Notes under the pieces: model-generated
The model's database searches: none
The model's input: only the letters and a program-made list of their open reading frames with translations
What the model was told of the DNA's origin: nothing
IMG/VR virus record: IMGVR_UViG_3300046822_000520
Span: 1 to 38,611 of that record
Source: a virus
Reading direction: 5' to 3' (one strand)
DNA length: 38,611 nucleotides
Position numbers and translations under genes: made by a program
Shown here: positions 1-38,611 of the stretch, in pieces
How positions within the stretch are numbered: position 1 is the stretch's first letter
Layout: each line of letters begins with the position of its first letter

Positions 1-801
1 ATGCATAGCCAACCTACTTCAAGCAATACCCCCAACAGTGTCGCGACACGTTTTTCGAATTCTGAAAACGTGTCGCGTGAAAAGATGAGCAGCTTTGATC
101 TTCTTGATTTGGTCAACGCGGCCCGCACGGAACTCGGCGAGAGTGAAGTTCGCCGCAACGATTTTACTGCTCGATGCCGGGATGAGCTGGACGGCGAATA
201 CTACGAAACTTTCGTAGTAAAGAATCAGCGCGGACCAGCCTCTGAAGCTTTGCTGCTGACCAAGGATCAGTGCCTTCTGATTTCGATGCGCGAGTCGAAA
301 GCTGTGCGTCGCTCGGTCGTCGGCAAGATAAATTCCCTGTCGCAGCCGCGCGAACTCTCCCGCATGGATCTCATCCAGCTCGCCTTCGAGGCTGAGCAGC
401 AGCGCCTGCAGTTGACCATCCAAGTCGAAGCCCAAGCGTCGAAAATCCACTCCTTGGAAAACCTCTTCAAGGAAGGGATGACCCACACCCAGTTCTGCAA
501 GGGGCTCAATGGGGTCAACGTCATGCAGGTGGGCAAGTTTCTTGAGGGCCGCAACTGGCTCTACAACGAAAGCAAATCCGGCCTGCGCTTCCGTGTGGCG
601 TCTTACGCCCGCGACAAGTACATGACCGAGCATCAGCACGAAGTCACTCCCCACGGCAAAGAGCCGTTCGTTTCCTTCACGCCAGTCCTGCTCAAGAAGG
701 GCGCCGTGCGCCTGTACGACCTGTACCTGGCTGGCGAGCTGCCAATGAAGAAGGCCTGGGACGGGCTGTTCACCCATGACAAAGCACTGAGGGCCGCGTA
801 A
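1..801 (+). CDS. Phage antirepressor, Rha/KilAC-type regulator
   Basis: 266 aa. The N-terminal half (about residues 29-120) has the look of Rha/P22-AR-type DNA-binding regions, with RRNDFTARCRDEL, YYETFVV and ESKAVRRSVVGKI. The C-terminal half (about 135-262) reads as a KilAC domain, with FLEGRNWLYNE, a basic middle and TPVLLKKGAVRLYDLYL. Such proteins act in the cytoplasm as antirepressors or early regulators, next to replication genes, as here. The stop overlaps the start of the next gene (TAATG). The ORF starts at the window edge, so its upstream region is unseen. An ATG at 85 (MSSFDLLDLV) starts exactly where the family-like sequence begins, and bases 38-79 carry a strong operator-like dyad, so the true start could be 85. 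Family assignment fairly sure; start uncertain. Confidence 0.75.
   Translation: MHSQPTSSNTPNSVATRFSNSENVSREKMSSFDLLDLVNAARTELGESEVRRNDFTARCRDELDGEYYETFVVKNQRGPASEALLLTKDQCLLISMRESKAVRRSVVGKINSLSQPRELSRMDLIQLAFEAEQQRLQLTIQVEAQASKIHSLENLFKEGMTHTQFCKGLNGVNVMQVGKFLEGRNWLYNESKSGLRFRVASYARDKYMTEHQHEVTPHGKEPFVSFTPVLLKKGAVRLYDLYLAGELPMKKAWDGLFTHDKALRAA
38..79. promoter_or_regulatory. Operator-like paired dyad, copy 1
   Basis: A 13-base perfect inverted repeat pairs CGCGACACGTTTT (42-54) with AAAACGTGTCGCG (65-77). The left arm also sits in a 12-base perfect palindrome, GTGTCGCGACAC (38-49). The two GTCGCG cores are 32 bases apart centre to centre. The same arrangement recurs at 7296-7335. It looks like a paired binding site for a phage repressor. 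It overlaps the 5' end of the antirepressor ORF, or lies just upstream if that gene starts at 85. Confidence 0.55.
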
Positions 802-1550
802 TGGCCGGGGACTGGATCAAATTCGAACTCGCAACCATGGACAAGCCCGAGGTTTGCCAGATCGCTGACCTCGCTGACATTGATCAGGATGCAGTGGTCG
901 GCAAGCTGATGCGCGTGTGGGCGTGGTTCGATCAGCAAACCGAAAAAGGTAACGCTCCGAGCGTTAGCAAAAAGTTACTCGATCGTTCTGTTGGCGTTAA
1001 CGGTTTCTGTGACCACATGAAGGCCGTGGGTTGGATGGCTGAATATGACGGTGTAATCAGCCTTCCTCATTTTGAGCGTCACAACGGGAAGACCGGAAAA
1101 AACAGGGCCTTGACTGCAAAAAGGGTCTCGAACCACAAAACCAAAGGTAACGCTGCCAGCGTTAGTTCTGCGTTACCTAAAGAAGAGAAGAGAAGAGAAG
1201 ATCAACACAACACTTCGCCAGCGGACTCGCCGACTGCTGCCGACCCAAAGTCGCCAACTGAAATGACCCTCGACTGGGTGCCTGACCAGAAGCTGCTGAA
1301 GTCTTACGCGCTACGCATGGCGATTCCGGTAGCTGAGTTCACCAGTGAGGCGACCGCAGCCTTCGTCTGCCACTACTCGGCCTCTGGTCGCGTCGAGACT
1401 CAGGCCTCCTGGGTAAGCCTGCTGGTGAAGTGGATGAAGCGTGACAACGCAACGGCCAGCAATGTGCGCCAGTTCCCGCTGCGCAGACAGGCAAACGGCC
1501 CTGACTTCGACGGGCGCGACTGGGCTGAAAACATGGATGGTGTCCTGTGA
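801..1550 (+). CDS. Replication initiation protein (O-like, DnaT-type domain)
   Basis: 249 aa. The N-terminal part (1-100) resembles winged-helix O-like replication proteins: DWIKFELATMDKPEV, LMRVWAWFDQQ and ISLPHFERHNGK. A basic, low-complexity linker follows (about 100-150). The C-terminal part (about 155-225; LDWVPDQKLLKSYALRM, FVCHYSASG, QASWVSLLVKWMKRD) matches the DnaT-type single-strand DNA-binding domain. In lambdoid phages this protein binds the origin and recruits the helicase loader, here the P-like neighbour. It is coupled to both neighbours (TAATG upstream, GTGA downstream). The linker is encoded by DNA with paired dyads and a purine tract, as expected of an origin inside an O gene. 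Confidence 0.85.
   Translation: MAGDWIKFELATMDKPEVCQIADLADIDQDAVVGKLMRVWAWFDQQTEKGNAPSVSKKLLDRSVGVNGFCDHMKAVGWMAEYDGVISLPHFERHNGKTGKNRALTAKRVSNHKTKGNAASVSSALPKEEKRREDQHNTSPADSPTAADPKSPTEMTLDWVPDQKLLKSYALRMAIPVAEFTSEATAAFVCHYSASGRVETQASWVSLLVKWMKRDNATASNVRQFPLRRQANGPDFDGRDWAENMDGVL
948..1204. other. Candidate phage replication origin inside the O-like gene
   Basis: Two identical-arm dyads, TAACGCT-N3-AGCGTTA, lie at 950-966 (spacer CCG) and 1148-1164 (spacer GCC). Related half-sites include the palindromic GGCGTTAACGG at 993-1003 and GCGTTACC at 1170-1177. The second cluster runs straight into a purine-only tract of AGAAG repeats (about 1180-1201). Iterons plus an easily melted tract inside the initiator gene is the lambda ori plan. 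That this is the origin is inference from layout; the repeats are directly visible. Confidence 0.5.
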
Positions 1551-2329
1551 GCAAGCCGAAGCCGCCACAAAGCGCGGCCCAGCTTCTGAAATCATCGGGA
1601 GCGAACATTGACCTTGTCGCTGCGATGGGCAGCCATCAGCCGCCAGCCGTCCCGGTCATGCCGAAGACGTTGCCGCCCGAAGCTGTCGATGTCGTGAACT
1701 CGCTGTTTCGTGAGCTGCAGGCGATCTTCCCGGCATGGAAGCAGGCCTGGCCGACTGACGACGCACTCAACTCTGCAAAGCGCAGCTGGACGAAGGCATT
1801 CATGGTCGAAGGGATCAGCCAGCTCGAGCAGATCCGATTCGGTGTTGAGCGCTGCCGGATGCTGGGCACTGACTTCATGCCGAGTGTCGGCAAGTTCATC
1901 AAACTGTGCCAACCGACGCCAGAAATGCTGGGCATCCCACCGCACGACAAGGCGTTTCGTGAGGCGTTGGAAAACGCCCATCCAAGCCGTTTCGACAATC
2001 GCGCCTGGTCGCATGAGGCGGTTCGTCACGCCGCGCTGCAATGCGAAATGCACAACCTCGGGGATCTGGAATCGGACAAAGCCAGCGAAGTGTTCGACCG
2101 CGCCTACGACATCACCATTCGGCTGCTAGTGCAGGGCTTACCTCTGGAAGACATTGCCAAAGGAATCGGGCATGACCGTCAGAAAACCGAGCTGCAGCGT
2201 GCCGAGGAGCATGGAGATTTGCGCCAGGCGCGGTTGCTGGAAATTCAGCAGATCCCAACATCTGGCGCCGCAGCACGGGCGCAACTGCTGGCCAAGTTCG
2301 GCAGGAAGAATACGGAGCTACGGACATGA
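1547..2329 (+). CDS. Replication protein P-like (helicase loader)
   Basis: 260 aa, GTG start overlapping the O-like stop (GTGA), so translation is probably coupled. The region VVNSLFRELQAIFPAWKQAW followed by AKRSWTKAFMVEGI and FGVERCRMLGTDFMPSVGKF is the conserved core of lambda P-type replication proteins (about residues 48-125). These bring host DnaB helicase to the phage origin. The C-terminal 60 residues are charged and helical. Position directly after an O/DnaT-like gene supports the call. Confidence 0.8.
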   Translation: MSKPKPPQSAAQLLKSSGANIDLVAAMGSHQPPAVPVMPKTLPPEAVDVVNSLFRELQAIFPAWKQAWPTDDALNSAKRSWTKAFMVEGISQLEQIRFGVERCRMLGTDFMPSVGKFIKLCQPTPEMLGIPPHDKAFREALENAHPSRFDNRAWSHEAVRHAALQCEMHNLGDLESDKASEVFDRAYDITIRLLVQGLPLEDIAKGIGHDRQKTELQRAEEHGDLRQARLLEIQQIPTSGAAARAQLLAKFGRKNTELRT

Positions 2330-2769
2330 CCATCGACAAACAAAAACTCCAGAAGCTGCTGTGGGCCGAGGCCGCGTCATTCCGGTCTGACTGTGCAGAG
2401 TGGAAGCGCAACACTGAAGCTTTGCAGGACTTTCTCGGCGAGAAAACCGTGGAAGAGGTTGCGCTCGAGCTGCTAGCTGAGAACGAGGCGTTGCGCAAAG
2501 AGCGTGAAGGCAAGGTGCTTATCCCCCTCACACCCTCGGCTGGCCTGCTCATGAGTATGGCCATTCGCAGTAATCACGCTCTCGGCTGCCCGGGCTACTA
2601 CGACCAGAAAGGGCTTGGTAGGCCGAACAACGGCGTGAGCCACGCCCGCATGCTGGAGTGTGCTCTCGGGAATATGCGCAAGCTGCACGAAGAGGTCGTC
2701 GGGGCTGGCTTCTACTCAGTGGACAAGGAGGCGGACTATCTGGCCATGGCCCAAGAGGTGCAGCCATGA
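2326..2769 (+). CDS. Hypothetical early phage protein
   Basis: 147 aa, coupled to the P-like gene by an ATGA overlap and to NinB by another. I do not recognise a family with certainty. The first 60 residues are highly charged and likely helical (EALQDFLGEKTVEEVALELL). A central stretch, SAGLLMSMAIRSNHALGCPG, is followed by YYDQKG and a helical end. The pattern resembles small accessory proteins in the nin region of lambdoid phages, which are usually dispensable and of unknown role. The reading frame is convincing because of the tight overlaps on both sides. Confidence 0.7.
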   Translation: MTIDKQKLQKLLWAEAASFRSDCAEWKRNTEALQDFLGEKTVEEVALELLAENEALRKEREGKVLIPLTPSAGLLMSMAIRSNHALGCPGYYDQKGLGRPNNGVSHARMLECALGNMRKLHEEVVGAGFYSVDKEADYLAMAQEVQP

Positions 2770-3167
2770 ACGAGTTCGCCATCCGCAGCCAGCGCGATAT
2801 CAGCCGCCTGATGGGCGTCCTGCACGCAACCGACTTCACCAAACCCAAGATCGTAGTCATCAAGGACGAGAAGCGACCTGACGTTTGCAACCGCAAGATG
2901 TGGGCAATGCTCAAGGACGTATCCGAGCAGGTCATCTGGCACGGCAAGAAACTGACCAGTGAGGACTGGAAGTGCCTTTTCAGTGCCTCACTGGAGAAGC
3001 AGCGCGCCGAGCCTGGTCTCGACGGTGGCTTTGTCGTGATGGCCGTGTCGACCCGCAAGCAGTCGCAGAAGTGGTTCAGCGATTTGTTCGAGCTGATGCA
3101 TGCCTTCGGCGCAGAACATGACGTGCGCTGGACTGAGCAGGACAAGTGGGGAGGGCGGTACAGATGA
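2766..3167 (+). CDS. ninB: NinB-family recombination protein
   Basis: 133 aa, close to the usual NinB length of about 140. Start chosen at 2766, where ATGA overlaps the upstream stop; a longer frame upstream is a shadow. Family features are RDISRLMGVL near the start, the central NRKMWAMLKDVSEQV, and GGFVVMAVSTRKQSQKWFSDLFE with a C-terminal helix. Lambda NinB (Orf) is a recombination mediator that binds single-strand DNA and SSB and can replace RecFOR. It sits in an early operon just before NinG, as in lambda. Confidence 0.85.
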   Translation: MNEFAIRSQRDISRLMGVLHATDFTKPKIVVIKDEKRPDVCNRKMWAMLKDVSEQVIWHGKKLTSEDWKCLFSASLEKQRAEPGLDGGFVVMAVSTRKQSQKWFSDLFELMHAFGAEHDVRWTEQDKWGGRYR

Positions 3168-3505
3168 GCCATATCGAATGGTACGTCTACTGGGGCCTCG
3201 GCTGCGGAGTCGCATTCAACGGTTGGCTGGTTTGGAAATTCGCCAAAGTCTGCGGACATCTGATCTACACCGCTGTCGCGGCCGCTTCGTTCACGCGTTT
3301 CTGCTGGGCGTGCGGAAAGGTTCATGGGTTCAAGGGGCGTAAATTCCCGCATTGGGTATATGCACCGCAGGTTTGGTTTGGGTTCTTCGCTGTCTCCCTT
3401 GGCTGCGCCCCGGGCTCGATCAATCACATGGGCGGATCTGGCGTTTGGAACGGTATCGGCAACTGGACGGTATACCCCGCCAAGGAGGCCGAACCATGCG
3501 TGTAG
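3164..3505 (+). CDS. Small membrane protein, unknown function
   Basis: 113 aa, starting at an ATGA overlap with ninB. Hydrophobic stretches at about residues 5-22, 30-46 and 68-85 (for example VYWGLGCGVAFNGWLVWKF and VWFGFFAVSLGCAP) predict two or three membrane passes. Cysteines at FCWACGKVHG could form a thiol pair. No family recognised. It overlaps the start of ninG by 10 bases, so it belongs to the same operon. Confidence 0.6.
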   Translation: MSHIEWYVYWGLGCGVAFNGWLVWKFAKVCGHLIYTAVAAASFTRFCWACGKVHGFKGRKFPHWVYAPQVWFGFFAVSLGCAPGSINHMGGSGVWNGIGNWTVYPAKEAEPCV

Positions 3506-4107
3506 CGCCCAAGGAGAAGAAGGCGCCCAAGCCGAAGAAGTGCAAAAACCCAGCGTGCGGAGACTCATTCGTCCCTCAGCGACTCGGGCAGACGGTATGT
3601 GGGTACAAGTGCGGTCTGGCCATCAAGGACGTCAATCAGGCGAAGGCCGGCAAGGCGTTGGCCCAGATTGGTCGCCGCGAGATCCAGGTGCGCAAGGAGA
3701 AGCTGAAGAGTAGGGCGGATCACCTGCGCGAAGCACAGTCGGCCGTGAATGAGTTCGTCCGTCTGCGTGACGCGCACCTGCCATGCATTAGCTGCGACTC
3801 GATGCCGAACGACAACGATCTCATGACGGGCAGCCGTTGGGACGCTGGGCATTACCGATCCGTCGGTGCCTGCCCTGAGCTGCGGTTCGAGCCGCTGAAC
3901 ATTCACCGCCAGTGCGTGAAGTGCAACCGCAACCTGTCCGGTAACGCGGTCGAGTACCGCATCCGGTTGGTGACGCGCATCGGCGCCGAAACCGTGACTT
4001 GGCTGGAAGGGCCTCATGAGCCCCGCAAGTACACCGTCGAAGAAATCAAAACCATCAAGGCCGAATACCGAGCCAAGACACGCGAACTGAAGAGGGCTGC
4101 AGCATGA
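3496..4107 (+). CDS. ninG: NinG-family protein (Rap-like recombination endonuclease)
   Basis: 203 aa from the ATG at 3496, preceded by a clear AAGGAGG at 3482-3488; a longer frame exists but the Shine-Dalgarno sequence and family start fix this one. Cysteine pairs in the first 40 residues (KCKNPACG, VCGYKC) form a zinc-finger-like head. Then comes a charged helical segment (RREIQVRKEKLKSRADHLRE). The C-terminal half has CISCDS, WDAGHYRS and HRQCVKCNRNLSG, an HNH-like metal-binding nuclease pattern. Lambda NinG (Rap) cleaves branched DNA and acts in Red recombination. Confidence 0.9.
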   Translation: MRVAPKEKKAPKPKKCKNPACGDSFVPQRLGQTVCGYKCGLAIKDVNQAKAGKALAQIGRREIQVRKEKLKSRADHLREAQSAVNEFVRLRDAHLPCISCDSMPNDNDLMTGSRWDAGHYRSVGACPELRFEPLNIHRQCVKCNRNLSGNAVEYRIRLVTRIGAETVTWLEGPHEPRKYTVEEIKTIKAEYRAKTRELKRAAA

Positions 4108-4649
4108 CTTATCGCAACGTGGTTTCCGCTGTAGTCCGGGCGCTGGCCGCCGAGACAATCAGTTCGGCAGGGGGCTGCGACTTTGAGCCCAAGGTGCAGT
4201 GCGACAAGCAGAAGGGGGAGATCGTAGGCAGGGAGGCGGCCCTGCTCCAAGATTGCTGGGTGTTCGGACGCCTGCACAAAGCGCTTACTCCGGCGCATTG
4301 GCGCGCACTGGTAGCGAAGTATTCAACGCATGAAGAGCGCAAGCACAGCGCGATCCTTGAGCTGCTGAACACAGTGAGGTCGCCGGCGCCGCGGCGGTTC
4401 AGGGAGTGTGCAGTGCTGACGTGGGCTATCCCGCAAGTTGGCGGTACGGAGGGTAAGCGCTCCTCTACGGTGCTCCCTGCGGCCTGGTACGACATCACCA
4501 ACTGGGATAACGACGGTAAGCCTGAATCCACCCGGTATCGGTGGCGGTCATCGATTCGAAAAGGGCTTGACGACCAGGTCAACGAAGCACTCACAGCGGC
4601 ACAGGAGCTGCTTGATGCGGAGGGCTTGATCGAAAGTTGCGCGGCGTAG
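4104..4649 (+). CDS. Hypothetical protein in the antiterminator Q position
   Basis: 181 aa, coupled to ninG by ATGA. It is the last gene of the early operon, followed by a terminator at 4731-4758, the place where lambdoid phages keep Q. Visible sequence includes a helical N-terminus (VVSAVVRALAAETI), WRALVAKYSTHEERKH, ECAVLTWAIPQ and a C-terminal helical stretch. I see no zinc-finger cysteine cluster of the lambda Q kind. A late antiterminator role is inferred from position only; family not recognised. Confidence 0.6.
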   Translation: MTYRNVVSAVVRALAAETISSAGGCDFEPKVQCDKQKGEIVGREAALLQDCWVFGRLHKALTPAHWRALVAKYSTHEERKHSAILELLNTVRSPAPRRFRECAVLTWAIPQVGGTEGKRSSTVLPAAWYDITNWDNDGKPESTRYRWRSSIRKGLDDQVNEALTAAQELLDAEGLIESCAA

Positions 4650-4730
4650 CAAAAAGCCATTGCAATGAGTGAGAAAGTGAGAGAGTATTTATCCATCCTG
4701 TCGATCTTGCGCGTTAGGGATTGACTAGCA

Positions 4731-4758
4731 AAAACCCAAACATTGTTTTGGGTTTTTT
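4731..4758 (+). terminator. Intrinsic terminator after the early operon
   Basis: Stem AAAACCCAAA (4731-4740) pairs with TTTGGGTTTT (4747-4756) and runs on into T-rich sequence. It ends early transcription or is a site where a Q-like antiterminator acts. A TTGACT at 4721-4726 could be a -35 element, but I see no convincing -10. Confidence 0.8.
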
Positions 4759-4844
4759 CATTTTTTGGCGTGTGGCTGTCCACTTACCTCTTGTTGTCTT
4801 GGCGCTCCTCGGCTGATAATTCCCTCCCAGAAGAACGAGAGAGA

Positions 4845-5030
4845 ATGAGCATGTCTGGTAAATGTGTTGAATGCGGTGCAGAAGACGAGGATCTAAGTTC
4901 CCGTGACCTTTGCGAGTCTTGTGAGGAAGTCGCTGACCCGCTCCCGGGTACGGAATGTGATTTTTGTGATCAGAAGGCAACCACGCACGTTGGCGGCCAC
5001 CCCCTTTGCGAAGATTGCGCTGAAAACTAA
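4845..5030 (+). CDS. Small double zinc-ribbon protein
   Basis: 61 aa. Two treble-clef-like cysteine sets are visible: CVEC with CESC, then CDFC with CEDC, joined by an acidic linker (ADPLPGTE). The pI must be very acidic, so direct DNA binding is doubtful; protein binding is more likely. It stands alone between two terminators and is therefore a single-gene transcription unit. The ATG at 4845 has a weak GAGAGAG leader; a second ATG at 4851 is possible. Function unknown. Confidence 0.65.
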   Translation: MSMSGKCVECGAEDEDLSSRDLCESCEEVADPLPGTECDFCDQKATTHVGGHPLCEDCAEN

Positions 5031-5046
5031 TAATTTCCATTAAATG

Positions 5047-5071
5047 AGCCCCGCCAAGTGCGGGGCTTTTT
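5047..5071 (+). terminator. Intrinsic terminator after the zinc-ribbon gene
   Basis: AGCCCCGC (5047-5054) pairs with GCGGGGCT (5060-5067), followed by a T run. A strong classical terminator 16 bases after the stop. The next 217 bases, up to the hicB stop, show no supportable gene; they contain a G7 run at about 5187-5193 and no clear promoter. Confidence 0.9.
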
Positions 5072-5288
5072 ATTGTCTCGAATTTATCTGTGGTCAGTAA
5101 ATCCTTAGGGAAGGCCTGGACGTCGATAGCCGGATAGTGCGACGCACGGAATCAACACCGGCAGCCCGCGCACCCTTACCTCACCATGCTGTCGGGGGGG
5201 CGCGAGACTGGATCACCGAGATCGATGCAAAGGGGCGTCGACGTTGAGAAGGCCTTTGGCCGACAGCTCGGAAAGACGAGCGCGCTTA

Positions 5289-6011
5289 TTAGATCAGTGC
5301 AATGCTGTCGACCGATTTGCCGGTTACCGGATCTTTCATCGTTGAGCGGCGGAAGCGACCGGTTGCGACGATCTGGTCAAGAACCGCATCCACTGCCTGC
5401 ATCGTGTTTGGTTGGCGTGCATAGCGGGATCGCAAGATGAAGTCCAGCGAGTAGCGCTTTACCTTCGCAAGTCCTTCCATGGTTTTTCCGATTGGCATTT
5501 CGGTTACGTCAGCGGCTTCGAATGCATCGACCAATCGCTCAATGTAAAGACCGGCCATGCCGCCACCATACGGAAGATCAATCCAGCCAGACTCGGAAGG
5601 GCTAACGCGAATTGATGCTTGCAGTGCGTCCAATGCTGCTTCAAGTTGCTCCATCTTCGATGTGTGAAGAAAGTCCACCAAGCGATCGCCTTGCACCTGG
5701 GCTACACCTAACAAGCGGCGCAAGTCTGCCTTTCGCATACCTCGCTCCATCATTGCGTTCCATAGAGCGATTTTGGCAACGGTCACCGCCGGCAGGTGAA
5801 CTACGTGTTCGCCTTCCTGGGGTGGAGTCGCTTCAGGGATTGGTTTGCGTTCATCTACGTAGAGGGAGAGGGTCGTTTCGATTGCGTCGACTGCCTCACT
5901 GATCGCATGGTCTCGATCATCGCCATAGCTGTTGAGTTGAGGTAAGTCACGGCAGAACACCGCATAGCCTGGCTCGTCGCCTTTCTCGAAACGGATTGCA
6001 TAGTCGTACAT
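5289..6011 (-). CDS. hicB: HicB-type antitoxin with a long C-terminal extension
   Basis: 240 aa, leftward, downstream of hicA. Residues 1-60 are the degraded RNase-H-like HicB fold (MYDYAIRFEKGDEPGYAVF, LNSYGDDRDHAISEAVDAIE). Residues about 75-130 are a helix-turn-helix DNA-binding part (VAKIALWNAMMERGMRKADL, RLLGVAQVQGDRLVDF). HicB binds and inhibits HicA and represses the operon. Odd point: ordinary HicB is about 110-150 aa, but here about 100 further residues follow, including AVDAVLDQIVATGRFRR, with no family I recognise. Reading frame intact; antitoxin call strong, extension unexplained. Confidence 0.85.
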   Translation of the reverse strand: MYDYAIRFEKGDEPGYAVFCRDLPQLNSYGDDRDHAISEAVDAIETTLSLYVDERKPIPEATPPQEGEHVVHLPAVTVAKIALWNAMMERGMRKADLRRLLGVAQVQGDRLVDFLHTSKMEQLEAALDALQASIRVSPSESGWIDLPYGGGMAGLYIERLVDAFEAADVTEMPIGKTMEGLAKVKRYSLDFILRSRYARQPNTMQAVDAVLDQIVATGRFRRSTMKDPVTGKSVDSIALI

Positions 6012-6063
6012 GGTCGCTCCTTTTGAACGTGATGAGTTCAGTTCAGAATTTGGATAGGGGCTC

Positions 6064-6243
6064 TCAGAGCCCCAGTTGTTTAATGATCGCCTTGCGGGTC
6101 GGTTCGGGCATTTCCTTGCTGCCGTGATCCGCGAAGGTTGTCCTGTTGCCGTTTGGGGCGATGACTTTGAAGTGGCTTCCTTTGCCTGCTTCGAAGGTCA
6201 CCCCTTGGGCCTTCAACCATCGTCTGAATTCGCTGAACTTCAT
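6064..6243 (-). CDS. hicA: HicA-type mRNA interferase toxin
   Basis: 59 aa from the ATG at 6243, preceded by a GAGGCGAGG-like ribosome site; a longer frame from 6273 is less likely because HicA proteins are about 60 aa and start just so (MKFSEFRRWL). The dsRNA-binding-like fold shows GKGSHFKVI with the catalytic histidine at residue 24, then the basic C-terminus EPTRKAIIKQLGL. HicA cleaves translated mRNA until held by HicB, encoded 52 bases downstream. The pair is transcribed against the phage operons, typical of a cassette expressed in the lysogen. Confidence 0.9.
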   Translation of the reverse strand: MKFSEFRRWLKAQGVTFEAGKGSHFKVIAPNGNRTTFADHGSKEMPEPTRKAIIKQLGL

Positions 6244-6278
6244 CACCTCGCCTCGTTGTTTGGATGAGTCCATTCTAC

Positions 6279-6300
6279 AACACTTATGTGTTAATATAAC
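6279..6300 (-). promoter_or_regulatory. hicAB promoter with operator dyad
   Basis: AACAC-TTAT-GTGTT (6279-6292) is an inverted repeat 36 bases upstream of the hicA start, beside an AT-rich stretch giving TATATT on the minus strand (6294-6299) as a possible -10. The dyad next to the -10 fits autoregulation by HicB. No good -35 is visible. Confidence 0.5.
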
Positions 6301-6333
6301 ATTTTTGTTTTATTGCTTCGGCATCTATTCAGG

Positions 6334-6358
6334 GCCTCGATATTGATCGGGGCTTTTT
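6334..6358 (+). terminator. Probable intrinsic terminator upstream of the holin
   Basis: GCCTCGAT pairs with ATCGGGGC (one G-U pair) around a short loop, followed by TTTTT. It lies between the hicA promoter and the lysis genes. It could block stray transcription into lysis, in the manner of lambda tR'. Confidence 0.6.
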
Positions 6359-6446
6359 CGTTTTCGGCTCCCCACACCCATTGCTCCGAGCTGGGAGTGC
6401 AGTGGACGCCGGATTTATCAATCTCCCCAAGGGGGAGGCAACCCGG

Positions 6447-6770
6447 ATGCCAAACATGCCTGACAAGCCAGACACATGGGCCAAGATCTGGCTGGCGTTG
6501 AGCAATCCGCTCTGGCAGGGCGTGATCATGTCCATCACCGTATCGTTGCTTCGAGTCATGTATGACGCGAAGGAAACCAGTAAGCGCCGGATTGTGTTTG
6601 AGGCGCTGATCTGTGGATCGCTGAGCTTGGTCGCGTCGAGTCTTATTGAGTGGATGGCCTGGCCTTCCAGTTTGTCAGTCGCTGCCGGTGGCACGATCGG
6701 CTTTCTTGGCGTGACAGCCATACGCGAACTGGTGACCCGTTTCCTCGGTCGCAAGGCGGATGCCGCATGA
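6447..6770 (+). CDS. Holin, lambda S-like family
   Basis: 107 aa from the ATG at 6447, chosen because GGGGGAGG (6431-6438) lies 8 bases upstream. Three membrane segments are visible: about 18-36 (LWQGVIMSITVSLLRVMY), 48-66 (FEALICGSLSLVASSLIEW) and 70-88 (SLSVAAGGTIGFLGVTAI), with a basic C-terminus. Layout and the GFLGVTAIREL motif match the lambda-type holin family (Phage_holin_3). A second ATG at 6456 could give a shorter dual-start product as in lambda S. Holins form the membrane lesion that times lysis. The stop overlaps the spanin start. Confidence 0.85.
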   Translation: MPNMPDKPDTWAKIWLALSNPLWQGVIMSITVSLLRVMYDAKETSKRRIVFEALICGSLSLVASSLIEWMAWPSSLSVAAGGTIGFLGVTAIRELVTRFLGRKADAA

Positions 6771-7144
6771 AGGCCTTCGCCGCTGCAATCATCATCGCTC
6801 TGGTCGGGCTGCTCCTCATTGGGATTCAGCAGTCGCGCGTCGTCGCTCTTCGCGGGGAGGTGGCATTCGAAGCGAGCGAGAAGAAGAAGGCGGTGGACGC
6901 CAACCTCGAAAGCCAGGCCACGATCACCACACTGCGCGCCGAAGCCCAGCGCAACGCCGATTACCAGAAAGACCTGAACAAGCGGTTGCAGGCCAGTCAG
7001 GCCAAGGCCAAAAAGGCGGAGAAGGACTTTGAAGAACTCAAACGCAACAGCAAGCCTGTTCGTGATTGGGCTGCTCAGCCTTTGCCTGACGGCCTGCGCG
7101 GGAAAGCCGCCAATGGTAACCCAGACAAAGGCCGTAAGAATTGA
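6767..7144 (+). CDS. Inner-membrane spanin (Rz-like)
   Basis: 125 aa, ATGA overlap with the holin. Residues 4-20 (FAAAIIIALVGLLLIGI) are one N-terminal membrane anchor. Residues 25-95 are a charged coiled coil (EASEKKKAVDANLES, QASQAKAKKAEKDFEEL). The C-terminal tail is proline/basic (WAAQPLPDGLRG). This is the i-spanin plan; it bridges the periplasm to the outer-membrane partner encoded in another frame within it and fuses the membranes at lysis. No endolysin lies between holin and spanin here. Confidence 0.85.
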   Translation: MKAFAAAIIIALVGLLLIGIQQSRVVALRGEVAFEASEKKKAVDANLESQATITTLRAEAQRNADYQKDLNKRLQASQAKAKKAEKDFEELKRNSKPVRDWAAQPLPDGLRGKAANGNPDKGRKN

Positions 7145-7295
7145 AGCGCCTGAGCTGGTGCCCTGTGAGCGGGTAGCTGACGAAGACCTCGCTGACAACG
7201 GCCAGCTGTGGGAGCTGAAGAACCAAGCCATCAACCTGCTCGACACCTGTGCAGATCAGGTGGACGCGCAGATCAAGCGCAGTCAAAGCAAGTAG
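7029..7295 (+). CDS. Outer-membrane lipoprotein spanin (Rz1-like)
   Basis: 88 aa, nested out of frame in the Rz gene and running 151 bases past it. The start is a TTG at 7029 with GGAGAAGG just upstream; no ATG is available. A signal peptide with lipobox L-T-A-C places the lipidated cysteine at residue 23. The mature part is short, with proline near its start (GKPPMVTQ) and two later cysteines. Nested Rz1 genes with a lipobox are diagnostic of two-component spanins. Confidence 0.85.
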   Translation: MKNSNATASLFVIGLLSLCLTACAGKPPMVTQTKAVRIEAPELVPCERVADEDLADNGQLWELKNQAINLLDTCADQVDAQIKRSQSK

Positions 7296-7335
7296 GTCGC
7301 GACACGTTTCGCTGGAGTGCAAATTGTGTCGCGAC
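7296..7335. promoter_or_regulatory. Operator-like paired dyad, copy 2
   Basis: GTCGCGACAC (7296-7305) and GTGTCGCGAC (7326-7335) form a perfect 10-base inverted repeat. The GTCGCGAC cores are 32 bases apart, exactly as in the copy at 38-79, and the flank CGTTT is shared on the left arm. It starts right after the spanin stop and lies between two convergent genes, so it is not in a normal promoter position. It might be a distant repressor site that also can fold as an mRNA hairpin. Confidence 0.55.
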
Positions 7336-7369
7336 AGATCAGGGTGTAGCTGATCACGGAATGTCCCGA

Positions 7370-7753
7370 TCAGAGCTCAGTCGAATCGATCCGGAGCCCG
7401 GTGCGAGCCTCCCGGTGCTTGTGATCCAAGTCGATGAATTCGTCAGATGCTTCGTTCTCGAGCTGAAGCCGGGCGTATCTTTCGGACTCTTGTCGGTTAA
7501 GACCGACGAATACCTCTTTGCCCTCCAAGTCAGTCGATAGCGATCCATTGATTCTGAGAAGGGTGCGGTTATAGGTTTCGCCAAGGCTCAGCTGGTTCCT
7601 GGTGGCAAGCGCCAGAGCCGCCTCAGCTGCCGACCGCTCACCGTAAACTTGCATATTGGTAGGACTTCCTTGATCGCGCAGATCAATAACGCGATAGCTT
7701 GTATTTCTAGCCTGGGCGTTTATGAATTCCATCAACTTAAAGCGCTCATCCAT
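7370..7753 (-). CDS. Hypothetical protein, leftward orphan in the late region
   Basis: 127 aa from the ATG at 7753, chosen because AGGAG lies 7 bases upstream on the minus strand; an upstream extension to 7795 lacks such a site. No family recognised. It is soluble and charged, with helical-looking stretches (ERSAAEAALALATRNQ, NRQESERYARLQLENEAS). It is transcribed against the lysis and packaging genes, between spanins and metallopeptidase, so it is probably a moron expressed in the prophage state. Function unknown. Confidence 0.6.
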   Translation of the reverse strand: MDERFKLMEFINAQARNTSYRVIDLRDQGSPTNMQVYGERSAAEAALALATRNQLSLGETYNRTLLRINGSLSTDLEGKEVFVGLNRQESERYARLQLENEASDEFIDLDHKHREARTGLRIDSTEL

Positions 7754-7825
7754 AGCGGTACTCCTGTTATAGGTGGCATCCACAAATACCGGCATCCAGC
7801 CATCAATACAAGCTCGGGGTGATGC

Positions 7826-8449
7826 GTGAGTAGACCGATGCCACCGGAGTCAATGCTCGACCTGTCCGAGCTTTCCAGCTTCGGTATCCGCCTGATCCCA
7901 GCGCCAGAAGTGTGGGAGTGGCTCCAAGCAGAAATCCTCGCTGACACCGGAAGCATCCACAACGAAGACCATGCCTATCTGATCGATGCGGACGTGAGAG
8001 TCATGTGGGCGTCTGCCGCATTCACGAAGAAGGGGCGCACAGTCGTTGGCCAGGCGGAGCAGGTAGCGTTCCGCGCCGGTGGTTGGCAGAAAGCCCGCAT
8101 GGAGCAGCAGATGTGGGATTGGTTCGGCGACGTGCCGGCCTTCATCATCACCCTGGCCGCGGACTACTGCGCCCAATGCTCTGACGCTGACTTCTGCGCA
8201 CTGGTCGAACATGAGCTGTACCACATCGCTCAGGCGACCGATCAGTACGGCGCACCCAAGTTCACCGAGGAAGGATTGCCCAAGCTTGAGATGCGCGGAC
8301 ATGACGTTGAAGAGTTCGTCGGTGTGGTGCGTCGGTATGGGGCGAGCCCTCAAGTGCAAGAGTTGGTGGACGCTGCAAACAATCCTGCCGAGGTGGGGAA
8401 ATTGAACATATCGAGGGCCTGCGGAACCTGTCTGCTCAAGTCGGCCTGA
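7826..8449 (+). CDS. Putative phage metallopeptidase
   Basis: 207 aa, GTG start at 7826 after CGGGGTGA; an ATG at 7838 is an alternative. Zinc-metallopeptidase motif HELYH (H129-E130-x-x-H133) in the context CALVEHELYHIAQA, with a downstream HDVEEFVGV that can supply a third ligand. This matches the family of putative phage metallopeptidases found beside terminase genes. Substrate unknown; a role in head maturation or against a host factor is possible but unproven. A short cysteine-containing tail (RACGTCLLK) ends the protein. Confidence 0.8.
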   Translation: MSRPMPPESMLDLSELSSFGIRLIPAPEVWEWLQAEILADTGSIHNEDHAYLIDADVRVMWASAAFTKKGRTVVGQAEQVAFRAGGWQKARMEQQMWDWFGDVPAFIITLAADYCAQCSDADFCALVEHELYHIAQATDQYGAPKFTEEGLPKLEMRGHDVEEFVGVVRRYGASPQVQELVDAANNPAEVGKLNISRACGTCLLKSA

Positions 8450-8479
8450 CTTTGACAGTACTTTGACGGATGCCCACTT

Positions 8480-8941
8480 ATGGCCGCACTCAGAGACGAG
8501 GTGAAAGCCTTTGTTGTACAGGCTCTCGCCTGCTTTGACACGCCATCGCAAGTGGTGGCGTCCGTCAAAGAAAGATTTGGCCTCGAAGTAACCCGCCAAC
8601 AGTGCGAGGCATACGACCCGACCAAGTACGTTGGACGCAACCTGCACGTGAAGTGGCAGACCCTGTTCAATGACACCCGAAAGAGATTTCGCGAAGAGAC
8701 AGCAGAGATCCCGATCGCCAACCGGGCGTATCGACTTCGCACCTTGGGACGCATGGCCGAGAAGGCCGAGAACATGAAGAACATGGCGCTGACTGCCCAA
8801 TTGCTGGAGCAGGCTGCGAAGGAAGTCGGCGACGTCTATGTGAACCGCCAGACCAAAAACGAAAACCCTCACGACAACCTCCCACCCACCCGAGTGCAGG
8901 TAGACGTGGTGGACGCGAGGAAGCCTGATGCCGACGCTTAA
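8480..8941 (+). CDS. Terminase small subunit-like protein (DUF2280)
   Basis: 153 aa. The N-terminus MAALRDEVKAFVVQALACF followed by PSQVVASVKERFGLEVTRQQ reads as the DUF2280 helix-turn-helix type found next to phage large terminases. The rest is helical (RTLGRMAEKAENMKNMALT), as in small terminases that form rings. The gene overlaps the large subunit start by 14 bases. Its likely role is recognising the packaging site and loading the large subunit on DNA. Confidence 0.8.
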   Translation: MAALRDEVKAFVVQALACFDTPSQVVASVKERFGLEVTRQQCEAYDPTKYVGRNLHVKWQTLFNDTRKRFREETAEIPIANRAYRLRTLGRMAEKAENMKNMALTAQLLEQAAKEVGDVYVNRQTKNENPHDNLPPTRVQVDVVDARKPDADA

Positions 8942-10229
8942 CGTCCCGCAGGCAAAATTCCTCCAGATGGAGAACAAGTTTCGCGGCTTTGTCGCTGGGT
9001 TTGGTTCCGGGAAAACGTGGGTAGGCTGCGCAGGTATCTGCAAGCACGTATGGGAATGGCCTCGGATCAACTCGGGTTACTTCGCTCCGACCTATCCGCA
9101 GATCCGCGACATCTTCTTCCCGACGATTGAAGAGGTGGCTTTCGACTGGGGCCTGAAGGTCAAGACGAAGGAGAGCGACAAGGAAGTCGAGTTCTACAGC
9201 GGCGGCCAGTATCGCAGCACGACTATCTGCCGATCGATGGAGAAGCCGCAGACGATTGTTGGCTTCAAGATTGGCCATGCGCTGGTGGATGAACTGGACG
9301 TCTTGCCCGCACTGAAGGCAGAGCATGCATGGCGCAAGATCATTGCCCGTATGCGCTACAACGAGCCGGGACTCAAGAACGGCGTAGACGTGACCACGAC
9401 ACCGGAAGGATTCAAGTTCGTCTACCAGCAGTTCGTGAAGCAGCTGCGCGAGAAGCCTTCGCTCCAAGGTATGTACGGCCTGGTGCAAGCCAGCACGTTC
9501 GACAACGAGTTGAACCTGCCGCCCGATTACATCCCATCCTTGATGGAGTCTTACCCGCCGCAGCTGATCCTGGCCTACCTCAACGGCCAGTTCGTCAACC
9601 TGAATGCCGGTTCGATCTACCACGCGTACGACCGGAAGCTGAATGGCTGCTTCGATGCGGTGGAGCCCGGCGAGCCGCTGTTCATCGGCATGGACTTCAA
9701 CGTCGGCAAGATGGCGGCGATCACGCACGTCAAGCGCGCAGACGACAAGCCTCGGGCGGTCGACGAGCTGATCGATGGCTTCGACACGCCCGACATGATT
9801 CGCCGTATCAAGGAGCGCTACTGGCGCTACAACGGCAAGGACTACGAGAAAACCTGCGAGATCCGTATCTATCCGGACGCCTCGGGTGGATCTCGAAAGT
9901 CGGTGAATGCCAGCGAGACAGACATTGCCATCCTGCGCCAAGCGGGATTCAGCGTCATCGCGCCGGATGCAAACCCGCCGGTGAAAGACCGCATCAACGC
10001 CATGAACGCGATGTTCTGCAACGCCAATGGTGAGCGGCGGTACTTTGTAAACCCACTGCGCTGCCCGACATATGCGGACGGCCTGGAGCAACAGGTATGG
10101 GCGCCGAATGGCGAGCCAGACAAGAAGTCAGGCGTCGACCACGCGAACGACGCAGGCGGCTACTTCATTCACCACGACTACCCAATCATCAGGCCCGTCA
10201 CTCACATTCCTGTCACATTCAGCTTCTGA
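8928..10229 (+). CDS. Terminase large subunit
   Basis: 433 aa. ATPase: Walker A GFGSGKTW at residues 24-31, Walker B ALVDELDVLP with D121/E122, and coupling motif DVTTTPEGFKF. Nuclease: GMDFNVGK with D256, YPDASGGSRK with D317 and a late acidic DHANDAGGYF give an RNase-H-like metal triad. This is the full two-domain packaging motor that translocates and cuts concatemeric DNA at the portal. Length and order fit the family. All key residues are present, so the packaging motor looks intact. Confidence 0.95.
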   Translation: MPTLNVPQAKFLQMENKFRGFVAGFGSGKTWVGCAGICKHVWEWPRINSGYFAPTYPQIRDIFFPTIEEVAFDWGLKVKTKESDKEVEFYSGGQYRSTTICRSMEKPQTIVGFKIGHALVDELDVLPALKAEHAWRKIIARMRYNEPGLKNGVDVTTTPEGFKFVYQQFVKQLREKPSLQGMYGLVQASTFDNELNLPPDYIPSLMESYPPQLILAYLNGQFVNLNAGSIYHAYDRKLNGCFDAVEPGEPLFIGMDFNVGKMAAITHVKRADDKPRAVDELIDGFDTPDMIRRIKERYWRYNGKDYEKTCEIRIYPDASGGSRKSVNASETDIAILRQAGFSVIAPDANPPVKDRINAMNAMFCNANGERRYFVNPLRCPTYADGLEQQVWAPNGEPDKKSGVDHANDAGGYFIHHDYPIIRPVTHIPVTFSF

Positions 10230-10237
10230 GGCCATCC

Positions 10238-11653
10238 ATGGCGAATTTCAGCACTCCCCGGGCAGAGTATGCACAAGCCCTGCCTGGCTGGCAGTTGGTG
10301 AAACGCTGCGTAGCCGGTGCGCGAGAGGTGCGCAAGCACGACGAATACCTGCCAATGCCAGACCCGGAAAACAAATCACCGGAGAATCTGGCTCGGTACA
10401 AGCAGTACAAGAAGCGGGCGATGTTCCTCAACATCACCGGTCGCACTCGCACCGGCTTGATGGGTGCGGTCTTCTGCAAGACTGCCGAACTATCCCTGCC
10501 GACCGCGATTGAGTACCTGAAAGAGAACGCCAGCGGCGATGGCACCAGTCTTGAGCAGTTATCGAAGGAGTCGGTGGGCGAGTGCTTGGATAGCGGGCGA
10601 GGCGGCTTTCTGGTCGACTTCCCGACTGTGGTAACAGAAAGCGGTGTCAGCTCGATGGCCGACCTGGTCAGCAAGCGGGCGCTCATCCATCACTACGACG
10701 CCATGTCGATTGTTGATTGGGACGAGCAGGTGATCGATGGTGTGAAGCATCTGGTGTACGTAAACCTGCGAGAGTGCGTCTCAGAGTTCAATGCTACAGA
10801 CCTGAGTCGCGAGACATACAAGCAGAACCGGGTGCTTTTGTTGATCGATGGCTCCTACGTTCAGCGCGTATATAAGGAAGGCGAGGAAGACTATTCAGAA
10901 ACGCAACCTACTGATAAAGCGGGCGCGCCTTTCGATCACATTCCGTTTAGCTTTTACGGCGCCCAGAACAACGATGCGAGCATCGATAAGTCGCCGTTGG
11001 AAGATCTGGCCGACGTTAACATTCTGCACTACGGAAATAGCGCCACGGTCGAAGAAAGCGGATTCATCAGCAGTCAGCCGACCCTTTTCATCACCACCAG
11101 CATTGACGCCGACGAGTTCGCAAAGCTGAACCCGAACGGTATGCACATCGGCTCGCGCCGCGGGCACAACCTTGGCAAGTCCGGGTCTGCGGTCATGTTG
11201 CAGGCCACTGAAACCCAGCTCGCCCGCACCCTGATGAAGGACAAGGAAGAGCAGATGCTGATGATCGGCGCCCGCGTCGTGCAGCAGGGCAGCGGCGCCG
11301 AGACTGCGGAAGCGGTTCGTATCCGATACAGCTCAGACAACAGCGTGCTGGGCACCATCGCCGGCAACGTATCCGAGGCCCTGAAGCGAGCCATCCTCGA
11401 CGCCGAGCGCTTCATGATGGACGCGCCGGACGAGAAGGGCACGGTGTTCTGGCTCAACCAGTCGTTCTTCGACGAGACGATGACCGCGCAAGACATCCTC
11501 GCCCAGGTGCAACTGTGGCAGCAGGGCTTCATTGCGAAGTCTGATGTCCGGGTGAACCTGCGCCAGGGCGGCGTGCTTGAGGCAGATCGCACCGATGAGA
11601 AGATTGACGAAGAGCTGGCCAGCGCGCCACCGGTAGGCGGAAACGATGAGTAA
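10238..11653 (+). CDS. Portal protein (DUF4055 type)
   Basis: 471 aa from the ATG at 10238, just after terL; the frame extends upstream but only as a shadow. Features include YKQYKKRAMFLNITGRTRTGLMG near residue 70, SVGECLDSGRGGFLVDFP and ILHYGNSATVEESGFISSQPT, typical of the DUF4055 portal family, with a C-terminal acidic tail. The portal is the dodecameric ring where DNA enters the capsid and where head and tail join. It overlaps the head morphogenesis gene by 8 bases. Confidence 0.85.
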   Translation: MANFSTPRAEYAQALPGWQLVKRCVAGAREVRKHDEYLPMPDPENKSPENLARYKQYKKRAMFLNITGRTRTGLMGAVFCKTAELSLPTAIEYLKENASGDGTSLEQLSKESVGECLDSGRGGFLVDFPTVVTESGVSSMADLVSKRALIHHYDAMSIVDWDEQVIDGVKHLVYVNLRECVSEFNATDLSRETYKQNRVLLLIDGSYVQRVYKEGEEDYSETQPTDKAGAPFDHIPFSFYGAQNNDASIDKSPLEDLADVNILHYGNSATVEESGFISSQPTLFITTSIDADEFAKLNPNGMHIGSRRGHNLGKSGSAVMLQATETQLARTLMKDKEEQMLMIGARVVQQGSGAETAEAVRIRYSSDNSVLGTIAGNVSEALKRAILDAERFMMDAPDEKGTVFWLNQSFFDETMTAQDILAQVQLWQQGFIAKSDVRVNLRQGGVLEADRTDEKIDEELASAPPVGGNDE

Positions 11654-12689
11654 CGAAGGCTTTCTTGAGGACGCCGCCACGCGTCACCAGATTTACGTTC
11701 AGCGGTATGCAGGCGGAAACCTGAAGCGTGTAGCATCGTTCATCAGCAAAGCAATCAAGACCGCCAAGCAGCGCGTGTCGGACGGCCTGAGCGCTTACGG
11801 TACGCGTCGGTACAACACTCAGATCGAAACGCTTCAGGGCGACTTGCGGGGCATCTACGACGATCTCAAAGGGCGCGCTCAGCTGGATCTCGGCGAGTTC
11901 GCCACCTACGAGGCCCAGTTCAACGCGACGATGCTGGGCAAGGTTGTCCGTGCAGTGGTTCAGCTCAATGTGCCATCGGCTGAGATGATCTCCGCCGCAG
12001 CCCTGGCCGACCCGCTGCAGCTCGAAGCGCGCAAGGGGGTTCAGCGCATCAGCATCAGCGGCGCGCTCGACCAGTTCGGCACGAAGAAGGCGGCCGAGAT
12101 CATCGGCGAGATTCAGATCGGTTCGAGCCTGGGCGAAACCAGCCAGCAGATCAGCCGGCGGCTGACTAGCATTCACCAATTGCACCAGGATCAGGCTGGC
12201 GCACTCGTTCGCACCATGACCAACCACATCGCCAGCACGGCGCGAGTGGAGGCGCTGAAGGCGAACGACGACATCCTCGTGGGAATGCGCAGGGTGGCGA
12301 CCTTGGACTCGAAGACCACTCTGTTCTGCATGAGCGTCGACCAGACGGTGATCCCGCTGGATGGACCGAAGCCGCCGTATCACTGGGGCTGCCGCACCAC
12401 GCTGATTCCGGTGCTGAAGGACGAGTTTGCACGCGAGATCAAAGGCTCGACGCGGCCCTCAATCGGCCCGGATGGCGTGACGCTGGTGTCAAGCAAGACC
12501 AGTTATCAGGAATGGCTCTCGCGCCAGCCTGCTGCCTTCCAGCGCGACATCCTCGGGCCGAACCGGTATGCGCTGTTCAGCAAAGGTGAGCTAACCCTCG
12601 ACAGGTTCATCGACGATAACGGCAAGACGCTCACCCTCCAGCAGTTGAAAGACCTGGAGCCGCTGGCATTCGAACGTGCCGGCCTATAG
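11646..12689 (+). CDS. Head morphogenesis protein (SPP1 gp7 / Mu F family)
   Basis: 347 aa. The C-terminal core carries the family signature: RTMTNHIASTARVEALKAND, RRVATLDSKTTLFCMSVD and PPYHWGCRTTLIPV (about residues 185-260). The N-terminal half is helical and variable, as usual. Family members associate with the portal, enter the procapsid in few copies and may act in DNA ejection. The gene follows the portal and ends at a terminator. Confidence 0.88.
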   Translation: MSNEGFLEDAATRHQIYVQRYAGGNLKRVASFISKAIKTAKQRVSDGLSAYGTRRYNTQIETLQGDLRGIYDDLKGRAQLDLGEFATYEAQFNATMLGKVVRAVVQLNVPSAEMISAAALADPLQLEARKGVQRISISGALDQFGTKKAAEIIGEIQIGSSLGETSQQISRRLTSIHQLHQDQAGALVRTMTNHIASTARVEALKANDDILVGMRRVATLDSKTTLFCMSVDQTVIPLDGPKPPYHWGCRTTLIPVLKDEFAREIKGSTRPSIGPDGVTLVSSKTSYQEWLSRQPAAFQRDILGPNRYALFSKGELTLDRFIDDNGKTLTLQQLKDLEPLAFERAGL

Positions 12690-12707
12690 CACCAACCTGA
12701 ATTGAAC

Positions 12708-12734
12708 AGCCCTGCCAATCGGTGGGGCTTTTTT
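12708..12734 (+). terminator. Intrinsic terminator before the scaffold gene
   Basis: AGCCCTGCC (12708-12716) pairs with GGTGGGGCT (12721-12729) with two G-U wobbles, followed by a T run. It probably lowers readthrough or marks a transcript end before scaffold and capsid genes. Confidence 0.8.
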
Positions 12735-12777
12735 ATGTCCGCAGGCAGGGCCTGCACTACGTCTCTGGGAGACAGCA

Positions 12778-13488
12778 ATGACCTTGAAATTCCAACTGGA
12801 CAGCCTCGAAGGCGTCGACGAATCCATCCAAGCCCTGTACGTCGAGAAGGACGGCAAGTTCGTCCTCGGCATTGAAGGGCTGCCACAGCCGGAAGATGTT
12901 TCCGGTCTGAAATCCAAAGTCCAAGAGCTCCTGGACGAGAAGAAGGCAGAAGCCGAGAAACGTAAAGCCGCTGAGGATCAGGCGCGACTGGATCGCGAAG
13001 AGGCGCTGCGCAAGTCCGGCAACGTCGAAGAGCTCGAAAAGTCCTGGTCTGAGAAGTACGCACGCCGCGAAGCCGAGCTTACCGGCCAACTCGAAAGCAC
13101 GAATAGCACACTGCAAGGCCAGATCCGGGATCTGACCGTGGGCCGTACTGCTACCGAGATCGCGACCACTCTCGCCATTCCGGGCAGCTCCAAGGCATTG
13201 CTTCCCCACATCGAACGCCGGCTCAGCGTTGAGCAGCGCGACGGCAAACCAACCGTCGTCGTGCTGGACTCGGCCGGCAAGCTCTCGGCGGCAACGCTGG
13301 ACGAGCTGAAAGCAGAATTTACCAACGATCCGGCCTTTGGCCCGCTGATCGCTGGCAGCAAGGCATCGGGCGGCGGGGCCGGCGGTGCTGGGAAAGGCGG
13401 CGGGGCCGCAAAAGGAAACATCGGCGGCACCAAAGAGGAACGACAGGCCGCAATCGCGAGCCGGTTCCCAGACCTCCCTCAGAAATAA
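12778..13488 (+). CDS. Capsid scaffolding protein
   Basis: 236 aa, GGGAGA ribosome site. Residues 45-115 are a long charged coiled coil (SKVQELLDEKKAEAEKRKAA). The C-terminal third has a glycine-rich linker (GGGAGGAGKGGGA, about 200-212) and a short basic end (TKEERQAAIASRFPDL). This composition, directly before the major capsid gene, is that of GP20-type scaffolding proteins, which shape the procapsid and are then lost. No protease motif is visible in it or next to it. Confidence 0.8.
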   Translation: MTLKFQLDSLEGVDESIQALYVEKDGKFVLGIEGLPQPEDVSGLKSKVQELLDEKKAEAEKRKAAEDQARLDREEALRKSGNVEELEKSWSEKYARREAELTGQLESTNSTLQGQIRDLTVGRTATEIATTLAIPGSSKALLPHIERRLSVEQRDGKPTVVVLDSAGKLSAATLDELKAEFTNDPAFGPLIAGSKASGGGAGGAGKGGGAAKGNIGGTKEERQAAIASRFPDLPQK

Positions 13489-13500
13489 GGAAAATCACTC

Positions 13501-14469
13501 ATGTCCCTGTCGCAAATGCAGGTCTTCAACGAATACGTAATGCCGGCGACCATCGAGACGCTGGACCAGATGCTGGTGGCGTTCAACGCTGCCAGTCGTG
13601 GCGCCATCCTGCTTTCGCCTGACGGCTTCACCGGCGACTTCCTTCAGGAGTCGTTCTTCCAGACCCTGGCTGCCGCCCAGCGCCGCGTCGATCGCTACGC
13701 CGCCAACGGCGCCGCACCGATCACCGACCTGACCGAGCTGAAGAACTCCTCGGTAAAAGTGGCAGGCGGCTTCGGCCCGATCCGCTACGAGCCTTCGCAG
13801 ATGACTTGGCTGGAGCGCCCAACCGCACAGGGCATCGAAGTCGCATCGCGCGCGTTCGCCGAGATCCTGCTGAAGGATCAGTTGAACACCGCGATCGCTG
13901 CGTTGGTGGCCGCGATCACCGCTCAGGCGGCAGCCGTCAATGATGTGTCTGCAACCGCCGGCATCAGCCAGGCCGCACTGAACAACGCTCACGCGAAGTT
14001 TGGCGATGCAAGTCAGTCGCTGGTCACCCAGATCATGCAGGGCACGACCTACCACAAGCTGGTCGGCCAGGCGCTTACCAACAGCGAGCAGCTGTTCCAA
14101 GCGGGTAATGTTCGCGTGGTCGACATCCTCGGCAAGATCTCGGTTGTCACCGACGCCCCTGCATTGATGCAGACCGGTACGCCGAATAAGGAAATCGTTC
14201 TGTCCCTCGTGCAGGGCGCGGCAATGGTGCACGACGGCCGCGACATCATCAGCAACGTCCAGACCACCAACGGCAAGGAACGCATCGAGACCACGCTTCA
14301 GACCGATTACACCTTCGGTCTGGGCTTGAAAGGTTACACCTGGGATACCACCGTCGGTGGCAAGTCGCCGACCGACGCTGAGCTGGCGACCGGCACCAAC
14401 TGGGACAAGACCGCCACCAGCATCAAGCACACCGCCGGTGTGGCTCTGATCGGTGACGCCTCCAAGTAA
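13501..14469 (+). CDS. Major capsid protein
   Basis: 322 aa, 12 bases after the scaffold gene. Sequence such as QMQVFNEYVMPATIETLDQM, FNAASRGAILLSPDGFTGDF and TYHKLVGQALTNSEQLFQAG fits the Gp13-like major capsid family, with an HK97 fold expected from family knowledge. Position after scaffold and before connectors is diagnostic. No N-terminal delta-domain extension of the HK97 type is seen, in line with a separate scaffold. Confidence 0.88.
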   Translation: MSLSQMQVFNEYVMPATIETLDQMLVAFNAASRGAILLSPDGFTGDFLQESFFQTLAAAQRRVDRYAANGAAPITDLTELKNSSVKVAGGFGPIRYEPSQMTWLERPTAQGIEVASRAFAEILLKDQLNTAIAALVAAITAQAAAVNDVSATAGISQAALNNAHAKFGDASQSLVTQIMQGTTYHKLVGQALTNSEQLFQAGNVRVVDILGKISVVTDAPALMQTGTPNKEIVLSLVQGAAMVHDGRDIISNVQTTNGKERIETTLQTDYTFGLGLKGYTWDTTVGGKSPTDAELATGTNWDKTATSIKHTAGVALIGDASK

Positions 14470-14480
14470 CCCTGACTGCT

Positions 14481-14503
14481 GAGCCGGGCTTTGTGCCCGG
14501 CTC
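14481..14503 (+). other. Stable hairpin after the capsid gene
   Basis: GAGCCGGGC (14481-14489) pairs perfectly with GCCCGGCTC (14495-14503) around TTTGT, with no T run after it. It may protect the 3' end of capsid mRNA or attenuate transcription. Confidence 0.6.
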
Positions 14504-14518
14504 CGCGAGGACATGATC

Positions 14519-15103
14519 ATGAGCAACAAAATCTGGTATCTGCCCGGCCCGTTCCACCAGTACCGGGAAAACGTAAAGGCGCTGGCCAAAGAGCGAGGCT
14601 TGCGAATTGTTGACGTGAACGTCACTGAAGACCGCGAGGGCGAAGTTGTCGATGTGCCTGAAGTGACACTGCGACAGGCTGCTCCGGTGCCGGTACTGGT
14701 GATCGACGGCCAAGGCGGTGTTGATGTCGCTGCGCTGCAGGAGCTGATCGAAAAGTTGAATGCAGAGCGCGACGGCATCGTGCTGCTGATCGAAGCGGCC
14801 GAAGGTCTTACTCCGTTGGAGCATCCTGGCGTCGGCGAACTGCCGATTCGCCTGTTCGATGCCTTGTCCTCCATTCACGAAGGCATCGCCTCGCTGAAGA
14901 GCAAGCGTGATGAGCTGCTGGGTGAAGTTGAATTGCTCCGCGCAGACGTCGCACGGCTGACTCCTGCGCCGCAGAACATTGGCTCAGTTCTCGACGAGCT
15001 GACCGTCGTGCAGATCAAGGAACAGCTCGACGCCAAGGGCGTGGCCTACAAGGTCAACGACTCGAAGCCCGAGCTGCTTGCTCTGCTCAAGGCCAGCCAG
15101 TAA
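14519..15103 (+). CDS. Late head-region protein with C-terminal HeH/SAP-like domain
   Basis: 194 aa from the ATG at 14519, which has GCGAGGA at the right distance; the ATG at 14513 is too close to it. Residues 1-60 hold MSNKIWYLPGPFHQYRENV, residues 70-150 are helical, and the last 35 residues (LTVVQIKEQLDAKGVAYKV) match the helix-extension-helix fold seen in HeH/LEM/SAP domains. Such a domain is common at the end of small phage structural proteins near the capsid gene. Exact role unknown. Confidence 0.7.
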   Translation: MSNKIWYLPGPFHQYRENVKALAKERGLRIVDVNVTEDREGEVVDVPEVTLRQAAPVPVLVIDGQGGVDVAALQELIEKLNAERDGIVLLIEAAEGLTPLEHPGVGELPIRLFDALSSIHEGIASLKSKRDELLGEVELLRADVARLTPAPQNIGSVLDELTVVQIKEQLDAKGVAYKVNDSKPELLALLKASQ

Positions 15104-15109
15104 CACCCT

Positions 15110-15123
15110 GGGGCTTCGGCCCC
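15110..15123 (+). other. UUCG-tetraloop hairpin
   Basis: GGGGC-TTCG-GCCCC (15110-15123), seven bases after the stop at 15103. UUCG loops are unusually stable. No T run follows, so RNA stability or attenuation is likelier than termination. Confidence 0.6.
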
Positions 15124-15144
15124 ACTCATTTAAGCGGAGGCCTG

Positions 15145-15534
15145 ATGGCTACTTACATCACCGTGGCGGAGGTTGACGCCATCCTCGGAGCCGCATGGGC
15201 TCCAGATGACAAGAAGGCCCGGGCGGTTTTGCAGGCGAATGCCTATATGACCTCGCTCAATCTGGTGGGCATCGACATGGACGCGATTCCCGATGAGGTG
15301 AAGCAGGCCGGCGCTGAGCTGGCGGTCGTCGCCTCTGAGGGCAAGTTGTACCAACAGCACACCGAGGGATCTCTGGAGGCCAAGACGGTGAAGGCCGGGT
15401 CGGTGACAACCAGCAAGACATTCGCTTCGATCGACACCAGCAAGTCGACCGCGCTTCCCGATGGCGTCCAGTTCGCGCTTGGGTTGCTCGCGCAGTGGCG
15501 CGCCAGCGGCTTCAGCTTCAACGTGTACAGGTGA
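15145..15534 (+). CDS. Head-tail connector protein (gp6-like)
   Basis: 129 aa with AAGCGGAGG upstream. MATYITVAEVDAILGAAW and the four-helix-like pattern (AGAELAVVASEGKLYQ, ALGLLAQWRASG) match small proteins that sit after the capsid gene. Databases often call these DnaT-like or head-tail connector. The location argues for the adaptor ring below the portal. A DNA-binding role is not supported by anything visible here. Confidence 0.7.
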   Translation: MATYITVAEVDAILGAAWAPDDKKARAVLQANAYMTSLNLVGIDMDAIPDEVKQAGAELAVVASEGKLYQQHTEGSLEAKTVKAGSVTTSKTFASIDTSKSTALPDGVQFALGLLAQWRASGFSFNVYR

Positions 15535-15537
15535 CCC

Positions 15538-15897
15538 ATGGGCCTACGTGAAGAGATTCAGGCGGATCTGGCCGAAGCCTTCGACACTGATCTTGCCGAC
15601 GCTGTGCAGCCATTCAGTGGCGGCGTGACGCTGCCGGGAACGTGGGATCCGGTCACTGAGGCGGCGGGCGACCCCGTGGTGATCGCCTACACCGGCCGAG
15701 GTGTGTTCGATGCATTCAAGATCGCACAGGTCGACGGCGTGAACATCCGCGCCACCGACCAACTGCTGATCGCGCTGACCAACGAAACGATTGGCGGGGT
15801 TCCGGACATCGGCCACAAGATCAACGATTTCGACGTGGTCAATGTCCAGACCGACCCGGCCGGCGCCCACTACGAGATCCAGCTGAGGAAAGTCTGA
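15538..15897 (+). CDS. Head-closure (stopper) protein
   Basis: 119 aa, 3 bases after the connector. Beta-rich pattern: TGRGVFDAFKIAQVDGVNI, RATDQLLIALTNE, FDVVNVQTDPAGAHYEIQL. This matches small phage stopper/closure proteins that plug the portal after packaging. The TGATG overlap couples it to the next gene. Function from position and fold pattern rather than a strong motif. Confidence 0.7.
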   Translation: MGLREEIQADLAEAFDTDLADAVQPFSGGVTLPGTWDPVTEAAGDPVVIAYTGRGVFDAFKIAQVDGVNIRATDQLLIALTNETIGGVPDIGHKINDFDVVNVQTDPAGAHYEIQLRKV

Positions 15898-16472
15898 TGA
15901 CCACCAAAGCAGGCTGGAGCCATAGCCTCACCGAGTTTGCCGATCAGGCTGGCGAGGACATCACCCAGATGGCGCGTGTCATCGCGACCGCCATGCTAAC
16001 GGAGGTGGTGAACCGCTCGCCGGTTGGCAACCCCGACCTGTGGCAGGCCAACGTGGCGCTGCGCACGAAGAACGTGGCGCTAGCTGATGCGTACGACGCG
16101 AACGTCGATGCTCGCAACGCGGCGCGCACCGGTGGCCGGGCCTTCAAGAAGCTGACCAAGCGCGAGCGCGAGGAGAACTATTTCGTCAAAGCGCAGGCAG
16201 CGGGGAAGGGCTACATCGGCGGCACGTTCCGAGGCAGTCACCTGGTATCGATCGGCGCGCCCGACATGACCGTGACCGACAACGTCGACCCGTCCGGCCG
16301 CGAAACGATCAGCAAGGGCAGCATGCTCATCAAGGCATCGGGACAGTTTCCCGTCATCTACATCCAAACGAACAGCCCCTACGGCGAGATGCTGGAGTTG
16401 GGGCATTCCACGCAGGCGCCCGGCGGAGTTTATGACCTCGCTTTCATCGGCGTATCCGAGGCCTACACATGA
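15897..16472 (+). CDS. Neck/tail completion protein (HK97 gp10-like)
   Basis: 191 aa, coupled to the previous gene by TGATG. The N-terminal segment EFADQAGEDITQMARVIAT followed by VVNRSPVGNPDLWQ, and the C-terminal PVIYIQTNSPYGEMLELGHS, are typical of HK97 gp10-type proteins at the head-tail junction. The central part is longer than in HK97 gp10. The stop overlaps the tail terminator start. Confidence 0.75.
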   Translation: MTTKAGWSHSLTEFADQAGEDITQMARVIATAMLTEVVNRSPVGNPDLWQANVALRTKNVALADAYDANVDARNAARTGGRAFKKLTKREREENYFVKAQAAGKGYIGGTFRGSHLVSIGAPDMTVTDNVDPSGRETISKGSMLIKASGQFPVIYIQTNSPYGEMLELGHSTQAPGGVYDLAFIGVSEAYT

Positions 16473-16864
16473 CCTTCGAGCAGATCAGAGCGCTCATCAC
16501 CGGGCGCATGGTGGCCTTCACCGGCATTGACCAGGCGCGGATCGATTACCCGAACCAGCCGGAAGTGTTCACGCCGCCGGCGACCGGCCTCTGGTGCCGG
16601 CTGAATATTCAATACGCCTCAGCCTTCATGGCTGGCATGGCCGACCGACCGCATACCCGAAAACCCGGTCAGATCAGCATCCAGTGCTTCGCTCGCGAAC
16701 GCACCGGTACCAAGGCCATCAACGAACTGGCCGACGCGCTTGAGGCTCACTTCGCCTACTGGATGTCCGGCGACCTTGAGTGCATGGAAGCCAGCCAAGT
16801 GGTCGCCGGTGAGTTCGAGGGCTTCTACCAAATCAACGTCAACATCCGGTTTCGCGCCGGCTGA
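16469..16864 (+). CDS. Tail terminator protein (DUF4128-like)
   Basis: 131 aa, ATGA overlap with the neck gene. Features: MTFEQIRALITGRMVAFTG, ATGLWCRLNIQYASAFMAG and GQISIQCFARERTGTKA, with a beta-rich end FYQINVNIRFRAG. This resembles DUF4128-type terminators that cap the tail tube and set its end. Position between neck and tube proteins fits. Confidence 0.75.
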   Translation: MTFEQIRALITGRMVAFTGIDQARIDYPNQPEVFTPPATGLWCRLNIQYASAFMAGMADRPHTRKPGQISIQCFARERTGTKAINELADALEAHFAYWMSGDLECMEASQVVAGEFEGFYQINVNIRFRAG

Positions 16865-16872
16865 GAGGGAAA

Positions 16873-17514
16873 ATGCAAAGCGCAAATTATGTTCCAGGCG
16901 TCTCCGGCTGGAAGCTCCACAAAGAAAGCGGGGAGTTAGAGATCGAAGGCGTGGTTCGTGTCATCGGGCTGACTGGCTGCACACCGGCACCCGACTCTGA
17001 GCCGTTGGCGCCGCTGGAAAAGATCGCCGTGGCGAATGTCACCCATGAATCCAGCGCGCGATGCCAAGCTGATGAACGGGTTGCCACTCACATCGGGGCC
17101 ATGGAATGCAACCTCCCGAAACCGTTTGTCATCGTCGATGGCGTGACGTACATCCGGCAGGATCACGTCGATAAATCCAGCGTTCAGGCGGCGAAGCTGG
17201 CCCCTGAGTGGACGGTCAAACTCAAATTGGTGGATGGCCAGTATGTGGCTGCCGGTATTGGACTGGGTATTGCCTCGCAGTTCCTAGTCAGCGCCAACCA
17301 ATTCGCCATCAAGGAGCCGAACGGGTTTGAGGCGGCTCGCGAAAAAGGCACCGATGCAGTCGCGGATTTTCTGGCGGACAAGATTCTCGATACGAAGCTC
17401 GGCGAAGATCTGAAGGCCAAGATATCGACAGTGGACCTCATCAAAGAAGCTGTGATGCAAGGCGTAACTCTCGGGTATCAGGCAACCCTCAAGGATCTCG
17501 GAAAGACCATCTGA
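16873..17514 (+). CDS. DUF1983-like tail-fibre fragment protein
   Basis: 213 aa, GAGAGGG ribosome site. Residues about 110-160 (WTVKLKLVDGQYVAAGIGLG then SQFLVSANQFAI) match the DUF1983 segment of the J-like protein encoded at 27667-30768 in this window (YVAAGIGLGIEN, SQFLVSADRFAIV). Its N-terminus NYVPGVSGWKLHKESG matches the very end of J (NYIAGQQGWILNKDG), so the two modules occur in swapped order. The last 70 residues are unrelated and helical. A separate gene of this type before the tube gene is unusual. It may be a structural add-on near the tail; role unknown. Confidence 0.65.
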   Translation: MQSANYVPGVSGWKLHKESGELEIEGVVRVIGLTGCTPAPDSEPLAPLEKIAVANVTHESSARCQADERVATHIGAMECNLPKPFVIVDGVTYIRQDHVDKSSVQAAKLAPEWTVKLKLVDGQYVAAGIGLGIASQFLVSANQFAIKEPNGFEAAREKGTDAVADFLADKILDTKLGEDLKAKISTVDLIKEAVMQGVTLGYQATLKDLGKTI

Positions 17515-17539
17515 GCGCAAACCGCTCGCACATCGCAGG

Positions 17540-17560
17540 CCGCCAAATGGCGGTTTTTTT
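17540..17560 (+). terminator. Intrinsic terminator before the tail tube gene
   Basis: CCGCC-AAAT-GGCGG (17540-17553) followed by seven T. It separates the DUF1983-like gene from the tube gene. Confidence 0.9.
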
Positions 17561-17584
17561 ACGACCGCAATCTGGAGACTTACC

Positions 17585-18505
17585 ATGTCGAGCGGCGCAA
17601 AAGTTGTAAGCCACATCATTGCGGAGGTGACGCCCGGCGTTACTCCCACCGGCACCTGGGACACGCTGCGCCTCACTGGCAACGCGCTGACCCCGACCGT
17701 CAACACAGAAGTCAGCGACGAAATCACCGACACCCGCCTGAGCCAGGGCTCGGTGGCCACCAGCATCGATATCGGCGGCGATCTGACAGCGGAATTCTCG
17801 TTCGGCTCGTTCGACCAACTGCTCGAAGCTGCCTTCTACGGCGTCTGGACGGCAGATGTTCTGCGCGTGGGAGATACCCGACACACGTTTTCGATCGCAA
17901 AAGGCTACAACGACGTCGGCGTCTATGGCGTGTTCAAGGGCGCGCACGTATCGACCTTCGCCCTCGACATCCCGTCCGAAGGCAAGATCACAACCACCTT
18001 CAACATGGCCTGCTTGGATTACGCCGACAGCGAAGTTTCGATCGTTGTCTCGCCGAATGCGCCGACCACCACGCCGTTCTTTTCGAACAACAACGTCGGC
18101 ACGATTCTGGTCAATGGCCAGTCGCTCGAAGGCGTGGCGTGCGTCTCGGCCATGACCGTCAACCTCGACAACAGCCTCCAGACTCAGCGCTGCCTTGGCT
18201 CTGACAGTCTCGGCCCGGGCGCGCACATCGCTACCGAGGCCGCCATCACTGGCAGCATCACGCTGGCCTGGTCGAAGCGGGCTTGGGAGATCTGGAAGAA
18301 CACTTTCACGCGGACGCCAATCGCCGTTGTGTTCCCGATCACCGATACGCTGGGCAACAAGTACATCTTCAGTTTCCCTGCGGTGGAGGTTGACGGCGAG
18401 CTGCCGAACGGCGGTAAGCGCGACCTGATCGAGGTCACGCTGAATTACACCGTGGCCAAGCTCAGCCCGACAATTACCCGCGAAGCGGCCGATCCAAACC
18501 AGTAA
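17585..18505 (+). CDS. Major tail tube protein
   Basis: 306 aa, TCTGGAGA ribosome site. Beta-rich with family-like segments: EVTPGVTPTGTWDTLRLTGN, TDTRLSQGSVATSIDIGGDL, AEFSFGSFDQLLEAAFYG and FPAVEVDGELPNGGKRDLIE. This is the tube-forming protein of siphophage tails. Position between tail terminator and tail chaperones is canonical. A hairpin with a T run follows. Confidence 0.88.
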   Translation: MSSGAKVVSHIIAEVTPGVTPTGTWDTLRLTGNALTPTVNTEVSDEITDTRLSQGSVATSIDIGGDLTAEFSFGSFDQLLEAAFYGVWTADVLRVGDTRHTFSIAKGYNDVGVYGVFKGAHVSTFALDIPSEGKITTTFNMACLDYADSEVSIVVSPNAPTTTPFFSNNNVGTILVNGQSLEGVACVSAMTVNLDNSLQTQRCLGSDSLGPGAHIATEAAITGSITLAWSKRAWEIWKNTFTRTPIAVVFPITDTLGNKYIFSFPAVEVDGELPNGGKRDLIEVTLNYTVAKLSPTITREAADPNQ

Positions 18506-18511
18506 ACCTTT

Positions 18512-18551
18512 GACTCCTTCGGTACAAACGCCGGCCGGGGGAGTCCTTTTT
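18512..18551 (+). terminator. Probable terminator after the tail tube gene
   Basis: GACTCC (18512-18517) pairs with GGAGTC (18540-18545) across a 22-base loop that can fold further (CCGGCCGG), then CTTTTTA. High-copy tube genes are often followed by such a partial terminator. Confidence 0.65.
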
Positions 18552-18576
18552 ATTGGCGTGGCGTTGAGGAATAACC

Positions 18577-19062
18577 ATGGCTTTGCAACTGGGCAAAAAG
18601 AGACTGTCCGTCACCGGCGAACGTTGGGCGAAGTTCGACGAAGACACCAAGGTCTTGCTCGCCGGCATCGACAACCCTGAATACCAAGTCGCCCTTGAGC
18701 GCATGCGCCGCCGAATCCAGCGCAACGATGCGCGATTCGAGGAAGGCCAGGTGGGTGTAGTCGCCGGTGAAATGACCGAGCACCAGAATCACTCGATGCT
18801 GCTCAGCCATTTCATCGTGAAAGATTGGGATGGCGTTCTGGACGCAGAAGGGAGCCCGGTCAAGTACTCCCCGGCGGTCGCAGCTGAGCTGCTCGAGAAC
18901 AACATCGAGTTCTTCATCTTCGTTCTGCGCGAAGGCGCGCTGGCCGCCAACGATGCCGCCGAAGAGCGAGTCGAGTCGGTGGGAAAGCCGTTGCCCGCTT
19001 CGAGTGGGAGCAAGAGTGGGGCGGGGAAAGCGAAAAGCGGCGGGCGGTCTACTCGCGCCTGA
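18577..19062 (+). CDS. Tail assembly chaperone G-like
   Basis: 161 aa. The folded part is about residues 1-125: LQLGKKRLSVTGERWAKFDE, FEEGQVGVVAGEMTEHQNHS and SPAVAAELLENNIEFFIFVL. A low-complexity Gly/Ser/Lys tail follows (SGSKSGAGKAKSGG), typical of the unshifted product of a slippery gene. At codons 135-137 the heptamer GGGAAAG (18981-18987) lies in the exact X-XXY-YYZ register used by lambda G/GT. Most ribosomes finish here; a few shift to give GT. The protein coats the tape measure before tube assembly. Confidence 0.85.
   Translation: MALQLGKKRLSVTGERWAKFDEDTKVLLAGIDNPEYQVALERMRRRIQRNDARFEEGQVGVVAGEMTEHQNHSMLLSHFIVKDWDGVLDAEGSPVKYSPAVAAELLENNIEFFIFVLREGALAANDAAEERVESVGKPLPASSGSKSGAGKAKSGGRSTRA
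18981..18987 (+). promoter_or_regulatory. Slippery heptamer for -1 frameshift (G to GT)
   Basis: GGGAAAG read as GTG-GGA-AAG in the G frame allows both tRNAs to slip back one base. This is the heptamer used by lambda G/T. The -1 frame is open from here to 19304 and encodes a tail-chaperone-like sequence starting well before any ATG. Confidence 0.85.
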
Positions 19063-19304
19063 AGATGGCGATCCCCGGCGAGCCCGAGAATGATCCGCTC
19101 ACCGCCTACCTACTCAACCTGTACCGAAACGTGTCTCGCGGCCGTCGGTACATCGCCAGCATGGCCGGGGCGTTCCCGTTGCCGCTTTCGGCTCGGGAAA
19201 TCTCCGACTGGCTGGAATCTCACCCGTCACCGCTGCCGCGCGATGAGATTGATGATGTGATGTTTGCACTGGATGCGGTGTGTTTGGCTGGTGATGCTGA
19301 GTGA
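18987..19304 (+). CDS. Tail chaperone T domain, made as G-T frameshift fusion
   Basis: 105 codons in the -1 frame after the slippery site, giving a 242-aa fusion (137 residues of G plus 105). Sequence after the shift is AVARFEWEQEWGGESEKR then VYSRLKMAIPGEPENDPLTA, plainly protein-like before the first ATG at 19065. A free start at 19065 (79 aa) would cut off conserved residues, so the fusion is the likely product. In lambda the T part binds the tube protein while G binds the tape measure. The tape measure gene is 3.9 kb further on, not adjacent as usual. Confidence 0.82.
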   Translation, partial: AVARFEWEQEWGGESEKRRAVYSRLKMAIPGEPENDPLTAYLLNLYRNVSRGRRYIASMAGAFPLPLSAREISDWLESHPSPLPRDEIDDVMFALDAVCLAGDAE

Positions 19305-19319
19305 CGGCCTAACCTAAAG

Positions 19320-20006
19320 TTAGGATAGATCGCCCGCTTTCACGCGCTCCACGAAGTTTGCCAAAGGGGGAACGTCTTCGACAGGATGATCGAGAAGCTG
19401 CACCTCTCTCGACACAATAGCGGACATCAATTGTCCGGGCGTCGCATCGAATCTATCAGCGACGGACAAGAAATTTCGGTACGCATCTGCAGGAACTGCA
19501 ACAAGATTTTCTCGGGTGCCTGGCTCTTCCTCAGATCCCGGCTCGGTGAAGTGGACTTGAACCACCTCTTCTTCATCCCTCGTGCCCGCGAGCTCTTGAG
19601 CGCTCACTCCAAGCGCATCGGCAAGCTTTCCAATATCTTCTTCAAACGGTAGTAGTACGGCGAGCTCTAAGTCAGCAATGTCATCTTGAGGAATACCTGT
19701 GGCATCCGAGAGTTTCTTCCGGCTGATATTCGCCTTGTGTCGAGCATTCACAAGTCGCGTAGAAAACCCTTCGTAAATCTTGAGCCCCGTCTCTTGCATT
19801 TTCTTTGAATCGCCGCGCAACTCATCAATGGAAACCCCAAGCGCCTCTGCAAGTCGCATAAGGACTTTCAGCCGAGGCATTGACTGGCCGGATTCGTACT
19901 TTGAAATCATCGACCATGCAACGCCAGCCATGGCGCCAAGCTCTCGCTGCGTGAAGTCTTTTTCAGCTCGTAAATTTGCGAGCTTTTCAGCGAATGTTTT
20001 GTTCAT
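19320..20006 (-). CDS. Phage repressor with tandem XRE-type HTH domains
   Basis: 228 aa from the ATG at 20006. Residues about 5-62 are a classic HTH-XRE (KLANLRAEKDFTQRELGAMA, SMISKYESGQSMPRLKVLMR). Residues about 78-140 form a second, weaker HTH-like repeat (LVNARHKANISRKKLSDATG, LADALGVSAQEL). An acidic linker and a C-terminal ribbon-helix-like stretch (VPADAYRNFLSVADRFDATP) follow. There is no LexA/CI autocleavage domain (no S24 Ser-Lys pair), so relief would need an antirepressor, which is encoded nearby at 20397. It is divergent from Arc with operators between. Its stop is 16 bases from the end of GT. Confidence 0.8.
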   Translation of the reverse strand: MNKTFAEKLANLRAEKDFTQRELGAMAGVAWSMISKYESGQSMPRLKVLMRLAEALGVSIDELRGDSKKMQETGLKIYEGFSTRLVNARHKANISRKKLSDATGIPQDDIADLELAVLLPFEEDIGKLADALGVSAQELAGTRDEEEVVQVHFTEPGSEEEPGTRENLVAVPADAYRNFLSVADRFDATPGQLMSAIVSREVQLLDHPVEDVPPLANFVERVKAGDLS

Positions 20007-20029
20007 CAACTCTGTGCCGTTCTCTCTAT

Positions 20030-20063
20030 TAGGCCAATTTGGCCTAGCGCAAGATTACTTGCG
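20030..20063. promoter_or_regulatory. Operators upstream of the tandem-HTH repressor
   Basis: A perfect 17-base dyad TAGGCCAA-T-TTGGCCTA (20030-20046) lies 23 bases before the repressor start. A second, CGCAAG-ATTA-CTTGCG (20048-20063), lies next to it. They are likely binding sites for the repressor itself. Confidence 0.65.
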
Positions 20064-20087
20064 TGAGCGATCAGAATGCAACAAATG

Positions 20088-20144
20088 CAACATTGTTGTT
20101 GACAGACGACACAAACGGAACAAAACTACACAAACGAAACAAAA
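20088..20144 (+). promoter_or_regulatory. arc-ant promoter region with 19-base tandem repeats
   Basis: A dyad CAACA-T-TGTTG (20088-20098) overlaps TTGACA (20099-20104), a perfect -35; the -10 is unclear. Next come two direct repeats, ACACAAACGGAACAAAA (20109-20125) and its 16/17 match (20128-20144), with a period of 19 bases. They end 14 bases before arc and look like Arc-type operator sites. Confidence 0.55.
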
Positions 20145-20158
20145 GCACGGAGCGAGTT

Positions 20159-20329
20159 ATGAGTTCATCAAAAGAAAAAAAGGTAGTAGGGGTTAGGCTG
20201 GCCGATCTGATGAGGGAGGCGCTAAGCCTCAAGGCCGAACTAAATGGGCGAAGCTTGAGCGGAGAAATTGTATTCCGCCTGAGAAAGTCCCTTGAGCAGG
20301 AATTGCAAGATGAAAAACAAGAGGCATAA
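20159..20329 (+). CDS. Arc-like ribbon-helix-helix DNA-binding protein
   Basis: 56 aa, GGAG ribosome site 6 bases before the ATG. The pattern KKVVGVRLADLMREALSLKA then ELNGRSLSGEIVFRLRKSLE gives the beta strand plus two helices of Arc; P22 Arc has the equivalent ENGRSVNSEI. Arc binds DNA as dimer pairs and represses the antirepressor gene just downstream. The length equals P22 Arc (53 aa). A hairpin between it and ant suggests attenuation as a second control. Confidence 0.85.
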   Translation: MSSSKEKKVVGVRLADLMREALSLKAELNGRSLSGEIVFRLRKSLEQELQDEKQEA

Positions 20330-20330
20330 A

Positions 20331-20362
20331 AAAACCCCAGCGCTGGCCGGCGCTGAGGTTTT
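20331..20362 (+). terminator. Hairpin/attenuator between arc and the antirepressor
   Basis: CAGCGC (20338-20343) pairs with GCGCTG (20350-20355), extended by AACC/GGTT around an unpaired base and ending in TTTT. It begins two bases after the arc stop and ends just before the antirepressor's ribosome site. Confidence 0.6.
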
Positions 20363-20396
20363 GGGTAACGAGATCAACTACCAGGAAGAAATCGTC

Positions 20397-21257
20397 ATGT
20401 CGGATAATAGCACAAACGTAATCCCATTCAATTTCGGCAAAAAGCTGGTTCGCACCATGCTGATCGGTGATCAGCCATGGTTCGTAGCGACCGACGTCGC
20501 CTCGGCTCTCGAATATCGCGATGCGTTCAACATGAATCGCATTCTGGATGACGATGAAAAGGGTACTCAGATTGTGAGTACCCTTGGCGGCGATCAAGAA
20601 ATGCTGGTTATTAACGAGTCCGGCCTCTATTCGGCAATTCTGCGCAGCCGTAAAGCTTCCGCCAAGAATTTCAAAAAATGGGTGACCGCCGAGGTGCTTC
20701 CAGCGATCCGCAAGCACGGCCGCTATGAAGACGATGAAAGCAAGATGAACACGCTCATCGGACAGACCATCGGAACTGACGGCTTCCACATGTTGGGCGC
20801 CATCGTGAAGGGGAAGGTGGCAAGCTTGCCGGCTCACGCGCAGCGTCGTGCCACGGCAAAAATATGGGCTCAAATTCATGCAGCTTTCGGCGTGCGCTCA
20901 GCCGCTGATATCCCGGCAGAACAACTGAGTGCCGCCAGAAACTTCGTCGCAGCTTATGTCGTGCTGGAAGGTGAATACCTTCAAGCGCAAAAACATACCG
21001 GCGGGGTTCATCTCGATCAGTTCGAGGCGAGCAACCTGTACATGTTGATGTCGCGCTTCATGACCATGTACCAGCACAAAAACAGCATGCTCGCAGCGTC
21101 TCGCGCTTTGGGGTCTGGGCCGCTGATGGATTTCTTCGACCAGTTGAGCGATGGCCACATCTCCTTTTCTGCTCTCGATAAGCGCCGCGAGGAGCTCTAT
21201 GCAGCCTACAAGGCGACCGGTTGCGAAGGCGGTTACATGTGGAGGGCTGTGGCATGA
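20397..21257 (+). CDS. Bro-N family antirepressor
   Basis: 286 aa from the ATG at 20397 with AGGAAGAA upstream; an in-frame extension back to 20292 overlaps arc and is unlikely. Residues 10-115 are a Bro-N domain: VRTMLIGDQPWFVATDVASA, EYRDAFNMNRILDDDEKG, VINESGLYSAILRSRKASAK and FKKWVTAEVLPAIRKHGRY. The C-terminal half is helical (LPAHAQRRATAKIWAQIHAA) and resembles antirepressor C-terminal domains. It probably inactivates the primary repressor, with Arc and the divergent repressor holding it off in the lysogen. The stop overlaps the next start (ATGA). Confidence 0.85.
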   Translation: MSDNSTNVIPFNFGKKLVRTMLIGDQPWFVATDVASALEYRDAFNMNRILDDDEKGTQIVSTLGGDQEMLVINESGLYSAILRSRKASAKNFKKWVTAEVLPAIRKHGRYEDDESKMNTLIGQTIGTDGFHMLGAIVKGKVASLPAHAQRRATAKIWAQIHAAFGVRSAADIPAEQLSAARNFVAAYVVLEGEYLQAQKHTGGVHLDQFEASNLYMLMSRFMTMYQHKNSMLAASRALGSGPLMDFFDQLSDGHISFSALDKRREELYAAYKATGCEGGYMWRAVA

Positions 21258-21829
21258 GCATGGAGATTTTGAACCTGCGGGTGACAGGCACTTCACCGCT
21301 GATGATGCATAGCGACAAGCTCGCCAATCCTCTGCATCCGGCAACCAAGGCTCATAAGGAGTTGACCGGCAAGCGTAAAAAGGTCGACGAAGACCATTTG
21401 GCGATCGCTAAGTCTGAATTCCTTGCTGGCGTGTACTTCGATGAGCGGTCAGGGATTCACGTGCCTGGTGCCAACTTTGACGCGACATTCCTTGCGGGTG
21501 CGAAGCTGCAAAAGCTGGGCACGCACTGGAAGCGCGGCGCGCTGGTGATGACCGATAAGGCGGTGCTGGAATTCGACGGGCCGTCGACCCCAGAGGCACT
21601 GTGGGAGGATCAGCGTTTCGTTGACTGCCGAGGCGTCAAAGTGGGTCAGTCGAAGATCATGCGTTATCGCCCAATCTTCCTCGACTGGGCGTGTGAGCTT
21701 GAAGTGGCTATCAACACCGACGTACTGGACATGCAGGAGGTGCGGAAGGCCATCGAGGATTCCGGCAAGCTGATCGGTGTGTGCGAATACCGTCCTCGTT
21801 TCGGTCGTTTCGGAGTGAGCTATGTCTGA
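21254..21829 (+). CDS. Unassigned phage protein with RAMP/Cas7-like sequence pattern
   Basis: 191 aa, coupled to the antirepressor by ATGA; a second ATG at 21260 is possible. I cannot assign a named family. Three segments recall RAMP/Cas7-type RNA-binding proteins: an N-terminal strand LRVTGTSPLMMHS (like the SPL-x-IG strand), then GIHVPGANFDATFLAGA (like the IPGSSLKGALR motif), and a glycine/arginine-rich end YRPRFGRFGVSYV. A basic stretch KAHKELTGKRKK lies between. It is followed by an equally unassigned partner and then by the 5-base-periodic RNA-like locus at 22283-22504. An RNA-binding role is inference from pattern and context, not shown. Confidence 0.55.
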   Translation: MSMEILNLRVTGTSPLMMHSDKLANPLHPATKAHKELTGKRKKVDEDHLAIAKSEFLAGVYFDERSGIHVPGANFDATFLAGAKLQKLGTHWKRGALVMTDKAVLEFDGPSTPEALWEDQRFVDCRGVKVGQSKIMRYRPIFLDWACELEVAINTDVLDMQEVRKAIEDSGKLIGVCEYRPRFGRFGVSYV

Positions 21830-22280
21830 GCTGACGAAATATCCGGCGCACAAGCAGGCGGTCGAGGATTTCCTCAAAGAGTTCAAGTATGGCGATCTCG
21901 TCGGCCACGATTGGCTTGAAGCTCGGTTCGGCATGCCCTCGGTAGGCGAATCGAAGCTGCTCACGCAGGAGCAGTTCAAGGCGCGTCAGTTCGAGTGGCT
22001 TGCCAGTGTCGAGGCGTTCAAGGATGAGCTCCTCAAAGAGCATCAGGTTTGTTTGCAATCAGTGCGCGGGCGCGGCTATCGCTGGGTTCCCCCGCACGAA
22101 CAGACCGGCGTGGCCATGGACGAGCTCGGACGGAACGTGCGTAAGGTTTTTCGTTGCGCTGGACAGAAACTCCGGCACCTTCGAATCACGGAACTCACGG
22201 ACGAGCAGAGGAAAACGAGCCTCGACGCCGTTGCCAAACTCTCCGCGCTCCAGGGGATGGCTAGGAAGGAACTCAAGTAA
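21822..22280 (+). CDS. Unassigned partner protein, possible winged-helix
   Basis: 152 aa, overlapping the upstream stop by 8 bases. The N-terminal half is acidic and helical (KQAVEDFLKEFKYGDLVGHD, QEQFKARQFEWLASVEAFKD). In the middle, LLKEHQVCLQSVRGRGYRWV resembles the end of a winged-helix, where VRGxGYR forms the wing. The C-terminal part is basic and helical (NVRKVFRCAGQKLRHLRITE). No named family recognised. Its stop is 2 bases before the structured locus, so the protein and the RNA are probably on one transcript. Confidence 0.6.
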   Translation: MSELTKYPAHKQAVEDFLKEFKYGDLVGHDWLEARFGMPSVGESKLLTQEQFKARQFEWLASVEAFKDELLKEHQVCLQSVRGRGYRWVPPHEQTGVAMDELGRNVRKVFRCAGQKLRHLRITELTDEQRKTSLDAVAKLSALQGMARKELK

Positions 22281-22282
22281 CG

Positions 22283-22393
22283 CAGCGTCATGCCCTTTCA
22301 TGCGAGAGGGCATCGCGGTGCGAAAGCACTGATGGTTAGGCCTGCCTTGGAGCGGCATGCTCTGGCAAGGTGTGGCTGGGTGGGCTCCGGGCT
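22283..22393 (+). ncRNA. Structured repeat unit A: two hairpins plus 12-pentamer array
   Basis: The unit opens with CAGCGT (22283-22288), one base before hairpin 1: ATGCCCT (22290-22296) pairs with AGGGCAT (22307-22313). Spacer CGC leads to hairpin 2, GTGC-GAAA-GCAC (22318-22329), closed by a GNRA tetraloop. After TGAT comes a 60-base array (22334-22393) that divides exactly into 12 pentamers. All start with G; nine start GG, and the third base is C or T in ten. Examples are GGCAA, GGTGT, GGCTG; the last is GGGCT. A 5-base period rules out coding. Strand follows the upstream operon. No known RNA family recognised. Confidence 0.65.
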
Positions 22394-22398
22394 GAAAA

Positions 22399-22504
22399 CA
22401 GCGTAATACCCCTTCACGGATGGGGTATTGCGGTGCAGAAGCACCAAAAGGCTTGCCGTGACAAGATACGGTGGGGCAAGGTCTGATTCGGTTTGGCATG
22501 GGCC
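22399..22504 (+). ncRNA. Structured repeat unit B: two hairpins plus 11-pentamer array
   Basis: Same plan as unit A, 116 bases later: CAGCGT (22399-22404), hairpin 1 ATACCCC (22406-22412) with GGGGTAT (22422-22428), spacer TGC, hairpin 2 GGTGC-AGAA-GCACC (22432-22445), AAAA, then 11 pentamers (22450-22504). All start with G; the last is GGGCC. Aligned one pentamer out of step with unit A, the first bases are mostly kept while the last two of each pentamer mostly differ. Stem sequences in hairpin 1 differ by compensating changes between units (ATGCCC/GGGCAT against ATACCC/GGGTAT), which supports a folded RNA. Confidence 0.65.
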
Positions 22505-22516
22505 GCAAACGGCACT

Positions 22517-22547
22517 GAAACGGCACCATATGGTGCCGTTTCTTTAT
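22517..22547 (+). terminator. Terminator-like hairpin closing the repeat locus
   Basis: An 11-base perfect stem (22517-22527 with 22532-22542, loop ATAT) is followed by TTTATT. It would end the transcript carrying units A and B. Confidence 0.75.
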
Positions 22548-22557
22548 TCCAGAGTTT

Positions 22558-22585
22558 TTGCACTTTCTTTTGTTGATGTTAGATT
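22558..22585 (+). promoter_or_regulatory. Putative sigma70 promoter of the lipoprotein gene
   Basis: TTGCAC (22558-22563), 16-base spacer, TAGATT (22580-22585), 26 bases before the GTG start. It would give independent expression from the lysogen. Confidence 0.45.
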
Positions 22586-22611
22586 GCTGCTATCAACAGG
22601 GAGGGTTTTGC

Positions 22612-23106
22612 GTGATCAAACGTCTTTCAGCCATATCATTCTGTGCTGCATTGCTTTTCGGGTGCGCCACGCCGCCTCAACCAGTTCAGAGAATTCCGTT
22701 TCCTGTCGAGGAATATTCGAGGCTCCCTACAAAAGGGACGGGGGTCGTCGAGGGGCAGGCGTTTTTGAAGACTAATGGTGGTGACGTTAAGTTTGGCGCA
22801 GGATCAGAGGTTACCTTGATCCCCGTTACTACTTACTCAGAGCAATGGTATGACGTTGGCTTCGTTCAGCATAAGCCTATAACAGAGTCAGATCGTAGAC
22901 AGCTTCCATATGTTCGATTCACTCAGGCCGACGGGAATGGCAATTTCAAATTCACTGAGCTACCGGCTGGACAGTATTTTATCAGTGCTGAGGTGATATG
23001 GCAGGCTCCTTCACCTTACGGCGGTACCGCTAAGCAGGGCGGACGAATCGCAAATCGCATAACTGTGAACGAGGGAAAATCGACTCGGACAATGCTTACG
23101 CGCTGA
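22612..23106 (+). CDS. Lipoprotein with beta-sandwich-like domain, probable moron
   Basis: 164 aa from the GTG at 22612, with GGGAGGG 6 bases upstream. Signal peptide IKRLSAISFCAALLFGC with lipobox L-F-G-C and lipidated cysteine 18. The mature part has ADGNGNFKFTELPAGQYFIS, a pattern of carboxypeptidase-regulatory-like (transthyretin-type) beta-sandwich domains. It has its own promoter and terminator and lies between the antirepressor operon and the tape measure gene, so it is probably expressed by the lysogen to alter the envelope. Function unknown; superinfection exclusion is a guess. Confidence 0.75.
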   Translation: MIKRLSAISFCAALLFGCATPPQPVQRIPFPVEEYSRLPTKGTGVVEGQAFLKTNGGDVKFGAGSEVTLIPVTTYSEQWYDVGFVQHKPITESDRRQLPYVRFTQADGNGNFKFTELPAGQYFISAEVIWQAPSPYGGTAKQGGRIANRITVNEGKSTRTMLTR

Positions 23107-23120
23107 CAGCACTCAACATA

Positions 23121-23142
23121 ACCCGCTCCGGCGGGTTTTTTT
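23121..23142 (+). terminator. Intrinsic terminator after the lipoprotein gene
   Basis: ACCCGC-TCCG-GCGGGT (23121-23136) followed by a T run, just upstream of the tape measure gene. Confidence 0.9.
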
Positions 23143-23159
23143 ATGCCCGGAGAAAAGTT

Positions 23160-26063
23160 ATGGCGCAGACGTCCCGCTTAGTCCTGGAGATCGATAGCCG
23201 GGATGCGGAAAAGAAAGCAGCGGATACCCGCGAGGCTTTGGAAGAGCTGGAGGCTCTAGGAGTTCCAACGCAGCGCGCCATGGCCAAAGCAGCGGCAGGC
23301 ATCAACGAAACAGGGAAGAGTGCTGATGGTGCGCGTAAGTCGTATGGTTACTACCGAGATGAGGTTGAGCAACTGCTCGGCAGGCTCGACCCTCTTCGTA
23401 GAAAGCAGCAGGAGCTAGCGAAAAGCCAGGCTGACTTGGCCGCCGCCTTCAAACGAGGCGATATCGGAGAGGCTGGCTACAAGGAGTTTTCGAGCATCAT
23501 CCGTGACCAGTCCACCGCGATTACCGCACAAAGAGCAGCTCTAAAAAGCCTGAGTGGCGATATGGGCAGAACTGGGAACACTGCCAAACAGACCGCCGCT
23601 GCAATGAGAATGTTGCCTGCGCAGTTCAGCGATATTTTCGTCAGCTTGCAGGGCGGTCAAGCACCGCTGACAGTTTTGCTGCAACAAGGCAGTCAAATCA
23701 AAGATTCCTTCGGAGGCATAGGTGCGGCGTCGAAGGCACTGGGCGGATACGTCGCGGGCTTGGTAAATCCATTTTCGGCTGCGGCAGTAGCAGTGGGCGC
23801 ATTGACGCTTGCTTATTACAAGGGCAGCCAAGAGGCAGACGAGTACAACAAGTCCCTAATATTCACCGGTAATGTTGCCGGTACAAGCGCTAAGCAGCTG
23901 GCATCGATGGCGCAAAAGGTTAGCGCAACGGTCGGCACTACCGGTGCTGCTGCCGAGGTGCTGGCAAAGCTTGCGGGCAATGGGCAGATCGCCAGCGGCA
24001 GCTTCGAAGAGATAACCGAAGCTGCGCTGCAGATGGAAAAGGCCACCGGCAGGGCCATTGACGAGACGATTGCCGAGTTCGCAAAAATCGCCAAGGATCC
24101 GGTCGCAGCGGCCAAGGAGCTCAACGCCCAGTACCACTTTCTGACAGCCAGTACTTACGCTCAAATCACGGCTCTCAAGGAGCAAGGCGACACGATTGGT
24201 GCTACGAAGCTGCTTACCGATACCTACGCAAAAACGATTGAGGAGCGCACCGGACAGGTAACGCAAAACCTCGGCTTGATCGAGAGCGCTTGGAACAAAA
24301 TCAAAGAAGCAGCCAGTGGCGCGCTCGACGCCGCGAAAGATATCGGCCGAATTCAGACCCTTGAACAGCAAGCGGAAGTTATTCGACAAAGGTTGCAGAC
24401 AAATCAAGGGCGGGGCGGGCGAGTGGTCGCGCTCGGGATTGAGACACGTGATGTTGCGAAGGATCGTGGCGATCTGGCTTTCCTTGAACTTCAGATTGAT
24501 GCAGAGAAAGAGCGTGCTAAATGGGTCGGAACAGTCAGGAAAGAAAACGACCTCTCTATCACCGCACAAGCATCACTGAGCAGTCAGCTAGCCGCGTCAG
24601 CAAGCAACGCCGAAAAACTCAAGAAGCGACTTGAAGAAATCAATCGTCTTGCCAAGGACGCGAAAGGCGGAACCGGCGGTAAGGTTTACACGGATCTCGA
24701 ACTCCAGCAGCTCCGGGATGCTGCAGTAAAAGAGTTTGCAGATCCAAAGCCTAAGGCTGTTACCGAAGACGCGGGCCAGCGGATGCTCGATGAGGCCCGT
24801 CAGCGCTACGCGGTTCTTCAGCAGCAAAACTCGCTAATCGGCACCCAAACCGACGGAACAAAGTCGCTTGGCACCGAGACCAAAAAGCTGCTAGAGCTGG
24901 AACAGCAAATCGCCGATCTCAAGGATAAGAAAACGCTTACTGCCGCGCAGAAGCAGATCCTGGCCATGGCTGATCTCAACCTGGCGCAGCAGAAGCAGAA
25001 TGCGGCGCTAGAAAAGCAGACGGACCTGCTGAAGACCGCCGCCGAGCAGCGTCAGAAGCTCGCGGCGTTCCAAGAGAACCTGCAAACGCAGCTGAAGACC
25101 GCCCAGACCGGTTTGGACAACGATTTGGCAGGGCTCGGCATGGGCGACCTGCAACGTCAGCGGCTGAAGGAGCAACTAAGTATCCAGCAGTCGTATCAGT
25201 CGCAGCTGGACAGGCTGACCTACGATTACAACAAGAGCGACAAGTCCGACGGCAAGGCAGAGCTGTACAGCCAGCAGACGGAGGCTTTGCGATCTGCTCT
25301 TCAATCACGCTTATCAATGCAGCAGCAATATTACTCGGAGATTGACAAGGCGCAGTCGGATTGGTCGATCGGAGCGAATTCCGCTTTCCAAGCCTACGCA
25401 GATAAAGCTGCCGATGTTGCCGGCCAAAGCCGGGAACTCTTTACCAATGCCTTCGGCGGCATGGAGGATGCGATCGTTCGTTTTGTCCGAACCGGTAAAT
25501 TGTCATTCAAAGAGCTGGCCGACGGAATCATTGAAGATCTCATACGCATTCAAGTGCGCCAGGCCGCCGTAGGGATATTTGGCAGTTTATTTGGCGGGCT
25601 GGCGGGCGGAGCCGCATCGTCGAGCAGTGGGACAATGACTGGATTCAGTGAAACCATTTCCAATACTGGATTCTCGAGTGGCGGCTACACCGGCGACGGT
25701 GGCAAGTTCGAGCCGAAAGGCGTCGTGCACGGTGGCGAGTTCGTTGTCCGCAAGGAAGCGGTAAGCCAGCCGGGCGCGCGCGAGTTCCTCGAGCGCATGA
25801 ACGCGAACACCAAGGGGTACGCGGATGGCGGCTATGTCGGCGCGACCGCCGCAGGATCGACCTCCAATGTTGTACCGATCTCGTCTGGCGCATCGGCTGC
25901 ACCGGTCATCCAGCAGAGCTTCAGCTTCCAAGGTACGCCGGACGACGCCACTGTAAACATGGTCAGGGAGGCCGCGATGCAGGGGGCAAAGGGCGGCTAC
26001 GAGCTGGTCGTGCGCGACCTGAAAATGAACGGAACCATCCGCCAGCTGATCGCACGGCGCTAA
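23160..26063 (+). CDS. Tail tape measure protein
   Basis: 967 aa, CGGAGAA ribosome site. Long helical regions are rich in Gln, Lys and Ala (KSQADLAAAFKRGD, EKQTDLLKTAAEQRQKL). A hydrophobic stretch lies at about residues 195-220 (LGGYVAGLVNPFSAAAVAVG). The C-terminal part has the lambda-type tape measure signature: FTNAFGGMEDAIVRFVRTGK, LSFKELADGIIEDLIRIQVR, then GVVHGGEFVVRKEAVSQPG. It sets tail length and enters the host envelope at ejection. Using about 1.5 angstrom per residue for helical tape measures, the tail would be about 145 nm. Confidence 0.93.
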   Translation: MAQTSRLVLEIDSRDAEKKAADTREALEELEALGVPTQRAMAKAAAGINETGKSADGARKSYGYYRDEVEQLLGRLDPLRRKQQELAKSQADLAAAFKRGDIGEAGYKEFSSIIRDQSTAITAQRAALKSLSGDMGRTGNTAKQTAAAMRMLPAQFSDIFVSLQGGQAPLTVLLQQGSQIKDSFGGIGAASKALGGYVAGLVNPFSAAAVAVGALTLAYYKGSQEADEYNKSLIFTGNVAGTSAKQLASMAQKVSATVGTTGAAAEVLAKLAGNGQIASGSFEEITEAALQMEKATGRAIDETIAEFAKIAKDPVAAAKELNAQYHFLTASTYAQITALKEQGDTIGATKLLTDTYAKTIEERTGQVTQNLGLIESAWNKIKEAASGALDAAKDIGRIQTLEQQAEVIRQRLQTNQGRGGRVVALGIETRDVAKDRGDLAFLELQIDAEKERAKWVGTVRKENDLSITAQASLSSQLAASASNAEKLKKRLEEINRLAKDAKGGTGGKVYTDLELQQLRDAAVKEFADPKPKAVTEDAGQRMLDEARQRYAVLQQQNSLIGTQTDGTKSLGTETKKLLELEQQIADLKDKKTLTAAQKQILAMADLNLAQQKQNAALEKQTDLLKTAAEQRQKLAAFQENLQTQLKTAQTGLDNDLAGLGMGDLQRQRLKEQLSIQQSYQSQLDRLTYDYNKSDKSDGKAELYSQQTEALRSALQSRLSMQQQYYSEIDKAQSDWSIGANSAFQAYADKAADVAGQSRELFTNAFGGMEDAIVRFVRTGKLSFKELADGIIEDLIRIQVRQAAVGIFGSLFGGLAGGAASSSSGTMTGFSETISNTGFSSGGYTGDGGKFEPKGVVHGGEFVVRKEAVSQPGAREFLERMNANTKGYADGGYVGATAAGSTSNVVPISSGASAAPVIQQSFSFQGTPDDATVNMVREAAMQGAKGGYELVVRDLKMNGTIRQLIARR

Positions 26064-26082
26064 GCAATTTAAGGAGTACTGC

Positions 26083-26667
26083 ATGGCTCTCACGTGGCCG
26101 GCTTCGCTGCGCCCGTCAGAAATGACGTGGGGCATCGTCAACAACGGCAGGGCATTTACTTCAACGCTCTCGAACGCTCAGCAGATCGTCGGCTACCCGG
26201 GTGCCTACTGGCAGTGCACCTTGACGTTCGGATTGTTGACCAGAGAGCAGGAGCGACAGCTGTCCTCATTCCTCGGGAAGCTTGACGGAATGATGGGCAC
26301 CTTCAACTTGCCGGCGTTCACGCGCCGGCGCACCAACAGCGTCGGCGCGCTCTCCGTGATCACCGGCAACGCGCAGGCGCGATCGATGGTCATTGGCGGC
26401 GCGCCGGCGAATGCCGCTGTGTTCGCTGAAGGCGACTACATCACCATCGCCGGTGAAATGTTCGAGGTCACTGATCCCGCATCTGCGAACGCACAGGGCA
26501 GGGTGACGGTGTTGCTCAACAAACGCATCCGCAAGACGCTCACGGCAGGCACCGCGGTCGAATACCTCAACCCCTACTCGGAAATGCGCATGACCACCGA
26601 TACGTGGGCGATGTCCATCAAGCCGGTGATCGCGAACGGCAGTTACCAATTCAGGGAGGCGTTCTGA
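26083..26667 (+). CDS. Distal tail / minor tail protein
   Basis: 194 aa, AAGGAG ribosome site. LTWPASLRPSEMTWGIVNNG, YWQCTLTFGLLTREQERQL and MMGTFNLPAFTRRR mark a small tail protein that follows the tape measure in this phage type, in the place of lambda M or a Dit-like hub. Beta-rich throughout (EGDYITIAGEMFEVTD). The stop overlaps the next start (TGATG). Exact hub role inferred from gene order. Confidence 0.7.
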   Translation: MALTWPASLRPSEMTWGIVNNGRAFTSTLSNAQQIVGYPGAYWQCTLTFGLLTREQERQLSSFLGKLDGMMGTFNLPAFTRRRTNSVGALSVITGNAQARSMVIGGAPANAAVFAEGDYITIAGEMFEVTDPASANAQGRVTVLLNKRIRKTLTAGTAVEYLNPYSEMRMTTDTWAMSIKPVIANGSYQFREAF

Positions 26668-27269
26668 TGCCCTCAGCATTTCCGTTCAGCCAGAGCGTCG
26701 TGAACATCATCGCCACTGGCCGCTTCATGCCTGTGTACGCGGTGCAGCTCGATTTCGTCGACGGCATGGTCTTCGCGCACACCGGCACCGGTGACTTGGT
26801 GGTCGACGGGATCACTTATCTGGGTGTGGGCAATTTCGGCCAGGTCAGCCAGTCGCAGGAAAGCGACAACTCTGGATCGCCGATGTCGGTCGAGCTGACC
26901 CTTAGCGGCTTGGATGCCTACATCCTTTCCGAGACCAATGTGCGCGGCTGCCGTGGCCGTATGGCCAAAGTCTTGTTCATCGTGTTCGACGAGGTCGGCA
27001 ACTACGCGGCCGACATTCTGTTTTCCGGTCGAATGGACGCGGCCAAGTTCTCCTTCGCTGGCAACGGTCAAGACGGCAACAGCATCACCGTCCCTGTTAT
27101 TGACCGGATGGCGGAGTGGAGCCGCACCGGCACCGAGCGCTTCACCGACGAAAACCATCGTGCGCGCCACGACGGCGACCGCTTTTTCTACGCGATCGCC
27201 CAGATGTCCGAGTGGCCCATTTATTGGGGCTCGCGAAAGGACGCACCGACATTCACTTATGGAAGCTAG
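26667..27269 (+). CDS. Minor tail protein (tail tip, L-like position)
   Basis: 200 aa, AGGGAGG 7 bases before the ATG. Beta-rich: FMPVYAVQLDFVDGMVFAHT, DLVVDGITYLGVGNFGQV, MSVELTLSGLDAYIL and ADILFSGRMDAAKFSFAG. This resembles DUF2163-like or L-type tail tip proteins that lie before the K-like peptidase. It lacks the C-terminal iron-sulfur cysteines of lambda L. Confidence 0.7.
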   Translation: MPSAFPFSQSVVNIIATGRFMPVYAVQLDFVDGMVFAHTGTGDLVVDGITYLGVGNFGQVSQSQESDNSGSPMSVELTLSGLDAYILSETNVRGCRGRMAKVLFIVFDEVGNYAADILFSGRMDAAKFSFAGNGQDGNSITVPVIDRMAEWSRTGTERFTDENHRARHDGDRFFYAIAQMSEWPIYWGSRKDAPTFTYGS

Positions 27270-27271
27270 CC

Positions 27272-27670
27272 ATGCGCTACCGAGACTGGACAACCCGTCT
27301 GAACGACGTGATCAAGGCCGCCCAAGAGCGGTCTTTTTCATGGGGCGAATTTGACTGCTGCCTGTTTGCGGCTGACTGCACGGCGGCGATTTGCGGCGTC
27401 GATCCGGCAGAGAGCTATCGCGGCAAATACACGACCGAGACTGGTGCCAAGCGGCAGTTGAAGAAGCAACACGGCAGCCTTGAGGCGGCATGGGATGTCC
27501 ATTTTTTCCGGGTGCCGCTGACCTTCATCCAGCGTGGCGACGTTGTGCTGTACGACGCGCCTGGTGGCCGAAGCATGGCCGTGTTCTGGGCTGGGGATTT
27601 TTGGGCAACGACCGATGACGGCGCGGCCCGAGTCGAATGCGCGCCACTGGCCGCTTGGAGGGTTGAATGA
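27272..27670 (+). CDS. Tail-tip NlpC/P60-like protein (K-like, DUF6950 type)
   Basis: 132 aa, start at 27272, two bases after the previous stop. The motif SWGEFDCCLFAADCTAAI places a cysteine at the N-terminus of a helix, as in NlpC/P60 papain-like folds. Later RGDVVLYDAPGGRSMAVFWA gives the usual beta strand, but the expected histidine is replaced (SMAVF rather than xHVGI), so peptidase activity is uncertain. Lambda K is the counterpart. It overlaps the J-like gene by 4 bases. Confidence 0.75.
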   Translation: MRYRDWTTRLNDVIKAAQERSFSWGEFDCCLFAADCTAAICGVDPAESYRGKYTTETGAKRQLKKQHGSLEAAWDVHFFRVPLTFIQRGDVVLYDAPGGRSMAVFWAGDFWATTDDGAARVECAPLAAWRVE

Positions 27671-30600
27671 GCGGCGGCGTCAGAAAACTTGCCTCAGTTG
27701 TAGTTGGCGCGGTTGTTGGGTTTGCACAGGGTGGCCCGTGGGGCGCTGTAGCAGGTGCGGCGCTGGCCTTCTACGCGGCCGAGCAGCAGGAAAAGCTCAA
27801 CACCAAATCGCCGCTGCGTGACAACGAACCTTCGGCGCAGACCGTGCGATCGTCCAAAGCGCCTGTGCGCTTTATTCTTGGGCGAGTATCAACCGGTGGC
27901 GTGCTGGTGTGGGCGCAAGAGCAGGCCGGCGCACAAGGTGAGGGGGAATGGCTCCACCTCGTCTATGTATTGTGCGAGGGCGCGATCGACACGCTGGAAA
28001 ACATCTATCTCGGCGAGGAAGACATCGGCTCGTTCGGCCCGTTGGCCACCTACGAACTTGTGGTGAACCCTACCCAGGTGAATGCGTTTCTGAAAGCCAA
28101 TTGCCCAGATTGGAAGGACAGTCAAATCGGGCGCGGCCTTTCCTATGTGCGCGTTTCGCTTCAGTACAGTGCTGAGAAGTTTCCGTCGGGTATCCCTGAC
28201 ACCCGTTTCGTGGTTCGCGGTCGTAACGATATTTACGACCCGCGCAGCGGTACCGCCGGTTACAGCGCCAATACCGCGCTGCACTTGCTGTGGTTCCTTC
28301 GCAACCGTTGCGGTGTGCCTGATGACGAGATCGTGTTCGAGACGTTCGCCAGTGGTGCCAACGTCTGCGATGAGGCGGTCACCAATGCCGACGGATCTGT
28401 CAGTCAGCGCTATCGAACTGCTTGCGTGATCGGCGCCGACGAACAACGCACCGGCGTCCTGCAGAAGTTGGAAGCCGCGTCTGGCGGACACCTTCTCCGC
28501 GTTGGCGGTCGATGGATGTTTCAGGCCGGTGCTTACTACGGCCCGTACGACTTCGAGATCAACGAGGACATGGTAATCGGCACCGTCACCGGCAGCACCG
28601 AGCCAACCAACGACTCGGCAATCAACACCGTTCGAGGCACATTCATCGACCCGGAACAGTCTTGGACGGAGACGGACTATCCGGAAGTCAGCGTCGCAGA
28701 GTGGATCGTTGAGGACGGCGGGGAAGCAGCGGAAACGCTCACCTATTCGTATGTCACGGATCCTTACCAGGCTCAGCGTCTGGCGAACATGGAGCTGCGC
28801 CGGCGGCGGGCTGGCGGTGCGATAAGCATTCCGATGAACTTCGCTGGCTACAACTGCCGACCTGGTCGTGTGGTGCGCGTTAACCTGCCGTCGCTGAACA
28901 TCCTTGGCGAGTTCATCGTTTCGGATTGGTCTATGGGCGATAGCGAGGGCTGCACCGTTCAGGTCAAACAATATGAAGCCGCGATCTTCGGTGACGCCGT
29001 TGGCCAGCCCTATAACCCGATCGGGTTTATCAACCTGCCATCTGGTGGACTCGGCACTCCGGGTGCGCTGACATGGACGCAGGACACCACTGCCGAAGTG
29101 ATTCAGGGAGTGTTGTCGTGGATTCCGCCCTCCGGAATCGTGAAGGAGTACATCGTTATCGTCCGTCAGGGTGCGACCGCAATTCAGTCGCATAACGTTC
29201 CCGCGACGTCCGCCGAGTGCGCGATCAACGGCCTGCCGTCCGGCAATTACACAATGAGCGTGGCGGCGGTCGGGCCCATGGCCCGATCTGGGGAAGTGAC
29301 GATCACCGTCAGCATCAACGGCCCGCCCATCCCGGAGAGCTGCGTGGTGCAGTCCTCGATCGACAATATTGTGCTGATACCGAGTAACTCACAGAACGGC
29401 CTGAACGGCGGCACCTACGAGTACTTCTTCAGCACCGCGCCAACCGCCACTGCGGCGGACGCGGAGTACTTGGGACAAGGGCTGTCCTTCACCCACACTG
29501 GGCTGGGTTTCTGGACGAATTATTACTACTTCATCCGCTCATCGAACGCCTATGGGAAAAGCGCGTTTCTTTATGTGCCTGCCCAAACATCCAACGATGT
29601 TTCAGCGTACCTCGCCGCGATGGCGGGCAAGATTGGAAAAACGGAGCTTGGTCAGGACATTGTCGATGAGATCGAAAAAATCCCGGGATTGCAGGCGCAG
29701 ATTGATGCACTCGACGGACTGAAGGGGTACGACCCCGGTGCGACCTACGTTGAGTACGACCTGGTCGTTCAGGGTAAGCGAATCTATCAAGCGACCGGCG
29801 CGGTGCCAGCGAACACGCCACCGCCGAATGCGCTCTATTGGCTGGACGTTGGCCAGACCGTTGAGACGGCAAACGGACTTGCCCAGCAGGTCGCTACCAA
29901 TACCGCCGAAATTACGGAGCTGGATGGTGTGGTGTCCGCGCAGGCAACCGCGTTCGAGGCGCTTCGAGCGTCGTCGCGAGACGACGATGTCGAGGGCGGA
30001 ATGGCCGATGCATTGAGGGGATGGACGAGTACCGCGAGCATCGCTCAGGAAGCGAAGGTTCGGGCATCTGCAGACGAGGCATCAGCGCAACGTTTGATAA
30101 CTCTGGACGCCAATCTGGGGGTTAATGCGGCGAATATTACGGAGTTGGAGCGGGTGGTAGTTACCGCGAACTCAGCGACCGCTACTCAAATCAGCCAACT
30201 GAGCGTTACGGTTGGGCAAAACGGTACTGAAATCAAACAGAACGGGGATGCGATACAGCAGCAAGGAGGCGCCATTCAGCAGAACAGCGCCGCCATTCAG
30301 CAGACTGCTACGGCCTACGCGGATACCGCCGGCAAGCTCAGCACCATGTGGTCGGTGAAGATGCAGGTCACTGCGAATGGTCAGTACGTCGCCGCGGGTA
30401 TTGGGCTCGGCATCGAAAACACGGGAGCAGGTCTGCAAAGCCAGTTCTTGGTGAGCGCGGATCGATTCGCGATCGTCAACACCATCGCCGGCGGCGCTAT
30501 TGCGGTTCCATTTGCGGTGCAAGGGGGGCAAGTGTTTATGAACTCGGCGTTCATCATGGATGGAGCCATCACAAACGCCAAGATCGGTAACTACATCAGC

Positions 30601-30768
30601 TCAACTAACTACATCGCCGGGCAGCAAGGCTGGATCCTGAACAAGGACGGAACGCTTGAGATAAACGGCGTCGTTCCTGGCCAAGGTCGACTGGTGATCA
30701 ACTCTCTCAACGTTTCGGTCTACGACGCAAACAATGTGCTGCGCGTTCGACTCGGCTATTTGGGGTGA
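27667..30768 (+). CDS. Host-specificity / tail tip central fibre protein J-like
   Basis: 1033 aa, ATGA overlap with the K-like gene. The N-terminal glycine/alanine segment (SVVVGAVVGFAQGGPWGAVA) resembles lambda I/J-type tail proteins. J-like tip domains run to about residue 460 (SSKAPVRFILGRVSTGGVLV, NTALHLLWFLRNRCGVPDDE, RRRRAGGAISIPMNF). Fibronectin-like repeats (about 470-650) follow, then helical segments with IQQ repeats, and a DUF1983 end (QYVAAGIGLGIEN, SQFLVSADRFAIV). This protein forms the tip spike and binds the host receptor with its C-terminus. It is similar to the small protein at 16873. Confidence 0.92.
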   Translation: MSGGVRKLASVVVGAVVGFAQGGPWGAVAGAALAFYAAEQQEKLNTKSPLRDNEPSAQTVRSSKAPVRFILGRVSTGGVLVWAQEQAGAQGEGEWLHLVYVLCEGAIDTLENIYLGEEDIGSFGPLATYELVVNPTQVNAFLKANCPDWKDSQIGRGLSYVRVSLQYSAEKFPSGIPDTRFVVRGRNDIYDPRSGTAGYSANTALHLLWFLRNRCGVPDDEIVFETFASGANVCDEAVTNADGSVSQRYRTACVIGADEQRTGVLQKLEAASGGHLLRVGGRWMFQAGAYYGPYDFEINEDMVIGTVTGSTEPTNDSAINTVRGTFIDPEQSWTETDYPEVSVAEWIVEDGGEAAETLTYSYVTDPYQAQRLANMELRRRRAGGAISIPMNFAGYNCRPGRVVRVNLPSLNILGEFIVSDWSMGDSEGCTVQVKQYEAAIFGDAVGQPYNPIGFINLPSGGLGTPGALTWTQDTTAEVIQGVLSWIPPSGIVKEYIVIVRQGATAIQSHNVPATSAECAINGLPSGNYTMSVAAVGPMARSGEVTITVSINGPPIPESCVVQSSIDNIVLIPSNSQNGLNGGTYEYFFSTAPTATAADAEYLGQGLSFTHTGLGFWTNYYYFIRSSNAYGKSAFLYVPAQTSNDVSAYLAAMAGKIGKTELGQDIVDEIEKIPGLQAQIDALDGLKGYDPGATYVEYDLVVQGKRIYQATGAVPANTPPPNALYWLDVGQTVETANGLAQQVATNTAEITELDGVVSAQATAFEALRASSRDDDVEGGMADALRGWTSTASIAQEAKVRASADEASAQRLITLDANLGVNAANITELERVVVTANSATATQISQLSVTVGQNGTEIKQNGDAIQQQGGAIQQNSAAIQQTATAYADTAGKLSTMWSVKMQVTANGQYVAAGIGLGIENTGAGLQSQFLVSADRFAIVNTIAGGAIAVPFAVQGGQVFMNSAFIMDGAITNAKIGNYISSTNYIAGQQGWILNKDGTLEINGVVPGQGRLVINSLNVSVYDANNVLRVRLGYLG

Positions 30769-30771
30769 AAA

Positions 30772-31095
30772 ATGGCTTACGGCATGCGGATCTGGGGCGG
30801 CGACGGCGCGCTTCAGGTCGACGAAAACTCTTTCACAATCCGCGCCGCACTTTCGACATTGGTGACATTTGCAGTAGGTGCGCCGAAGGGGAGTCAGGAT
30901 TTTGCAGTACCTAACGTCGGCCCCGGCAATGGAACGGCCTTTGTAATACCCAACGGCGCTTATGGCAGCGACCAGATGCAGTTCGAGACCGAAATGCTCA
31001 ATGGTGTCGTGCGCGTTTATAACCACACCCGAACGTTTGCTGCTAGCAACACCTCATGGGGAACGATGAGGCTGATTGTGATGAGGTGGAGCTGA
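30772..31095 (+). CDS. Small tail-tip-associated protein
   Basis: 107 aa, 3 bases after J. It begins MAYGMRIWGGDGALQVDENS, a motif that recurs inside the next protein (QYGMRLWDGAGKLLFDSG). Beta-rich and lacking cysteine. Coupled to the next gene by TGATG. Probably a small fibre-attachment or receptor-binding accessory protein; role inferred from position. Confidence 0.65.
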   Translation: MAYGMRIWGGDGALQVDENSFTIRAALSTLVTFAVGAPKGSQDFAVPNVGPGNGTAFVIPNGAYGSDQMQFETEMLNGVVRVYNHTRTFAASNTSWGTMRLIVMRWS

Positions 31096-31775
31096 TGACG
31101 TATGGAGTTCAGTTCACCAACAACAGCAATGTCGTCATCCTCGACTCTGAATTTTCCCGGCTGATGGTTATCTCGTCTGGCCGCTTTGCCCCTACAGAGG
31201 AGAGTGGTCTGGGATCGACGACATATTTCGCGCGGCCGGTTACGTCTCAGGAGCCTCCGCTCGTGTTTGTTCGCCCTGACACAGTGAATGCAGTTGCGGG
31301 ACTGTGTCAGATGCGACTCATCGGGTCGGCAGGCAATTGGACGGGGTTCTATGTCAGGGCCTACAACGTAAAAACAGCGCAACCCAATGGTAGGTATTTT
31401 GTGGCCGCGTTCGCGGCGCAAGCGGTTGCGCAGTACGGGATGCGTCTGTGGGACGGTGCTGGTAAGTTGCTTTTCGATTCGGGTACTCCAAACGCAAGCT
31501 TCACCAGATCTTTTCAAAGCTGGACGTACGTCACCTATGACACCGACGATCAGGGCCTAACCCGGATCTTCTACTCGGTTCCTTTCGATTTTCCACAAAA
31601 CGAATTCATGCTGCTGAACAGCTTTGGCATGCCGATGACTTCGGGCAGCGGGATTCCGAGAAGCCTGGCCTGCTGGTGGGACTTCCCCAACGCCAAGCTC
31701 TACGCCATTACTGTCGCAGCTTCCAATCCAACCGCTTTTTTCCTGCCGGCAATGTTTGCCAAACAAGCCGCTTAG
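31095..31775 (+). CDS. Tail-tip-associated protein with repeated YGMR module
   Basis: 226 aa. The N-terminal half (MTYGVQFTNNSNVVILDSEF) and the second half (QAVAQYGMRLWDGAGKLLFD) each begin with an aromatic-glycine strand motif, so it looks like two copies of the module seen once in the preceding gene. Beta-rich, rather hydrophobic and with few charges, as expected of a fibre-tip protein. No enzyme motif visible. Likely part of the adsorption apparatus. Confidence 0.65.
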   Translation: MTYGVQFTNNSNVVILDSEFSRLMVISSGRFAPTEESGLGSTTYFARPVTSQEPPLVFVRPDTVNAVAGLCQMRLIGSAGNWTGFYVRAYNVKTAQPNGRYFVAAFAAQAVAQYGMRLWDGAGKLLFDSGTPNASFTRSFQSWTYVTYDTDDQGLTRIFYSVPFDFPQNEFMLLNSFGMPMTSGSGIPRSLACWWDFPNAKLYAITVAASNPTAFFLPAMFAKQAA

Positions 31776-31796
31776 CCTCTTTTAAAGGATGTCGCC

Positions 31797-32933
31797 ATGC
31801 CCTGGTACAAAACGGGAACGGTCGCTGTCACCCTAAATTCCAATGCGGTGATCGGTACCGGTACCGCTTTCATCGCAAACAGTCGGGTCGGTGATGCCTT
31901 TCGCGGCCCGGACGGTGGATGGTACGAAGTCACCAACATCGCCAGCGACACTGCCATGTCGATATCGCCGCCCTATCGCGGCGCTACTACGACTGGAAGC
32001 TACGCGATCACGCCTGTGCAGGGTTATCCGAAAACTCTGACAGACGCGTTCAACAACCTATACAACCAATTTGGAACAAAGCTCGCCGCAATGGGGACGG
32101 CGTCCGCCGTCGATATTCAAACCAGCGTCATCGATCCAACCGCAGGTAGGGCGATGCTCAACGGCGCCTGGGGCTGGGGTTCAGTATCAGCCGACAACCC
32201 TACTGATTTAAACGCGATCGCGGTAAGCCAGAAATTCGGCATCAACACCGGCGCGTCGAACATTCCTTGGGCTCTCGGAAGCACCACGGTGCCTTTCGCT
32301 GCAGGCTCGAGTGGCATTGCGATGACTTGGACGGCCAATCACCAAAGCCAGATCATCGTTAACCGCACATCGTCGATGGTCGCACTGCGCCGCAAAAACG
32401 CAGGTGTCTGGGCACCTGACGACTACTTCTGCCTGTATCCGACCGGGACAACCTGCTTGAGCGTGGAGCAGGGTGGCACAGGCGGCAAGACGCCTGCCGA
32501 TGCTCGGGCGGGTATTGGATTGGGCCCTACTGCATCGCTCGCGATTGGCTCCATTGAGATAACGGCAGCCCTTCCTTTCATCGACTTCCATTTCAACAAC
32601 ACGGTCACCGATTACAACGTTCGGCTGATTAACTCAGCGTCGGGCACCTTGGATGCACTCGTAGCAACCGCAAATGATTTTCGTATCAATGGCAGCACAG
32701 CGTGGAACGACGCAATCGCCGCCGCCAAGATCGCTGCCATTGGCATCGGTGGTGTTGGATCGTATGCGTTCTGCTTCTCCAGCAATGCCGCAACACCCGG
32801 CGCCACTGTGGCAGGTTGGACTCTTTACTATGGCTTTGCCATTGGGCAAGGCTCACTTAGCCCCCCGGGGACATGGCGTTGTATGGGCGATACCGTGGCC
32901 GGTGGACGAACACTTTTCCAGAGGATTTCCTGA
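31797..32933 (+). CDS. Tail fibre protein
   Basis: 378 aa. The N-terminus WYKTGTVAVTLNSNAVIGTG is a common attachment domain of phage tail fibres, with PPYRGATTTGSYAITPVQGY. The middle has LSVEQGGTGGKTPADARAGI, the tandem GGTG-K-x-A-x-AR motif of fibre shafts. The C-terminal domain (FHFNNTVTDYNVRLINSAS) probably binds the receptor. The stop overlaps the fibre chaperone start (TGATG). Confidence 0.85.
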   Translation: MPWYKTGTVAVTLNSNAVIGTGTAFIANSRVGDAFRGPDGGWYEVTNIASDTAMSISPPYRGATTTGSYAITPVQGYPKTLTDAFNNLYNQFGTKLAAMGTASAVDIQTSVIDPTAGRAMLNGAWGWGSVSADNPTDLNAIAVSQKFGINTGASNIPWALGSTTVPFAAGSSGIAMTWTANHQSQIIVNRTSSMVALRRKNAGVWAPDDYFCLYPTGTTCLSVEQGGTGGKTPADARAGIGLGPTASLAIGSIEITAALPFIDFHFNNTVTDYNVRLINSASGTLDALVATANDFRINGSTAWNDAIAAAKIAAIGIGGVGSYAFCFSSNAATPGATVAGWTLYYGFAIGQGSLSPPGTWRCMGDTVAGGRTLFQRIS

Positions 32934-33349
32934 TGACTTATCTCAATGCCCATTCACCGGTATGGGGGAATGCCGAGCGCACCATCGTCAACCTTATGGT
33001 CACTTTCGACTGGCTGGATGAAGAGGTCGAATTTACGGCCGCACCTTATGACGTGGAGGAGTACGGCAGGGAGCTATTTCAGCGATCCTTTGACGGTGAT
33101 TTTGGCGAGATCGCCGAATATGTGGCGCCTCCCCAATTTATTGGCCAGTTGGTCTCTGCCGAAGATGCATGGAAAGCCAGCGAGATGGACTTCATCGCTG
33201 ACCAGTTGATCGCCATCGAGGACAGTGATCCTAGTGCACTGCCGGGTACCGAACGGCATTGGCGCGACTACAGAACAATGGTCAGGGCATGGAAAGAGGG
33301 GGCCGAACATTATCCGGATCAGGCCTTCCGACCAGTCCGCCCCGCATAA
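32933..33349 (+). CDS. Tail fibre assembly chaperone-like protein
   Basis: 138 aa, coupled to the fibre gene. The N-terminal half is acidic (FDWLDEEVEFTAAPYDVEEY). The C-terminal half has AEDAWKASEMDFIADQLIAI followed by LPGTERHWRDYRTMVRAWKE, the pattern of tail assembly chaperones (Phage_tail_APC / Tfa-like). Family members help the fibre trimerise. A terminator follows at 33369. Confidence 0.82.
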   Translation: MTYLNAHSPVWGNAERTIVNLMVTFDWLDEEVEFTAAPYDVEEYGRELFQRSFDGDFGEIAEYVAPPQFIGQLVSAEDAWKASEMDFIADQLIAIEDSDPSALPGTERHWRDYRTMVRAWKEGAEHYPDQAFRPVRPA

Positions 33350-33368
33350 ACGCAGTGCGCATCAAGAG

Positions 33369-33392
33369 CCCGCCAATGAGCGGGTATTTTTT
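33369..33392 (+). terminator. Intrinsic terminator between fibre chaperone and endolysin
   Basis: CCCGC (33369-33373) pairs with GCGGG (33380-33384), then TATTTTTTT. Endolysin expression would need readthrough, as expected under late antitermination. Confidence 0.85.
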
Positions 33393-33408
33393 TGCTTGGA
33401 GAAAAGTG

Positions 33409-33831
33409 ATGAGTGCTACCGAGAAAGATCGTGACGTCCTTGCCCGCACGCTGTGGGGTGAGGCGCGTGGTGAAAGTCTGGCTGGCCAGATCGCCGTGGC
33501 GTGGACAGTTCGAAACCGCGTGTTCGATGGAATGCAGAAGTCGTGGTGGGGGGAGGGGTATGCGGGCGTGTGCCAGAAGCCGTACCAGTTCAGCTGCTGG
33601 AACAAGACCGACCCGAACTATCAGTTCCTGATTGGTGTGAAGCAGATCCCGTTTCGCGAGTTGGCGCAGGCGCGCATCGCTGCTGATCAGGTTGTCGACG
33701 GCAAGGTGGCGGATCCTACCGGCGGCGCCACGCACTATTACGCTTCCAGCATTAAGCCGCCGGCCTGGTCGCTGAAGGCAAAGCAGACCCTGAAGTTAGG
33801 CGGCCACGTCTTCTTCAAGGATGTGCCGTGA
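33409..33831 (+). CDS. Endolysin, SleB-type cell wall hydrolase
   Basis: 140 aa from the ATG at 33409 with GGAG 7 bases upstream. DVLARTLWGEARGESLAGQI with presumed catalytic Glu18, then QIAVAWTVRNRV, YQFSCWN and PTGGATHYYA, are the signature of the Hydrolase_2 / SleB family, which cuts peptidoglycan glycan strands. No signal or SAR segment is visible, so it depends on the holin at 6447 for export. It is encoded far from holin and spanins, at the end of the tail module. Confidence 0.9.
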   Translation: MSATEKDRDVLARTLWGEARGESLAGQIAVAWTVRNRVFDGMQKSWWGEGYAGVCQKPYQFSCWNKTDPNYQFLIGVKQIPFRELAQARIAADQVVDGKVADPTGGATHYYASSIKPPAWSLKAKQTLKLGGHVFFKDVP

Positions 33832-33870
33832 TCGCCCTGCCGTGGATGCTCCAAGCGTCTGGCCGAAGTA

Positions 33871-35400
33871 CTAGTTTCGGACGCCGAGCACAGGATTGCT
33901 CATCTGGAAACGATGACATGACGTATCTGGATCGACATCAATTCGCATCCGGCTGACGCTGGCGGATTCGGCCCAATTTGGCACAATATGCAGGTTCAAC
34001 AACTGTCGCCCTGTACGAAGCTCAATCCTAGCGCTGTGAGTTTCATCGTAAGAAGTCATGCCATCTGCCAACCAAAAGATCTGAATCGGAACTGAGCGAG
34101 AACCGTCCAGACATGAAAAATCGACATTCAGATATTGCGCAGTTGCGGGAACAACAGGCTTTGAAAGTTTGAAGTCTACAAAGGCGTCGTCACCGTTGAT
34201 TTCGTACTCGTTGCTAGAATCGCCCTGATTTAGTTGATTTGTGCTTATCAGAGAGGAGGTCGCATCGACGATGAATCTTTCATCTTTTTTCACAAATTTA
34301 GGCGTGGGTGGCATGAGGGTAAACACAGCGTCTCGGGCTTTGCGTTCCACTACGGTCACAAACACGTAGTCTGGCTGCCATTCATCAACAAGCCTCGCGA
34401 ACGACCCGCCCGGTGTCAGGGCCTCAGCCCAATGAAGCTGAATCACATCGCTAAAGGTGGCCGCCATCAGTGGGGATAGCGAATCTCCAAATGAGTCCCG
34501 CAGCCATAGGACTTTTTTGTTGTTGAGCGCTCCACTAGATTTTACCAACAGCGGCTTTGTCGAAAATTGAATGATTCCGTTCGGCCCTTTGCTCAGAACT
34601 TTCCCGCTATCAAAATCAATTTGCGTGATAGTCAGTGGAAGGTCGAAAACTTTTATTAGCGGATCTACGTCGCTTAGGCTAGAGCTCATGCGGAGAAAGT
34701 TTGCTAAATCACCGCCATTTCTCGGTTTTATTCTGCTCACGTCATAAAGATCGGTCTCAGGCCATTTGAGATTCGGTGCTACCATCGAGATCTGGTCTGC
34801 GAAATATTTGAACGCGATGCTCGCTCCGATCTTATTCCAGTGAGTGTCTGTCTTGAAGTATAAATCTTCTTTTTGGTTCTGTTTTTCAGCCAGTAAGGCG
34901 GGTCGTACGTCGATGTAATACCTACCTGAATCTGTGCTAAACAACGCATCTGTTGGATTGGGCGAAGTCGGCCTGGCCCACTTAGGCATATTTTCCGGAT
35001 AGATTGTGCCTTTGTTTGGCCCTACTAATATCCGAAAAATCTCAACACCCTGATCGGATAGATATGTATTCCATGCGGCAGTTGCGTCTTCAATATTTTT
35101 CGCAGTCGCTTGATCAATGTCTGACGCGCGCCTGCTGTCAGTCGACAACGTTCTATCGTACATGTTGCCAAGAAATAACCATCCATGTTTTCCGACGATT
35201 ACCTGGTTCGGGTCTGTGCTGATCCCTAGCGGATAAAGAATGGTTGCCGCCCAGCGCGAGGCGAAATCCATGTTGTAAAGAAATGCTTTGTCCTGCCAGT
35301 TTATTGGCTGTGAGTTTGGAGCTGTTATAATGTTTTTAACAGGTACCGCAACTAGGACTGCCAGTACCAGAAAAATAAAGACCCATACATTGCGTTTCAT
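33871..35400 (-). CDS. AlgX/AlgJ-like SGNH O-acetyltransferase
   Basis: 509 aa, leftward, with an N-terminal membrane anchor or uncleaved signal (VWVFIFLVLAVLVAVPV). Residues about 64-320 are an AlgX/J domain: VIVGKHGWLFLGNMYD, the catalytic pair in DTHWN (D185, H187) and the nucleophile Ser303 in LWLRDSFGDS. The C-terminal 150 residues form a beta-rich domain. Family enzymes transfer acetyl groups to periplasmic polysaccharide, fed by an MBOAT partner, here encoded 11 bases upstream. In a prophage this points to O-antigen or exopolysaccharide acetylation that alters phage receptors. AT-richer than the phage genes, suggesting separate origin. Confidence 0.85.
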   Translation of the reverse strand: MKRNVWVFIFLVLAVLVAVPVKNIITAPNSQPINWQDKAFLYNMDFASRWAATILYPLGISTDPNQVIVGKHGWLFLGNMYDRTLSTDSRRASDIDQATAKNIEDATAAWNTYLSDQGVEIFRILVGPNKGTIYPENMPKWARPTSPNPTDALFSTDSGRYYIDVRPALLAEKQNQKEDLYFKTDTHWNKIGASIAFKYFADQISMVAPNLKWPETDLYDVSRIKPRNGGDLANFLRMSSSLSDVDPLIKVFDLPLTITQIDFDSGKVLSKGPNGIIQFSTKPLLVKSSGALNNKKVLWLRDSFGDSLSPLMAATFSDVIQLHWAEALTPGGSFARLVDEWQPDYVFVTVVERKARDAVFTLMPPTPKFVKKDERFIVDATSSLISTNQLNQGDSSNEYEINGDDAFVDFKLSKPVVPATAQYLNVDFSCLDGSRSVPIQIFWLADGMTSYDETHSARIELRTGRQLLNLHIVPNWAESASVSRMRIDVDPDTSCHRFQMSNPVLGVRN

Positions 35401-35411
35401 AATTATAGATA

Positions 35412-36902
35412 TCAGAAATTAAAGTAAAGGAATACGGAACTGGTTGCGGCTAGCGAAAAGCACATAGCCGAAGAAAACAGGATGACTCCGTAGATCATCC
35501 TCAACCTACCAATGGTGCCGCTCGAAATTTCCATTGAGTTTTTTTGTGCAATCAGCACGAACGCAGCGATGATTGCCGCGTACACCGGCAATTGGCCGAT
35601 CGCGCTTACGGGCATGAATTTCATAAGGATGTCCGATAGCCAGCCACCCCACGCTAGATCAGAAGCCGATATAGATGGAGCCGGGAGAGCTGAGCGAAAG
35701 TCGACCATACCTTCTAGAACCCGCATAGCATCATCTATTGTCTTCGCGCGGAAGAACACCCAGGTGATATTAACGAACATAAACGTCACGAACCAAGCGA
35801 TAGCATCAGGCATCGGTCGGCCAAACTGCTTCCAAAACCGGTGAACAACCAATGCCGCACCATGCATCGCGCCCCATATGACGAACATCCAAGTGGCACC
35901 GTGCCAGAGGCCGCCAAGTACGAAGGTCGCAAACAGATTGACGTAGGTTCTGAACTCGCCGGATCGGTTACCCCCCAGAGGGATGTATAAATAGTCGCGG
36001 AGAAAGCTGCTTAGCGTGATGTGCCACCGCCGCCAAAAGTCTTGAATGTCCAGCGCTTTATATGGGGAGTTGAAGTTGATAGGCAGCCATATGTTGAAAA
36101 GAAGCGAGGCGCCGATTGCCATATCGCAATAGCCGCTGAAATCAAAATAAAGCTGGAATGTATAGGATAGGCTGGTGGCCCAAGCTGCAAAAAATCCAAG
36201 CTGCTCGCCGCTATCGAAACCTGCGGTAGCCCACACGGCGAAACTATCTGCAATTACCACCTTTTTGAAAAGGCCGATGGCGAAGATGAACAGTCCTTTT
36301 AAAATGTTTGGATATCGGCGAGTCAACGTCCAGCGTGATGCGAACTGCGGCATTATTTGACGATGATGGACAATGGGGCCGGCGATCAAGTGGGGAAAAA
36401 ATGTTACAAATAAAGAATAATTCAAAAGGTCGTATTCTGCTGTTTCACCCCTGTAGCTATCCACCAAGTAGACAATTTGAGTGAAGGTAAAAAAGCTTAT
36501 CGCAAGGGGGAGCAGGATATGTGGAAGATCGTAGTTTGCTTCGAATACCGTGTTTATGTTGCTAAGCAAGAAATCGGTATATTTAAAATAACCCAAAAGT
36601 ATTAGGTTCGCAGCGATTCCAGTTGTGAGCACGACTTTTCTATTTACGCCGTGGTGTGGTTTGGCATTCGAGAGTGAGTCTTGATGTGCTTGCGCTAGGC
36701 CAGTTCCTATAGCGAAATTTAGAAATATTGACCCTAGAATTAGTGGTAAATATTGGGCATCCCAATAGGCGTAGAAGAACAGGCTAGCTGCAACTAGCCA
36801 AACTTTTCCCGCCACTATCAGGCGTCGATGGTTGAGCCAGAAATAGACGAAAAATGTGATGGGCAAGAACAGAAGAATAAACTGCCACGAACTGAAAATC
36901 AT
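35412..36902 (-). CDS. MBOAT-family O-acyltransferase (AlgI-like)
   Basis: 496 aa from the ATG at 36902 (MIFSSWQFILLFLPITFFVY, the usual family start); a TTG at 36917 could add five residues. About ten hydrophobic membrane segments. Conserved motifs: YFDFSGYCDMAIGASLLFN, DIQDFWRRWHITLSSFLRDY with His294, and LGGLWHGATW with catalytic His334. It moves acetyl groups from cytoplasm to periplasm for the AlgX/J-like partner. It is the first gene of the two-gene leftward operon; no strong ribosome site is seen. Confidence 0.9.
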   Translation of the reverse strand: MIFSSWQFILLFLPITFFVYFWLNHRRLIVAGKVWLVAASLFFYAYWDAQYLPLILGSIFLNFAIGTGLAQAHQDSLSNAKPHHGVNRKVVLTTGIAANLILLGYFKYTDFLLSNINTVFEANYDLPHILLPLAISFFTFTQIVYLVDSYRGETAEYDLLNYSLFVTFFPHLIAGPIVHHRQIMPQFASRWTLTRRYPNILKGLFIFAIGLFKKVVIADSFAVWATAGFDSGEQLGFFAAWATSLSYTFQLYFDFSGYCDMAIGASLLFNIWLPINFNSPYKALDIQDFWRRWHITLSSFLRDYLYIPLGGNRSGEFRTYVNLFATFVLGGLWHGATWMFVIWGAMHGAALVVHRFWKQFGRPMPDAIAWFVTFMFVNITWVFFRAKTIDDAMRVLEGMVDFRSALPAPSISASDLAWGGWLSDILMKFMPVSAIGQLPVYAAIIAAFVLIAQKNSMEISSGTIGRLRMIYGVILFSSAMCFSLAATSSVFLYFNF

Positions 36903-37291
36903 GAATAATGATGCCAATTATTGTTAGTGAGGGTTTGCCTCATCGAGGTGGGGAGCCAGACTGATGGGGGCAAGCAAATTCGCCGCACATGGTATAGGGC
37001 ATCCTGCAGTCATTGCGAGCGTAATTTACGGCTGTTCGCATCAATCGCCGATTCTCCCGCTATTGAGCCGGAGAGGCGGGTAACGTCAGATCTTGGAAAG
37101 CCGTTTGAAAACTACCTCATCTGTTAGGTTTCGTTAGTCCGAGGAGCGCCTTGTTGGCTTGGGGTTTTAGGCAGTCGCCTGCGCGTACCGATGAAAAACG
37201 AACCACATACGGCGATTCGCCAAGTTTCTGCCCATCATTTGCAGCACTAACCAGCGCCGCCCCCCCCCGGCCTCGCCAATGAGTACAAAAC
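36903..37291. other. Gene-poor stretch between the acetylation operon and spanin relic
   Basis: About 390 bases with no gene I can support. A short ORF at 36921-37127 has no family features or ribosome site. A C9 run lies at 37260-37268. It should contain the leftward promoter of the acetylation operon, but I see no convincing -10/-35 pair. Confidence 0.4.
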
Positions 37292-37661
37292 ATGACTTTT
37301 GCTTGGCGGCGATTCCTTCCTTTTATAGCTGCGGTTCTGCTGGCTGCTGCCGCTGCGCAACAGGCCGAGCAGGATAAGCGTCTCGCGCTCGAGCAAAGCC
37401 TGGCGACCAGTGAACAAACCCACTATAGGAAAAATGTGCGCCTGTCAGTCCTCCTCGATGCGACCGACGCTGCCAAGGGCTGCAAACGTGTCAGCCTCCG
37501 CCGGCGCCGTGGATCATGCAGCCGTACGAGCCAGACTTGACCCGGCGCATGCTCAACGAATTATCGCCATCACCGACACCGGTGATCGGGGATTGATTGC
37601 CCTGCAGGCATGCCAGGCCTACTTGAAAGCTATCGGCTTTCCCGGTCTCGCTTCTCCATAA
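37292..37661 (+). pseudogene. Frameshifted inner-membrane spanin (Rz-like) relic
   Basis: The first frame (37292-37540) starts MTFAWRRFLPFIAAVLLAAA and continues QQAEQDKRLALEQSLATSEQ, an N-terminal anchor plus coiled coil. It then turns to nonsense-like arginine-rich sequence. A second frame (ending 37661) reads SASAGAVDHAAVRARLDPAH, then DRGLIALQACQAYLKAIGF, the usual end of such spanins. The switch falls near 37490-37500, where frame one has KRVS and frame two SASAGAV. An indel would explain it. It is a second spanin besides the intact one at 6767. A sequencing error cannot be excluded. Confidence 0.55.
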
Positions 37662-37989
37662 GCAGTCGCTGATTTTCTCGATGAAGATGATCACGCTGAT
37701 CCGATACCAGCAGCATGCTGTTCACCTTGCGGAGCAATTCCGATCGTTCGTCTTGCAAGCGGGCGACGTTGTCGGCGGCTTTTTGCAGATCGGCTGCGGC
37801 CTTGGTTTTTTCAGCAGCCAGTTGGTCGTTCATTTCGACCAACGTAAAAATCCGCTCTCGCATCTGGCGCAGCTGTAGCGTCAGCTCCTCGAACTCGTTT
37901 TCGTACATCCTGAGCTGATGCTGGCAGGTTTCGAGCGGAGTCGGGCAACCGAGCCAATCGTCAGTGTCTTCTATATAGAGGGGATCCAC
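37630..37989 (-). CDS. Hypothetical coiled-coil protein
   Basis: 119 aa, GTG start at 37989 with AAGG upstream on the minus strand. The N-terminus MDPLYIEDTDDWLGCPTPLE is acidic. Residues 22-115 are an almost continuous coiled coil (RMYENEFEELTLQLRQMRER, DERSELLRKVNSMLL). Its end overlaps the spanin relic by 32 bases on the other strand. No family name known to me. It lies near the attachment site, oriented like a gene expressed from the prophage edge. Function unknown. Confidence 0.6.
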   Translation of the reverse strand: MDPLYIEDTDDWLGCPTPLETCQHQLRMYENEFEELTLQLRQMRERIFTLVEMNDQLAAEKTKAAADLQKAADNVARLQDERSELLRKVNSMLLVSDQRDHLHRENQRLLMEKRDRESR

Positions 37990-38112
37990 GGGAGCGCCTT
38001 GCTTGTACTGTTTGGATATACAGTAATCGAGGTGCGGCCGGTGATCGAGGGTGAAGCGACGAGCTGTAGGGTTTTGGATTGCTGTACGGTCGGCAGGACG
38101 CCGGGAAGGGCT

Positions 38113-38141
38113 GCGTGACTTTTGCGTGACTTGGCGTGACT
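38113..38141 (+). repeat. Three GCGTGACT direct repeats, integrase arm-site-like
   Basis: GCGTGACT occurs at 38113, 38124 and 38134, spaced 11 and 10 bases, about one helical turn. They lie about 100 bases from the tRNA-like attachment sequence. This is the layout of arm-type integrase sites (P' arm). Function is inference. Confidence 0.6.
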
Positions 38142-38237
38142 CTATGTTGATCTATAGCTATTCGATTGCAGCGAGCGCCAGAGAAATCAACCGTATGCCA
38201 GAGGTTTGCTAGGTTACTGCGTGCATGGGGTGCTAGG

Positions 38238-38271
38238 GGTCGAGTGTTCGAATCACTCCGTCCCGACCATA
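38238..38271 (+). other. attR: 3' end of a tRNA gene
   Basis: A T-arm (GAGTG-TTCGAAT-CACTC, 38241-38257) is followed by CGTCCCGACCA, i.e. the 3' acceptor strand and CCA. Bases upstream cannot form the matching acceptor 5' strand, D-arm or anticodon arm, so only the 3' part is present. That is expected at the distal end of a prophage inserted in a tRNA gene. The intact tRNA should be at the left end, outside the window. Exact crossover limits cannot be set from one end. Confidence 0.7.
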
Positions 38272-38295
38272 ATTCCTGAGTAAAATCAGACAGGT

Positions 38296-38322
38296 AAGCC
38301 GATTAAATAAATCGGCTTTTTT
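38296..38322. terminator. Intrinsic terminator between attR and the host gene
   Basis: AAGCCGATT (38296-38304) pairs with AATCGGCTT (38310-38318), followed by a T run. An outer ACAGG/CCTGT pair extends the fold. It probably serves the tRNA and, from the other side, the leftward host gene. Confidence 0.85.
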
Positions 38323-38332
38323 GTGCCTGTCC

Positions 38333-38611
38333 TTACGGTTTCGGCGCTTTCTTAATGTCCTCCGAATCACTCGACGTCGCAGCATCCTTTGCCGTCTCAT
38401 GGGACTGCGCACCGGCATTCCCGCCGGAAGATTCTTCGCCTTTTTTGCTGGCCTTTTCGTCGTTGGTTTTCGAGCTTTTCGACTGATTGACTCCCGGCAT
38501 GACGGTTGGCGGCGCAGCGGATCCCGCCGTGTTTTGTTCACTTGCCAAGATGTAAACAGGGCTGGCCACAAGCAGGCTGGCGAGCGACAGGGCGGCAATT
38601 TTCTTGTTCAT
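38333..38611 (-). CDS. Small exported host protein, unknown function
   Basis: 92 aa, leftward, starting exactly at the window edge. Signal peptide MNKKIAALSLASLLVASPVY, probably cleaved after LAS or nearby. The mature part is low-complexity and highly polar (SSKTNDEKASKKGEESSGGN), likely disordered. It lies beyond attR and is therefore host chromosome. The upstream region is not visible. Confidence 0.65.
   Translation of the reverse strand: MNKKIAALSLASLLVASPVYILASEQNTAGSAAPPTVMPGVNQSKSSKTNDEKASKKGEESSGGNAGAQSHETAKDAATSSDSEDIKKAPKP

What the first reader, a model, noticed from the sequence alone, without database searches (positions are those of the whole stretch)
22283..22504. Tandem hairpin-plus-pentamer-array elements: candidate new phage RNA
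Two 106-111-base units, 116 bases apart, share the order CAGCGT, hairpin 1, hairpin 2 with a GAAA/AGAA loop, a 4-base spacer, and a strict 5-base-periodic array. Array A (22334-22393) has 12 pentamers and array B (22450-22504) has 11; every one of the 23 begins with G, most with GG, and the third base is usually C or T. The last two bases of each pentamer vary between units while the framework is kept, and hairpin 1 shows compensating base changes. That is neither coding (3-base period) nor a simple repeat. One reading is an RNA in which a protein subunit grips each pentamer, leaving variable bases exposed. A G-quadruplex-forming element is the main alternative, since GGN3 repeats could stack.
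Basis: partly seen in the sequence, partly recalled or inferred. Interest (0 to 1): 0.95.

Follow-up and report, generated by a model that had tools for sequence, protein, structure and literature searches.

The report
Phage VIPR guide RNAs targeting rivals
The two pentamer arrays are guide RNAs of a VIPR system, a recently described phage weapon related to CRISPR that reads two of every three DNA bases, and here they appear aimed at tail genes of rival phages while the phage's own copies of those genes are mismatched.

Summary
Two hairpin-plus-GNNNN arrays lie directly downstream of a two-gene pair (window 21254-21829 and 21822-22280). The same layout recurs in most of about 120 related phage loci checked, always on this strand. 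The framework is G (100%) G (74%) Y (98.6%) N N.

This is a VIPR system (type II; P. fulva/SUSP1 lineage), described in a 2026 preprint (PMC13142463). The upstream protein matches the solved SUSP1 Vipr (PDB 36PP, E=2e-44), and its model matches Cas7/Csm3. The G-quadruplex and "new RNA" readings were not.

I re-derived the code independently. Read with a one-base skip, 52 of 133 guides have a site matching at least 18/20 in related phages, against 0-2 for other skips or shuffled guides.

Guide B reads FVKTGKLSF, the conserved tape-measure motif: at least 120 exact hits in IMG/VR, 119 in that motif; controls gave 1 and 2. Guide A reads RHTFSIAK on the antisense strand of the major tail protein gene. 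The phage's own copies are mismatched (15/18 and 16/20). Relatives' guides in turn match this phage.

New member of a known kind; tail-gene targeting and codon-level self-mismatch go beyond the preprint's main text.

The parts
21254..21829 (+). vipr: Vipr protein, RAMP/Cas7-like RNA-binding subunit, 191 aa (phrog_4652)
   Evidence: phmmer to PDB 36PP_D 'SUSP1 Vipr protein' E=2.1e-44, profile E=6.3e-57; AlphaFold2 model pLDDT 93 matches Csm3 and type VII Cas7, E down to 2.7e-5, prob 1.00
21822..22280 (+). vap1-type accessory protein, 152 aa (phrog_5926), overlapping vipr
   Evidence: PHROG hit; tblastn relative in phage SUSP1 itself (KT454805.2, E=5e-7) and in Felixounavirus, where it is next to a vipr gene. 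DNA binding is the preprint's prediction for type II vap, not tested here
22283..22333 (+). leader hairpins before vrRNA A; tail-like sequence with no array upstream, possible processing or boundary element
   Evidence: sequence, fold; conserved in most relatives but absent in L039, L041, L043
22334..22388 (+). vrRNA A guide tract, 11 GGYNN repeats: TA CT TT GC AT CT AA GT TG GG CC
   Evidence: same guide in L006 except the last dinucleotide
22389..22445 (+). vrRNA A 3' tail: GGGCT end pentamer, GCTG/CAGC hairpin 22391-22402, covarying hairpin 1 22403-22431, hairpin 2 22432-22445
   Evidence: 38-sequence alignment A3; GCTG/CAGC in 98 tails and GCCG/CGGC in 28
22450..22499 (+). vrRNA B guide tract, 10 GGYNN repeats: TT GT AA AC GG AA CT TC TT AT; the first nine steps decode to F V K T G K L S F
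22500..22546 (+). vrRNA B terminal form of the tail: GGGCC end pentamer, GCCG/CGGC hairpin 22502-22513, then intrinsic terminator stem 22517-22542 with T run
   Evidence: the GCCG form is the last array in 28 of 28 cases
20063..21257 (+). Arc-like regulator (20063-20329) and Bro-N antirepressor (20292-21257), the operon whose 3' end overlaps vipr; probably controls its expression (inferred)
   Evidence: same gene order in Medea1
25482..25508 (+). own tape-measure copy of the guide B target (FVRTGKLSF), 15/18 match: Lys to Arg CGA and Leu CTN to TTG
17875..17907 (-). own major-tail-protein copy of the guide A target (TRHTFSIAKGY), 16/20 match; Ser is TCG instead of AGY

Best explanation
The feature is the guide-RNA cassette of a type II VIPR system. 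The overlapping vipr and vap1 genes and the two vrRNAs form one unit ending at an intrinsic terminator. Vipr subunits, Cas7-like, are expected to line up along each vrRNA, one per GGY, exposing the NN pairs; the complex then binds double-stranded DNA whose sequence matches NN.x.NN.x with one base skipped per step. Skips fall on codon wobble positions, so each guide in effect targets a conserved peptide motif. Guide B targets tape-measure genes (FVKTGKLSF) and guide A targets major-tail-protein genes (RHTFSIAK) of competing lambda-like siphophages. Binding would repress those genes and block rival virion assembly, while the phage's own copies carry NN mismatches. Shown here: homology, architecture, code, targets, mismatches. 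Shown by others: for the SUSP1 and P. fulva systems, vrRNA expression and co-purification with Vipr; for SUSP1 also specific DNA binding under the 1-nt skip rule and transcriptional silencing. Inferred: expression and repression by this locus.
For: Vipr matches PDB 36PP SUSP1 Vipr over its full length, and its confident model matches Csm3/Cas7. Vap relative in SUSP1. GGYNN framework over 70 distinct arrays. Code test on VIPR-bearing contigs with arrays masked: 1-nt skip, 52/133 guides with sites of 18/20 or better (441 sites); skip 0: 1; skip 2: 2; skip 3: 0; shuffled order 0-2 guides (a smaller test gave 190 hits vs 0 and 1 for skips 0 and 2, and 0 in five shuffles). Guide A with one dinucleotide left open: 85 hits; 74 of the 80 sites read are the antisense HTFSIAK motif. 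53 of 57 guides with targets lie in an open wobble frame of 80 aa or more. Relatives' guides match this phage in tape measure, vipr, antirepressor and major tail genes, 0.07 chance sites expected. Preprint PMC13142463.
Against: Nothing shows that this locus is transcribed or active. Guide A has no perfect target in the collections searched: best 18 of its first 20 NN bases (19/22 over all eleven), no exact 10-NN match, and only chance-level hits in 299 Pseudomonas genomes, of which one was the major tail gene. The preprint's main text says P. fulva-clade guides mainly target lysis-lysogeny regulators and does not mention tape-measure targets. The self-mismatch trend over all guides is modest (own copy below the median of other homologues in 16, above in 6, tied in 2).
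Confidence: 0.95

Rival explanations
1. The array is a multi-copy protein-binding RNA without guide function (a TRAP-like ring-binding or sponge RNA), the NN bases being free to vary.
For: Strict 5-base period resembles TRAP sites (11 triplets with 2-base spacers, own knowledge); bases 4-5 look variable within one array.
Against: NN bases are conserved between homologous guides while bases 2-3 drift and they spell conserved phage peptide motifs; shuffling the dinucleotides destroys nearly all matches.
Confidence: 0.02
2. A G-quadruplex-forming element stacks GG pairs of successive repeats.
For: GG-rich array; a few possible two-tier motifs in array A.
Against: About 26% of pentamers lack the second G; array B has no two-tier motif with short loops; neither has four G3+ tracts; the obligatory pyrimidine and target-coding NN are unexplained.
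Confidence: 0.01
3. The system is a VIPR, but its guides regulate the phage's own tail genes (self-regulation) rather than rivals.
For: Own homologues exist and match at 15/18 and 16/20; the cassette sits next to tail genes.
Against: Foreign copies match better (18/18 exact for B); of 26 guides with an own homologue, only one, a weak single hit, reaches 18/20 at home; a close relative (L006) has a different guide B.
Confidence: 0.04

Closest known systems
Type II VIPR system, SUSP1 and P. fulva prophage clades (PMC13142463; PDB 36PP)
   Same: Vipr and Vap homologues, GGY/NN repeat tract followed by a structured 3' tail, vrRNAs downstream of the genes, 1-nt skip target code, wobble-aligned skips, rival phage targets.
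   Different: This locus targets tail structural genes rather than a satellite or mainly lysis-lysogeny regulators; its tail is a three-hairpin form (the pseudoknot reported for the SUSP1 clade was not tested); some relatives have arrays of 26-31 pentamers against 9-16 reported.
Class 1 CRISPR-Cas Cas7/Csm3 (RAMP) backbone
   Same: Predicted Vipr fold matches Csm3 and type VII Cas7.
   Different: No CRISPR repeats, spacers or cas genes; discontinuous guide with 3 of 5 bases unread.
TRAP-binding trp leader RNA
   Same: 5-base-period repeats bound by a multimeric protein (own knowledge).
   Different: The neighbouring protein is a RAMP homologue, not TRAP; the variable bases encode targets.

Membership tests
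VIPR (type II) | Vipr protein: RAMP homologue of about 20 kDa | tested here: met
   36PP_D E=2.1e-44; fold match to Csm3/Cas7; 191 aa
VIPR (type II) | Companion vap gene as in SUSP1 | tested here: met
   Relative in phiSUSP1 E=5e-7; adjacent to vipr in Felixounavirus genomes
VIPR (type II) | vrRNAs with 9-16 GGY/NN repeats | tested here: met
   11 and 10 repeats; framework statistics
VIPR (type II) | Conserved structured 3' tail after the repeat tract | tested here: met
   Covarying tail; GCTG/CAGC versus terminal GCCG/CGGC
VIPR (type II) | NN dinucleotides match targets with a 1-nt skip, at codon wobble | tested here: met
VIPR (type II) | vrRNA expressed and bound by Vipr; RNP binds dsDNA and silences | not testable with these tools
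   Shown by others for SUSP1; for P. fulva vrRNA expression and co-purification
VIPR (type II) | Phylogenetic placement among the seven VIPR types | not tested
   Assigned to type II by sequence similarity to SUSP1 Vipr and Vap only; no tree built
CRISPR-Cas | CRISPR repeats/spacers and cas genes at the locus | tested here: not met
   No Rfam match in the region, no repeat array of that kind; neighbouring genes are regulators and tail genes
G-quadruplex element | Four regularly spaced G tracts of 3 or more | tested here: not met

The most novel reading that the evidence does not exclude
In this Pseudomonas-phage VIPR lineage many guides are directed at late virion genes, above all tape measure, major tail protein and tip protein J, reading conserved peptide motifs through wobble-skipping. 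Self versus non-self is set not by a PAM but by the phage's own motif differing at unskipped positions, through conservative substitutions and the synonymous switches available there (Leu CTN/TTR, Ser AGY/TCN), so that guides and own genes co-evolve.
Probability: 0.5. Interest if true: 0.75.

Novelty: new member of a known kind. Interest (0 to 1): 0.58.

Why it matters
It gives an independent, sequence-only confirmation of the noncontiguous VIPR code, which I found reported in a single preprint, and makes concrete predictions of targets and mismatch positions for a Pseudomonas phage clade. If the tail-gene targeting holds, VIPR guides act partly as weapons against rival virion assembly that recognise protein motifs at the DNA level, and self-discrimination by six-fold-codon switches is a simple testable principle.

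Tried and rejected
Rfam at gathering and relaxed thresholds found nothing in the region. Single-sequence AlphaFold of Vipr failed (pLDDT 30); a 61-sequence alignment fixed it. Guide A exact 10-NN search of IMG/VR: no hit; 299 Pseudomonas genomes with 2 mismatches: 2 hits, about chance level, though one (L170) proved to be the major tail gene and revealed the antisense target. 8-NN guide A search: 8 hits, not tail genes. Skip-3 matches are the arrays matching themselves or homologous arrays; masking removed them. An unbiased tape-measure sample from Pseudomonas genomes gave only two copies with the motif inside the fetched stretch (17/18 and 18/18), too few for a rate. The one genome-contig scan gave two loci. 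Plasmid search: none. Vap against PDB: none. Promoter scan: no hit above chance near the cassette.

Full report
Observation. Runs of 13 and 12 phase-locked G are the only runs longer than 8 on either strand of the window.

Neighbourhood. The arrays follow two overlapping genes, phrog_4652 and phrog_5926, which in turn follow an Arc-like regulator and a Bro-N antirepressor; a divergent helix-turn-helix-like gene lies upstream (by eye). The cassette sits between a tail assembly chaperone and the tape measure gene. In Pseudomonas phage Medea1 the same cassette, with a 15-pentamer array and a degenerate second unit, lies at another place, between tail genes K and I. The cassette therefore moves as a unit.

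Relatives. IMG/VR holds 39 loci close to the second gene and 224 relatives of the first (80 kept). Almost all carry one to four arrays on the coding strand next to the genes. LESphi2 and Felixounavirus phages, the group that includes SUSP1, carry the same gene pair; in LESphi2 arrays lie upstream of the pair, and in the Felixounavirus loci they flank it. Over 70 distinct arrays position 1 is G in 100%, position 2 G in 74%, position 3 C/T in 98.6%, positions 4-5 unrestricted; position 1 is partly so by construction, since arrays were found as runs of phased G. Between homologous arrays the last two bases are conserved while bases 2-3 drift, so the information is in NN.

Identity. A literature search found the VIPR preprint (PMC13142463): Vipr, a RAMP homologue, with guide RNAs made of GGY/NN repeats that recognise DNA by the NN pairs with a one-base skip. 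The window's first protein matches the solved SUSP1 Vipr, PDB 36PP, at E=2.1e-44 (profile 6.3e-57). An AlphaFold model from a 61-sequence alignment (pLDDT 93) matches Csm3 and type VII Cas7 with probability 1.00 (E from 2.7e-5, TM about 0.5). The second protein has a relative in SUSP1 itself. Type assignment rests on similarity, not on a tree.

Unit structure. The last pentamer GGGCT starts a GCTG-AAAA-CAGC hairpin; hairpins 1 and 2 follow. Thirty-eight such tails show 97.8% paired cells and 13 of 18 pairs with two-sided changes, against 8.0 in shuffles. In 28 cases the stem is GCCG/CGGC instead of GCTG/CAGC (98 cases), a compensated change, and all 28 are the last array of their locus; vrRNA B is of this form, with a terminator at 22517-22542. 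The hairpins are thus better assigned to the 3' tail, as in the preprint. The hairpins before array A are a leader of unknown role, absent in some loci.

Code. I tested the reading rule on sequences of my own. Against 0.85 Mb of mostly VIPR-bearing contigs with arrays masked, 52 of 133 guides have a site matching 18/20 or better with a one-base skip (441 sites); skips of 0, 2 and 3 give 1, 2 and 0 guides; shuffled dinucleotide order gives 0-2. With the larger pool 57 guides have targets, 53 in an open reading frame in which the skip is the wobble base. By clustering, 19 fall in tape measure genes, 8 in major tail protein (phrog_290, named minor tail protein there), 6 in protein J, 3 in rival vipr genes, 3 in a minor tail protein, others in Arc-like, antirepressor, tail completion and chaperone genes. 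The pool is rich in tail modules, because it consists of DNA around the cassette and of guide-B hits, so these proportions are not unbiased.

This phage's guides. Guide B is TT GT AA AC GG AA CT TC TT AT. A permuted control gave 1 hit and a two-base-skip control 2. Guide A has no exact full target, but with one dinucleotide left open it gives 85 hits, and 74 of the 80 sites read are the antisense strand of the major tail motif [TV]RHTFSIAK[GN]Y or close to it. One guide reads the coding and one the opposite strand, as expected for double-stranded DNA binding.

Self versus rival. The phage's own tape measure reads FVRTGKLSF with codons CGA and TTG, 15/18. Its own major tail protein has the identical peptide RHTFSIAKGY but spells Ser as TCG instead of AGY, 16/20. 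Of 26 guides with a homologue of their target at home, 25 fall below 18/20 there (mean own 14.8, foreign best 19.0). Since the foreign value is a maximum, the fairer comparison is with the median of all homologues: own below in 16, above in 6, tied in 2, suggestive only. Conversely, guides of relatives match this phage in tape measure (23670-23720, 24116-24148), vipr (21341-21373), antirepressor (20768-20797) and major tail (18427-18459) genes at 18/20 or better, where 0.07 sites are expected by chance.

What is shown and what is inferred. Shown here: homology, structure, code, targets, mismatches. Shown by others: expression and Vipr co-purification of vrRNAs for the SUSP1 and P. fulva systems, and DNA binding and silencing for SUSP1. 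Inferred: that this copy is expressed, that it represses rival tail genes, and that the own-copy mismatches are selected.

Noticed in passing
window 5088-5166 (+): Rfam Proteo-phage-1 RNA (RF03044, 63.9 bits), a phage RNA family, lies elsewhere in the same genome.
   Followed up: no
window 22558-23106 (+); L001 4112-4504: A small lipoprotein-like gene follows the vrRNA cassette, but a different one sits at the same place in Medea1; a variable accessory slot downstream of the arrays. Guide L276.2 weakly matches the Medea1 one (18/20).
   Followed up: partly
L016 6521-6650, L021 6521-6675: Guide arrays of 26-31 pentamers, longer than the 9-16 reported, with internally repeated blocks, as if extended by duplication.
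   Followed up: no
L007/L031/L034/L035/L042 after the last array: Some loci end with tail hairpin 1 and a degenerate hairpin 2 instead of the GCCG form with terminator: two alternative ends of the cassette.
   Followed up: partly
L049 8040-8576; L284-L288: More distant Viprs (45-55% identity): arrays lie upstream of vipr in L284, L285 and L287; no array of this form was found near the Thiodictyon MAG copy.
   Followed up: no
L037.1, L246.1, L009.1 guides: Guides reading Arc-like repressor and antirepressor genes, the same immunity-type operon that precedes vipr in this window, consistent with the preprint's lysogeny-switch targets.
   Followed up: partly
window 19320-20009 (-): Divergent helix-turn-helix repressor-like gene opposite the Arc-antirepressor-vipr operon, a P22 immI-like layout inside the tail module that may control VIPR expression.
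   Followed up: no
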